Below, piece after piece: positions 1 through 64,000 of a DNA stretch of 64,000 bases (its first letter is position 1; every line of letters begins with the position of its first letter). Source of the stretch: Brachionus manjavacas (taxonomy: Eukaryota > Rotifera > Eurotatoria > Ploima > Brachionidae); assembly GCA_019054805.1 (NCBI GenBank), contig JAHQIY010000012.1, positions 62,001-126,000 on the forward strand, read 5' to 3'. The notes under the pieces were generated by a model, which saw nothing but the letters and a program-made list of their open reading frames with translations, was not told the DNA's origin and searched no databases. The position numbers and the translations under genes are program-made.

Positions 1-641
1 GAAAATAATGAAAACCATTACGATGATCTTATAGCAAAAATTCAACAATTGGTAATTTAAAAAAATATAAACTTTTAATTTTTCGTCTTTGAAATTTTTA
101 TCCTTATATTTGAATACTTTGTTTTTTTACATTTTTTATATTAAAGGGATACCATAATTCTTTGAATTTCTTTGAAAGATTAAAGACATAATTTGAAAAA
201 TTTAGACAAATTAAAGCTTCAATTTCAAAATTGATAAAAATATTTACGATAAAAAAGACGAAAAATATCCACGTAAAATCTTTGTTAAACTTAACTAAAA
301 TTAAAGGAAAATGAGCAAAAAATTTTAAAAGAAAGATTTGATGAGAAAACCTTTCCCCATCTAGATACCAAAGAGACAAGAGTAATTTATTAATAAAATG
401 AAAATTTTTAAAATTTAAAATTAAAATTAATTTAAAGCCTCTCTGTACGCGAACATCCGAGAAAATAAAAGTTGGTGAATTTGTGAGTAGCCGTAGTCGC
501 TGTGGCAGAAACGTTTATCTTGGGCCACAAGGAGGGCTTTTTCTTGAAAATCCAAGTGGTTCACTTTATTATATTCGTGGAAAAGAAAGACTCCAGATAA
601 ATTTTTTAGCTGAATATAAATATTTAGAAAACTACATATAA
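1..641 (+). CDS. 3' end of an unidentified gene (last two exons, truncated by window edge)
   Basis: The first about 50 bases read through in one frame (ending DLIAKIQQL) up to a possible GT donor at 51. A second coding stretch starts after an AG at 436-437 and runs in frame 438-641 to a TAA, giving 67 residues. The junction would be phase 0 and the intron about 387 nt. The last exon contains CGRNVYLGPQGGLFLENPSG, then a basic stretch (YYIRGKERLQ). The GPQGG followed by an aromatic pattern is reminiscent of the GPRGG basic-adaptor motif of some viral and eukaryotic proteins, but this is only a resemblance. The protein is not recognised. The start and most of the gene lie outside the window. 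Confidence 0.45.
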
Positions 642-3600
642 AAACGTCCTTGTTATTTTGTATTTAATTATTATTTTTGTTTAAGTTTTTATTTTTACTT
701 TTTTTTTTCATCTTGCTTTGAAGATTTTCTGATATTATTCTTTTTATTCTAAAATGAGTTTTTTATTTTTCCCGTTGTATTACTTTTAAAAAATTTTTAA
801 GAAAGTTGGAATAAATCTAGCTTATTTAATGTAATTTCATCAAGAGAGGTATTTTTATTAGATCAGAATCATATTAACTATTCTGATCTAATAAAAATTC
901 AATTTTTAACCCTCTCTTTCAAATTTAATTTTTAAAATGTCCTGCTTTTTCGCTCAAAATCCGGAAATCTGCTCGATTAGATTGGTCTGGCTTTTTTGAC
1001 TTCTGAAAGAACAGATGTTAAAAAAGCTAATACGGAAGAGTGAAAAAATAAGCAGCTTGTTGGAAGGGACTGTAAAAAAGGAATTGGAAGTGTCCAAATC
1101 GTTTATTGACTGTTTGTGTAGAAAAGCAATATTTCTTTTTGTGAAAAACTTAAATGTATTCAAAATGCCTTTTGAAAGGATGAAAAGATCATTATATTCT
1201 AAAAAATTCAAAATGAATTAAACAAGTAATCCTGTCTTAAAGAAATTAGAATTGTTAGTTACAACAAAAAGAGAGTTGAATTTTCGAAATTCAGTTAATT
1301 CTCGTTTTGACACGATCCTGTCCTTTTTTTGCCTATTACCAACAATGCTTGTTTTTCCCGATCTAAACGAGCGTACTAAGAGAGAACAGGAAATGCTTAC
1401 TCATTAAGCATTTCAAGCGATAAAGTAAGATATTTTAAATATTAAATTTGTAATTGTTGAAATTACATAATTTAGCTGATTTTTTCAACAATTTTAAGGA
1501 TATTTTATTAGTAATACAATGAGATGAAATGAAAATCGCTTTTTTGATGAAAAAGAATAATATTAGTGATTTTGAGTTTATTTTCTTTCTAATTTTTTTA
1601 AATTTTTTATATGTTTAATAAATAGAAAAAAATTATTTTTATTTTAATTATAGTTGCGAGCAATCAAAATCACTGTTTATTTATTATTATTTAAATAATT
1701 TTTTTTTTATTATTTAAATTGCACCAAAAATTTGTATTTGCTTTCATTCTGAATTTAACATTGCAAATTGTCAAAATAGCTGTTGAGTTAAATAGTGAAA
1801 TGCAATTTAAATGGGGACATTGAAAATCAAGGCAAAAACAATTATTTACAAATAAAACTTACATGTTTTATCAAGTAAGGTAAGTTAAAAGAAAATGATT
1901 AATATTTATTACCTAGCAATTAAAAAATAAGTTTTCTAATCCTATAAATAAATTAAAATGAAAAATTATATATCACTTCGATTTAAAAGGGTCTACTAAT
2001 TTATATCCTAATTTAATCAAATTTACTCATTGTTAATTCATATTTGGTAAAAACTTTTTTGACATTTTTATTTTAATAACTTATAATATCTTGAAAAGAG
2101 TGTTTAATTTTAAAATAAACATAACATTATTTTTGTTTTTTTATTAATTTGCAAAACAAACTTCACTTTTATTTTTAAATTATTAGATAATGCTTCCTTA
2201 TATTAGATAATATTTATAAAATATGGGAAAATATTGAGCAAACATGCTTAAATTTGCTTGATTCAAAATTTTTAAAAAATATTAAACCGTTTAAAAGTTA
2301 TTCAAGTTTTGCTGAATTGAAATGATCGAATTGAAACGAACTTCACAACCCCCTATATCTATTGTTTTTTTGGTATAATAATTTTAAATATATCAATTTA
2401 CTGATTTTTAACTTTTTTTTAAATAAAAACATGTTTCCAATTTAAAAAATACTTTTTTACTCTTAGTTTGCTTATTAAAAAAAATGTCCGATATTTTAAA
2501 ATCTTCGATATTTTATTTATTAAAATTTATTCTTATCGTTTCTTAATATATTATGATGCAAAAACTATTACTCTATTATCAATGCCTAATTAATTCTCCC
2601 GAACAAATAAAAAGAGTATTTTTTATAATTTAATAAAAATAAACCTTAACTACAATTTAAAAATTTTTCTATTTAGATATTATATTTGATATTAAAATCT
2701 AAAATGGATACATTTCTACTACCATTCGATTGAATTGATGATCTTTTAGTGTTTCATCGGATATTTATGACGTTCAAATGTCTGATATTTCACTGATAAT
2801 TTATTTATTAAACACATATACAGGGAAGAATTATGAAAAATTAAGCATTGAAAGCTATCTGAGAAAAAAATATTGTCCAAGATACTATCCATGCAATTTT
2901 TTCGATAATTTATGTCATTTAATTTATGCCATTTAGATGAAAATCTTATAGATTTCAATAGATTAATTTTTTTATATTTTTTATTTGTAATGAGTTTAAA
3001 AATGCAAACTTGTGTTTTAAAATAATTGACAAATTAAGCTCAAATATAACCTCAGATTAATAAATAAATAATGAAAACATTTAAAGAAAAAAAATAATTG
3101 ATTACTTACTAATAAAACAAATAAAAAAAATCTCTCTAGTATAAAGGCTTAGAATTTTTCTAACACCAAAAATCATCATTTTTATAAAATTTCTCTCCAT
3201 TCTAAAAATAATATCTTGCGATTTTGTTTTTCTAAAAAAACTCTTGAAAAAAAAAATACTTTTTTTGTCATAGAATTCTAATTAGAATCATTAATAAGTA
3301 AAGGACACTAATGGACAAAGGTCATAAAAGAATTTTTAGGTTAAAATTCAAGCTAATTGTCTATCCATGGGATTGTTGAACGATTAATGAAACGACTGCG
3401 AGTCAGGTACGAAAGAAAGTCGGAAAATTTCTCAGGTGAAGTTTTTTTATTTTTTTTTTACTTTTTGTTTCGTATTTTTGCTTTCAACAATTCCTTTCTT
3501 TCATTTCCTTTTTTTTAATAAAACTTTCATTTATCTGGAAGGATGGCAATTTTTCAGGTTATAAATAACCATTCTTGTTTTCCCTGTTTTTCTTGTTTTT

Positions 3601-3660
3601 TTAGATTTAAAATTAAAAAAATGCATATCTACAATTTCAAAAAGCTCTTATTTTGTTTTA
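642..3660. other. AT-rich intergenic DNA, no recognisable gene
   Basis: Apart from the hairpin at 842-918 I see only AT-rich sequence with short open frames. The longest, near 954-1221, is open on both strands and shows no recognisable domain. A degenerate repeat (AAAGGACACTAATGGACAAAGG) at about 3300 matches an element near 24750. Confidence 0.5.
842..918. repeat. Perfect 19-bp inverted repeat / hairpin
   Basis: Arms 851-869 and 880-898 are exact reverse complements (core TTAGATCAGAAT / ATTCTGATCTAA) around a 10-nt loop. A second outer pair, AAGAGAGG at 842 and CCTCTCTT at about 911, extends the fold. No gene adjoins it. It could be a tiny foldback element or a structured RNA. Confidence 0.7.
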
Positions 3661-3680
3661 TTTTTAATGGAATATAAGGA

Positions 3681-3800
3681 ATGAAATTGATTATCCTAGT
3701 TGTAGTTCTCTCAATAGCTACAACACCGACTCTAGCCAACTTTAATGTCTTTAGTTTGAAATTGCAATACTATGATCTCATGCGCTTAGCAAGTTGTTAG
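3681..3800 (+). CDS. Putative small secreted peptide (39 aa)
   Basis: The frame opens with MKLIILVVVLSIATTPTLA, a clear hydrophobic signal peptide with a plausible cleavage site after TLA. A mature peptide of about 20 residues follows (FNVFSLKLQYYDLMRLASC) and ends at TAG. A possible donor (GTTAGT) overlaps the stop. A TTTTTTCAG acceptor lies at about 3912-3920, so this may be a first exon, but the frame after it closes quickly. The last about 20 codons and 60 bases downstream are repeated on the minus strand at about 15925-16025, which suggests a dispersed gene or element family. No known peptide family is recognised. Confidence 0.4.
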   Translation: MKLIILVVVLSIATTPTLANFNVFSLKLQYYDLMRLASC

Positions 3801-5470
3801 TATTTAATAATGTGTAAAATATTAAACATGTGCGATTTGACAAAGAAACTTTAAAATTTATTATATTTTTTTTTCTTTTATTTTCCTATTTTTCATAATT
3901 TTCTTTATAATTTTTTCAGGCTAGAAGTGGCCATTTATTAATAAAGTTTTTATTGATGTTGACGATTTGATAGCTGATTTTGCGTGTGACACCGTGTTGA
4001 AGGATTTTGTTGTTCGCGAAATTGTCCTAGGATGCACCGGATGATTGATGAATATATTGAGTTGAAGATGTTTTATTTCACGTGATGACGTTTTTTTTTT
4101 AATTTATTCAGATTGTTTAAGCAGAATAAAATTTGATTATATTTAACATATATATATAATCAAATAATTGAATCATCATTCAGAGCAATATTCTTCAATT
4201 GGTTTTCTTTTTCAAGAAACTACCCAGTGGTTTCGAAGAACTATGTTTTGAACTCTAATTTTTCCGTTTTACTAAAATTCATATTGTTTTATTTTATTTA
4301 ATCAATGATTAATTATTTTTTAGATTTCAAAATAGCTTCATCCTTCTTCCCTTTAAGGGAAGACGAATTTTAGAATTTTAGTGAATCGTATTTCGAGTGT
4401 AATTTTTCATTCAGCTCCATAACAAGGATCCAAACATTTGAGCTAATAGGTTTTACTTAGATTGTTACATATCTTTATTAATTTTGTCCTTAATTTTTGA
4501 AATTTTGGAATATTTGTAAAAAAGACACCTTAAATGGTAATTGCTTTAGTTGGGTGTTTTACAGGAGCTAAACTATTTCTCTTTTAGCATTATATCATTA
4601 AATCAGACTTGTTTTTAAGTCACAAGTCTTAAGTCAATGACTAAATAAATCCAATAAAGTAGTTGCTTCCAAATTTCTGGCCGTTAATCTTGACCTTTGT
4701 GCTCTGTAAATGTAACCAGATTTGGAAAATAATTTTTCAACTGGTCCAGATGAAGCAGGTATTGATACATATGATACATATGATGATAAAATATATCTCA
4801 AGCATCGCACATTTTCAATGCATTCTTGAACATACCATGTTATTAGATAATTATTTTAAATCTTTTAATTTTAAAAAAATGGCGAGATTTTTTTTCTTTT
4901 TACTTTAAGAGTCCAAAACCATACTTTAAGAAAATGATTTTATTTTCCTAATTTTTAGCTTATTAGATTATTAATTCTTATTAATACAGTGTTCAATATT
5001 AATTCGGAATTTTGAAATCAAATTTTGCTAATGAAATTGTTGAAAATAGAATGCTTTATCACTTTTAAGAGCTAAAATTTTTAATAAAATTTTATTTGGT
5101 TTACGTAAGCAAAGGTGATGTTTATTCTTAAAAAGCCAAATAAATAGGTTTAATAATATTCTAGTTTCTTCTTAAATTTTGATTTTAATGAAAATATTTT
5201 TAATTTTGTTTAACTAAAAAGGTAAATGTGCTGAAAAAACATATTGATTCTTTTAATTCTTCAATCAATTGTTGAATTTACCTAAATTTTTTTAGAATCT
5301 ATTTTTACATTTCTCTGAATGTTTCTTAAAGAACACTAAAAAAAAGTGATTATAAAATACCTATTCATTTGACATTTCGAAATAGCTTTACTTATGCAAC
5401 ATAAATGTGAACTATAAAAAATCTATATAAAACAAAAAAAAATTTTCTTAAATTTTTATTTCCAACAAAA

Positions 5471-6149
5471 ATGAAAATTTTCTTTCTGCTTTCAATTATT
5501 TCGGTGGCACTTGTGTCAAATAGTAGTGCTAGGATTTGGTTTGGAACCAGATGTCCAACGACTCCAGTCATACCAGACTTTGATTTGAATCGAGTTATTA
5601 ATTGTAATCCCAAAAAAAACATTTTTAATTCTTTTTTCCTAAAACATAGTATGCTGGAATTTGGTATGAAATTGAAAGCATTTTTAGCCAAAGCGTTAAA
5701 TGCGGAATTGCTGAGTATACCGTTAAAGAAAACAATCAAATATCGGTCAAAAATTCAGGAATTAACATGTGATTTTTTTAAAGACATTTTTTATTTAAAA
5801 TTTTTTAATTAATTTATTAATTAGCAATACTGGTGAGTTAAGAATTGTTGATGGAGAAGGCTTTATTCCAAATACAAATGAACCTAATAAATTGATTGTT
5901 AGCTTAAATACAGGTGGCTTATTTGACTTTAACAGTGAAGGAAATTATCACATCTGGAAAACAGACTATGATAATTATGCTTTAGTCTATTCGTGCAAAA
6001 TATACTTTGGATTTATTAGATTTGATGCAACTTGGCTTATATCTCGAACAAAAAGTTTGAGTGAAGAAAAAACAGCAGAGCTAAAAAAATTCTTAGCAGA
6101 CAATGGTGTCGATATTAGGGGTTTTAGAAAAGCAGATCAAAGCTGCTAA
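5471..6149 (+). CDS. Lipocalin, apolipoprotein D-like (3 exons)
   Basis: Exons 5471-5593, 5650-5768 and 5825-6149 are joined by two introns of 56 nt each (phase 0, then phase 2) and give about 188 residues. The product starts with a signal peptide (MKIFFLLSIISVALVSNSSA). The joined exons restore the lipocalin first conserved region FDLNR/YAGIWYEIE, with the invariant G-x-W. Later comes the second conserved region TDYDNYALVYSC, then a basic WLISRTKSL third region. Four cysteines remain in the mature protein, as in ApoD. The family folds into a beta-barrel that carries small hydrophobic ligands outside the cell. The ligand cannot be read from sequence. Exon 1 reads on into the first intron for about 70 codons before a stop, so the splice junctions rest on family homology and GT/AG sites. 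Confidence 0.88.
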
Positions 6150-6608
6150 CTAAATACTAAATATAACTAAATAAGCAACAATTTATTAACTTTTAAATAA
6201 ATTTATTAATAAATCTTCAATCGAAATTATTTTAAATTAATTTTTAGTCAAAGTACCATTAGAAAAGTCAAAAAGATGTCCACATAAGAACTTAATTTTT
6301 TATTTAATAATATCTAAATTTTTACACACTATTCTAACATTAATCAATTTAAAAAAAAATTGTAAAATCAAGTTAAATTATTGAATTTACACAAACGATT
6401 ATTTTTGTAAATATTTTATTGACCAAAATTGTGTCAAATTCTTAAAAAGATTTATTGATGAACACGAACATCTCACTCACTGGCAAACTCAATAAAGTAT
6501 GGGACAAAAGTAAATGAAAACAGTTTCGTACAGAAATATCTCAGAACACCCAGAAGATGTGCATCCAATTCTAGCAAAGGCATATTCCATTGAATTCAAT
6601 CTATTTCT

Positions 6609-6672
6609 TACATCGGTCTGAATAAAACCAGTCTGACTGAATAAAGACTCTGAAGGAACCGATGTAAAAAAA
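6609..6672. repeat. Short inverted repeat (TTACATCGGT / ACCGATGTAA)
   Basis: Two exact 10-bp arms are separated by about 40 nt that itself contains CAGTCTGACTG. It stands out because it is GC-richer than its surroundings. Possibly a small foldback element or hairpin RNA. Confidence 0.45.
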
Positions 6673-7238
6673 ACTCTAAAAAAAATTAAAAAAAAATCTT
6701 CGACAAAGCGTATTTTTTTAAAGCGAAATTTAAATTCGAAAATAGAAAGTCAAAAAATTTCGAATTAAAAAATCGTGTTGTTTCGAAGACATTAAATGAT
6801 TTTTAAAATTTAAACGAAATTAATTTTGAACTCGCTTATCCAACCCTAAACTTATGCTTTTCTACAAGGGATTAGACTTGTCACAGAAAAAGTAGTTTAC
6901 CACTACTGCAATAGATATTAAATTATAGTTTGACATAAATATTATTTTTTAATTCGATTTATTTTAAAAATAAAGTTTGGCTCTATCGAAATAAATTTTT
7001 TTTTTATTAATTGACACTTAGTTAGTTAATTAAAATGTATAATAAAAATAATTAATTACAAACTTTAAAAAAGCTACATGTGGACTTGCAAGAAATTCGA
7101 ATCATTAGATGATAAAAATTTTAGGATAACATGTTTCAATTAAAATAGAAAAAAAAGGTAGAAAGCTAAATCATAGAATTTTTTTAAGCGCAGAAAATGG
7201 AAAACATAGAAAATTGATGGATTTCAATTGAAAAGCTT

Positions 7239-7985
7239 ATGTTTTCTAGTTTCGATTTTAAACGAGAGATGGAAGGTTTAATCATGATAGTAAAATATCA
7301 GGCATTTAACATCAGGTACCACCATCAAAAGAATATTTTAAAATGGCATGTAGATAATAAATGTAAACTATGCAACAAGAAAGAAGAGCTTTCTAGCCAT
7401 TTTGTTGCCAGCTGTATTGACACTTTCACCGTCTGAATACAAGGCACTGTGACAAAATATAGAAAGACAAAATGTAAAAAACGATTTTTTATTGGATAAT
7501 ATAGAATTTACCTGTAAAAAAAAATGTAGAATTTACCTGAAAAAAAAATGTAGAAAAAAAAACAGTCTAATTAATTTTATTTCAATTTTTTTCTTTGTCA
7601 ATTAGTAAATTATTTCCTAAACCTTTTTTTTAATTTTAAGTTTAAGTCAAAGTCTCTAAGAGTTTTAGTCAAATAAAAGTCTCAAATATATTATTATAAT
7701 AAAATAATTAAAATTTTCTATATTTTTTTACATATAGTACTATTCTAAATTTTGTCTTTCTATATTTTGTCTTCCTCCCGAATACAACTACATTCAAGAT
7801 AGACATTTATATTCACTGTGCTATGCGAAAGCATCAAGGAGCACAATTGCCACAGAAGTATTATTTTCACTAGCCAGACAAAAAAAGAACATAAACAACA
7901 CAATCATCATTAGGGATAGTCTTATAATAAATAAACAAGCTATCTTGAATAGCTGTAAAGATATGTTGTATAAATGATCAGATAT
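7239..7985 (+). mobile_element. Non-LTR retrotransposon 3' fragment, split by a MITE
   Basis: The first part encodes CKLCNKKEELSSHFVASC, the C-x2-C...H...C zinc-knuckle typical of the C-terminus of many LINE reverse transcriptases. After a MITE insertion (7443-7779) the same protein continues as SEYNYIQDRHLYSLCY, matching the family pattern PSEY-x-YRHD, and ends at a stop near 7977. A one-base frameshift lies between the knuckle and LSPSEYN, so the copy is dead. The family differs from the Jockey-like LINE elsewhere in the window. Confidence 0.6.
7435..7787. mobile_element. MITE with 23-bp inverted repeats and 8-bp target duplication
   Basis: The 337-bp element 7443-7779 is flanked by direct repeats GAATACAA (7435-7442 and 7780-7787). 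The arms 7451-7473 and 7749-7771 are perfect 23-bp inverted repeats (core ACAAAATATAGAAAGACAAA). An 8-bp duplication fits hAT-type transposases. There is no coding capacity. The insertion lies inside a LINE coding sequence, and removing it restores the reading frame SEYN. Confidence 0.85.
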
Positions 7986-8370
7986 GATTTATACCAAATT
8001 GAGGTACAAACCAAAATAATACTAATCTAATTACTTTTACTTCTAAAATAACTTGAAATATTTTTGAAAATTAGAATAAAAAAATCTGATATCAGCTGAT
8101 ACCGGTTTTGGAAAAGAGAATAGTACAATATGATATCATCTGATACTTTATATCATTTGCTGTCAGCTGTAACAGACCTAATGCCGGCACTGTAGTTAAA
8201 ATGTGAAATTATAAAGTAAGTGTCGATATTTGTTTTATATCTTTGATTTTGTTTATTATAATTATTTTAAAAAAATAAGTATTTTTTTTTATAATTTAAA
8301 CTAGACACTAAAGATTTAAAATTAGATGCCACCAAAAAACCATGATGATTCGGTATTTTATCAATATACT

Positions 8371-8874
8371 TAGCATGCATATTATAGGCATCTTGAAGTT
8401 GATGATCAATTCAAAATATCATTTCAATTCAAAAAGTTTATCTTTAGACATTAAAATAAATCTTTGATTTCATTTAAATAATTTTAATGGAACATGCTTT
8501 ACATGCAATGTAGATTTAGAAAATTGAAAAAAATTGAAAAATGATATAAAATTTTTATAAAAATTTTAATACTTATTTTGAATTTTTTATTTGAATTTCT
8601 TTTTTAAATTTAATTGTGAATGCTAAACACAAATACCTTTGAAATAAAAAGTCTCAAATAAACTCTACAAAAAATCATTTAATACATTTAAATATAAAAA
8701 TCGATTATCAATGGATTGAGAATATGTTTTTTCATATTTTTTTATTTTCCAAATCTACATTGCATGTAAAGCATGTTACATTAAAATTATTTGAATTCTA
8801 AACATAAACTTTTTGAATTGAAAAGAAATTTTTAATTGATCATCAACTTCAAGACACCATATTATATGCATATA
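8371..8874. mobile_element. Foldback element with long (about 170 bp) imperfect inverted arms
   Basis: The left end (TAGCATGCATATTATAGGCA, then CTTGAAGTTGATGATCAATT) reappears as reverse complement at 8840-8874 (AATTGATCATCAACTTCAAG, then TATTATATGCATAT). The match continues inward through GGAACATGCTTTACATGCAA at about 8490 and TTGCATGTAAAGCATGTTAC at about 8761. The central part is AT-rich and non-coding. It is a MITE-like or foldback element; I cannot identify target-site duplications. Confidence 0.7.
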
Positions 8875-9070
8875 ATTTCAAAGAAAAAAAATCTAATTAA
8901 ATTTTTTTTATTTTATTTTGTTATTTTTTCTTTTGTGAAAAAAAAAATAATTAAAAACCGCACAATTTGTAGTGTATCACTGTTTCGAAATACTGTAATA
9001 ATCAAACGAAAAAACTTTTATTAAAAAATTTTAATATAAATTAATTTTTGTTGAGAGAATAAATTTTTTT

Positions 9071-10355
9071 TTATGGACGCTGAACATTTTGATGATGCTG
9101 CTGTTGAGGAGGCTGCTGATGATGCTGCTGAGGGGGCTGGTGGTGCTGTTGCTGTGGGGCTTGTTGATGGTGCTGTTGAGGAGGTTGATGGTGCTGTGTG
9201 TCCTCTTGCCTGTGAGCCTGTTCACGGTGCAAATCATTGACTGGCGTGCTCATCAATCGTTCTTCTTGGATCTTAAGAAAATTTTTAGCATTTTTTTCAT
9301 CAAACCTCATCTAAAAAATTTACATGAGCCTGGGAATACTCTCTAATTTCGTCTTCGCTATACTGGGCCTCATCGTCCACCCCTTTCCACTCTTCGTTCT
9401 GCTTGAACTCTCTTGCCTTGGTCGACTCCACAAACTCATCCATGCTCACCAATCTGTCCTTGTTCTTATCTATCTCTCCAAACACATGCTCTCTCATTCG
9501 GTTCATCTCCTCGAACCTCTCGGCCGGGTCAAACTCCGGGTCGGTCTTGTTGTAAATCTTGTCCAATTCGATGTTGAACAGCGCCTCTACTTCGAACTCG
9601 TCCCAGTAGTTGTTTCCATCGATGTCGTGCAGCTTGAAAAAAGTGACCGGATCAAAGTCTTCGCCATCCAGCTTGTCCTCTTCTTCCCAGACCTCTTCGA
9701 GCTGGTCCTTGGAGCCCGGATGGTTGACTCGTTGGTGATTTTTTCTCATTTCAAGTGAGCGCTTGTGCTGCTCTTCTAGCTTTTGGCGCACCTCTGGTTC
9801 AGCTTGTTGCATCTTTTTTCTCCTCTCGTACTCTTTCTCGATTTCGTGGTCCTTGAACTCTTCGCGTCTCAATTTGTCAACTTCCTCTAGATCAAAGGTG
9901 GCCTGTTTGATCAGCCTCTCCAAGTCGTGCACCTCGAATGTCTCAATGTTGCCGTGGTCGACATGCTTGGGCAGCAGGGTTTCGATCTCGTGAGCCTTCA
10001 GGTTGGACAAGGCGGCCTTGCGTTGAATGGCTCGACGCAGCCGCTCTATTTCCATTCGTTTTATTTCGTCCAGCTTGGTCCTGATACTGGGGTCAACCAG
10101 GGCCAAGTGTTCGGCTATGCGGCCCGACTTGATGTCTTCAATGCTTGCGTTTTCAATTTGTTTTTTGAACTCGGAGTCTGTTTCCAAAATGTTCACTATT
10201 TCTTTGAGATACTTGTGGTATTCGAGGCTGAGAAGCGGGTCTTTTTCCAGTGTTTCGTTGACCGATTTGTGGCCAGGCTCGTGCTTGTTGTCCGGCAAAA
10301 CTGGAGGACACACCACCAACCCAATAATCGAACACAAAACAACAAATTTTAACAT
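9071..10355 (-). CDS. NUCB: Nucleobindin (NUCB1/NUCB2-like)
   Basis: Exon 1 is 10355-9324 and exon 2 is 9271-9071, joined across a 52-nt phase-0 intron (donor GTAAAT, acceptor TTCTTAAG), giving about 410 residues. A signal peptide (MLKFVVLCSIIGLVVC) precedes a region closely matching vertebrate nucleobindins: YHKYLKEIVNILETD, EDIKSGRIAEHL, RTKLDEIKRMEIERLRR. A long basic coiled-coil region follows, then KVNVPGS-like RVNHPGSKDQLEEVWEE. There are two EF-hands with loops DIDGNNYWDEFE and DKNKDRLVSMDE. The C-terminus is a Q/H/P-rich low-complexity tail, as in NUCB proteins. Family members are Golgi or secretory Ca2+-binding proteins. An AG lies just 5' of the ATG (ATTTAG), so a 5' untranslated exon or trans-spliced leader is possible. 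Reading past the donor ends in a stop after three residues (NFLDEV). Confidence 0.93.
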
Positions 10356-10959
10356 TGAATCTAAATGATAACAAAATGAGAACAAAAGTACACACGTCAG
10401 TTAAAAATTATTTTTGTTAATCTTGATTTTGTTTGGCATTTAAAATGTAATTTTTTAATTTTGTTGCATTTATTAAATGCACATACTTTGTTTTTTTTCT
10501 AATTTAATTTGCTTTTTGTTTTTTCTTTAAAAAAAAAAAGGATTTTTCTAATTTTGATTTGATTATGGTAGAGAAGAATAAATTAGATTTTTAAATAAAG
10601 ATAAAAAAGATTTTTTTTTTTGTTTTTGTTTTTGAATAGTTTTGTTCGTTTTGTAAGTCAAAAAATGAGTCGTATTCAAACAAGCCAGTCATGGACAAAA
10701 TAGAGTTAAAACCAATTTTTCGATTTTTCGAAAGCAATTTATTTTTAAGGGATATTTTATAAATTCAATGAAGAAAAAATATTATTGTTTAATTTATAAT
10801 TGAGGCTTAATTCATTCAAATAAATAAATAAATAAATTGGGACTCCAGGTATTAAACAATAAGAGAGATTTTAATTATCGAATAGTCCTTTAGTTTAATA
10901 TATCTGAATTATCTCTGAATTATTGGATAATTGTATTTAACGAAATATTGTTCATACCC

Positions 10960-11060
10960 CAAACAAGCCGACCCGAAAAAAAGACCTTTTCGGGTACGCG
11001 TTTCGGTTTTTACCAGTACACGTACCCGTACCCGTAAAACACGTAAATCTCGGGTTTTTC
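10960..11060. repeat. GC-richer foldback segment (CGGGT-rich)
   Basis: ACCCGAAAA and TTTTCGGGT form a tight inverted repeat, followed by ACGTACCCGTACCCGTAAAA. This patch is unusual in the AT-rich surroundings and resembles terminal parts of some hAT-type elements. The boundaries are unknown. Confidence 0.35.
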
Positions 11061-11152
11061 AAATCGGATAAAGTTCAAATTTTAATAAATCAACGTTTCA
11101 TGCATTTAATGACAATTTTAAAAGATTCAACCTAAGTATTTTGGAGCCAATA

Positions 11153-12092
11153 TACAGTCAATCCTCGATATAACGAGCAAGTTGGACGAAAATTTCGTTG
11201 CTCGTTATATCGAAACTCGTTATATCAAAATTGCATTGAAAAAGATGGGCAAAAAAATTTTTTTTTTCAAAATGTTCATTGGTAAAAAAATAAATAAAAA
11301 AGGAAAAAAAATACAAAATTATTGTTTTTTTACAAAATCTTTAATAGATGTTTGTTTGGTATTACATTTTTCAATCACAACATTTTCAATATTAAACAAA
11401 AAATCAACTTTTTTTGAGAAATCTTGGTTTTTATTCAAAAAAATCTTTTAAATCATTAATTTTATCGATAGCTTCTTTTGAGCTTATAACAGGTTTTTTA
11501 GGTTTTTCGATTTCTTCGACATCAGAATCACTGTCATCATTTTGTGCTGTATTGTTAACTGAACTGATGATCTCAACATCTGATAATAAGCCGCGTGCAG
11601 GAAAATTTGAGTCGATTGAAACATAAGCATATTTGTCAAAGTTTAACTTTTTTTCAAACGAAGATATATCATTAAATTCGTCGTTTTATTATTTCAACTT
11701 TTGTTTCAAGTGAAATACACTTTCTTTTTTTTTGATTAAGATTGAACATTTTTTATAAACAATTAGATAGGAAATGTTTTCTGGTGATTTATAGTTATTC
11801 ATGAAGATACGTTAATTGTTTTATTTTTATTTTTTTTATATAAAAAGTGTGAAAAAATTTCTTTTCAAAAAAATTTGTTCAAGCTTGTTATAGGAAGTTT
11901 TTATTCTTAAGAAAATGATTAAGCGGTATTTCATTATAAGCTCGTTATATCAAGTTTTCGTTATATCAAAACTCGTTATATCGAATTAATTTTTATATCA
12001 TTTTCTATAGCTCGTAATCGGTTCTAGCCAAGTTGCTCGTTATAAAGGGTTTCTCGTTAAATAGGGTCTCGTTATACGGAGGTTTGACTGTA
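11153..12092 (-). mobile_element. Pogo/Tigger-like DNA transposon, internally deleted
   Basis: The ends are inverted repeats: TACAGTCAATCCTCGATATA at 11153 and, from the right end inward, TACAGTCAAACCTCCGTATA. TA lies on both sides, as expected for Tc1/mariner/pogo insertion. Subterminal repeats of CTCGTTATATC occur on both sides. On the minus strand, between about 11630 and 11310, the sequence encodes an acidic stretch then SKEAIDKINDLKDFFE, with further pieces ending SIKDFVKK. This matches the acidic C-terminus of pogo/Tigger (CENP-B-like) transposases. The DDE catalytic domain is absent. Confidence 0.75.
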
Positions 12093-14020
12093 GTAACAAG
12101 TCTCCAAATTTAGCTTAAGTTGCAATTTTAGTTTTTTCAATACCAGCATTAAGTGATTTCATAGAAAGTTTTTTTTCAGAATTTGTGGTCTAGCTTGTGA
12201 TAAGAGATCAATGAATATGCTGCCGGAAACCTTAATTGAAAGAGTAATGTGTAATAAACGTGGTTTTTGTTTATTATCTTTCTGAGCATAGACGAGTATT
12301 AACTCAATAACTCCCGCTATTCTTTTGTTGAGAGACCAAAAAATAAAAGAAGAAACTTTTAAAGGATAAATCTTTATTAGAAATAAATTGGAATCTCTCT
12401 AATAAGTGAAAATCAAGCACTTAAATATGAAAAATTATGACTAGAAAATAATAACTACTGTAAATGTTAAAAATAATATTGTAACTGTTTATAACTCAAA
12501 TTTAATATGACATTAAATTTGTGTTATAACAAATGTTAAGAGTTAATATTGATTCTATTGAATTTAGATCAAAAAAAATTAAAGTAAGTTATTTTTTGTT
12601 TATTTGTCAAGAAATGAAAAGTTGAGAAAAAAAATTTTTAAATCAATATTTATAGAAAAATTACACTGACAAATCAGTGATCTCAATTTGTGATCACTAT
12701 CAGCATACACTTTATTAAAAAATTTACTTCGTTCTAAGTCTTGCCAAGGTATGTGTAAGATGTCAAATATATGTAATACATTACATAAATGTGAAAAATT
12801 ACATTAGCTTAAAAAATTTTATTTTTCAAAAACAAAAAGATATATAACGTAATTGCTCGATTTTAGTGACATGTCACTATTTATCGATTACACTGGTTTT
12901 CATTTTGACCTTTTTCGACTAATGCGACATGTCACTATAGTCGAAAAAGGCCTAAAAATGACGATTTTTACAAAATTTAGTGTCCAAGTTAGTGACATGT
13001 CACTATAGTCAAAAAAAGGCTTAAAAATGATGTTTTAAGTAATTAAGCTATTTTTTATTTGTATTTTAAATTGTTTCTCCAGGAGCTCTGAAGCTGAAAT
13101 TCCTGATCTATTAGTCGTGAGCCATGAATCATGGTTTTGCTTGGTGGCGATAAATTTTGAAAAGAGCTTGTTTGCTCTGTTATCGTTATTCTTAGCTCTT
13201 TGTGGATTTTTTTGATATTCATTTTTTGTACTTCGGCTCTTATCTTCTAAGTACCTGATTGAAGTATTATAAAACAGGAGTCGAATAATGATCTTATGAG
13301 TGACATTTATAAAATTCTATTGATTTTAAAAGAGGATCCCCACTAAAAACCTTTAATCTTTCTGATAAGGTTAATTTTGGAGATTTGTTTTGAATTGATA
13401 GTTTTGATCTATTTAAATACCAAGGAATGTTGGATTTGGGCCGAGAGGAATGTTCCCGATTTTTTTTTTTATTTTCATATGTTTTCTCTTAATTTTATCA
13501 AAGATCAGCTTTGGTAAATGTTGTGTAACAAGTTTTCTTTTCGTTAATATTACATTCTCATTTTTTTAATGTGAAAGTAAAGAAAAATTTAACTTTAATT
13601 TTTATTCAACTTGATTGAAATAATATTCAAGATACTAATTTCAAAAATGCTTGTTTCTTATTTCAATTTTTAAAAACAAACAAATTTAAATATTCTCAAA
13701 AAAATTAATGACAGAGAAAAATCGATATATTTAAAAACGAAATAAAAAAACTATTCTCTTTAGAAATTTCGTATCTATCAATTATTAATTTTTGATTTAA
13801 AAAGTTTTTGCAATTTTTTGCTAAATAAATGAATAAAAAAATTGAAGGCTAAATTTTAAAATTAACTTGCGTCAAAATCAAGCTTTGTTTTACAAGTACA
13901 AAAAAATTGATAAAATTTCTTATTAATTATTAATGAATATTTTTTGTATTTAAACTTTGGTTTTGCAAATAAAATTTAAAATATTTTCAATTTAAAAACA
14001 GACGAAATTTACCTACACAA
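12093..14020. other. Intergenic DNA, no gene recognised
   Basis: Apart from the palindrome cluster at 12860-13010, this is AT-rich non-coding sequence. Around 13080-13280 the base composition rises slightly, but every frame has stops and no protein family is recognised. Confidence 0.4.
12860..13010. repeat. Triplicated TAGTGACATGTCACTA palindrome cluster
   Basis: The exact 16-bp palindrome occurs at 12864-12879 and 12990-13005, with a near-copy at 12924-12938. The middle copy sits in a larger hairpin with arms CCTTTTTCGACTA and TAGTCGAAAAAGG. TAGTC and AAAAAGG...TAAAAATGA follow both of the last two copies. This looks like a small tandem or foldback repeat. Confidence 0.7.
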
Positions 14021-14025
14021 AAAAA

Positions 14026-15168
14026 ATGGAAATTCATTTAATTTTTCTCTTAATTATTTTACGTTTAGCCCAGAATGCAGTTCCGGTTGGAGAGCAATGT
14101 GGCGGAAAGGATTTCAGTGGAGAAACAGAATGTGATAGTTCATCTACTTGCCATTTTCAAACCGAATGGTACTCACAATGCAAGCCAAAAGAAAATGATC
14201 CAAACAGACTAAACGAATGGGAAAAATGTGGCGGAGAATCATTTGTCGGAAATAAATTATGTCAAACATGGCTAACCTGTGTCTACCAGGACCAATGGTA
14301 CTCACAATGTCTAAAAGAAAGTACAAAAAAATTAATTACCGAAACAATCTCAAAAAAAACTACAACAGAATTAAAAAAATTAAATCATGGAACAAAAATA
14401 ATCAAAGATTTTACAATTGATCCCACTAAAAATGAAGATTTTTCAAAATTTTCAATTTTTTTTTCTGAATACAATTATAGGACAACATTTATTACTAAAA
14501 AAATGAGACTTGATTTCGAAACAAATTTAATTGGAAATAAATCTTTGTTTAATATTTTTTTCGAATATGAAAATATATGAGTAGACTTTTTTCAGATGAG
14601 TCAGAAAAAAGCTCTATTAATGCTTGACATCCTCAATCTAAATTTTGATGCAACAAACTGTTTGCTTAATTGTTCCAATAATGGAAAATGCATTCTCACA
14701 AAAACATCAAAGTTTGTTTGTGAATGCAATGTGGGTTTTACAGGCAGTGTTTGCGAATACTCCACTAATCTGTGTTCCACTAATCTTTGTATAAATAATT
14801 CAACCTGTATTGAAAACTTGATCAATCGAACTTATTCATGTGAGTGTTTTTCTCCAAAAAATCAATCAAGTTTATTTTATGGATTTTATTGTGAAAATAA
14901 AATTGATGTCTGTTTAAATGAAACTTGCTCGAATCATGGATATTGTGTGGAAGAAAATAATTTGCCAAAATGCTCTTGCTTTCACTTGTACAGTGGAGAT
15001 AAATGTGAAATTGAGTCGACAATTTTGAAAAGAAATAAAATGATTATCAGAACATCAACCATAATTGCTTTGTGTATTTTGATTAGTTTTTATCTAATGT
15101 TTTTATGTTGTGATTTTATTAGCTTTTTATGTAAAAAAGAAAAAGAGAAAACAAAGGTAAAAAAATAA
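14026..15168 (+). CDS. Secreted/membrane protein with two CBM1 domains and EGF-like repeats
   Basis: A signal peptide (MEIHLIFLLIILRLAQNAVP) is followed by two fungal-type cellulose-binding (CBM1) modules: EQCGGKDFSGETECDSSSTC ending WYSQCK, and EKCGGESFVGNKLC ending WYSQCL. Both keep the Q/K-CGG start and the aromatic-SQC end. A T/K-rich linker runs to a stop at 14580. A second frame (14596-15168) encodes about three EGF-like repeats (e.g. CECNVGFTGSVCE), one transmembrane helix (IIALCILISFYLMFLCC) and a short basic tail. I treat them as one gene. A possible phase-2 intron of 54 nt (14547-14600, donor GTTTAA, acceptor GATGAG) would join them, though TTTTTTCAG lies 5 nt upstream of that acceptor; a frameshift or two separate genes are alternatives. 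CBM1 binds cellulose or chitin surfaces, so a role in adhesion, feeding or cuticle is inferred. Confidence 0.75.
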
Positions 15169-15169
15169 T

Positions 15170-16760
15170 AATATTGGCAAACTGAAGTTTGAGATCAAGA
15201 TAAAAAGATCAAAATGGAAATTTATGACTTATGATTAATGAAACATAAAAGCATAAAGATCAAATCAAGATAAGTTGTAAATTTTGATAAGGTAAATTTA
15301 AATAGTTGAAACGGTTATTTTTACACCGTAACATATCTTTATATTTCCTTTTGCAAATATTTAACTAAAAAAAAGTGCAAGTGAGTCATCTAAAATGAAC
15401 TTAATAATAAATACTTATTCCAAAAAAAATTTTCATTTCAATTACTTTAAAATTGATAGATATGTTATGTACCATTGATTAAAAATTTTTTCACCAAATT
15501 TTGAAATGTTTAAATTGGGAAGTGAATTCAATAGTTGTTTTGTTACAAGAAAGAACTTACTTCCAGATCTGTTAGGATCTGGTAGTTCGCGGTTACACAA
15601 AAATAAAGAGAAGGAATTGAATAAATTTATTAATAAATTTTCACATCTAGTATGAACAAATAAATCTCTTTCCTAATTGACCTAATTTAGATAAAATTTT
15701 ATTCATTTTTAATTTCCTTCTTTTTATTCTGAACTTTTGTTCTTATCTATATATTAATCAATTCTATATAATATCAATTCTTCAATTTTGCGAGGCTGAG
15801 AAGAAGGACTAAGATCCATTCTGAGTAGCCTTGGGAAGGAAAACTTCCTTAAATTATACTATAAATAAGTAAAATATATGAACAAATAAAAAAAAATAAC
15901 AAAAAAGGGAAAAGAAAAGAAAAAACAAATTACAATAAATTTCAAAGATTCTTCTTAAAATCGCATTTTACACAGCCTTAAATACTAACGACTTGCTAAA
16001 CTCAAAAGATCATAGTATTGCACAGATGAACTATATTAAACTATATAAATTAATTAAATAATTATTAGATTAAATTGACGTTATTTATTAATTCTTTCCA
16101 TTGTTTTTTTTAAGTCTTAATTTACTCTTTACATTACCTTGTTGATTGATGTTTTTGGAAGCAAATTCATAGAGCGTTTGTTTGATTCAAGCTTACAAAC
16201 ACTCGAAAAACAATGGTTCAATTCTTGTGATGCTTAAATAAATGTTTTTTAAGGTTTCCTAATTTTCCAATTTTAGCTCAATATTTTGGAAAATATTTGG
16301 GTGGTATTTAAACTATCACTTTTTTAGAAATCGTCACTAAATTTAATCAATAATTTTAATCACTAAATTTACTGTAAGTCTTTACTGTAAATCTAACTTT
16401 TATTAATAAAAGTTAGTAAACCTGTAAACCTAACTTTTAGTAACTTTTATTAATAAAAGTTAGTAAATAGTTAGTAAAACCTAAATAAATAGCTAAAATT
16501 ACCAATTTTAAAAAGATGACTAATTATAGAATAAGAAAACAAATAATTCAACGTTAAGCAAGAAAGAATGTTATTAGTGATCATTAGATTAATAGTTAGA
16601 GAAATACAAAAATAAAAGAGATAGTGGTCATTAAAAAAGGTTAATTAGCAAAAACAAAATCAAGCAATTATTGAGTCAAGAGTGCTTTTTTTTCTTTTGG
16701 AAGACGGCCTCTTTTTCGCTTTTAACATAATGATTACACAACAATATATGTTTTTAATCA
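15170..16760. other. Intergenic DNA with small inverted repeats
   Basis: A hairpin with arms CCAGATC/GATCTGG lies at about 15565-15585, in a patch of higher GC. At about 15925-16025 the minus strand repeats the 3' part of the small secreted-peptide gene at 3681. Two copies of a 22-bp perfect palindrome lie at 16394 and 16441. No intact gene is visible. Confidence 0.45.
16393..16462. repeat. Two copies of a perfect 22-bp palindrome
   Basis: TAACTTTTATT plus its reverse complement occurs at 16394-16415 (24 bp with flanking C/G) and again at 16441-16462. The 25-bp spacer also contains a half-site (CCTAACTTTTAG). Confidence 0.75.
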
Positions 16761-16764
16761 AGAA

Positions 16765-19065
16765 TTTTATAAAATTCTTGATCTTTTTTTAGTTTCATCT
16801 TCATTAATTGACAAAATTACCAACTTTTGTGTCCTAAATAGTCAAGACATGACTAGTGACCATTTCCCAATCGAAGCATCGATTTCTATGGGCTATCAAT
16901 TAGAAAATAAATCAGCAGCTAAAAAGTTTAACTAAAAGAAAGCAAACTGGCAATCATTCAGTGAGATTTTAAATTCTCAAATAGTGAATATCACTGAAAG
17001 TTCTAAATTTATTTATTCTAAATAAATTTATTCCTGCGTTCTGATAAAAGAACGCAGGAAAGAAAGCAGAAGCTTTCAAAAAACTCGCTGTCAAAATCTC
17101 AAGAAAAAATTTAATCAAATTACATTTGAGTTAAAGGCCTCTTTAAAAAAATTCTGGAATCAAAATTGATTTGATTTTATTGAGAAAATGGGAAAAAAAC
17201 CCACTGACAAGTAGACCTTTTTGAAAAAAATAAATAAATTTAGAACAAAAAAAGGAACAAATTTGATTCCTAATTTGTTTTTTAAATGACAAGGAATTCA
17301 AAACTAATGAAGAAAAGGGAAAATGCTTTGGAGAACTCCTATCTTCAATATTTAGTCCTAATTCTGATTTAATAGATCGTGATAAAGATTTCGAAATACT
17401 TAATTCTAATTTCTTTAGAAATTATGATCAGTCTAATTTTAATGATCCAATTTGCTTAAATGAATTAATTATGGCTCTAAAAAGATTGAAAAATGAAGCG
17501 GCATCAGGACCTAACCAAATTCATAATCTAATGTTAAAAAACTTACCTAGAAATTCATAAATAGAAATCGTAGAACTTTTTAATTTATCTCTTCGAGAAG
17601 GTAGAGTCCCTAAAGCATGGAAAACATCGAACATTACTATGATTAAAAAAAAAGCCTCTTCTTTACAAGATCCTTTAAATTATAGAGCAATTAGTATAAC
17701 GGGTTGTTTAGGAAAGCTCCTGGAAGACATAGTATTTTCAAGATTATACAATTATTTGGAACAAAATTCACTCCTTATCCAGGAGCAATCTGGATTTAGG
17801 AAACACCGGCGAACATCAGATAATCTTTTCTTTTTAATTCAGAAAATTGTGGAATCATTTAAAAAAAAAAAAAAGAGCTTGTGGCCTTTTTTTTGATATT
17901 TCTAAAGCCTTTGATAAGGTTTGGCATGAAGGTCTACTTTTTAAATTGATTAAAATGAATCCACCTCATTACATTTAAGGTAAATGTGAATGATCATCTG
18001 AGCGAAGAATATAAAATAACTGCAGGTGTTCCTCAAGGCTCAGTAATTAGTCCTCTTTTATTTAGTATATATATTAATGACATCCCAAAAAGAAACAAAA
18101 CAAATAATGAATACTCTCTGCTTTTCGCAGATGATCTAGTTACATTCTTCATTTATAACAAGAAAGGGGAACCTAGAAAATAAGATAAATAAATACACCA
18201 GCGAACTGGAACAATGGCTTATTAAATGGAAAATGAAGATATCAGTTGAAAAGTCGTGTTCAGTAGTCTTTTCTAGGTACAAAAAAGAGGGTGATAATCT
18301 TAACTTAAAAATTTATGGAAACAGAATAGTGAGCCAAAAAGAAATCAAGTTTCTTGGTATTAAATTTGATTCTAAGTTAAACTTTAATATACTACTAGAC
18401 GAAATTAAAGAACGCTGCAACAAAAGGCTAAATATTATTAAGATACTGTCAAACAAAAAATGGGATCTCAATCAAAACACACTAGGAAATTTATATAAAT
18501 CTTTAGTCGGATCAATCTTAGACTATACTTTTCCTTGCTTGAATTCATTTTCAGAAAATAATATCAAAAAACCACAAGCAATTCAGAATACAGCAGTAAG
18601 ATCTATCCTTAAGTTAAAATATGATACTCCCTCCAACATCGTGCAACATGAAGCTTTTAATAAACTAAAATTACTAACAGTCTCGAATCGTCTTTTTGAG
18701 TTGAGTGAGAAATATGTTGGGACAGGACTGAGTCATTTTATTCCATTGGTTGAAAGACTGGTGAAAGAATACAAAGAAGGTTTCGAATCAACATATATTG
18801 AATACTTAATATTTCTTCTTTTTTTTCCTGAAACTTGAACTATTTTAAAATGTGCCACATGTAACAATCTTTTCCAATTTATGTCTTTTCAACTTTCATT
18901 ATGTCTTTTTAGCTTATCTACTCTATTTTGATTCTTTTTTATATCTAATTTTATTAACTTTTATTTTATTTTTATTTATTTTTTTATTTTATTTTTAACT
19001 AATTCTGAAGGAGCTTTAGTTCGGTTCAGAAAACAAATAAATAAAATTATTAAATAATTATCATG
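16765..19065 (+). mobile_element. Jockey-like non-LTR retrotransposon, copy A (5'-truncated, degenerate)
   Basis: It begins within the endonuclease/linker region (same sequence as the reverse-strand copy at 30660) and runs through the reverse transcriptase to the 3' tail. Visible RT blocks are NYRAISITGCLGKLLEDIVF, SGFRKHRRTSDN, ISKAFDKVWH, ITAGVPQGSVISPLLFSIYI and LLFADDLVTF (catalytic Asp pair), followed by the thumb (FLGIKFDSKLNF ... LQ/PQAIQNTAVRSILKLKYD). Frameshifts and stops (for example at 17894 and 17978) make it non-functional. The 3' end carries TCTGAAGGAGCTTTAGTTCG, then A/T-rich repeats. Confidence 0.9.
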
Positions 19066-19159
19066 ATAGATTAACCGAATACGAATTACAACTTTTAAGA
19101 GCAATAAAATACCTAAAAAAAGCGGTAACTGGGATTTTTTTTGCTCTAAATTCCTATTT

Positions 19160-19295
19160 CAAAATTGACATTAAAAAAACTGGCGATAAATTCGTAATTT
19201 ATTTTTATTGGCGATAGAATTTTTGGAGATAGCTTCCTGGCGATAAAAAAAATGGAAATAAAATAAACTGGCGATAGATTCCTTATTACCATTCT
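19160..19295 (+). repeat. Four-fold irregular repeat of TGGCGATA(A/G)A
   Basis: TGGCGATAAATTC, TGGCGATAGAATT, TGGCGATAAAAAA and TGGCGATAGATTC occur at about 30-35 bp spacing between 19180 and 19285. The function is unknown. It may be a decayed tandem array or the edge of the SINE that follows. Confidence 0.4.
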
Positions 19296-19402
19296 ATTTT
19301 AAGGCTAATATGTCTTGAACAAGAATCGATATCCATATTCAAAGTTAGCTTTTAAAAAATTTGATTGATCAATAATTAATTTGGCTTTTTATCTATTAAG
19401 CC

Positions 19403-19690
19403 CATATAGCCGAATGGTTTGCGTGTTAGTCATGCAAGCAGAGGATCGAGGGTTCAAATCGCGCTAAGGGTAAAAAATCTTCAAAATATTGCTGCTATAC
19501 GGGGCGAATGTTTAAACCCCTTTCATCATAAAAATAGAAGGTTAGACTGGGTAATATTTGCGGTGTAGATGATCATCTCGATGCAGTAGCCTATGTGTCA
19601 GATCGGAGCCGTTGCTCAAAAAGGTACTTAAAAAGGAGATGAGCTCCTTCCCATTATCCACTAGGATAGAATAAGGACAATTATATGTTA
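19403..19690 (+). mobile_element. tRNA-derived SINE candidate
   Basis: The head carries a box A-like sequence (TAGCCGAATGGTTTGCG) and, about 40 nt on, a canonical box B (GGTTCAAATC), at tRNA-like spacing. The arm pairing is poor and the anticodon region unclear, so it is not a good tRNA gene. About 210 bases of moderate-GC body follow (TAGACTGGGTAATATTTGCG, then GGAGATGAGCTCCTTCCC, which can fold). I did not find a second copy in the window. Confidence 0.45.
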
Positions 19691-20274
19691 TCTATTGCCT
19701 GATCGAATATGATGATTAAAAGTATGCATGTTTTTTTTTTATACATGTTAATAAAAATAGTGACGGTTTAATATTGCCCCAAAATATTTTAGATAAAAGA
19801 ATATTTAAAACTAGCCGTTTTAAGTAAATTAATCTTATATTGAACTATAGGAACTTAATAAACCAGAGTGGAAGCTTACTACAAATTTTTATTTGTAGTA
19901 ACCCTAACCCCATAATTTTTAGATGGCTGTACGAGGAGATGTAGACTATATTACACTTACTCTTATACCTACATCTCGATTTTTGGAATCCGCTTGAATG
20001 GTCATAATTGTGTGTTATTAATTGATTTTGTTCTTATTTTTATTAAATTTGTGGATAACTTTAATGAGAATCTTTTTAAATTAACATTCAAGAACAAATT
20101 CGTAATTTACTCAAAAGCGAGATAAGGTTTTAGTTTTTAAAATGATGCTATGTTATGTTCATTAGTAAATTGATTTTAAGCCTAAAATCTAAAGCTTAAT
20201 GCAGATAGAACCGGGAGTAAACTTAAAAATTTAGTAAAAAAATTTAATCATTTAGAAAGTATAAAAAAAAGAAT

Positions 20275-21045
20275 ACGCTTATTTTCACGTAAATTATCTG
20301 TAAATAAACAAAAAGAAAATCAGATAAAATATCTGTAAGTGAATTAAAAAAAAAATTTATTTTCAGATAAAAAAAAAGATTAATCAATTAGCACATTCAT
20401 TACAAATCCATTTCTTCTTTTTTTGGAGCATAAGTTCTATCAACACATTTTAAATGAAAAATACAACAACAATTATCACAAACTATATTCTTAGATTCAC
20501 ATGATAAACAACAAATTTTACATAATTTAACGCTTTGTTTGGGTCGAATACCAGTACTCTTTTATGTTATATCATTTATCTCCCTGTGATGGATACACTT
20601 GATTTCAAGATATTTAAAATTGTTGTCTTCAAGTTTTCGGCCACTAACGGTTGTCCAAATCGAATAGCTTTGTTTCGAATATTCATTTAAAGTTTGAATA
20701 AATTCGTCAAAGTTGTTGAAAAGTTGTCCAAGATATAACTTTTCAGACATTTTTTTTCAAAATTTTTAAGTGTATTAAGGTATTTTTGTTTATGATAAGT
20801 AAAAGGAGTTTAGTAAGAAACAAGAGCATTTTAAATAAAGATTTAGGATTAATTTTTAATTATGGTTTCACTTCATTAATTCAGCTTAATTAATTTGTTT
20901 CAAATATTATGGTCTTTGAATTGTTTCTATTTTTATTCTTTTGATTATTGACATTTACGTGAAAATAAATAATTTCTTCATTCAGGTAAAAAAATAAAAA
21001 ATTTTCAGATAATTTATCTGAAAATAAATTCACTCAAAAAAAAAA
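20275..21045 (-). mobile_element. MULE-like DNA transposon remnant with FAR1-like N-terminus and PHD-like zinc cluster
   Basis: On the minus strand from 20750, MSEKLYLGQLFNNFDEF ... YLEIKCIHH fits the FAR1/FLYWCH-like N-terminal domain of Mutator-family transposases. After a frameshift it continues KSTGIRPKQSVKLCKICC. Next is a cysteine/histidine cluster, CESKNIVCDNCCCIFHLKC, closing with WICNEC in another frame, which is a PHD-finger-like pattern. The DDE core is missing, so this is an internally deleted derivative. Both flanks (20283-20370 and 20950-21070) carry related TTTTCACGTAAA and TTTTCAGATAAA sequences in inverted orientation, likely the terminal repeats. Confidence 0.55.
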
Positions 21046-21487
21046 AGGTGAAATATCTTTTGAAATGAAGAATTTAAAAATCTTAAGTAAAGATTACCAA
21101 AGAAAAGCAGGTCAATTAAATGAAAAAAAAAAACGCGTTTTTTGTTTTTATTTTGACTCATTGGAAAGTGAAATAAAATAATCTTTTATTTATACTTGCA
21201 AAATCGATTTTCTAACAAGTTTTTTTTATTAGAAATATTTATTTAAATTTAGATTTATCTATAATAAAATTGTTTGCATCTTACTCATGATCAACATTTT
21301 TCATAATAAATATGATTCATTATAAAATTAATAAAACACCAGTTTAATCTACCAAAAAAAAAACAAACAAAATAATGGAAGCAAAAAAAAAAGAAAAAAA
21401 ACAGGCCATTATAAAGTGATTAATTTATATACATTTTGTATTGAGTTTTTTGTTAAAATTATGTACATAGATTACAATTAGAGGCCT

Positions 21488-22410
21488 TCAGTTATTTGTG
21501 CCCACGACCACGTTGTTCGAAGTCTTGGAGCTGGTTGCTTGACTTTGCTGGCTTTCTGATTGACTCGAGCTGATTAGATTGCTGAAGATGAGAGGCGACA
21601 AGTGACCGTTGCTTGATTGATAAAAATTGAATGTGTTGCTATGATCGTCTTGGTGCGCGTTGGCTGGTAGAATCAAAGAATGGTACTGATCCTCGCTGAG
21701 GAAATAGGCCGCGAATTGCTGAGGAGTCGGTGTGACTCGTGGAGTTCCGATCGGTGACTGGAACAAGGAGCTTATTGAGGGAAAAAGATTTGTGGGGCTG
21801 CCATTTCCGTTAATGCAACTAGCCGGGCTTATATTTGGATAGGTGGAGAAAAAATTCGAATTGGACGATAGCAAAGAATTGCTGTTGAACATTATGGGCG
21901 AGTTTGTGTGATTGGAGTGATTGGATAAATTTGGTTCTGTTTTGTTCAGATTGCTCATCAAACTTGACATGACTGCGTCGGCTTTATGCAGCATTGGAAT
22001 CGGCCGATGCATCTGAACATTGTTGTTATTGTTGCCGCTGTTGGTGTTGTTCGATTGAGTGGATATTTTGGTGGGTGCCGGAGCAACTGTAATGCTGTTC
22101 GAATTAACTGTTGTTCCGATTGAGGGTGGTGGTGGTGGACTTGAGCTAGTTTCTTTTTCGCCTTCTTCTTCTAGTTGTCTCGGTGTTTGCGTTCGACTCT
22201 TTGGCTTGTTTATAAATTGAAATGTCGGACTTAACGAAATCAATTTGTTGATAAACTCCTGCTGCTGCTGCGTCAGCTCATTTTGTTGATTGCTCGCGCT
22301 ATTTGTCTGCTGGGTCAAGTTACTAAATAGCTCATCAAAGCTTGCATTCAAATTTGAATCAAACTTCAAGGCGTTTATCAATGACGTATTTATTTGTTGT
22401 CCCGAAACAT
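21488..22410 (-). CDS. NFI: NFI exon 3: Gln/Ser/Asn-rich C-terminus
   Basis: The exon starts after GTAAAG at 22411, restores codon phase with exon 2, and ends at TGA 21488. The protein is rich in Q, S, N and P ([46 protein letters not shown]), typical of an activation domain. No enzymatic motif is seen. Confidence 0.7.
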
Positions 22411-25400
22411 CTTTACAAAAAATTATTATTATTATTTTTATTCGAAAAATTGCAGCTACAAACGTAAATTCTAATAACTAAAGCCTACATTTCTACAAAA
22501 AATGTAGCCTACACTACATTTCTACAAAAAATGTAGCCTACACTACATTTCTACAAAAAATGTAGCCTACACTACATTTCTACAAAAAATGTAGCCTACA
22601 CTACATTTCTACAAAAAATGTAGCCTACACTACATTTCTACAAAAAATGTAGCCTACACTACATTTCTACAAAAAATGTAGCCTACACTTGGATAAAATA
22701 AAAACTGAAGTTTACTTTTAGTTTTGTGCTCTAATTTGGCCTTTTTAAAGTTAGTAGGCGAATGAGACTTGTTTTGTGTGGTAATCGAATTGTTAAAACT
22801 GGTCTTTGTGACGTGTTGACCACTGGTGGAATTGGCTGAGTTGGTAGATGCGTTGCTAGACGAAGAATTAGAGTTTGAGTTTGGCAAAATAGTGTTGAAT
22901 AAAGGGCTCATCAAAAGCTCAAAAACCGGCGTGGCTGTTTTAATAGCATGTGTATCACTGGGCAAGAACGAGTGGTTAACAATGTCACCACTGGAATTCG
23001 AGTTGAGCAACTTTTTCAGAAACAAATCAGTCTTGTCTTTTTGATTGCTATTCTTAAACTGTTGATCACTAGCCTTGTCGCTAGATTTAAGCAGTTCTTT
23101 GACCTCGTCATCTTGTTGAGAATGCGACGACTGATCATCGGCAATCACTTGAACGGCCACTTCGTTTACATTAGATACAGGAGCATCACTCGGATCAGTA
23201 ATGGCGTTTTCATCAAGAACAGTAACGTTATCGCTTATTCTAAGCTGATTGCTCGATCTCCTGCGCTTTAGCGAGCCCTTTCTAACTGTTTCAGTCTTAA
23301 TGTCAAAATCAGGCTTTGCTTCGCCAATTTTATGTCCTTTTTCCATTTGTTCTAGCAGCTCATTTATCCTAATGTTCGACTTGGGTCGATCCAGTGATTC
23401 CTTTTTCTTCTTTTTTTTAACAGGTGTATCAGATTCAGAATTAGAGGCCTGGGCCGAAGCACTCGGCTGAGTCAAATGTCTCAAGCTGCTTTTATCGTCC
23501 AAATTCTCATCTTCGTTGTCATCCGAACAGAACTGATTTTGCATACTCAACGAACCAGTCGTCACCAAACTTGCTGAGAAAAGCAAAAAAATTTATTTTC
23601 AAATAAAACATAAAAAATTTTCAAAAATATCTTCTTGTATGTTTTTTTAACAGAAATTCTTATTTTATTAACGAATTTTTTTATATTGGTTCCAAGTTTA
23701 AATTAAAATCAAAATTGATTAGATTTTTTTTGTTTTGAATCGGTGAATTTTTTTGGGCAACCTTAAACCTCAAAAATGTGACCAACTTTTACAAGCTATA
23801 ACAAAAAAACGCATTTTAAAGAGATCTATTTGCATCATCATTCCAGAGTGGAAGTTAACAGAAATAGAACAAAAAGAAGCCCAAGAAATGTAAAAAAGTG
23901 GTTAATGATTGAATTCAACTTCACATACAAGACATAAAAATTTAGCATCTAATTATCTTTTTCATTGAATCCTAATTTAAAACAAAAAATGGCATCGAAC
24001 TTTGCAGAATTATTTACAAGAATATTTTTCGTTCAATTTTTGATTACGCTTTTGATTCCTCTGTGTAGTGCAACTCAAAAAATTTTACCAGAAGTTCAAA
24101 AACTTCAAACCAAAGCCCTCAGACACATTAAGTTCTTTCCGATCAGGACATGAACGGCCCACATCCACGAAAAGTCACGGATCGAGCTAACATCAAATAG
24201 AACTCAATCACTTCTCAAAAGTTTTTTCATCAGACGCGAAAACCATGCACAGCTAAACTTAGATCTTAACGAACGATCTTAACTTTTCCTTATAAAAACA
24301 ATGGAAAATAAAATATACACTGTTCAATACTAAAATACTTTTCACATGTCACCTCTTACAATTTATCAATTTTTAATTGTCTTTTTATTATATTTTGAGT
24401 TATTTTAATTTTACATTTTTATTTTATTTTTTTTTTTTTAATCTGAGGGAGCTTTAGCTCGGCACAGATTAAACAAATAAATAATAAAATAAAATGTTTA
24501 GTTCAGTCAGCATTTAAAAAATTGTTTTTTTTTATTTTTATGCATTTGTTTTGTTTTTTTGCGGTTATTCTAATAAAATTCATGGATTGACAATGATCCT
24601 GAACTTAATTCTAAAATTTCTTTTATGTCTTTTGGTGTCCTTTAGTGTCCTTTATTTTTTAAGAACTAAAATTTTTTGCCCTTTTGTCTCCTTTTGTGTC
24701 CTTTTAGATAAATCAATTATATTTTTTAGAACAATATTTTATTCTTAACAAGTAAAGGACACAAAAGGACACAAAAGAATATTTATCTCTAAAAACACGC
24801 TCATTTTCAAAAGCTCATAAAATTAGGGGAAAAACTTAAAAATTTAAGGTGTATTATTTAAAAATTTGTGGTATTCGATCTAAATTTCTTTTGAATAGCC
24901 AACTTCATTGTGTAATTACTACCTTACTAATTTCTCTTTTTTTACTGATGCTTCATTTTTGTAAAATGTGTCACATCTAACACTGTTAACCAATATTAGT
25001 CTTTTTAGCTTTCTTTTCATCTTATTTTAGCTTATTTTACTATCAGCTTTCAATGACCAAGAAGAAGTTATTTTGCAAACATTATTTTCTTCTTTTAATA
25101 AATATTTTTTTAAACTCACTCTTGTTTTGTTTCGTTTTTTTTTTTCTTTTTTACTAATTGTAATAGAAAATCAAAGCGCAAAAGCTTAGTTTATTTTATA
25201 CAAAAATTTAATTTAATAATCAATTAAATAATCGATACTTAAATTTATTGAAAAATTAAAAAAAAATGGGTTAAATGGGTAAAGGGGTTAAAATTGAATT
25301 ATATACTATTTCAGGTGTAATCGGGTCAACCGCTTTAACCCCTTTGGACCTCATAGAATTAATCGCCGGAGGAAAAGGGATGACTTAAATAAATTCCGGG

Positions 25401-28400
25401 ATATTGGGTGACTATTTTTGAAGTTTTCGAACAAAATGGCTGCGAGATATTCAATAAAAAAAGATTGGGCACCCGGTTTGACTTGGTTACCATAAATTAG
25501 TCATATTGTTAGTTGATGTCTTGTTAAGTTTATCAACTAGAACTTATTAAAATTCTTTTAACCTTATTTGGCAATTTAAAAATGTAACTTTTTTCTTTTA
25601 AAGAATCTAGTCACATACTCAATTCCATAAATTAGCTACTCTATGAATAATTATTTTTTTGTTCATTATTTGATCCTTATTTATTCATTTTTTTATATTT
25701 CATCTAATTTAACTTTATTTTTAATTTTATTGATTTTTTATTTTTTATTCTGAAGGAGCATTAGCTCGGTACAGATTTACAAATAAAAAAAACTCTATTT
25801 TATTTTTATAAATCATCTAATCATTAATTGTATTTATTTATTCAATTAACGCCAATTCTGGCGATGTAATTTAAATTTTAAAAATTAAATTTATCAAGTT
25901 TTTTGGTACGTTGGTTCTGCATGATTCATAATTTTACATAATTTATTTTTTTACATTGGATATTCAATAATTGTTTATGTTTACAATTTAATGTTTATTA
26001 TTTTATTTGTTTATTGTTTTTTTTCCTAATTGTTCACTTCATTTTTTCTCTTATCATTCAATAAAGAAATAGTTGTTGTCTTTCTATCGTCCCACACACG
26101 ATACAAATTTTATACAAATTAATAAAGAGAAAGAGCCTTTGTTTTTATGGACAGAAATTATAATCAGTTGAATGAACCAATTTTTAATGTATAAAGCAGA
26201 GTTGCTTAAAAGTCCCAAAATAAAGTCCAACACTTGCTTGACTTCCATAATAGCTCCCTGGAACGTAAGAAATTTAATTTGTCCTTGATTCTGACTGATG
26301 GATTTCCGATGCTATTTATTGACTATTTGATTTTAATTTTAAAAAAAATTTAGAGAATAAAATTTACAGAACTTTTCTTGCAGTCCGTATAAAACTGATT
26401 AATTGATTGTTTTTTCTTTTTCTCTTTTTCACGCTCTCTTTATTTTTTTTTATTATAATAAAAAAAATATTTCTGTTCCTGCTTGATTTAATATTTACTA
26501 CTTTTTTTTGCTATTAAAAAAATAAAAATGACTTAATAATCATCATTAAAAAAGAATATAAAAAAATTGAAGAAAAGAAAAAAAATTCAAATTCATCGAA
26601 GTTCAATCATTCAAGTTCAAGTTTTTCTTACAAGAAATGGTCCATATTTATTTTGAATTTTTTTTATATCAATTTTTAATAGGAATTTTTCAATATAAAA
26701 AAAAATTATTTTTATGTCTTAATTACCAATCGGCAAAACTTCTTGAATTTTTCTTTACACCTAATATATCAAAATAGTTTGACAACAAGTCTAGTTTTAC
26801 AAGTATAGTTAAATTCTTGTCTATTTTTGATTGCTAATTAACTATTTATCTTTCAATCTTAGCTCCACAAAAATGAAATGTCATTTTTTTTGCTACCTTA
26901 CAATTTCTTCTTTTTTCCCTGAACAATCAATTTTTTAAAAATATGCATCCTTTAACTCTCTAGTTCAATTTCATTAATTTTCCTCTATTTTAAACCATTT
27001 TATTACATTTTATTTTTTTAAATTTTTATTCTATCTTATTTAACTTTATTTTATTTTGATTTTTTTTTTAATCTGAAGGAGCTTTTGCTCGGTACAGAAA
27101 ACAAATAAATAAAAAATAAATAAATCTATTCATGGACAATAATGTGTATTATACGACTGAAATATCGTCTAGTCAACTTTGAAATTTTTCAATTATTCCA
27201 CTTTTAATCTGATTCAACTATTCAATTTTTCAATTATTCTTTTTTTATTAATTCTAATGAAAATTTATTTAATTAAATAAATTTTATTATACAAAAGATA
27301 TAAAATGAAAAGTATGAAAAAGATAAAATATAAAGCAAATTATGATTTAGAGCATTTTTGAATTTTGATACAATCAAAAATATCAAAAAAATTCAAAAGA
27401 AAAAATTAAAAAAATAAATAAATTTTAAGTTAAATAAAACTAATTTCAAAAAAAAACATATTTTGACAATGCGAAAAACGTCGCCAGACGTTTTACCCTA
27501 AAAGTTGAATAATAAAATAATTGAATAGTTGAATAAGTTTAAAAAAAAATAATTTAATATTTAATAATGTTTTAAAAATAATAGAATAGTTGTCAAGTTG
27601 TATTACAGTGCTGCTACGATACCTTGAATTTACGATATTTTACCATATTTACCGTAAAATAAGGTAATCTAAAAAAAAGGATATTTTTCGTAAAATACCG
27701 ATAATTATTGTAAAATTCAGTGAAAAAAAAATTTCCAAATTTTCTCGAAAAAAAACCGATTTTCATGAGACAAATTTTTTTTTGAATTTTTAAAAAAGGA
27801 AAAAAATTAAAATTTGATTGAATTTTTTGACCTAAATTTACGTAAATACAAAAATTGAAAATTACAAAAAGTTGTCCATTACCCACCAAATCAGTATTCG
27901 ATTAAATACTATTTTTTTAAAAATAAATTCTTGTCTAAATTAATATATTTAATTTTTTTATTTATTAATTCACTTTAAAAGAATATAACTATAATATATA
28001 ATATCAATTCTACATTGAAAAAGAAATTTAGAAAAAATATTCAAGACTTTTTATATTTTGTAATTTTTTCAACAAGTCATACCATGACATGTTTTTGACT
28101 TGTTCAGACTTATTTTTCCTGACTCTTGTACAAGTCGGTTCAATTGTGTACAAACAAAGCAAAAATAGAAAATAAACTAACTTTTTATGTCCGATTCAGT
28201 TGCTCCATTGACGATGGACACTTCGGACAGGGTCAAAAACTCCTGCGGAGTGAACACATTGGGCGATCGGATGTTTTGATACAGCATTGCGTTGGACTGG
28301 TTGTGTGTCAATTTGTAGCTGTTGTTTATGTAGTTGGCGAGGAAGACCTCGAGGTCTCTGACGTTCAAGAGAGCGTGATTGGGGTTGATGCACAAAGTGG

Positions 28401-28854
28401 GATGCTTGCATTCGGTCAGCTTGTCCAGTCGTTCACCATCGCTGCTCTCCAATGGAATGCCTTTGAACAAAACGACCATGACCAGGTCGAGGCGCCACAC
28501 TTTGTCCGATTGACGCAAACAGTCGATTCGTCTCATCTTTCCCTTCATGTCCGGGTTGCTCAGCACACACTCGTTGGTCGCTGTGGCACCAGTGATCACA
28601 TCTATCAGGTCCTTTTGATTAAGTCGGTGCACGTCTTTGCGCAGCTTCATCAAAAGCCGAATGGCCCATTTGAGCTTGGCACCGGGCTTCTCGTTCTGAA
28701 ACTGCTGCTTTAGACGCAGTTCCTGGTCGTAGCTCATGCGTTTGTCTTCGTTTTTGAAGTGCTTGCGCTTGGCCGCTTGCAGATGGAACCAAGTGAAAGC
28801 AAATGACTTGACATGCGGCAGTAGTTTGTCTATAAACGATTGATCATAATCCAT
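21488..28854 (-). CDS. NFI: Nuclear factor I (NFI/CTF) transcription factor, 3 exons
   Basis: Exons 28854-28182, 23573-22716 and 22410-21488 join through two phase-1 introns (4.6 kb and 305 nt) to give about 817 residues. Exon 1 is the NFI DNA-binding domain. Exons 2 and 3 are low-complexity and probably form the transactivation region. NFI proteins bind TTGGC-N5-GCCAA as dimers and act in the nucleus. The start ATG at 28854 lies at the position where vertebrate NFI exon 2 begins; a short upstream exon cannot be excluded because an AG (AATTAG) precedes it. That all three exons belong to one gene rests on phase compatibility, shared strand, GC-rich codon use and the low-complexity character usual for NFI C-termini; exon 1 alone is certain. 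Confidence 0.8.
22487..22689. repeat. Minisatellite: 7 copies of a 29-bp unit
   Basis: Exactly seven near-identical units (beginning ACATTTCTAC, ending GCCTACACT) fill 203 of the 305 nt of NFI intron 2. Each unit contains the inverted pair CTACATTT/AAATGTAG, so the array can fold into a series of hairpins in the pre-mRNA. Confidence 0.92.
22716..23573 (-). CDS. NFI: NFI exon 2: acidic/Ser-rich region with basic patches
   Basis: This 858-nt exon starts after CTTTTCTCAG and ends at the donor AAAA|GTAAAC. It encodes an acidic segment ([12 protein letters not shown]), a lysine run ([16 protein letters not shown]), [12 protein letters not shown] (a potential nuclear localisation signal), Ser/Asn tracts and [14 protein letters not shown]. 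The last resembles the SPTTLKKSEK segment of vertebrate NFI. Its assignment to NFI is an inference. Confidence 0.7.
23965..24485 (+). mobile_element. Divergent Jockey-like LINE fragment with conserved tail
   Basis: The coding remnant [19 protein letters not shown] corresponds to the RT thumb motif KLQAIQNTAVRSILKLKYD of the main LINE family but is diverged. The 3' tail ATCTGAGGGAGCTTTAGCTC plus AAATAAATAAT-type repeats (24442-24485) is shared. It lies in intron 1 of the NFI gene. Confidence 0.6.
24610..24785. mobile_element. Small inverted-repeat element with GTGTCCTTT motifs
   Basis: GGTGTCCTTTAGTGTCCTTT near 24630 and AAAGGACACAAAAGGACACA near 24752 form an inverted pair around about 100 nt. 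A third direct copy lies between them (CCTTTTGTGTCCTTTTAG). A related single end is at 3299. Probably a MITE-like repeat. Confidence 0.5.
24885..25145 (+). mobile_element. LINE 3' remnant
   Basis: The sequence CTTCATTGTGTAATTACTAC and the following CACATCTAACA-type bases match the end of the Jockey-like LINE ORF and its 3' UTR (compare 62720-62810), strongly decayed. No tail hairpin remains. Confidence 0.45.
25260..25400. repeat. Inverted repeat AAAGGGGTTAAA / TTTAACCCCTTT
   Basis: A 12-bp perfect inverted pair (25282 and about 25334) is set in GGGTTAAATGGGTAAAGGGG-type sequence. It is likely the end of an unclassified DNA transposon. Confidence 0.4.
25560..25800 (+). mobile_element. LINE 3' remnant with intact tail hairpin
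   Basis: A decayed ORF end (CTCAATTCCATAAATTAGCT) is followed by the tail TCTGAAGGAGCATTAGCTCG (25749-25775) and A-rich repeats. The hairpin stem GAGC/GCTC is intact. Confidence 0.6.
26870..27125 (+). mobile_element. LINE 3' remnant with intact tail hairpin
   Basis: Decayed 3' UTR and tail TCTGAAGGAGCTTTTGCTCG (27072-27098), then AAATAAATAAAA repeats. It lies in NFI intron 1. Confidence 0.6.
27600..27900. mobile_element. GTAAA-rich DNA element, family also at 54018
   Basis: TACAGTGCTGCTACGATACC, then runs of TTTTACCATATTTACCGTAA-type sequence, about 85-90% similar by eye over about 280 bp to 54018-54300. The same sequence appears in reverse at 54660-54870. The short open frames inside are shadows of the repeat. 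Confidence 0.6.
28182..28854 (-). CDS. NFI: NFI exon 1: CTF/NFI DNA-binding domain
   Basis: Residues 4-185 match the NFI family almost without gaps: [20 protein letters not shown], then [50 protein letters not shown] and [20 protein letters not shown]. The zinc-binding region of the MH1-like fold is kept: [14 protein letters not shown], followed by [29 protein letters not shown] corresponds to the vertebrate GVFSVTELVRVS segment. The donor is AAAAA|GTTAGT at 28182. Confidence 0.95.
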
Positions 28855-29621
28855 TTTCTAATTAGTTTACAGTGATCATTGTGCGATGAAAATTCTTTGA
28901 TTAATTCGAATGTTATTTTGTCGATGTTTGCTAATTGGAATTTTTTTTCAATAATTTTCCTCAACAAAATATCATCATAATTAAAAACATAATTAGATGC
29001 TATTTATATTTGAACATTTTGTAAAGTTAGTTTTGACTTTTTAGCAAATGCGTCAATTCAGCTATTTTTGTTAATATAAGCATGGACTTTTATCTATTGG
29101 TCTAGAGTTTGTCTGCAATCGTTTAGTCGAATAATCAGCACCATTTTAAAAATAAAATGATATTTTCAAATTTTAGTGCCGTATTGGAAAATTGCACTTG
29201 GGATTTTTTTAAATAATTTTCTAAACTTAATTTTAATCAGAGCTGTTTAAAAGTGGCAAGTCTCAACTCAAGTCCTAGTTCGGACTTTTTTTTTGCGAAG
29301 CAAAGACTTTGTTTTTAATTAAACCAAACAAAACCAAAAAAAAATTTTAATTAAAAAAAACAAATAAATTTTTCATTTTATTTAAAAGTTTGAATAGATA
29401 GCAGATCCGAATACTAAAATCAAATAAAAAAAGTCAAATGAGGGAAAAAATCATTTTTATATTTGAATTTTAGAAACCGACTTAATTTAAAAGTAATTAG
29501 ACGAATCGGATAAAGAATTGTTTAGAAAATAATTGAAAAAAGTTGGCTATAATAAACTATATATTTTCTTGAATTACCATAATTTTGTCTAATTTGTCAG
29601 GCGACAATCTGTTGCGGGAGC

Positions 29622-31450
29622 TTTCCTAAACAACTCGTTATACTAATTGGTCTATAATTTAAAGGATCTTGTAAAGAAGAGGTTTTTTTTTGAATCATAG
29701 TAATGTTCGATGTTTTCCATGCTTTAGGGACTCTACCTTCTCGAAGAGATAAATTAAAAAGTTCTATAATTTCAATTAATGAATTTCTAGGTAAATTTTT
29801 TAACATTAGATTTTGAATTTGCTCAGGTCCTGATGCCGCTTCATTTTTCAATCTTTTTAAAGCCATAATTAATTCATTTAAGCAAATTGGATAATTAAAA
29901 TTACACTGATCATAATTTCTAAAGAATTCAGAGTTAGAATTAAGTATTTCGAAATCTTTATCAAGATCTATTAAATCAGAATTAGGACTAAATATTGAAG
30001 ATAGGAGTTTTCCAAAGCATTTCCCCTTTTCTTCATTAGTTTTGAATTCTTTGTCATTTAAAATCAAATTTGGGATTATATTTTCCTTTTTTTGATCTGA
30101 ATTTATTTATTTTTTTCCAGAATGGTCTCCTTGTCAGTGGGTTTTTCCCATTTTCTCAATAAAATCAAATCAATTTTGATTCCAGAATTTTTTTAAAGAG
30201 GCCTTTAACTCAAATGTAATTTGATTAAATTTTTTCTTGAGATTTTGACAGCGAGTTTTTTGAAAGTTTCTTCTTACTTTCCTGCGTTCTTTTATCAGAA
30301 TAACAATATTCGGGGGAAGACTGGTTTTGTAGATTTTCTGAGAAAGATATTGAATTCTTTTATGTGAAGTAGAAATAATTTTATCTGTGATTTTATCATT
30401 TAGTTGATCTATTGCGAGGGAACTTTCAGTGATATTCAATATTTGAGAATTTAAAATCTCGCTGAATAATTGCCAGTTTGCTTTCTTTTACTTAAACTTT
30501 TTAGCTGCTGATTTATTTTCTAATTGATAGCCCATAGAAATCGATGCTTCGATTGGGAAATGGTCACTAGTCATGTCTTGACTATTTAGGACACAAAAGT
30601 TGGTAATTTTGTCAATTAATGAAGATGAAACTAAAAAAAGATCAAGAATTTTAAAGTAATTCCTTTTAAAAAATATTGAAAGTAGTACGCTTATCATTGA
30701 TTACTGAAAAGTCTAACTCATTGATTATTCTTTCCAACATTATGCCGTTTTCATTTTCCCCTACGCAGCCTATTTGCTTTGTTCTGGCGTTAAGATCACC
30801 ACCTAAAATGTAGTTTCTACTTTTTTTATTAACTGTTTTAAAAAATTCAAAGTTCAGAAGCACATTGGGTGGATTATAAAGACTGAATATAAACAATTCA
30901 TTATTCTTTCCTAAGTTCATTTTTATACAAAGGAGTTCGGAATTGAATTCCTCATAAGAGAAATCTTGTATAAATTCAATTCCTTCTTTATTTAAAATAG
31001 CTACTCGTCCTCCATACTTGTTGCGTGGTTTTGTTATGAATTGATAATTGTGAAAATCAAGATAAATATTCGCCTCACTTAAATCTATCTTTTATTCATT
31101 AAGCAAAACAATGTAGGGACATTTTTGAGCTAAAAAATTGGCTAAGAGATGAACCCTACTAGATAAATGAAGACAATTCCAGTGTGTAATTACTAACTTT
31201 GTTTAATTTAGAGGTATTGTTCTTAAAGTTGATTTATTTATCTTCTTGCTCATTCTAAATTTTCTTCAATGCTGTTTTGACTGGCAGTTTGCTGACCAAT
31301 TTCGTTAGATGATTGATCTACTTGAATTGAACATTCAGTTGTTGAACTGTTTGTTTCAGACTTGAAGGTATTGTCGTTTTCATTTTCTAAGACAACTAAT
31401 GGTTTCTTTGATTCATTTTCGGTGAGCTCTTTTTCATTTGGATCAGATTC
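29622..31450 (-). mobile_element. Jockey-like LINE, copy B: ORF1 end, APE endonuclease and 5' part of RT
   Basis: Reading on the minus strand from 31450, the C-terminus of an acidic ORF1 (ending QNSIEENLE) stops in an ATGA overlap with ORF2 at 31253-31250. ORF2 shows an apurinic-type endonuclease: ITHWNCLHLSSRVHLL, PRNKYGGRVAI, FIFSLYNPPN and YILGGDLNARTKQIGC. Linker and early RT blocks (RLKNEAASGPEQIQNLML, SLQDPLNYRPISI) follow. Stops (for example in MSKKINK...PLN*) show it is dead. At 29622 the family sequence ends abruptly inside the RT, so the 3' half and tail are missing. Confidence 0.88.
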
Positions 31451-31524
31451 GGGAAATTAAAATATATAATATCTTTTTGAATTAAATTAGCTCTATAAAA
31501 AACGTGAGAAAAACAAGTATGTAA

Positions 31525-31860
31525 TAACAAAGTGCAATCTAACACACGACAATCATCCTACTGGTAAAGACATCTACATTTATCAACACTCACAGAAAGC
31601 GATCTACAACAAAAGGAAGCATTAGAAATGTATAAAGCACAGGCAGATGTAAAGTTAATAGCTCAAACAATGTCCGAGCGAACTGGAAAGGTTGTGCTTA
31701 CAAAAGATATACACAACATCAAAACTAAATTATCGGAAAAAGGTGAAATTAATCGACTACAAACGATAATCAATAAAAGAATCCAAAGCGATAAGCAAGA
31801 TTTTTTCGTATTCGGTGAGAATGAAGAATTTTCACACTCAATTATCTTTTTCTAGCCTCT
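31525..31860 (+). mobile_element. MULE-like transposase fragment
   Basis: An upstream frame gives LTHDNHPTGKDI, then after a one-base shift HLSTLTESDLQQKEALEMYK, AQADVKLIAQTMSERTGKVV and LTKDIHNIK. The order H-x-HP, L-T-E, two-helix, T-x-KDI-N is the conserved N-terminal layout of Mutator-like transposases just before the catalytic domain. The fragment ends before any DDE residue. Confidence 0.55.
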
Positions 31861-32523
31861 TATAAATTTTTACACATATTTTATCTACCTGTAGGAAATT
31901 TTTTTTTCAGATAGTTATCTGTCGAAAGACAATGCTACGGAAAGATATTTTACTTAAATGTAGCATCTTCTTTTTTTATTCTTTTTTTAAATTAAGAAAA
32001 ATTTGAATTTTTAAATTTTATTTGTATTTTATTTAACTTAAAAAAATCACATTACCAAATTCGAATTTTTGCTTTAGAGAAAGAAAAAAATTATTCGGAT
32101 CTAATTTATCCGCATAAAAATTAGTCACAACATCTCTATTTAATATTAAAATATCATTTGAAGCCATGATTTGGATGCTTTAATGTGGATTTTAAATTGG
32201 TCTTAAAAATTTTCAAATAAATATTTTATAAAAATTAATTAAAGATCAATTGGAACAAACAAAATTATTTAAATTTTATCAAAATAATAAGCATTTTTTG
32301 TTTATTTAAAAAGTATTTTAAATAAGCTTTTTTAATCATTTTTTTCTTAAAATTTAATCTTTTAAGTTTTGATCATATGATAATGATCATGAACTTCAAT
32401 TTGCCATCTAATCATCCATTTGAAAAAAATTTATTTGTTTCAAAAATTTTCACTTTAATTATTTTATTTTATTCCTCAAAAAAAAAAAATTGAATAAAAA
32501 ATTCCATAAAATAATTTATATTT

Positions 32524-33714
32524 CTAAACTCTCTCGAGCAGCAAAGCGATACCTTGACCACCGCCAATACAAGCACTGCCAACACCATACCTAGCACCTC
32601 TGCGTCTTAACTCATAGACCAAATTAGCAGTTATGCGCGATCCGGACGCGGCCAACGGATGTCCCAAAGCTACTGCTCCGCCATTGACATTAGTCTTGTC
32701 CTTGTCAAGACCCAAGGCTCGCTGCACAGCAACAAACTGAGTCGAAAAAGCCTCATTCACATCCACCAAATCAACTTGGTCCAAATTCATGTTTGCTTTC
32801 TTCAAAAGACCTTGTATGGCCGGCACTGGTCCGATGCCCATTATTTTCGGATCTACCCCACTCACATTATAGCCAACCAATCTGGCTAGCGGCTCCAAAT
32901 TGAGCTCGTTGACAGCCCTTTCGCTAGCCAGCATGATCGCACCCGCGCCATCACAAATACCACTCGCGTTGCCAGCTGTGACAGTGCCATTTTTTTTAAA
33001 AACAGGAGCCAATTTTGCCAAGTCTTCCATGGTAGCTTTTCCTCTCGGATGTTCATCTACCCAAAATTGTTCCTCTCCCTTTTTTGCTTTGAGCGTCACC
33101 GGCGCTATCTCGTCTCTGAAGACGCCTTTGTCCTGCGCAGCTTGCCATCTGTGCTGGGACCTCAGAGCCAATTCATCGGCGTCCTCTCTGCTTACTTTGT
33201 ACTGTTCGGCTAAGTTCTCAGCTGTGATCGCCATTGGCAATTGGACATAGGTGTCGTATAGACCGGCCCAGAGAGAGTCCTCTAGTTTGAGATCGACTCC
33301 GAGTCGAGTGCCGAAGCGATTGCCGCGCACTGTATATGGCGCCAAACTCATGTTCTCTGTGCCGCCGCACAACACCACCTGTGAGTCGCCCAAGGCTATT
33401 TCTTGTGCGCCATAGATCACTGACTGAAATCCGGAGCCGCACAATCGATTTATTGTGCAAGCTGGTACATTTTGTGGAATGCCAGACTTGAGAGCTGCAT
33501 GACGGGCCAAGTAGCCGGCATCTGATGAACTGTGAAGTATACTGCCCACAATCACTGAGTCTATGCGATCAAGAGGCACTTTGCTTTGCTCAATAGCTGC
33601 TTTGTTGGCTACTACTTGGAGGTCAGTGGCGTTTATGTCCTTTAGTTTGCCGCCGAATTTGCCGAATGGTGTTCGCTTGGCAGCGACTACAAAAACGCCT
33701 TTTAAAAGTGTCAT
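32524..33714 (-). CDS. ACAA2: 3-ketoacyl-CoA thiolase, mitochondrial (ACAA2-like)
   Basis: Encodes 396 residues, against 397 in human ACAA2, in one uninterrupted frame. It catalyses the last step of fatty-acid beta-oxidation, cleaving 3-ketoacyl-CoA with CoA to acetyl-CoA. The nucleophile cysteine is in NRLCGSGFQS (about residue 92). The histidine motif is NGGAVALGHPLAASG, where most thiolases have GHPLG or GHPLGAS. The second cysteine lies in SACIGGGQGIAL near the C-terminus. NEAFSTQF is also present. The N-terminus MTLLKGVFVVAAKRTPFG matches ACAA2 at the first residues, and like ACAA2 it has no cleaved presequence. No intron is seen. Codons are GC-richer than the flanks. The upstream 200 bases are AT-rich with no clear promoter motif. 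Confidence 0.96.
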   Translation of the reverse strand: MTLLKGVFVVAAKRTPFGKFGGKLKDINATDLQVVANKAAIEQSKVPLDRIDSVIVGSILHSSSDAGYLARHAALKSGIPQNVPACTINRLCGSGFQSVIYGAQEIALGDSQVVLCGGTENMSLAPYTVRGNRFGTRLGVDLKLEDSLWAGLYDTYVQLPMAITAENLAEQYKVSREDADELALRSQHRWQAAQDKGVFRDEIAPVTLKAKKGEEQFWVDEHPRGKATMEDLAKLAPVFKKNGTVTAGNASGICDGAGAIMLASERAVNELNLEPLARLVGYNVSGVDPKIMGIGPVPAIQGLLKKANMNLDQVDLVDVNEAFSTQFVAVQRALGLDKDKTNVNGGAVALGHPLAASGSRITANLVYELRRRGARYGVGSACIGGGQGIALLLERV

Positions 33715-33719
33715 ATTTT

Positions 33720-34600
33720 AATTTATATCACAGAGTCTAAAGATTGGTTTGAAAAAGTTTATTTTTACTCAAGTAAATGAAAAAAGAGAGTGCTTTATGA
33801 AAAAAATTCGATCAAAGTTTAAAATTTGGTTTTAAATTGCTTTTGATTTTGTCTTTGAGTTTTTTAATTTAAAGAATCGAAAAATTAAGATTTAACAAAA
33901 GGTTTCTTAGGTTTTATGAACTATTAGTTGACCTAATCTAAAAACTGTTCACTTATTTTGAAATTGTTTCATCTATTAGAAAAAAGCCTAATGTAATGAT
34001 AAAAAATAAGTGAGAAAAAATAATTACATTGAAAATTTAAAGTTTGGCGGAGTAGGTCAATTTTACGAAAAAGATGAATCTATGTTCCCCAAAGTCCATT
34101 ACTTAAAGGGTTAAAAATTAATTTTAATTTTCTTTAATTTTTATTATTTATGCTGAAAGGCAAAGATTTTAGTAGATTTGTAGCGCATTTTGGTATTTGG
34201 TATTGTTGAAAGAAAGACACCAAGTCAACCAGAGCAGAGCAACAGAGCAAATGTCAATCTATTTCAAAAGCTCCTTCAAATTAAAAATCAAATAATCAAA
34301 TCAACTAATTTTTATTCAATTTGTTCACATAATCTACAAATTGTTCGTCTAATTCTATTTTGTTTCCCCTAATTTAATTTTGAACAAAAAAATTGGGTGA
34401 ACCAATAGTTCACAAAATCTTAGAACAAGAATTTTTCGTTTAATAAGTGAACTTTTGTTCACTTAACCAACTAGACCCAGTTTTTCAACAACTGAAAAGT
34501 AACTTTAATCTGAATGAATTATTTTTCTTTTTTTTTTAATTTTTTTATTTTTATTCATTTTTTATTTTAATTTATATTATTTAACTTTATTTTTAGTTTT
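33720..34600. other. Intergenic DNA upstream of the thiolase gene
   Basis: AT-rich, with no gene. A small patch at 34180-34260 (CCAAGTCAACCAGAGCAGAG) is less AT-rich but has no recognised content. It probably includes the thiolase promoter. Confidence 0.35.
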
Positions 34601-34660
34601 TTCATTTGTTTTTATTCTGAATGAGCTTTTGCTCGGTAAAAAATAAGTTTAAAAGTTAAT
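34520..34660 (+). mobile_element. Isolated LINE tail
   Basis: TCTGAATGAGCTTTTGCTCG at 34616-34635 keeps the GAGC/GCTC stem-loop of the LINE tail. The upstream sequence is only AT-rich 3' UTR. Confidence 0.5.
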
Positions 34661-34922
34661 TATTATTTTTTACCGAGTTATAAGAATTTATATATAATTA
34701 TATAGTTAGAATTTATATATTCATATAGTTATAAGAATTTTTAATATTTTTTTTCAAATTTCCAAATAAAAATTAAACTCATTCTATTTCATTAACGAGT
34801 TTAATTTTAAATATGAAAATGCTTGCAATATTAACTTAAAATTTTTGAAGCATCGCATTTTTTCAATTTTATTTCAACATTGTATACATTTTGTAATTCA
34901 AACACAGAAAATTAAACCATTT

Positions 34923-35560
34923 AAAAAAAAAAAAAATTTTCTATCATTTTTATTTCTCTAAAATCTTTTTAAAATCATTATTCAAAATATGTCTTTTAAA
35001 CTTTCTTTAAATTTTTTTAAGCTTATTTACTTTATTTTTATTTTTCATTTTTCTGGCAATGTGAAATATTAGTACAAAAATTACAGTACAAAAAGTAAAA
35101 ACGCTATAATTTTTTTTCTAATTGTGTAAAAATGGTTCTGTAAACAGTACAATATTGTACAAATTTTTTAGAAACGAATACCAAGCTCTTAAAAAAATTT
35201 GCAATTTATTGCATATATTATTAATAAATTTTTTTAATGGTGTGCATTTTACAGAAAAATGCAGAGTTTTTGCAGAGCTTGGTATTCGTTTCTAAAAAAT
35301 TTGTACAATATTGTACTGTTTACAGAACCATTTTTACACAATTAGAAAAAAAATTATAGCGTTTTTACTTTTTGTACTGTAATTTTTGTACTAATATTTC
35401 ACATTGAAAAATAAAAATAAAGTAAATAAGCTTAAAAAAATTTAAAGAAAGTTTAAAAGACATATTTTGAATAATGATTTTAAAAAGATTTTAGAGAAAT
35501 AAAAATGATAGAAAATTTTTTTTTTTTTTATTAATTTTTGTACTAATATTTCACATTGCC
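34923..35560. mobile_element. Foldback transposon / large palindrome with about 255-bp near-perfect arms
   Basis: Left arm 34923-35188 and right arm 35274-35529 are reverse complements almost base for base, around an 85-nt centre (35189-35273). The only large difference is about 11 extra bases in the left arm, which complete the terminal repeat GGCAATGTGAAATATTAGTA at 35055. A third, inverted copy of that terminus ends the element at 35560 (ACTAATATTTCACATTGCC). The outer element is thus 35055-35560 by its termini, while the palindrome extends 130 bp further left. It is non-coding. Confidence 0.88.
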
Positions 35561-35584
35561 TATAATTTATGAGTAAATATTATT

Positions 35585-36395
35585 TGTACATCCTCCAGTT
35601 TTTTTCATTTAACAACAACAACGATATAGTCAACATTTATCTATGAGTTTGAAAACTTCGTCATTAGTAAAAATCAAATGAAGAAATTACAAACAACTGA
35701 GGCTACAATGATTAAGAAAATACTTAATCTCCAAAAAACATCAAGAACAAGTAATCTTCTAATTGCACTTCGTATAGAAAAGATGGAAGTTTTCAGAGGA
35801 AAAATGCTTTTCATGAAAAGGTTATTAAACAATAAAATGACAATGGATGCATTGAAAGAGCTCGAAAGAAGCACACAAGACCATCTTAGCGAAAAATCGA
35901 TATTTAAAGAATTGAATGAGCGCTTAAAAGAAAATGGAAATGAAGAGATGGATATTTCTCAGAAAATAGAACTTAAATTAAGAGATGAAAGAAACACAAA
36001 TCGGAATGGAATAACTGACTCCATCGAAGAATGCTTAGAAAATATAGGAAATAAGACTTATAGAAAAATGCTGATAGAAATAACCAAGTCCCACTAAAAG
36101 AAAAGAGAAAATTTTACCTCAAGGGAAAATCCATCGGTGAACTGGTTGTCCACCAAAGTTTGATTTGTTACTCTGCCTCCTGGATCGAAGAAAAAAATAA
36201 ATAAAAGAAATTTTGAATAATATTTAACCAAACTAGTTTAATTAACATTTTTTACAATAATTATTTAGTATGATTTCAAATATTTGTCTTTAATCTCTTT
36301 AAAATTGTTTATCTCATTTATTCTTTTTAATATTTTTTAACATCGCCTTAAAGGCGTTCACTGAAATAAATAATAATAATAATAATTGATTTAGT
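35585..36395 (+). mobile_element. Second-type LINE 3' end (RT C-terminus and hairpin tail)
   Basis: The frame from about 35640 to 36097 encodes ENFVISKNQMKKLQTTEATM, then IKKILNLQKTSRTSNLLIAL and MLFMKRLLNN. This is the conserved post-RT region of many invertebrate LINEs (LQ-x-E-x-x-I-K-x-I, ALxIE, RLLxN). The 3' end has a perfect hairpin CGCCTTAAAGGCG at about 36345, then ATAATAATAAT repeats. It is unrelated in sequence to the Jockey-like tail. Confidence 0.65.
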
Positions 36396-36399
36396 CTGA

Positions 36400-37140
36400 A
36401 AAAATTTGTCAGCGAATAATTTATTTTTGTCAGAAGGTTAAATACACGTTTTGAATTAATTCAAGTAAATGAAATTATTTCAAATTTCTCCAAATAAATA
36501 TCCAAAAAAACAGTAGAATTATCATTTATTTACATTTTCACTGACTAAATTTTTATTCAAATCAAATTAATTAACAAATCACTTTTAATATATTTATGGG
36601 ATTCGGTGAACAATAATGTAATTTATTACTTTTTATCGATTCCAAATAACACAGAACTATGAAAACTAGTTTTAAAATTTGCACAAACGTCAAGAATCCA
36701 ATAGAGGCAGGCTGACCTTAAAAAAAAATTAAAATTTTTTTCAAAGATAATAAAACTTAAACAAAAACCTGATTTTCTTTGTCAAAATTTGAGCATTTTG
36801 ATTAAAACTAATTAATAATCTAGAATGATCTCAAATTTATTTTTGTTTACCTTTTAAATCAAGCATTTTAAATTAAAGTTTAAATAAAAAATTATTTTAT
36901 CAAACATTAAAATCGCTGGTCTAAAAAACAAAATTTATTTACTTTTTTAACGAAATCAATTCGTTAATTAATTCAGTTGAACAAATTCACTCAAGGAATT
37001 TAGAATGCGTATAGAGAAATGAAAAAATCTTTTTTAACCAAAGCGAACAAATAAATTCAAATGGGAATTCATTCTTATTTATTAATCTAATTTGTAATTC
37101 TTTATAAAAAATAAAATGCCATTTTAAAAAATTTAAATAA
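36400..37140. other. Upstream region of the receptor-like gene, no feature seen
   Basis: AT-rich, without open frames of note or repeats that I recognise. Confidence 0.35.
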
Positions 37141-37146
37141 AAAAAA

Positions 37147-38340
37147 ATGGATTTGACAAAAATTTTTTATTTCTTTCTTCTATTGAAAATTTTTTACCAC
37201 GCCAAATGTGTAAAAATATGTCTTTCGATTGACCAAAATTTGGTAACAATATCACATTTTAGTTCATTCGAGGAATTGTCATTGGCAAAAAATTATTTGG
37301 GCCCATCTCAATCTAATCACACCATTTCCGAAATAGAATTTCGTCCATTTTATCAAATAGTTCTTCAAACCATCAAGCTAAATTATGTTCCAAATATCTC
37401 ATGGTCTCATGATTTTATTTATGTTTATTTGACCAATTTAAAAGGAATAAGTATTGACACTAAGAGAAACGGAGTCCTAATCAGATCAAGAGCATTCAAT
37501 ATAAAGTTTTCTTATTCTAAATTTGAATTTTATTACAATAATTCAAAATTTGAAAATTGCTCAATCGATTTTGTATGGGATGAGAGGCTTTTTAAAATTT
37601 TCCAAAATGTCTACTATCTAATTTTTACTTTTAGTGTTAAATTTTACCTGAACACCTGTCCTTTTATTTTCAAAAATTCAACAATTTCTCGAATAAAATT
37701 TAATGGCATTTCCGATGTTTTTATCAAACAAAATCAGCTTGGGTTCAATAGAATCGACGCTGACTTAAATTCCAGTATTTATACTATTCAAATTTTAGGA
37801 TACAAATTCGGATTATTTTCCGATTTTTTGAATAAGCATGTTTTTAGAAGTTTGAATGAAATAATTATTTTGGGAATAATTCAGTCTATTGATGAACGCA
37901 CTTTTGATCATTTGAAAAAGATCAAAAAAATAGATTTTCAATCAGAAACCATGAAAACAATTCAAAACAGTGAGTCCAAATGGATGAAGAGCTTGGCAAA
38001 AAACAATGCAAATGTGACTCTAGGTTTACATTTTTGTAACTTGGGTTTTTTGGAAAACGATTTCTGCTTTTATCATCTGATGCCATTAAATCGGAATTTT
38101 TACCTAGATTTTCCATTCTATTCAAAAAATTGCTCTTGTTTGGAAATATATTTGTTAAATTATTCCAAAAATCTTGACAAAAAAGAATCATGCACTAATT
38201 ACTACTCAAAAAAATGCATGTTTTAACATCTAATTGGATTGTGTGACAGTCAAAAGTACAAAAAAGCAAATGTCCTAACGAATCTAGAGTGGTATTTTAT
38301 CTCCGAGTCTTTAAACTTATTCTCCATAATAGGTTTACAT
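37147..38340 (+). pseudogene. Ectodomain of a receptor-like protein, with in-frame stop
   Basis: Starts with a signal peptide (MDLTKIFYFFLLLKIFYHAK) and continues for 359 residues: many Asn-glycosylation sites, LRR-like repeats (LNEIIILGIIQSIDERTF, HLKKIKKIDF) and a C-terminal cysteine cluster (NCSCLEIYLLN). A TAA at 38224 interrupts the frame, but the same frame stays open another 47 codons (HLIGLCDSQKYKKANV ... SESLNLFSIIG), reaching what looks like the start of the first membrane helix before being lost at about 38340. With the 7TM part at 39640-40625 it looks like one receptor of ectodomain-plus-7TM type. A nonsense mutation plus insertion suggests a pseudogene. A rotifer-type expanded family is my guess. 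Confidence 0.55.
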
Positions 38341-38559
38341 ATGAAGTCGATTGATGACATCCAGATATAGTGAGACTATGTTAATTAGCTCAACGAAAAA
38401 AAAATGTTTTAAAAAAAAAGATTTTTGAATACTCTCTTTGGCATTTTTGAATAACTTTTTTTATTTTAGATGGAAGAAAATTTTTCTCCCCTCAAACAAA
38501 GAATTTTTATAAAGTATTTTATCTCAGTAGCTTGTCAAATCTTTTTATTAAATGTTCAC

Positions 38560-38796
38560 ACTACTGACGCACTTTGTCACCGTTTTCGGGGTGATCCAAT
38601 TCTCCGCCGTGAAGTTTGAAAAAAAGCTATTTCTCACTCCATAATTACGGATCAGCTGTAACTCGATCGCTTTATGACAAGTTCTTGTGTTCCCTGCTGG
38701 GCTGTCCAGACCATCTATGGATGTTACCTGATCATGACCATCCTGAATTTTGTGTAGCTGGATTATACTACTGGATTATGCATGTCTGCGGGGAGT
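38560..38796 (+). other. GC-richer segment of unknown origin
   Basis: A 60-codon frame (38616-38798, containing SLLGCPDHLWMLPDHDHPEF) has balanced composition unlike its surroundings. No family is recognised. It may be part of a transposon or a captured gene fragment. Confidence 0.3.
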
Positions 38797-39392
38797 AGCT
38801 CAAAATAGCATCGGTTAAAATAGCTATAATTAAAAAAGCGTACAGATAAAAAAAAAATATCAAAATAGCTCAATTAATTTTTTTTAAATAAAGAAAAAAA
38901 TGTTTTAGAATGGCTTAATTGTCTTAATTTTTAAATAGTTCAAAGAGCTAAAATATTTTATTCAAAAGAGGTGTCAATAAAAATAAAATCAAAACCTAAT
39001 ATCTCATTATAAAGCTTAATACAACGATAATTGAAAATGTTTTTTTTTTTTTTTTTGTACATTTTGTTTATAGTAATAGCCATTAAAATGAAACTGGTGA
39101 TGGCCTTTTTGTGAGAGAGAACTAAAAGCTATATTTGAGCTTAGATTTATAACACAAGTTGTTAGTTGATCAACATCTGACGTTTTTCAAAATAAAATAT
39201 TTTTTTTTAAAATTCATTGATTGCTTCTAATTAAAATTAGCCTTTTTGATACACACTTTTCTATTACTTAGCTATTCTTTTTTTATTTAAAGCTATTTTG
39301 ATTTTAGCTAAATTAAATTAACAAAAAATTTACTTGAGAAAATTAATTTTAGCTATTTTAATTATGACTATTTTAAACGTAGCTATTTTGAG
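38797..39392. mobile_element. MITE with about 45-bp inverted ends, within the receptor gene
   Basis: GCTCAAAATAGCATCGGTTA ... AAAATAGCTATAATTAAAA at the left and, in reverse complement, CTCAAAATAGCTACGTTTAA ... AATAGTCATAATTAAAA at the right. The short word AAAATAGCT recurs inside. It is about 595 bp and non-coding. Together with the flanking foreign segments (38345-38796 and 39393-39640) it separates the two halves of the receptor. Confidence 0.75.
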
Positions 39393-39639
39393 ATAGAGCC
39401 ATGTGTGCGCCTCTCTTCAAGTGTGCTCCAGCCAAGAGACTCTCTTCTCTCGAGGGAGAGTTATGATTTCAGTTCATTTAAGAAAACTCACGCTGAATTA
39501 GCTTCCTCGTTATCGATTCCAGGCTCCTACTGCAAATTCCTTAAATAATTTTTAAAATAAAATAACAATACATTTTGGTAATAAATTATTTTTTCTCATG
39601 TCGGTTAAACACTCAATTTCGACTTGATATGAATTACTT

Positions 39640-40625
39640 TCTCTTCGATTGGTTTCATGACCAATCTTGTGTCAGTGAGGGTTTGCTTGTCACACAACAA
39701 GAAGAACATTCTTCTAAAGTTAATGCTGTTCAATTCGCTGCTAAATGTCATTTTGTGTTTAGTCAGCAATATTCACATTTTGAACACGTGTGTTTTTTAC
39801 ACCGGAATATTTTGTTCCCAATTTAAGCGCACTGTTATTGTTCAATATTTCGAAATTTACATCTATGAATTTCTATATAGGATTATTAAAACGTTAAATA
39901 ATGGAATATTGGTTGCAATATCATCATTAAGACTGGATAGTATAGCTAAAAAAAATCATTTTGTCTCAAAAATATTTAAGCGCAAAGTAAAAAGCATTTC
40001 TTTTATTTCATTTGTTCTATTCATTTTGATAGTGAGCAATTTGGACCATTTGTTCATTAGCAAACTTAGCGAGAATGCTTTTTCTGACAACTATGGTTAC
40101 TATGAAGGATTTCCTTCTAAAAATTTTTTGGTCTTTTGGTCTTTTCGTGGCACTCAAAAGCCGTTCATATACAAGCTTTACTATTTTTATTATTTTGTCT
40201 ATTTCATAATAAATGATGCGTTGTTTTTAGTTTTGATTTTAGCTTGCGATTTTTTATTCTATGTAAATTTTATGAGGTTGATCGACGAGAAGAAAAGTCT
40301 TACTCAAATCATAAACATCTATCAACAAGATTCAAAGTTGAAAAGAATACAAAGTAAAAAAATTAGAACTAAATGCATACTTTTTGCAATACTGTTTCTG
40401 TACTCTTTCTTTCGCATAATTGAATTTTCTGCTTCATTAATATTTTTTATTAATCGAATTAAAGCCAATATTTGCAATCAATATATCAAATTCTGCGAAA
40501 ACATAATCCTATTCGGAGAACTATCTTACATTGTCTCTGTGTCAATTTCAATTGTTTTTTATTTTTTTATTAATGGCGATTTTAGAAAAAGTTTTAAAGA
40601 CTTATTTTGCTCTAATCGCCTTTAA
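39640..40625 (+). pseudogene. Seven-transmembrane (GPCR-like) part of the same broken gene
   Basis: The open frame begins IGFMTNLVSVRVC, which repeats the last residues before the break in the upstream part (LFSIIG). Hydrophobic helices follow: LMLFNSLLNVILCLV, TLNNGILVAISSLRL, SISFISFVLFILIV, YYFVYFIINDALFLVLILAC, CILFAILFLYSFFRIIEF and LSYIVSVSISIVFYFFI. It ends in NGDFRKSFKDLF, the short amphipathic helix 8 typical of class A-like receptors. No E/DRY motif is clear. No start codon with a signal peptide and no splice acceptor is convincing at its 5' end, so it is probably not an independent gene. Confidence 0.55.
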
Positions 40626-40749
40626 CGAAATAATAATTTTACAAACAAAAGATTTTATTTAAAGAATTATTGAGACCATTTTTATTTTTCATTATCTGTT
40701 CCGAGAATAATACTGTTGTAAAATGATGTTTTACATTATTTAGTATTTC

Positions 40750-40965
40750 AGTCTTGTTATATTTTTAAAAAACTAAATTCAACTGAAGCATTCACTGAAC
40801 TTAATTTAGAATTTGATAAAAAAGATTGATCATGATTCACGATGTTGGAGGGAGTATCATATTTTAACTTAAGAATAGATCTGACTGCTGTATTCTGAAT
40901 TGCTTGTAGTTTTTTGATATTATTTTCTGAAAATGAATTCAAGCAAGGAAAAAAATAGTCTAAAA
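40750..40965 (-). mobile_element. Jockey-like LINE fragment, copy D
   Basis: The minus strand encodes NSFSENNIKKLQAIQNTAVR, then SILKLKYDTPSNIVNH, identical in most residues to copies A and G. Only about 200 bp of the RT thumb region is present. Confidence 0.85.
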
Positions 40966-41053
40966 TTTTCGAATTATTTAATTTCTTTATACTTTGTTGC
41001 GTAATAAATTAGGTTATAATTTAAAAATAATAACTAAGATCTTTCATTAACGT

Positions 41054-42238
41054 TTCAACGCTTACATTGGGGTATATCCGTGAATTACATAAATTCAAGC
41101 AATTAAAATACAGAAAAAAGTATAAGAAAATATATGTATCCTATTTTAAAACAAAATTTATCTATTTAGAACACTTTTTTGATCAAAAAAAATCCATAGT
41201 CTTGAAAGGCATTTCCCACAAGACCAATTGTTACATTTCTCTCAAGAAATCCATTTGTTTTGATTTGTTTTGACTTTTCCAAATCCTGTTTTACATTTGA
41301 AACAACTTTTTTGATCGTTCAGTGGAGATATTTCAATTTCAGACTCTTCTTCATCTTCTTCATCACTGATTATTGTCACTTTTTTCCTCTTTTTGTTCAA
41401 CTTTTTTGCCTCGTCATCTTCTAATTGTTTCAAAACTTGATTCTCATTCAAAACTTCACCGTACTTTCTTTTAATCCTCGTTTTTTTTGTTGACGTTTTC
41501 TCTTTATTTGCTGAAATAGTGTTTCACAAAGTTTCTGATGCTAGCAAAATTAATACCATGACCCCAATCAGCTAATTGTTTGATCTCTTCAACTAAAAGC
41601 GTTTCAAATTCTTTAGGGATCCATGGGGCAGCACCTTTACCATTTGCAGGTCTTTTATACTTTTCATTGATTCGGTCCTTAAATGTTGAATATGGAATGT
41701 TAAAGCGCACAGAAGCTTTATGTTTGTTTAATTTTTTAGCTTCAATTTCGGCAATGGCTATTTGTAAAGTTTCTACGCTATAAGCTTTTTGGGTTTTTTG
41801 GAAGTTACTTCTCGGCATTTTTAAAAAGTTTTTTTTTTAAATATCAATCAAATAGAAAATTCACACTATTTATTGAAATAAATGAAATTAACGGTTTTAC
41901 CCCAATCCCATTTCTTTCTTAAACTTATTTTATTTTAAAATCACAGAAAATCGGTTAAGTTTTTGAATTTTTCAATAAGAAATTCGTAATCAGCATCAAA
42001 AAATTTTTACCAATTATCAAGAAAGTTTTTTTTTGAGGATCGGCATTTTCTTTTAAGCAGCGAAGATTAGTCGTTTAAATGAAATAAAAAAAAAATAAAA
42101 ATATCTTTTTAAATGGTCATTTTTATTAACAAAGACGTTCTCGATATTCTTTTTTATATTTAAAAGAAAATTTTTTTTTCAAAAAAAAATAAAAGTCATT
42201 CAAAGAAGAATTTACCCCATTAACGGTTCAACCCTGAA
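41054..42238 (-). mobile_element. Pogo/Tigger-like transposon with psq HTH, DDE core deleted
   Basis: From 41818 on the minus strand: MPRSNFQKTQKAYSVETLQI, then KASVRFNIPYSTFKDRI and EFETLLVEEIKQLADWGHGI. This is the pipsqueak/CENP-B N-terminal DNA-binding half of Tigger-like transposases. Immediately downstream (41451-41242) comes the charged C-terminus (ENQVLKQLEDDEAKKLNKKR, then DEEDEEESE) and a C-x2-C pair. The catalytic domain in between is missing. The ends CAGGGTTGAACCGTTAATGG (right, inward) and CAACGCTTACATTGGGGTAT (left) look like diverged inverted repeats. Confidence 0.65.
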
Positions 42239-42912
42239 TTACTATATACTTTATAACTTTTGGACAAAAAAAGTATTTTTAAAATCTGAGATAGGTAAAA
42301 AGGGTCCGGGACATAGCCCTAGTCTAGAAATCCGGCTATGCATAATTATTAAGAAAATTTAGAATATTTTTTAAATTTATAATTACTTAGTGTAAGTTTT
42401 TAAAATTTTAATTAATTTTTTTGCTTTATTTAATAAACTGTATCGAGAATTTCAAATTTAAATATAATAATTATTAAATAGCTCTAAAAAGCAAATTGAA
42501 CAACAAAAAGGGCTGAAAAACCCTCAAGGTAAACTTTAAAAATAATTTTCAGCTAAAGAAATTTTCTGATCGAAAACTATTGCTTTCTTAAAATTACTCT
42601 TTTTATTAAGGTAAAAAATGACAAGCAATTAAAAAAAAAGTGTACACATTTTATTTTACCTTGAAAAAAAATAAATAAATCTATAATTGCTCTTGTCTTT
42701 TAATTTTAATATAAAAAAAAAAAGAGAAAAAAAAACAGATCACTAAACCAAAGTAAAAATAATAAATACCAACTTAAATTCAAGTATAAACCTCAACCTA
42801 ATTAATTTCTTTATTATTGTCAAAAGAAAAAAATTAATTAAAAATTTGAAAAAAAAAGTATAAAAAAAGAGAAAAAATTCATAAAAATCGGTCACATAAA
42901 ATAAACTCGCTT

Positions 42913-43769
42913 TCAATAACAACCGTCTTTCCAGTCAGCTGGCGACACGTTTCTTGTCCGCGACGGCGAAATAGACGATTGCCTATTAGCTACTGTTGAT
43001 TGAGCCGGCTGCGGCAAAAAACTCCTCCTCGCCTTTACTTGACTTGTCATTTTTCTGTTCATAGCCGGACTGTTCAAATGGGCCGGTATGCGACTCTCGG
43101 CAATGGTCTGCAAATTAGAATTAGAGCCATGCGACAGATTACTCTGACTGCCGAGCTTGTTGACCGGGCTGGTCGAGCGTTCGCGCCCAAGGCCGCCCGG
43201 ACACATCTTGGAGTTCAAGTGGGCAATTAGTTGAGTGGGACTGTGACTCCTGGGGCTCGGCACACTGCTGATTTTATGCGCGGACGGATTGATCGATTGA
43301 TTTGTGGCAGCGCGCGGCATCGCCTTTGTTTTGTGTGCAGACTTTTGAACTTGATTTTTGTGGAAGAGCGCCGCTTTGATCTGGCTCTGGCTGGGAACGA
43401 TCGAAGTGGTTGCGGATCGCTGCGAGCCGTACGCGATCAGCCGGCGTGCGCTCGTTGATGGAGTCTGGTTGGTTTGGTTGGTGAGAGGAACTGGCGGCGG
43501 CTTGCTCAGCTGGAGGTTGCGCGCGCCCATCTTGGACGGACTTTTGCTCTGGGCTGATTTGACGCTCACTGTGAGGCTGGTGTTGAGGGCGCCGGAGCTG
43601 CGCGGCGTCGGCAGTCGTGACTCGCGGCTGATGGTGCGCGTGGACGGTGTCGACGACCGGTTGGTCATGCTCTGGGGCTTGGACGACACCGAACTGATGC
43701 CGTGCGTTATTGTCGAAGATTTGGCCATTTGGGTTGACTTTTTGAGCGGCGACTGCGCTCCATTTGGAC
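42913..43769 (-). CDS. SLAIN: SLAIN last exon: basic Ser/Pro-rich C-terminus
   Basis: 285 codons to TGA at 42913. It is very rich in S, P, T and R (RESRLPTPRSSGALNTSLTV, QTIAESRIPAHLN), pI clearly basic, and ends VKARRSFLPQP ... SPADWKDGCY like vertebrate SLAIN2 (RSFLQPPK ... WRDGCY). Confidence 0.9.
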
Positions 43770-46700
43770 CTTGGTAATCATTCAATTAATGCTGGTTAGA
43801 AATTAGATTAGTGGGATTTTAGGAATAGATAAAAAATCAGCCAAACAAGCACCGTAACCATTTAAATGAATTTAGGAGGAAAAAAAAGCGTTTTTCTTAC
43901 GCGTTTACCTTGATCGACTGGCTGGCTACAGCGACTACAGAGCAGTGCGCTCTTATCTGGACTTTTTTTATCTGGGCTTGCTATTTTGGCCGAGTCCAAA
44001 TCTAGCGCCTCGTCGTCCCAGAAAAATTCTGAAAAAAGTTATTTAAAATGTGAGTTAAATTGCGGGTTTGTCGCAAAGTGGAGAGCAGAAGAGTCTTTGG
44101 ATTAGGTAAGAAAAAAACCGGTGTGACAAATTTATTATTTATTTATTTTATTACAAAAAAATTTCAGATCCTTTTTAGACTCTAGGACATTTAAGGTAAA
44201 TGTGAATGACCACTTGACAGATGAATACCAAATAACTGCAGTTGTCCCTCAAGCCTCAGTAATTAGTACTCTTCTATTAAGTGAATACATCAATGACATC
44301 CCCAAAAGAAACAAAACAAATAATGAATACTCTCTGCTTTTTTGCAGATGATCTAGTTACATTCTTCATTTATAACAAAAAAGGGGAACCTAGAAAATAA
44401 GATAAATAAATACACCAACGAACTAGAACAATGGCTTATTAAATGGAAAATGAAGATATCAGTTGAAAAGTGGTGTTCAGTAGTCTTCTCTAGGTACAAA
44501 AAAAAGAGTGATAATCTAAACTTAAAAATTTATGGAAACAGAATAATGAGCCAAAAAGAAATCAAGTTTCTTGGTATTAAATTTGATTCTAAGTTAAACT
44601 TTGATATACTGGTAGACGAAATTAAAGAACGCTGCAATAAAAGCTTAAATATTATTAATATTACTAAAATATTAATTAAACAAAAAATGGGGTCTTAATC
44701 AAAACACCAGGAAATGAAGGATAGTGCAATTTGTAAATAAGTATTGCACCACCTCTACGCCTGATCCTGCACATGTATATTTTAACATTTTATTCACATT
44801 TATTTATCCGCAAGCGTATTAGTCTCATGTCACTTCAAGTGCTTTATATAGCAATTGAAGTTAACATTTAACTTCATACTCTATTTACAATCTTTATATA
44901 TACACGATTTAAACTTTTTCCAATTTTCTAATTGAGTGGCTCACAGGAACGTGGCGCCACTTCTTTCTTTCAATTTTTAAAAATAAACTATATTAACGCA
45001 CTTATCTTTAATATTCATTTGATTACACATCCCCTATAAAAGGATATAACGAAAATTATTATAAATCTTTAGTCGGATCAATTCTAGACTATTCTTTTCC
45101 TTGCTTGAGTTCATTTTCAGAAAATAATATCAAAAAACTACAGAAATTCAGAATACAGCAGTAAGATCTATCCTTAAGTTAAAATATGATGCTCCCATTC
45201 TGGAAAAAAGGACAATCTGAGAGCTAAAAAGTGTGTATAGGAGTCAGACAAGGATGCGTTCTCTCTCCAGCACTATTCCTAATACTGCTTGACTATGTCA
45301 TGAAGAAAACAACTTAGGCTTTGCGAACGATCTGGTGCTAATATCTAATACAGAAGCACATATGCATTTAAATACACAAGAGTTGGCAACAACGCTTAAC
45401 CAACCGTACTCGAAATAAATGGCGCCAAAACGAAAGTTATGTGCATAAATACCAAATTGGATACCCCGATCACCATCGATGGTACACCAATCGAGTGTGT
45501 AAATGAATTCGCATACTTAGGTAGCACAATCAGTACAACGTTGGGAACACACAGAGACATTAAAAATAGACTTGCTAAAGCAAAGAGTACCTTCGCTAGA
45601 CTCAAACCAGTATGGAAGTCAAACAACTACAGCAAGGAAACAAAACTAAAAATATGAAACAGTGTAGTAAAAGCAACACTGATGTACGGAAGTGGATGTT
45701 GAGGGATGTGTGAAACTGACAGGAAAAGTCTTAACACCTTCCACACGAGAAGCCTGCGGAGGATTCTCGGGCTACACTGGCCTGGGACATTGTCGAATGC
45801 TGACCTATACAGAAAAACAAATTCAGAGCCATTAAGTCAATGCATTAAGAACAAAAGACTGCGATGGCTCAGGCACGTACATAGAATGAAAGAAACACGG
45901 AAACCAAAAAGAGCCCTTCAGTGGACACCTCAAGGGTGACGTAAGGTAGAACGACCAGCAGTAACATGAAGGTCAAGAATCACGAAAGAGCTCATCGAAA
46001 TAGGGATGACATGGGGAGAAGCAAGGGTAAAGGCAAAAGATCGACTTGAGTGGAAATCAAAAGTAATGACCCTATGCTCCACAAGGAGTGAGTAAGGAAA
46101 AAAAAAGATGTGTTCGTATTGAATTTTGGTTAACGAACTTTTGGCTTACCAAGTATAGCCAACATTACTATAAATATCAAGAAAATAGATGAACTATAAA
46201 AAAAGACTTTTATTCGTATTATTTAATCATTGATTAAATGCAGATGGAACACACGTTCTAGCTACTTTATAAACCACTAACTTTTTGTTATAACTTTGGA
46301 TTCCAATAAGATGAATGTTGTTTATTTCGACGGACTCATTTAAATAAGTTTTATTCTGACTTGTTAATTATGGCAAAGTTTAATTTGACATAATTAAAAT
46401 AGAATTTAGAATAGTGAAAGTTACTTATTCAATATTATTAAAATAGAAATAGAATTTAAGTTTTATGCAGATAAGAATTAAACTTTGTCAAATTAATCTC
46501 TATTATTTTTTAGCATGTCATAATTAGCTGGTCACATTAAACGTCTTTTAAAATGAACTTGTTAAAATTTCGCGTAAACCCAATAAGACATTTACAATCA
46601 AAAGACTTGTTTTTATTACAGTGTTTTACTTTAAACCTCAGAATGGGTAATATCACATTATTTTAAGTAATTTTATATCAATAAATCTAAGATTAATAAA

Positions 46701-49700
46701 AATAGATCACATCAGCATTTTACAGCAGAAAAATGTATTAGAAATATCAGTCGATTAAAAAGGCAAATAAAATTTTTTTTTCTAAGTAACATTTTTATAA
46801 TCTATTAATATCATCATTAAAGGTCGTAGTGGCTGGTCTAATTCATTAAAAAAATTATAAAAAATTATTTACTAAAAACAAAATTTAAAAATTATTTTTT
46901 ATGGCATTTTTTTGTGAAAAACTATGTAACAAAATTTAAAAAATGTAAAATTTCATGTTGCAAAATAATTTTTAGAAAACTAATCTAGACGCCAGCATTT
47001 TTGGGATGTTTTACTTGCAATAATAAATTTTTATATTTTTACATTTAATGTAATCTTACATTTATAAGCTTACATTATATTACATTCTAAATTTGATGTA
47101 ATTTAATGTAATCTCACATTTATAAGCTTACATTATATTACATTCTAAATTTGATGTAATTTAATGTAATCTCACATTTATAAGCTTAGATTTAATTACA
47201 TTCTAAATTTGATGTAATTTAATGTAATCTCACATTTATAAGCTTACATTATATTACATTCTAAATTTGATGTAATTTAATGTAATCTCACATTTATAAG
47301 CTTACATTATATTACATTCTAAATTTGATGTAATTTAATGTAATCTCACATTTATAAGCTTACATTATATTACATTCTAAATTTGATGTAATTTAATGTA
47401 ATCTCACATTTATAAGCTTAGATTTAATTACATTCTAAATTTGATGTAATTTAATGTAATCTCACATTTATAAGCTTACATTATATTACATTCTAAATTT
47501 GATGTAATTTAATGTAATCTCACATTTATAAGCTTACATTTAATTACATTCTAAATTTGATGTAATTTAATGTAATCTCACATTTATAGCTGTAAAATAA
47601 CGTAAAATGACGTAATTTTACCAATTATGCGGTTTAAAGAAAACCACTGTAGTTAATTTTATTTATTAAACAAAAAAATATAAATGACTCAAATAAATAA
47701 TTGAATAAAAAAATGAACTTTAATAATTTAAGATTTTAAACTGAAAAAAATGAAAATATAAAAAGAATAAAATTGTGCTAACTTACCACTTGAATTTACG
47801 TTAAATTGGCTTGTGTACGGCGATTCTATGTTAGTCGAACTGATTGACGAATGATCGGAAGAGGAGGCGCTATCGCGCCTAAAATTACCTTCGATGGGCG
47901 GCTCGCTGGGCAGTTGCAGGGCAAACGACGGCCTAGTCGGATGAACACGTTTGGTGATGGTCGCGGTAGAGAAGCCGTTGCGGCTAAGATTTTGCGTAGA
48001 AATTTTAGTCAAATTGAGCACCGATTGTCTCAGGTTTTCCTCCTGCATTTTGGCCACTACTTGCAAGTCGGTAAAGTCCTCGTAGGCCTCGGTCTTGTTC
48101 TCGGTCATGTCATTGCTGTCGTTCGAATAGGTCAAGTTGCACGGCGAGCTGGCCAAAGTGTCAATGGGGTTGTGGTCTGTGGGCGCTTTTTTGGCTTTGA
48201 CAATTGTGGCGTATTTGGAATTGGGGCCATTCCCATTACCGTTTTGGTAATAATTCGAATCGATGACGTCTTAAGTACAAATGTTAAATAGAGCTTTCAA
48301 AATTAAGTGAGATGGTCATGCACGGGCTTCACTCTTATTACCCTCAGTGTCCCATTCCAGACTCCTAATCGAGTGCTGTCTACTCGGCTTTTTGATAGAT
48401 GACGACGAAGAATTTGTCCGACAAGCGGCACAGACCTCTTGCGCACTCGTCCAATGAAGATAGGACTCGATTTCGGCTATGTGCACGGCCAACTCGTCCT
48501 CATCCCCGTGCTCATCGCTGCCGAGCACGCACCAGGTCTGTGCCTGTTCGTAAAATACATTTTCGTCAAGATCTTCTATCTCATTATCCGATAGAGAACT
48601 TAGCGACTCTTTAGCTTAAACAAAGTATTAAGCAAAGTCAGACAATTCTGTCATTAATACAAAGCAGCATGTAACTTTACTTAATGGTAATCAAAAAAAG
48701 CAAATGTCAGTCAATCGAGCAATTATTAAGCTTAAACGAGCAAAAACAAATTTCATCAATACATCGGCATTGCAATCAAAATGTGAAAAATTTTTTTTTA
48801 ATTTTTTAATGAAAATAAATAAAAATTAATTTTTTTTTTCTTTTTTTTTCAACTAAAATTTTAAAACACTAAACCCCTAAACTAAACTTTATTTTTAAAA
48901 ACAACAATGCTCTTGAAAGGCTTTTAAAAATAAAATAAATTTTAAGAAAAAATAAAAAAAGTGGGAAAATTTTTTACTGAATTTTAAGTGAAAAATGATA
49001 AATTTTGCTAAAATGAAATGAAATTAAATTTGATTAGAATTAAAGGGTTAAGTGTGAATTTTCATACGAAAATTCCATTACAAAATTTAAATTCTTAATA
49101 AAAATTTGGATTTCTTACTACAGATTTATCTGTGAATTTTAAAAGGTGAAACAAACAATGTTTCATTTAATAGCCCAGTTTAAAGAAAAATTTGCCAATA
49201 GATTGATTATTTTAATTGATTTTAATGAAAACTTACTTTTAAAGAAAAAATTAATTACTGTTTTAAAAATTTTAGTTAATTTAAGTGGAAAAATAACATT
49301 ATTTAAGTTTCAAATAGTTGATATAAAAGTAATAAATTTGAATTTTTGAATTAACTTAATCTGAATTATTTAAATTATTGATTGTTTTTGTTAAATAAAT
49401 TAGAGATCGATCATTTGATATTAATTTGATAATGAACCATTATTAGACATAACATGTCAAGTAATATTTAGTTTTTTTTCTTAAAAATTATGATCGTTTT
49501 GATCTTAAAATTTGATTTGGAACTTCAATTTGCCAAATTTTCAATAATATAATATTACCATTAATCTCCTAACATTAACTAATAATAATTTAAGAAAAAA
49601 AAAAGTAACTAAAAGTGTATCAAATTAGTAGTGACATCTAAAAAACATCAAACTTTTGGTGCATTTTATTTCCGGATATTGTTTACCTTTAGTGCTAAAA

Positions 49701-52700
49701 TATTTAATTTTAGTCATAATAAAAAAGCACATTTCATTTTTTTGCTACCATCTAGATTTGGTCTTTATAACTTAAAATAGACTAAAAGAATTAGACACAA
49801 GACAAAATTTATTAATCAAAAGGGCACTAGGAATCAAAAAATTTGTAAAGATTAGACCTCTGTTGGAAACTTTGAACTTTGAGATGGTTCTAGATTTTAC
49901 GTAAAATTTGGTAAATTTCGAACATTTTACGTAAATTTACGTAAAAAAAAAATTTCCCATAATTAAAATAAATGATAATTAATTTAAATTAAAATCTAGA
50001 TAATAATTAAATTAATAGAAAATCAAGGAGGTTGGAAACAATTAAAAATATAAACCAATTTAACATAAAAAAATGTGAATAAAAAATTTTTATCAATTTA
50101 ATTACAAATTTTAATGGCTTATATTTTCAAAGCTATCTAATTTTTTTAATTATGTATCTAATTTTCGTATCTAATTTTTTTTTTTCAGTATCTAATTATT
50201 TATTTTTTTTTTTGTATCAAAAAATAATTCAATTTAATATCTAATTGACAAATATAAAAATCAAGCTCGAAAAATCTGGATGACTACTATTCATTTAGAA
50301 TGGTCTCAAAGTGAATGCACATGCCCATATTTGAGAAAAAATAATATTTGCAAACACATTTTGGTTCTTGCTTGTCGTTATCCAGGATTGGAATGGCATA
50401 GAAACGCAAAAGATGTTCCTTTGGGTAACGCAGTAAACCAGTAACAACAAAAAAAGCTTTAATGATTCAACCAACCGAGTTACAAATAAGATATTACGTG
50501 CGAAATCAAAAGAAATTACCAAAGGCTCTTGTAAATTCAATTTTGAGTCAAGTTGATGTGATGGAAGAAATTGAGGCTCAAGAAGCAAAAATGGAAATTC
50601 AAAATGAAATTGAAGTTGAAAACAATTCAAATGAAAATTCAGCTCAGTCCGAGATTCCAAAAAAGAAAAGAGGAAGACCAACTGGATCAAAAAACAAGCC
50701 GAAATCAATTCAAGATCAACCTCTAAACAAAAGAACAAAAAAAGATTAATTTTTTTCTTTTTCTTAATATTTCTTCCTTTTTGTATTTTTTTTAATTATT
50801 CTAAATAAAATATCAAAAAAATTCTACCTTTTTTTTTAAATAGATACAACAAAATAAAATTTAGATACTTAGATAAAATAATTAGATACTAAAAAAAATA
50901 TTTATTCACTATATTTAGATAGCTTATTATTTAGATACAATAAAAAAAGAATTAGATACAATGAAAAAATAACAGTCAATTTTAATCAACCATTTTTACC
51001 ATATTTTACTATATTTTACTATTAAACTGATTACATTATGCCAAAATTTACGAAAATAATGGTAAATTTTTTTTTACATAAATTTAAGTAAACTGTTCGA
51101 AATTTACCAAATTTTACGTAAAATTCGGTAAATTTCCTATTTTTACCTAAATTATCATAAATTACTTAATTCGGAACACCACCGTATTTTGAAATTCCTA
51201 CGTGGAAAAAAGAGTTTGATCAGAAAAACACCTCTTTTTGCATTATTTATATGATGCTAAAAAGATAAGAGTCAGTTTTCACTTGAAATAAAAATTTTGA
51301 TTCTAAATACTGATGTTATGAAAACCAAAATGATTATCCACATTATAATCAGAAAAATGGATTCTTTAGTTAAATTAAAATCCTGACATAAGTAGTTATA
51401 AATGTTTAACAGGAAAGTTTCACTATGTTGCATTTACAGAACTAAGTTTAAACCTTTAGAAAAAAATTTTTTCAATTTTTTTCATTTTTCAATTTCACAA
51501 AACCCTAATATCAAAAAAATCTAAAATTCAGCAGTTAGGTCAATATTAAAATTAAAATAAAATACTCCATCCAACATTTTACATCACAAGGCTTAAAATT
51601 AACTTAAAACACTAACAGTCTCCAATCGACTCATATCTTGAAACCATCTTTGAATTCTTCCACTAGTTTAACATCTAATGTAACAGAATGACATTTGTCA
51701 TGTAATTTTTAATATAAAAAATTTAAAAAAATCGCCTATAATATACTAAAAAAACAAATATAATATTTTCTAGAACAAAAATACTGATGTTAGTGTCAAT
51801 TATTTTTTTTTAGTACAATTAAATTAATTAAATGTCAAATATAATTGAGTTAGTAACTATTTTATTTCTTTGATAGCTAATTTGATTTAATTTAAACAAA
51901 TGTATATCTAAAAAAAAATTTTATTTCAATAATTAATTTAAGACCTTCTAAAGCTGATTCCGACAAGATGAGTTTATTGGTGTTATACATAAAGGAAATT
52001 ATTGAGCTAGACAATAAAAATGTCTTTTATCGAAGAAATCCCAAACAACTTATGTGATTGCAGTATGTTCTCGGTTAAGTAAACTTTTATTCACCTAACA
52101 ATTCTCTAAAAATTTTACTAAGCTTTATTTTTAGAAACTTTTTCATATCAAAGAATTAGCAATGAACATTCCACTAGAAAGAAAGCGCGTCCAGTTCGCC
52201 TTAAAGCTTCAACCAATGCCTTAACTCGTCAGCCAAATGAAACTCAAAATGTAAAAGATTTGGGGCAGATTCGCAGCCCCAAGTTAAAAAAAAAGCGGTA
52301 GACCAGTTGGATCATACAAACAAAAAAAATTTAAAAAATTGAATATTATATTTGTCAATGTTTAATTATTTTTGTTCTAATTTGATATAAATTGTATTAC
52401 TTTTTTTTATTTATGTACCTTTTTTATTAAAATAGAAATAAAAAAATTCATTTGTTCCTTAGTAGATTAATTTTGTTTTTTATTCCAATATTAATAACAT
52501 AATTAATAATTACATGCCGAAAAATATATGTGCAAAAAAGTATTAAAAAAATAAACTTTTGAAATAAAATTTGTCCCATGTCATTCTGTTACATTTGTTG
52601 TCCAACTAGAAAAAGGATCGAAAGATAGTTTCGAATCAAGATATCTCGAATGCCAGACTCTATTGTGTAATTGCTATCTTACTATTTCTTTTTTTTTTGA

Positions 52701-55700
52701 GACTTCAAATATTAATTTTATTTATTTAACTTTATTTTTATTTTATAGTTTATTCTAAAGAAGCTTTTACTCAGTACAGATAAACAAATAAAACAAAAAA
52801 AAACTGTATTTCAAGAAGCGCTCGATTGATTTGAAGAAGATAAAGTAGATGTTCACAACATGCTACAACGAAATTATAATCTATAATGAATCTATAACAA
52901 AAACCTATTATAATGAAGAAAAGAAATAAGAAATAAAAGCTCCGAAAATAAAGAAATGTATACCCTGAAGAAATTTAAAATCTATGTTGATTATGTTTTT
53001 TCTTTTTTTTTTAGGAATTACGAAACAGAATGAACTTAATTTTCCTTAACATCACTAAGAATATAAATAGGTGAATATTATTTATTTATTTGTTTTTCTG
53101 TACCGAACTATTGCTCCCTCAGAATATAAAAAAATTAAAATAAAGTTAATTAAAAAAATAAAAAATTAGTGAAATTTAAAAAAGGATAAATAAGTCAAAA
53201 GAAAATTAAAAACCATATGTTGAAATAACTAGAGGTAAGACATGTTAAAATATTGGAAAGTTCAGGAAAATTGTTAGAAAGCAATGAAACAATAGAGTTG
53301 GATATTCGATAAATCTTGACTCAAAACCTTCTCTCTATTCTTCCAACAGTCTGAAGATCAATGGAACATAATGACTTAATCTTGCCCCTGACATATCTTT
53401 CACTCAACTCAAAAAGTCGATTTAAAACTGTTAGTAGTTTAAGCTTTTTCAAAGCCTCTTGGTGCATAATATTGGATGGGGTATCATATTTCAGCTTTAA
53501 AATAGATCGAAAAGCTGAATTTTGAATAAATTGTATTTTTTTTTATATTAGTTTCTGAGATTGAATTTAAACAAGGAAAAGCATAATCCAAGATTGATCC
53601 TATCAAGGATTTGTACTGATTACCTTATGTTTTTGGTTTTAGACCCCATTTTCTATTTGAGTGATATTTTTTTAAGTTAAGCATTGAATTACAGCGCTCT
53701 TTTAATTCATCCACCATCGGACCAAAGTTAAGTTTTAACTTTTTGCTCATTATTTAAATTTTTACCATTAATTTTTAGTTCAAGATTGATTTTAATTTTA
53801 GTTTTTTTCTCAAAGATAATGCAATGTGACTTGATTGTAAAAAATCTGTCATTTTAAATGTGTAAATGGGACTTTTTTAACTATTACGAAAATTTGTAAA
53901 CTTAACAGTTGTTTTAATAAATTAGTCTTGTGTTTATATCTTTTTTTTCTATTTAATTATTATTGAGCAAGAATAAATGAATAAATAAATTTTATTATTA
54001 AAACTCAAAGTTACCAGTTACAGTGCTGCTACAATACCTTGCATTCACCATTTTTTACGTAAATTATGGTAAATTCACGATATGTTACCATATTTACGTA
54101 AAATATGGTAATCTAAAAAAGGGTATTTTTCGTAAAATGACGATATTTATTGTAAAATTCAGTGAAAAAAAAAAATTCCAAAATTTCTCGAAAAAAAACG
54201 ATTTTCATGAAACAAAATTTTATTTTGAATTTTTAAAAAAGGAAGAAATTAAAATTTGATTGAATTTTTTGACCTAAATTTACGTAGATTTTGGTAAATT
54301 TTTGTAATAAAAGGCGAAAAATGGTTAAAAATCTACAAAAAAGGAAAAATGGATTTTTTATTACATTAAATTTTTTTCAAACAAACTATGAAAATTAATA
54401 TTTAAATATTTAAGTACGAACATATTAAATTATTTTATTAAATCCAGAAACTATCAAAAATCATATATATATAGCTGTATAAAAAAAAGATATACAATCA
54501 GAATTTAATGATTTGACCAGTCACCATTTCTTTCAATTTTTACGAACAGCAACTTTTGTTGATTTTTACCATTTTTCGCCTTTTATTACAAAAATTTACC
54601 GAAATTTACCTTATGTTTCTAGAGGTAAGACATGTTTACAATGAAGAAAAGAAGCTCCGAAAATTTGAGATTTTGATTTAAATTTAAATTTTGGTCAAAG
54701 AATTCAATCAAATTTTAATTTTTTTCCTTTTTTAAAAATTCAAAAAAAAATTTGTTTCATGAAAATCGGTTTTTTTCGAGAAATTTTGGAATTTTTTTTT
54801 CACTGAATTTTACAATAATTATCGTTATTTTACAAAAAAACCCTTTTTTAGATTACCATATTTTACACGATACTGTATCTTGAGTTAAAATAAAGGTTTT
54901 CTGCAAAATAACGAGAAAAAAGAAAATAAATCGAACAAAATGAATAGGAAATTAAAAAACAAAAATTCTTTTTGAAAAATTACTCAAGCAATTATTTTTA
55001 TAAAATATTTCTAGAATTAAACTTTTTAAAAAGGCATTCATTGAAATAATCAAACAAAATTGGTACCATCTAAAAAAATTAGATACCAAAAAAAAGTACT
55101 AGATATCAAATTTTTAAATCAAGTGAAAAATAAAAAAAATGCTCTTAGTGCTCAAGTCCCCAATTAATCTAAAATAATGACTGCTCCCATTCCAGCCGCT
55201 TTCCAATAGATAACAAAACTAAACATTTTAAGCATCCAGGTAGTATCCAAAATAACAAATTATTATTAAGCTAATCAAACAAGCCCTGAATGACCAGATA
55301 AAACAAAAATTTACCACTATTAAATAATCGCTTAACACTCGGTCTATTCGAAACAGGCGTCTCGATCTCGATCTGCCTAAGCGAATCGATCAAGTCGAGA
55401 CCGCTCTCTTTCGAATATGTCCGATTTAGATCTAAACTAGAAGGTTAAGTCATCAATTTAGAAAAAAGAACAAGCAGAAAAAGCAATTACCTGCATGTGA
55501 CTCGTTGAGCATGGACTCGATTGATTTGGACTGAGCGATTTGAGGTGTTTGGGGCTCGAGGAAGCGCGACGAGGGAGTGGGCGGTGGAGCCATGTTGTTG
55601 TAGTAGGAGTGGGTGGTGCGCGTAGTGGACACGCTCCGCGAGCGCCGGTCTAGCAAAAAAACGAACCTTAAGCGAACTCTTCTCCTTTTAGTTTAGTTCT

Positions 55701-56089
55701 CACTTACTCAGTCCCTTGGATATGTCGTCCAGTGTGACCAGCAGCGTTCGCTTGACCATGTCCAAATTTTTGTCTTGGTCAAAATCGTCCATCATCCATT
55801 TGTACGCGTTCCTGGACTTTTTGCCCACATTTTTGACATTTTCTTTGTTGTCGGTGGCGGTTTTGGGCTCGCACAGCCACATGTCGTCCTGGTCAAGGTC
55901 GGCCTCTTCGATAAAATCCACCCGGTCCAGCTTGCTCTCGTTGAGGTCGTCGATGAGAGTCGCATGATTGTCGGATGTGAGCGACGAGTCGAGCAGCGAT
56001 TTGGGCGTCTTGCTGGTGAGCAGCGTTTTGGCGCCGGTGTTGGGCTGCGGCGACGAGAACTGGATCAAATCGTCTGAATTCTCGATCAT
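42913..56089 (-). CDS. SLAIN: SLAIN motif-containing protein (7 exons)
   Basis: Exons, in order: 56089-55708, 55649-55491, 55431-55315, 48614-48342, 48269-47787, 44028-43909 and 43769-42913. Every junction has GT/AG and phase 1, giving about 796 residues. SLAIN1/2 bind EB1 and ch-TOG at growing microtubule plus-ends and promote processive growth. Diagnostic segments are the acidic DQDDMWLCEPK near the N-terminus (WLY-SPK in vertebrates), TDLQVVAKMQEENLRQ in exon 5 (vertebrate TDVQIMARLQEESLRQ), and the C-terminus with VKARRSFLPQP and a final DWKDGCY. Ser/Pro/Arg-rich sequence with SRLP/SRIP motifs fits EB1-binding SxIP sites. Coding DNA is GC-rich. The ATG at 56089 is preceded by an AG (GTTCGCAG), so upstream exons, perhaps a coiled coil, are possible. 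Introns contain nested transposons. Confidence 0.88.
43909..44028 (-). CDS. SLAIN: SLAIN exon 6 (40 codons)
   Basis: Between acceptor TTTTTTCAG and donor CAAG|GTAAAC it encodes FFWDDEALDLDSAKIASPDK, then SALLCSRCSQPVDQ. The C-x2-C pair could bind metal with that of exon 4, but this is speculative. It is open only between its splice sites and is kept because of perfect phase fit with both neighbours. Confidence 0.75.
44170..45195 (+). mobile_element. Jockey-like LINE, copy C, interrupted by an insertion
   Basis: RT palm (GVPQGS equivalent mutated to VVPQASVISTLL), DDL block with a frameshift, and thumb (ISVEKWCSVVFSRYKKK) run to 44715. The family sequence resumes at about 45056 (SLVGSILDYSFPCLSSFSEN) and ends at about 45195. 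It lies in SLAIN intron 5. Confidence 0.85.
44716..45055. mobile_element. About 340-bp insertion in LINE copy C (unclassified)
   Basis: Compared with copies A and G, about 340 extra bases separate AGGAAAT from TATAAATC. They are non-coding, contain GGAACGTGGCGCCACTTC and CCCCTATAAAAGG (a TATA-like box), and could be a solo LTR or MITE. I cannot define termini or a clear target duplication. Confidence 0.45.
45200..46095 (+). mobile_element. Third LINE type: RT C-terminal half
   Basis: Frames encode VRQGCVLSPALF (mutated), then PITIDGTPIECVNEFAYLGS, TISTTLGTHRDIKNRLAKAK, LKPVWKSNNYSKETKLKI, SLNTFHTRSLRRILGL, KNKRLRWLRHVHRM, KRALQWTPQG, and finally MTWGEARVKAKDRLEW and VMTLCSTRSE. This is the standard C-terminal layout of a widespread invertebrate endonuclease/RT LINE. 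Stops break it at 45657, 45700, 45938 and 45969. It lies in SLAIN intron 5. Confidence 0.8.
46100..47030. other. SLAIN intron 5, no feature recognised
   Basis: AT-rich sequence between the LINE and the 58-bp tandem array. No open frame or repeat that I can name. Confidence 0.35.
47041..47589. repeat. 58-bp tandem repeat, about 9 copies
   Basis: The unit begins ACATTCTAAATTTGATGTAA and includes CACATTTATAAGCTTACATT. Nine TAAGCTTA cores recur every 58 bp. Units 3 and 7 share GATTTAATTA in place of CATTATATTA, so duplication has partly occurred in four-unit blocks. The array lies in SLAIN intron 5, about 200 nt downstream of the exon 5 donor. Confidence 0.92.
47787..48269 (-). CDS. SLAIN: SLAIN exon 5 with the conserved Q-E-E-x-L-R-Q motif
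   Basis: 161 codons. DFTDLQVVAKMQEENLRQSV is the strongest family match in the gene. RRDSASSSDHSSISST is a likely phosphorylated serine run. Acceptor ACTTAAG, donor AGTG|GTAAGT (full consensus). Confidence 0.88.
48342..48614 (-). CDS. SLAIN: SLAIN exon 4
   Basis: 91 codons: KESLSSLSDNEIEDLDENVF, then TWCVLGSDEHGDEDELAVHI and a C-x2-C pair (VCAACRTNSSSS). Acceptor GTTTAAG, donor GAGG|GTAATA. I know no counterpart of this part in vertebrate SLAIN. Confidence 0.75.
49895..51123 (+). mobile_element. MULE-like element with perfect 26-bp inverted ends, encoding SWIM and AT-hook pieces
   Basis: 49895-49920 and 51098-51123 are exact 26-bp inverted repeats (core ACGTAAAATTTGGTAAAT). Further GTAAA-rich imperfect repeats lie inside. 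At 50280 a frame reads SECTCPYLRKNNICKHILVL, a SWIM zinc finger (C-x-C-x8-C-x-H; only the last spacing is short). After a one-base shift comes KKALMIQPTELQIRYYVRNQ, then an acidic linker and the AT-hook PKKKRGRPTGSKNKPK, ending at 50748. The catalytic part is missing. It lies in SLAIN intron 3. Confidence 0.7.
51490..52800 (+). mobile_element. Jockey-like LINE, copy E, split by a MULE-like insertion
   Basis: The thumb region (degraded KKSKIQQLGQY..) runs 51490-51670. The family sequence resumes at about 52600 (AACTAGAAAAAGGATCGAAA) and ends with tail TCTAAAGAAGCTTTTACTCA (52754-52780), in which the hairpin has two mismatches. Confidence 0.7.
51678..52594 (+). mobile_element. MULE-like derivative nested in LINE copy E
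   Basis: The termini are exact 17-bp inverted repeats ATGTAACAGAATGACAT (51678-51694 and 52578-52594). Inside, LCDCSMFS and FHIKELAMN (joined across an apparent intron ending TTATTTTTAG at about 52130) resemble a SWIM C-x-C...(C)xH. RKKARPVRLKASTNALTRQP and an AT-hook (KKSGRPVGSYKQKKF) follow. The layout is the same as the element at 49895. Confidence 0.6.
53085..53830 (-). mobile_element. Jockey-like LINE, copy F
   Basis: The minus strand reads (decayed) ELKERCNSMLNLKKY, RKWGLKPKT, SLIGSILDYAFPCLNSISET and RGFEKA, and ends with the tail in reverse (CTGTACCGAACTATTGCTCC at 53098-53117) with one stem mismatch. Confidence 0.8.
54018..54870. mobile_element. GTAAA-rich repeat pair in inverted orientation
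   Basis: 54018-54300 repeats the element at 27603. 54660-54870 is the same sequence reversed (TTCATGAAAATCGGTTTTTT then TTTACAATAATTATCG). Together they make a large imperfect inverted repeat, about 850 bp overall, in SLAIN intron 3. Confidence 0.6.
55315..55431 (-). CDS. SLAIN: SLAIN exon 3
   Basis: 39 codons (LNRTYSKESGLDLIDSLRQI, then IETPVSNRPSVKRLFN). Acceptor CTAGTTTAG, donor AGTG|GTAAAT. The following intron is about 6.7 kb and filled with MULE-like and LINE sequence. Confidence 0.75.
55491..55649 (-). CDS. SLAIN: SLAIN exon 2
   Basis: 53 codons, Ser/Thr/Pro-rich (RRSRSVSTTRTTHSYYNN, PPPTPSSRFLEPQTP). Acceptor TTTGCTAG, donor GCAG|GTAATT. Confidence 0.75.
55708..56089 (-). CDS. SLAIN: SLAIN exon 1 (first recognised)
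   Basis: Encodes MIENSDDLIQFSSPQPN, an acidic stretch (VDFIEEADLDQDDMWL) and SRNAYKWMMDDFDQDKN, corresponding to the conserved N-terminal W-L-x-x-PK and PLQWCRQVLD-like segments of SLAIN proteins. The donor is CTGA|GTAAGT. Confidence 0.75.
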
Positions 56090-57080
56090 TTTGTGTGCTG
56101 CGAACAAAAACAGAGGAAGAAAAAAAACTCAAAAACTCAAGACCTAAATCGAGTTGGAAAAACTATGAAAATCAATAAAGAATTTTATTTTTTTGAAATT
56201 TTTTATTTTTTTTTTTGTTTTTTGGGAATTTATTAGCATTTTTAATTTGGCGAGAGTCAAAAGAGAGACGTAGAGAAAAAATGAATTTTTATTTCTCTAT
56301 TTTTTCTTTTTTTTTAAGAGCAAATTTAAGTTATAAAAAGTTCATGTGGCCACTTTTGGTCACACACTCGCCAAACCGGCCAAAACAAACATGACCCATT
56401 TGTTTTGATTACAAATCGTTTAATTCGTTCACTCCTAATCAACGCGAATAGTTAATTGATGATGAACTTTGCAAAGTGAAGCTGTTAAGAGCCAAAGAAT
56501 AAAGCGCTCATTATGATCCAGATGTAGAGCTAGGCACTGTGAATTCTGCAACACAGCAAGTATCAATTTTTTAAGAGCTTTATTCAACCGATTGCGTTAT
56601 TTTCGCTGTAAACAATCTTTTTTTTAGCAAAGCAAAGTCATGAGCAAACTTGTGCCTAAGTCATTAAGCCAAGGACTAGACTTAGATATTTTTTTTTAAA
56701 GTCAAGTCTTTGAATTGACTTGATAGATGACTTGAAATTTTTTTAAATGGTTTCTTTTTATTTTAATAAAATAAATTTAAATTAAAAAATAGAAATTGCT
56801 TAATGATTAGTTTATTTTCTTCATCTTGGTTTTTTTTTTCTCAAAAATAATAATATAGAAAAATAACTAAATATCTAACATTGTTAAAGATTGTTAAATG
56901 TAAGTGCAATATTCAAATGCAAAAAATACTTTTAGAATGGACTTCACTAGAGCCTAATTGAAGAATAGAGATATTTAATTTACTAGAACAATTTTTTACG
57001 GAAAATTTTATAAATTTACTTAAAATTGCCAAAGTAAAAAATAGTAAATTTACAACATCTTCCGTAAATTGCTGTAAAAA

Positions 57081-57665
57081 CAGAAAGTCATACTAGTACT
57101 CAGAGACCGCAGCTACCAAGACAGGCTCGCCATCCTGAACCTAACCACCCTCGAATCACGCAGATCAAGGGGTGACCTCATCTCCCACTACAAGATCGCA
57201 AATGGACTACTTGACATCAACTGGTTAGCCTCAATCAAACTTATGTCGTCCATCGCCTGCCACGGCCCAGTTTGTCCAACTATCTAACAGCCCGGCGCGA
57301 ACAAATTTCCTAAATAACAGAGTTGCATCTACCTGGAACAACCTCGCGTCCTCGATTGTCAGCGCTCCAACCCTTAACAGCTTCAAGGCTCGCTTCGACA
57401 TACATCTTGCCCGCACGAACACCGCCACCACCTAAACCTCAACGACCAATCATGGCCCAGTCAGTGAGACGGTGAGTTGAAGGCCTGGACAGTCCCCAGA
57501 AGCGTTTACGCTAGGACTGGGGGGGGGGGTTCTTAACTCGAACACTCATCGTCCCACATTCCTTCTCGCCAAACGCACAACCAGTCATCATAGCGATTCA
57601 AGTTGTTTTGGATTGCTCGCAGGGTGCTTCCCTGCTATGACTCAATTTATTATTATTATTATTAC
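57081..57665 (+). mobile_element. Fourth LINE type (CR1/L2-like) 3' fragment with hairpin tail
   Basis: RSYQDRLAILNLTTLESRRS, then RGDLISHYKIANGLLDINW and, after frameshifts, NRVASTWNNLASSIVSAPTL and NSFKARFDIHLAR form the characteristic C-terminus of many animal LINEs. It is far GC-richer than its surroundings, which suggests recent arrival. A G9 run lies at 57522-57530. The end carries the hairpin GCAGGG-TGCTT-CCCTGC, then TTATTATTATTA repeats. Confidence 0.8.
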
Positions 57666-57669
57666 TGTA

Positions 57670-60600
57670 AAATAATTAATAATTTATTTAAGATAATCTT
57701 TTATCTGGTAAATATATCTTTTTATTAGATAGTGAAGAGATTTGCAAATGAAAAAGGACAGATTCTGGGGTATTATGATAAAAAATTTCCTAATGAAATG
57801 GAAGAGATAAAAAGTAAGCATTTTAATGAAAAAAAACAGCTTTAATTTTAATTGTTTTTACTAAAGAGGATTTTTTGAAACTTGTGCCAAAAAATTCTAG
57901 ATTAAAAAATATAATTAAAAAATATTAAAAAATATAAAATAAAATTAAAAATTTTAAAATTAAGGCTTAACTTTTATGTTAATTTTAAAAACTCAAAAAA
58001 AATTTATTTTAAGTTAAATCATTCTAAAGGATTTAAAACAAAAGTAAAAAATTCACAAAATTTACTTAAAAAATATACAAAGTCAGGTCATTTACTTGAT
58101 TTTAAAACGACTTATAAATGACTTAAATTTTCGTTTTTAATTGTTGATTTAGATATCCAAAGTTTTTTTAACTCGAGATTTAAGCAATGATATTTAGAAC
58201 TTGACAAGAAAGGAGAATTTTACCAAAAGTTTTTTCATATTTTCTTGTACGATCTTTATCAAAAATTTCATTTGACAAATGTGCAAGAACAATTGAATAG
58301 GATTTTGAATTATTCTCATTAATATTAATTTATAAGAAATAAATGGAAATCTTAATTTTTTTTTATTCTTTAATTAACTAAATGTTAACATTTAAATTTT
58401 GAATAAATTCAAAAAAAATTATTTATGTTCACCTCTAGAAAACTACGATTTCTTATTTTAAATATTAGGTTCAAATGGGTCTCTGTTTTAATGATTATGG
58501 CTTTTTGTTTCTTTACTCTTGTAAACATATTTATACATAAATTTATACTTGAAAAAAATTTTTACTCAAAGTTTTGATAGCTTTACTTAAATTGTGTAAA
58601 AATCATGAATGACGATGACTTCGCCATGTTTTACAACTAGCAGACTTGAAAGGGATTTAATAACTCTTTTGGCCAAAATTCCTTACAATACTGTTCGCTC
58701 ATCTCATTCCAAGACTAATTGCAATCTTAAAAATTTGACACAAAATTAGTTGGATAGACACAAAATTTACCAAGAAAAACGCATCTTTAAGTTTCATACC
58801 TATTTCGAAGAAAACGAAGTTAATTTATCAAGCTATTATTTTGATAATAAGTATTATATTTGCCAAGATTATAATTTGATCTATCATATGCATCATTTTT
58901 GTAGCTATACCTGTAAAGATTATCACAGGGTATATATTTAACATAAACATGTTTTAGCGTTAATAACTCCAGAGATTTGTGATTGATGATTTTTTAGCCC
59001 TGAAAAAAGAAGACAAAATTGAGTTATGATTAAAATTTATTTATTATATGTGAAGTTTAAGGATACTTACCTTTTTGGAAAGATTGTGTCACGAATTGTT
59101 TGTAGTGAATACGATGTTTTTTTTTTTAGAATTTATAGATTGTGCTTAAAATGAAAAAGGAAACTATTGAAAACTTTGTATATGTAACTAGATTTCAATG
59201 GATCCAGCTACCATAGATGTCTTCCTTGTAAGAAATCTCCGCAAGTATGCTTGCCGTAGCTTATTTGTTATTATTATTATTATATGACTTATTTATTTTT
59301 TTTTATACGTTATTTTTATGATTTATACTTTAATTTATTTACTCTTACACTTAAATAAATTATTAAACATTGATATTTCAAAATGTTCATTTATGTATAA
59401 ATCTTTAAGTGTATTTTTTTTTGATAGATAAAGGTTTCAATTTAATTAGAAGTGTCAAACTCTAAACAAATGTTTGGTATCAATTTTTTTAAATTTTTTA
59501 GTATTTAAAAAATGTCAGAGTCTTCATGTTATTAATATTCCTTGTAAAATTTTGAGTTCTTCAATCTGTACTGCAAGATAAGCTCGCCTCTGACAATTCC
59601 TTCTTCCGCTGAAGTCAAATTGAACTTTGCTAACCGTTCCTCATAATTTAGGCATTACTTAGTAATAAAAGTTTAATTTGCGAGGAACGAGCATATTAAG
59701 CAGACGTGAGCATGCGTACAGAATATAACGTACTTTTTAAAAAGAATTCTTGACGTAACTAAGATTAGTATACGCACAATAAAATTAAAATAGATGTTAT
59801 TTTTAAAAGAACACAATATTTTATATTTATGCATATAAAACCTAAAATTTTTTTAAATTAATTAATTAACGTCTTGTTACTCGCAATAAAAAGCCCTGCT
59901 TCTTTATCTTATTTATAAATCGTTCTGGGTGGAAAAAAGCTTGAATAAGAGTCATTAAGATCTAACCTTACACAAATTCTGAGCCAAATCAAATTCGAAA
60001 ATAAATCTGAAAAGCCATTTAGAGTAAAATTATACACCTTGACAAAAAAATGAGTATTGAAAATTATCTGAAATTTATTACACAAATAGTAATAGTCTAA
60101 ATGATCTGTATTTGAAAAAAATTCAAAATCTGTTGAAACTAAAAAAAGAAGCAATCGTAGAAATAAACGATTAAAAAAATTTATATATTTTTATTATCTG
60201 TTAAAAATGACTTATTTTATAAAAATTTCCTCTTTGCTTTTGATTAACATCGCTCATGTCACCAGCAGCATTTAAAAAAAAACTTATTCCAAAGGATTAA
60301 AAAAAAAAGAGATCATTCAGTCTTATTTAATTAAAAATATAACAAAATTTTTTTAACTAACTGCGTAACAGTACATTAGAAAAATTTTCTTTCTTATCAG
60401 ACTTGTTTTTAAGTCACAAAAATTTAAGTCAAAGTTATGACTTAAGTCAATTTAAGTCAAAATATTTTTTTTTTATTGAAGTTAAGTCAAGTCAATTAAT
60501 TTTCTGATTTAAAAAAAAAAAGATTAATTTAATAACGAGCTTTTTTTTTAATTTTTCATTTTTTTAAGTATTTAGTTTTATTTATGCAATTCTGACCAAA

Positions 60601-60880
60601 ATACTCCTAACTACTCCTAATTTTTTTCCTTATTTGCTTGCTGAATCGTTCAATATTTATAAATGTATAACTTTTGTTTAGGTATCAATTTTAGAAAGCA
60701 GCCAAAGCTTCAAAGCTAACACTTCTTTAGTTATAAACTCCAAGTTATACAAAAGTCTCTAGTGATATCACAAGACTTGTTTCAATTTATCTTTTTTAAA
60801 TTTCAATTAAATTTTTTTTCTTATTTTACTTTTTGATTTTGATTTTAAAATTTGAAGAAGCCTAAATTCAATACAGAAAA
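57670..60880. other. Intergenic DNA, no supported gene
   Basis: AT-rich with scattered short open frames (58750-58941 plus, 59909-60154 minus), none with recognised domains. The minus-strand frame near 60150 is hydrophobic and might be a decayed relative of the receptor family. A decayed LINE tail (GAAGAAGCCTAAATTCAATA) lies at about 60855. Confidence 0.35.
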
Positions 60881-61119
60881 GCAATAAAATAAATAAATAT
60901 TTAATAATAAATTGTTGTGCTTCTTTCAATAGCTCCATCACCATCACCAACTTGACTCAACTCAAATGTCTTTTTACATAGTTCATTTCTCTTTGCTTTA
61001 AAACGAGACTAAAAAATAGATAAAAAAACCAAACACTAAAAGTATTTTTATATTTTTTTTCAAATCTAAATATTGTAAAATCTTAACATTCTTAATTTGT
61101 ATTCTTTTCTTTTTTTTTG

Positions 61120-61375
61120 TTAGCTAAGTCTGCAAAAAGACGTGAACTTGAGGGCCTTAAACAACACTTTAAAATCCTTCGTAGAATAGAAGAAATTCAT
61201 TGACACAAAAGACCAACTATTGAAAAACTAGAAGGAGGTCATAAGGCATTAGCACTTGGCAGAATGATCTTTCTTTTCAACCGAATAGCGAACAAGTGGA
61301 ATAATTTACTCGAACAAGTTGTCAGCCAAAGTGAAACAAATAGCTTCAAAAATAAGCTTTAAAAAAAACATTTTG
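61120..61375 (+). mobile_element. Decayed LINE C-terminus (NRxANxWN type)
   Basis: A frame near 61240-61360 reads RMIFLFNRIANKWNNLLEQV, then VSQSETNSFKNKL and a stop, the usual last 35 residues of CR1/L2-like LINEs (compare NRVASTWNNL at 57311). Upstream frames are broken. Confidence 0.6.
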
Positions 61376-61639
61376 CATGAAAATTTAAATTTTTCGATTT
61401 TTTTTATTAATTTAATTAAAACAATATTTTTTTTTGTATTTTTTAGTAAAAAATGTAAAATTTAAGTAAAATTTTTTTATTACAAACAAAACACAAATAA
61501 TAACTATACTTGAATTTAAAATTTTGGTTACAAAAATTTTGTTTTTTTTATTTAGTAAATTCATTTTTGTATATAGCATACATTATATTATGCGGGCTCA
61601 CCTGCTACTTTTTTTCAGTATTACCGTAAGAGTCAGTCT

Positions 61640-61830
61640 AATTTGCAATTTTTGCGGTAGTGAAGAAACCTGTCAAAACTTGAATAAAATTTTACTTTAC
61701 TTTTTATTCTTATTTTATTCTATTTAACCTTATTTTCATTTTTTCTTTAATATTTAATTTTTTTTTTAAATCTGAAGGAGCTTAAGCTCGGTGAAGAAAT
61801 ACAAATAAATAAATAAATAAATAATCTCCA
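61640..61830 (+). mobile_element. LINE tail with perfect hairpin
   Basis: TCTGAAGGAGCTTAAGCTCG (61771-61790), then AAATAAATAAATAAATAAAT. The stem is fully palindromic here (GAGCTTAAGCTC). Confidence 0.6.
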
Positions 61831-62154
61831 TGCTTGAGTACCGTCTTTGTTTGGTTTTTTTAATCTTTAACAAAGGTGTTCTTCATAAAAAAGCATAAGA
61901 CTACCTTTATTCGAGGGAACAAATTCATTTTTTAAAAATGAACTCAAAAATTGAATTGAAAAAGGTTCCAAAAAAATCACCATGTTTAATTAGGTATAAG
62001 AGTCTAAGTTGTTCTTTTTTAATGCACATAATTAATCTTAGTTAAATTTACTCTTAATCTTTATTCGAATAAATCATTAAAATTAACAGTAAAATGACAA
62101 CGTTTTAACACTTAAATGTAAAAAATAAAATATTCTCCACCTATTTTTTCTTCG

Positions 62155-62920
62155 GTTCATTAAGTCTTGTTCAGTAGTCTTCTCTAGGTACAAAAAAGAG
62201 AGTGATGATCTAAACTTAAAAATTTATGGAAACAGAGTAATGAACCAAAAAGAAATCAAGTTTCTTGGTATTAAATTTGATTCTAAGTTAAACTTTAATA
62301 TACTACTAGACGAAATTAAAAAACGCTGCAACTAAAGGCTAAATGTCATTAAGATATTGTCAAATAAAAAATGGGGTCTCACTCAAAACACACTAGGAAA
62401 TTTATATAAATCTTTAGTCGGATCTATTTTAGACTATTCTTTTCCTTGCTTGAATTCATTTTCAGAAAATAATATCAAAAAACTACAAGCAATTCAGAAT
62501 ACAGCAGTCAGATGATCCTTAAGTTAAAATATGATACTCCCTCCAACATCGTGCATCATGAAGCTTTTAATAAACTAAAATTACTAACAGTCTCAAATCG
62601 GCTTTTCGAGTTGAGTGAGAGATATGTTGGGACAGGACTCAGTCATTCTATTCCATTGGTTGTAATACTGGTGGAGGAATACAAAGAAGGTTTCGAATCG
62701 AGATATATTGAATGTCCAACTCCATTCTGTAATTGCTACCTTACTATTTCCTCCTTTTTTCCTGAAACCTGAACTATGTAAACATTTGCCACATGTGACA
62801 ATCTATGTCTTCTAAACTTTCATTTTTTTTTAGCTTATTTACTTTATTTTGATTTTGATTTTTTAATTTATTCTGAAGGAGCCCTAGCTCGGTACAGAAA
62901 ACAAATAATATAAAATAAAA
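62155..62920 (+). mobile_element. Jockey-like LINE, copy G: best-preserved 3' end
   Basis: Carries the RT thumb (SVVFSRYKKESDDLNLKIYG, FLGIKFDSKLNFN, LQAIQNTAVR) with one base lost near 62513, then the ORF end [10 protein letters not shown]-like and stop at 62770. A 100-bp 3' UTR and tail TCTGAAGGAGCCCTAGCTCG (62872-62891) and ACAAATAATATAAAATAAAA follow. It is about 95% identical by eye to copy A over the shared part. Confidence 0.88.
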
Positions 62921-62929
62921 TAAAGATTT

Positions 62930-64000
62930 TTTTTGATTATTGTCATTTTATAGTAAATTAATTATATCGTTGTAATTTTATCGTGAACCTCCAAAATGCT
63001 TAAAAAAAGTCTTTTATTATCATAAAAGATGTAACTTAAATATTAATTTTTCTTGAGTTGAATTTTTTTTGCATTTTTTTTCTTAATTAGTTGAATCTAT
63101 ATCAAAATAATTTTTTTTTAGATTTGTTTCATTTTTCTTTAATTAGCTATTTTTATATCACATTACTTATGATATACTAAATTAATTAAGAATAAAATTT
63201 ATTAGTTGCCAAAGGAAAAAAAAAAGTGTTGATTTTATATAATTAAGTGGATTATTAAATAAATTTGTGGTAAATTTTGCTCGTTTTGTGGTGGAAAAAT
63301 ATATTAGTTATTTTATTTTTATCTTTTTTAAACCTAATTTTAAAATAATTCATTTAATTTAAACAAAATGAATGAATTAATCTTTTATCAATCAAATTAG
63401 AGTGTTCAAAAGAAACAAATACCGAGGTCACACTACTTGTCTTGGATAGAAGTGACCAATTTTTTATTCTTAGAAAAACATTTTTATAAAATTATATTTA
63501 TCATTTTCAAAAAAATTAAACCAAAACAAAATTTTTTTCGAACAAGCGTTCACTTCCTTTGAGAATAAATTAATTTTGTCTGCCCTAATTGACCAAACAT
63601 GTATCCAGTCTTGCTAATAAGTTTTCAAATAAAAAAATTCTCTTTTATTAATCTTTAAAAATCTTCATTTAAATTTTAGACACAATATCCTATTAATCTT
63701 GATTAACTATTCAAAATGAACTCAAACCCTTTTTTATTCAAAATTTTAGAACAGAAACGATGTCTTTGGTAAAATAAAAATGGTCATTTAAATAAAGGCT
63801 AAAGCTATTTTTTAAATTTAAACTTATTAATATATCTGCTTGAATATACTTGGGCTTAATTTTTGATAAATTCATCTTATCTGCTTTGAACTTAATACTC
63901 TTCGCATAAATCCCAATTAAGACGAACAGTCTTAAATTTTAGTTCACTACATAAGTAAAATGCCATTATTTACCCAAAGAGAAATCTAACTGAATTAGCA
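62930..64000. other. Right-edge intergenic DNA
   Basis: AT-rich, with no open frame of note and no repeat I can name. Confidence 0.35.

Follow-up and report, generated by a model that had tools for sequence, protein, structure and literature searches.

The locus described here lies in a window of 64,000 nucleotides from the rotifer Brachionus manjavacas (contig JAHQIY010000012.1), between two open reading frames (ORFs) at 32524-33717 on the minus strand and 37141-38226 on the plus strand; a further frame of 155 amino acids (35630-36097), borne by a repeat, stands between the locus and the 37141-38226 ORF. The locus itself comprises one copy of a dispersed MITE family and its immediate flanks. 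Within 35055-35560, the ORF list of the window, drawn up at a threshold of 150 amino acids, holds no ORF of at least that length. From left to right, the features are as follows.

34908-34915, plus strand: possible extra 8 bp of copied source, AAAATTAA, past a 6-bp gap (local alignment; weak and AT-rich).
34922-35047, plus strand: F, a segment of the left flank and source of the copy, lying within a dispersed repeat of diverged copies (inverted match at 35405-35530, identity 100%).
35047-35054, plus strand: ATTTTTCT, the 8 bp of left flank next to the element, at the place expected of a target duplication, unmatched on the right (sequence and survey of copies).
35055-35189, plus strand: left arm of the MITE, with 0 substitutions relative to the family consensus (alignments).
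35190-35273, plus strand: loop of the MITE, taken as 35189-35273 in the substitution count (alignment of 32 copies).
35274-35406, minus strand: inner right arm of the MITE, mirroring the left arm and ending before the terminal CC (self-comparison).
35407-35530, minus strand: F', the inverted copy of the left flank, the TG at 35405-35406 being common with the arm tip (100% match; junction single in the genome).
35532-35560, minus strand: second complete right tip, TAATTTTTGTACTAATATTTCACATTGCC (terminus match).
35561-35570, plus strand: right flank TATAATTTAT, fitting the 3' box of the F repeat (comparison of F copies).

Comparison of the window with itself resolved two inverted blocks at 100% identity, i.e., 34922-35047 against 35405-35530 (126 bp) and, by local alignment, 35057-35189 against 35274-35406 (133 bp), which bears out the near-perfect palindrome described in an earlier sequence-only reading. 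An 11-nt gap in the left-arm tip is all that separates the two blocks, and the TG dinucleotide at 35405-35406 can be assigned to either. As regards the terminus GGCAATGTGAAATATTAG, it occurs without mismatch at 35055-35072 (plus strand) and 35543-35560 (minus strand) and again, with two mismatches, at 35391-35408 (minus strand), three matches in the window in all, where 100 shuffles gave 0.14 on average; the three termini are as that reading had them, full at 35055 and 35560 and lacking the final CC at the inner right one. The right tip at 35532-35560 directly repeats 35380-35406 over 27 bp. The left flank was also held to have been copied in reverse between the two right termini, and so it is, only over 126 bp and not 130; the copied flank starts 8 bp outside the element, with ATTTTTCT and GGC skipped. 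Scanning the window for inverted pairs (seed of 16, arms at most 1500 bp apart) reported eight pairs of at least 60 bp, among which only the palindrome at 34922-35530 reached 100%. Elsewhere in the window, an inverted repeat at 8391-8854 (stretches of 65 and 70 bp at 89%) may be a different, older element with terminal inverted repeats (TIRs), and one at 54167-54800 (116 bp at 90%, arms 402 bp apart) perhaps another.

The MITE family was delineated by searching the host assembly (114 Mb, 61 contigs), in which its typical length is 353 bp, its copies start with GGCAATGTGAAATATTAG and its ends read GGCAATG...CATTGCC. With at most 2 mismatches, the terminus gave 228 matches in this assembly and the reversed control 0. 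In the family consensus, built from 31 copies, the arms mirror each other over 149 nt with a short loop between. A target duplication accompanies 49 of the 52 other two-ended copies (8 bp in 37, 9 bp in 11 and 7 bp in one), one mismatch being allowed at 8 bp or more. From these characters, the 353-bp element is taken here to be a MITE, i.e., a non-autonomous TIR transposon, and its 8-bp duplication and GGC...GCC ends are compatible with several transposon superfamilies. A transposase partner for the family was not found, the candidate examined being a 5.7-kb copy of the same family (L061; G000:C6:4951600-4958300; 5689 bp) with GGATCCGT flanking both ends. What looks like an end of pogo type lies some 50 bp into the left arm of this copy; a gene fragment encoding CENP-B_N begins after it, and a LINE-like stretch (endonuclease-RT) comes next. 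As the CENP-B_N fragment and the LINE-like part look like nested insertions, L061 was rejected as the autonomous partner. Nesting was also observed within the family, in a 714-bp locus (L010; G000:C12:1180850-1182050) where one MITE sits in the loop of another copy, the inner one flanked on each side by the loop octamer CAATTTAT and the outer one keeping its duplication AAAATATT.

Whether the 126-bp segment could be an ordinary part of the transposon can be judged from the other copies. It does sit between two complete outer termini, yet an inverted copy of the element's own flank inside its ends was present in the window copy only and in 0 of the 52 other two-ended copies, F occurs elsewhere as a separate dispersed repeat, and a genome search tolerating up to 3 mismatches returned a single hit for the junction of the inner right arm with F'. 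It follows from the copies and the single junction that the segment does not belong to the element, and the chance that it does is practically negligible; the sequence-only reading had proposed that finding it inside all other copies would make it just the element, and none of the 52 carries it. The survey took 150 bp of flank per side and retained matches of at least 50 bp with an E value of 1e-6 or better; it scanned 76 loci including the window, of which 53 are two-ended, and left out L023 and L040 (halves of L061), L078 and L081 (refetched longer as L120 and L121) and L075 (the window). It covered part of the MITE family, namely 40 scored of 774 candidates and some of the 228 terminus matches. 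While inverted matches of at least 50 bp were absent from the 52 other two-ended copies, shorter ones occur within the flank itself in L005 (30 bp), L014 (46 bp), L026 (28 bp) and L098 (37 bp), and between left and right flanks (14-25 bp) in L001, L014, L036, L039 and L077; the similarity in L039, adjoining both ends, is weak (19 bp, 17 alike).

In the genome search, F proved to be a member of a separate and diverged dispersed repeat. The highest score for another copy, 40 of 543 candidates having been scored, went to one with 87% identity over about 110 bp; identities of up to 95% were seen in shorter stretches (58 bp). Since F and F' are 100% identical over 126 bp whereas the top-scoring copy elsewhere is at 87%, F' was copied locally and recently, and an independent insertion of the F repeat as the origin of F' was rejected on the same comparison. 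This repeat also permits the two flanks to be related to each other. A 3' box lies downstream in 17 of the 19 fetched F copies, some with changes, and in nine of the 19 it starts with the exact 10-mer TATAATTTAT, which has a single occurrence in the window, both strands considered; the box stands 27-86 bp from the F core, and 36 bp from it in the window once the flanks are joined. Six of the 19 (L042, L047, L051, L052, L053 and L057) align through the joined-flank junction and stop exactly at the last base of TATAATTTAT, the alignments of the remaining copies stopping before the junction or a few bases beyond it. Judging from these alignments, the left and right flanks most likely represent one copy of the F repeat, from which it follows that no large piece would have been lost at the site. 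Another repeat begins at 35571, L062 and L063 being similar to the window only from about there; it is short (35571-35621) and starts GAGTAAATATTATTTG. Further along, the repeat at 35631-36097 is 98% alike in L064 over at least 330 bp from 35631. On the left side, a dispersed repeat at 34733-34925, 80-89% alike in many of 40 scored copies, ends at about 34919-34927, i.e., at the outer edge of the palindrome and at the A14 tract.

Altogether, the right end of the 353-bp MITE was probably rewritten by a template switch across the base of the TIR hairpin. During synthesis of the right arm, the new strand would have folded back onto the left arm, the TIRs forming a hairpin; it would then have jumped over the hairpin base, at a shared TG (2 bp), into the left flank and copied this outwards for 126 bp as far as the A14 tract; coming back onto the right arm 27 bp short of the point of exit, it would have been completed normally. 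In the terms of a four-point switch, this would amount to (i) an exit at the right tip, (ii) an inverted flank copy, and (iii) a re-entry just upstream of the exit, the outcome being the duplication of 27 bp of the right tip and a palindrome extended by host DNA. As a hairpin jump predicts, the copied tract begins directly across the stem base from the exit point of the right arm, and the re-entry point is near the exit point in the same arm. The first junction shares 2 bases (TG), which is unremarkable as random junctions reach 2 bp in 26% of cases; the second shares 7 bases (TAATTTT) only if a 6-bp gap is admitted, and otherwise has one extra base and none shared, 7 shared bases being found in 0.5% of random junctions. 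The event was read by comparison with paralogous copies and the joined flanks only and, the arms being identical, this course cannot be distinguished from one in which the left arm and flank served as template for the whole right arm and F'.

Chimeric reads are known to arise from palindromes, and a chimeric foldback molecule from the library or assembly could have entered the contig. After F', though, the sequence continues into a further complete terminus and on to the right flank, and both junctions show small gaps. A simple foldback chimera would presumably not return in this way, and an artefact is considered improbable.

What the template-switch model alone leaves unexplained, and what counts against it, is the missing target duplication. 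The outer octamers of the window copy, ATTTTTCT and TATAATTT, are alike at 3 of 8 positions, so the copy stands without a target duplication, which leaves room for a break or a failed excision. Accordingly, break-initiated foldback repair after an aborted excision was considered, in which the transposase would have cut at one end of the MITE, the flank side would have been trimmed with the loss of one copy of the duplication, and the free strand, after folding back onto the TIR, would have primed synthesis that ran into the left flank before being joined to a right tip from the sister copy. The absence of the duplication while both outer termini are intact would fit a cut exactly at the end, and hairpin-mediated foldback with 3'-end extension figures in the account of yeast in PMC7467729. 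Moreover, all four two-ended copies devoid of duplication are of unusual length, namely the window copy (506 bp), L107 (291 bp), L109 (214 bp) and L113 (168 bp), but the duplication is retained in other odd-length copies, i.e., L004 (261 bp), L101 (227 bp), L010 (714 bp), L114 (649 bp) and L061 (5689 bp). As this scenario further requires a second source for the right tip and a transposase, for which no partner was found, and as the duplication may have been lost before the event, it is regarded as unlikely, if the most serious of the alternatives. Of the mechanisms put forward in the sequence-only reading, then, a template switch or foldback fits best, while aborted transposition has the missing duplication as its sole hint.

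The same two octamers could each be the duplication of its own insertion, two adjacent MITEs having then recombined or switched between them to leave one left end, one right tip and a flank copy. Both flanking octamers would thereby be explained, TATAATTT/TATGATTT flanks another copy (L119), and a nested MITE pair does exist (L010); on the other hand, two insertions within 16 bp would be required, and the window shows no trace of another loop or left arm, which makes this course very improbable. The target-preference scores, 1.2 for ATTTTTCT and 0.1 for TATAATTT with a family median of 0.6 and a background 95% point of 1.35, do not single out either octamer as the original duplication.

Returning to the template switch, the loop provides evidence of a different kind. 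It carries 8 substitutions in 84 compared positions, against 0 in 267 for the arms (Fisher p 8e-6), together with one inserted base; the changes fall in the first 50 positions or so, and 7 of the 8 substitutions are private to it among 32 aligned copies. No similar loop was found elsewhere, the best others being 91% alike among 40 scored of 188 candidates, and the only other strongly diverged loop among 31 aligned copies is that of L039 (G000:C10:978500-979310), with 11 of 75 sites changed. A 13-mer from the changed left half of the loop occurs in the window only in the loop, F and F', and one from the right half in the loop, F, F' and at 60171. When both sites and bases were drawn at random, a match to the left half within 1 kb of flank arose by chance in 9 of 20000 trials; with the four sites fixed and only the bases drawn, it did so in 3%. 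Taken together, the burst of loop changes and the 13-mer shared with F and F' suggest a synthesis that would have been both error-prone and prone to switching.

Beyond this locus, the arms of the family can be inspected for traces of copying from one to the other. In 44 MITE copies (one left and one right end, length 311-374 bp, window copy left out), 76 sites bear the same change in both arms, accounting for 152 of the 348 substitutions, whereas re-pairing left arms with the right arms of other copies gave a mean of 10.1 and a maximum of 24 in 1000 trials; common descent in subfamilies inflates the 76, and the re-pairing control corrects for this in part. Over half of the arm substitutions (196 of 348) are unmirrored. 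The distinct mirrored changes number 37, of which 22 are present in a single copy, and several are also found unmirrored elsewhere. Mirrored changes are to be expected if synthesis can jump between arms, and the passages of PMC8604942 on yeast describe inverted-repeat arms homogenised by template switching. The window copy, with 0 changes in its arms, adds nothing to the mirrored count. As far as such substitution patterns go, hairpin-templated copying between the arms would appear to be recurrent, as the counts suggest, the window locus being a case that ran past the end.

A broader proposition, advanced tentatively and with rather more doubt than belief, is that MITEs with long TIRs act as self-templating hairpins, where repeated jumps between arms would keep these identical and an occasional overshoot at the tip would add host flank. 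If true, there would be a transposase-independent route for the growth and change of TIRs and the capture of host sequence, with the window locus as a fresh intermediate, and the upkeep of identical arms would be linked to the capture of host DNA. A single locus would display a palindromic transposon taking up adjacent DNA, its hairpin lengthened without transposing, and overshoots at a low rate would be predicted in other MITE families with long TIRs.

With respect to expression, the predicted RNA fold of 34908-35560 has an energy of -368.6 kcal/mol for a mean of -94.6 kcal/mol in 20 shuffles, so that the hairpin is predicted to be very stable as RNA. It may conceivably be transcribed and feed small RNAs, as the sequence-only reading proposed. 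No function of the locus is indicated by these sequence analyses.

Among known systems, the locus can be compared with processes of template switching already described. In short-range template switches, as portrayed in PMC7954356 and PMC8794818, nearby sequence is reverse-complemented with a return near the exit, and perfect hairpins are created or extended, both as here, where nearby sequence was copied in reverse complement over 126 bp at 100%; the account in PMC8794818 extends to the creation and repair of hairpin stems. Microhomology at the switch points is usual in this class without being strictly required. The 126-bp copy lies at the extreme of the great-ape switches, whose copied length has a median of 12 and a maximum of 128 in the figures of PMC7954356, and differs in that the hairpin pre-existed as the inverted repeats of a transposon. 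Foldback from single-stranded hairpins is likewise part of the yeast work in PMC7467729.

Pack-TIRs, attributed to gap filling or FoSTeST in PMC8277862, are TIR transposons that take up host sequence through template switches, mostly from nearby sources and with a microhomology of 1-36 bp (median 2). Similarly, F' lies between the ends (35406 to 35532) with its parental copy F at 34922-35047. The filler here, however, is an inverted piece of the sequence directly flanking the element itself, set at the very tip in symmetry with the stem, whereas the Pack-TIR breakpoints given in that source are skewed to the interior; an example shown there has a flanking target duplication, unlike the window copy. 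In the description of small inverted triplications (SITs) in PMC13334657, a foldback at the 3' end or an inverted switch is followed by a return to the original template, as proposed here. The averages quoted there for DUP/IN/DUP are 148/160/148 bp, while in the window the direct duplication involves only 27 bp of the right tip, short of two directly repeated outer units, and the hairpin stem was already present as a MITE. For Galileo, of the P superfamily, PMC4168063 portrays TIRs that grow by recruiting sequence, possibly passed between arms; the sequence recruited is, in that account, internal or from inserted transposons, whereas the window locus adds flank at the outer end. Among the literature matches listed, no title concerns the copying of flank at the tip of a MITE, which is not a claim of absence.
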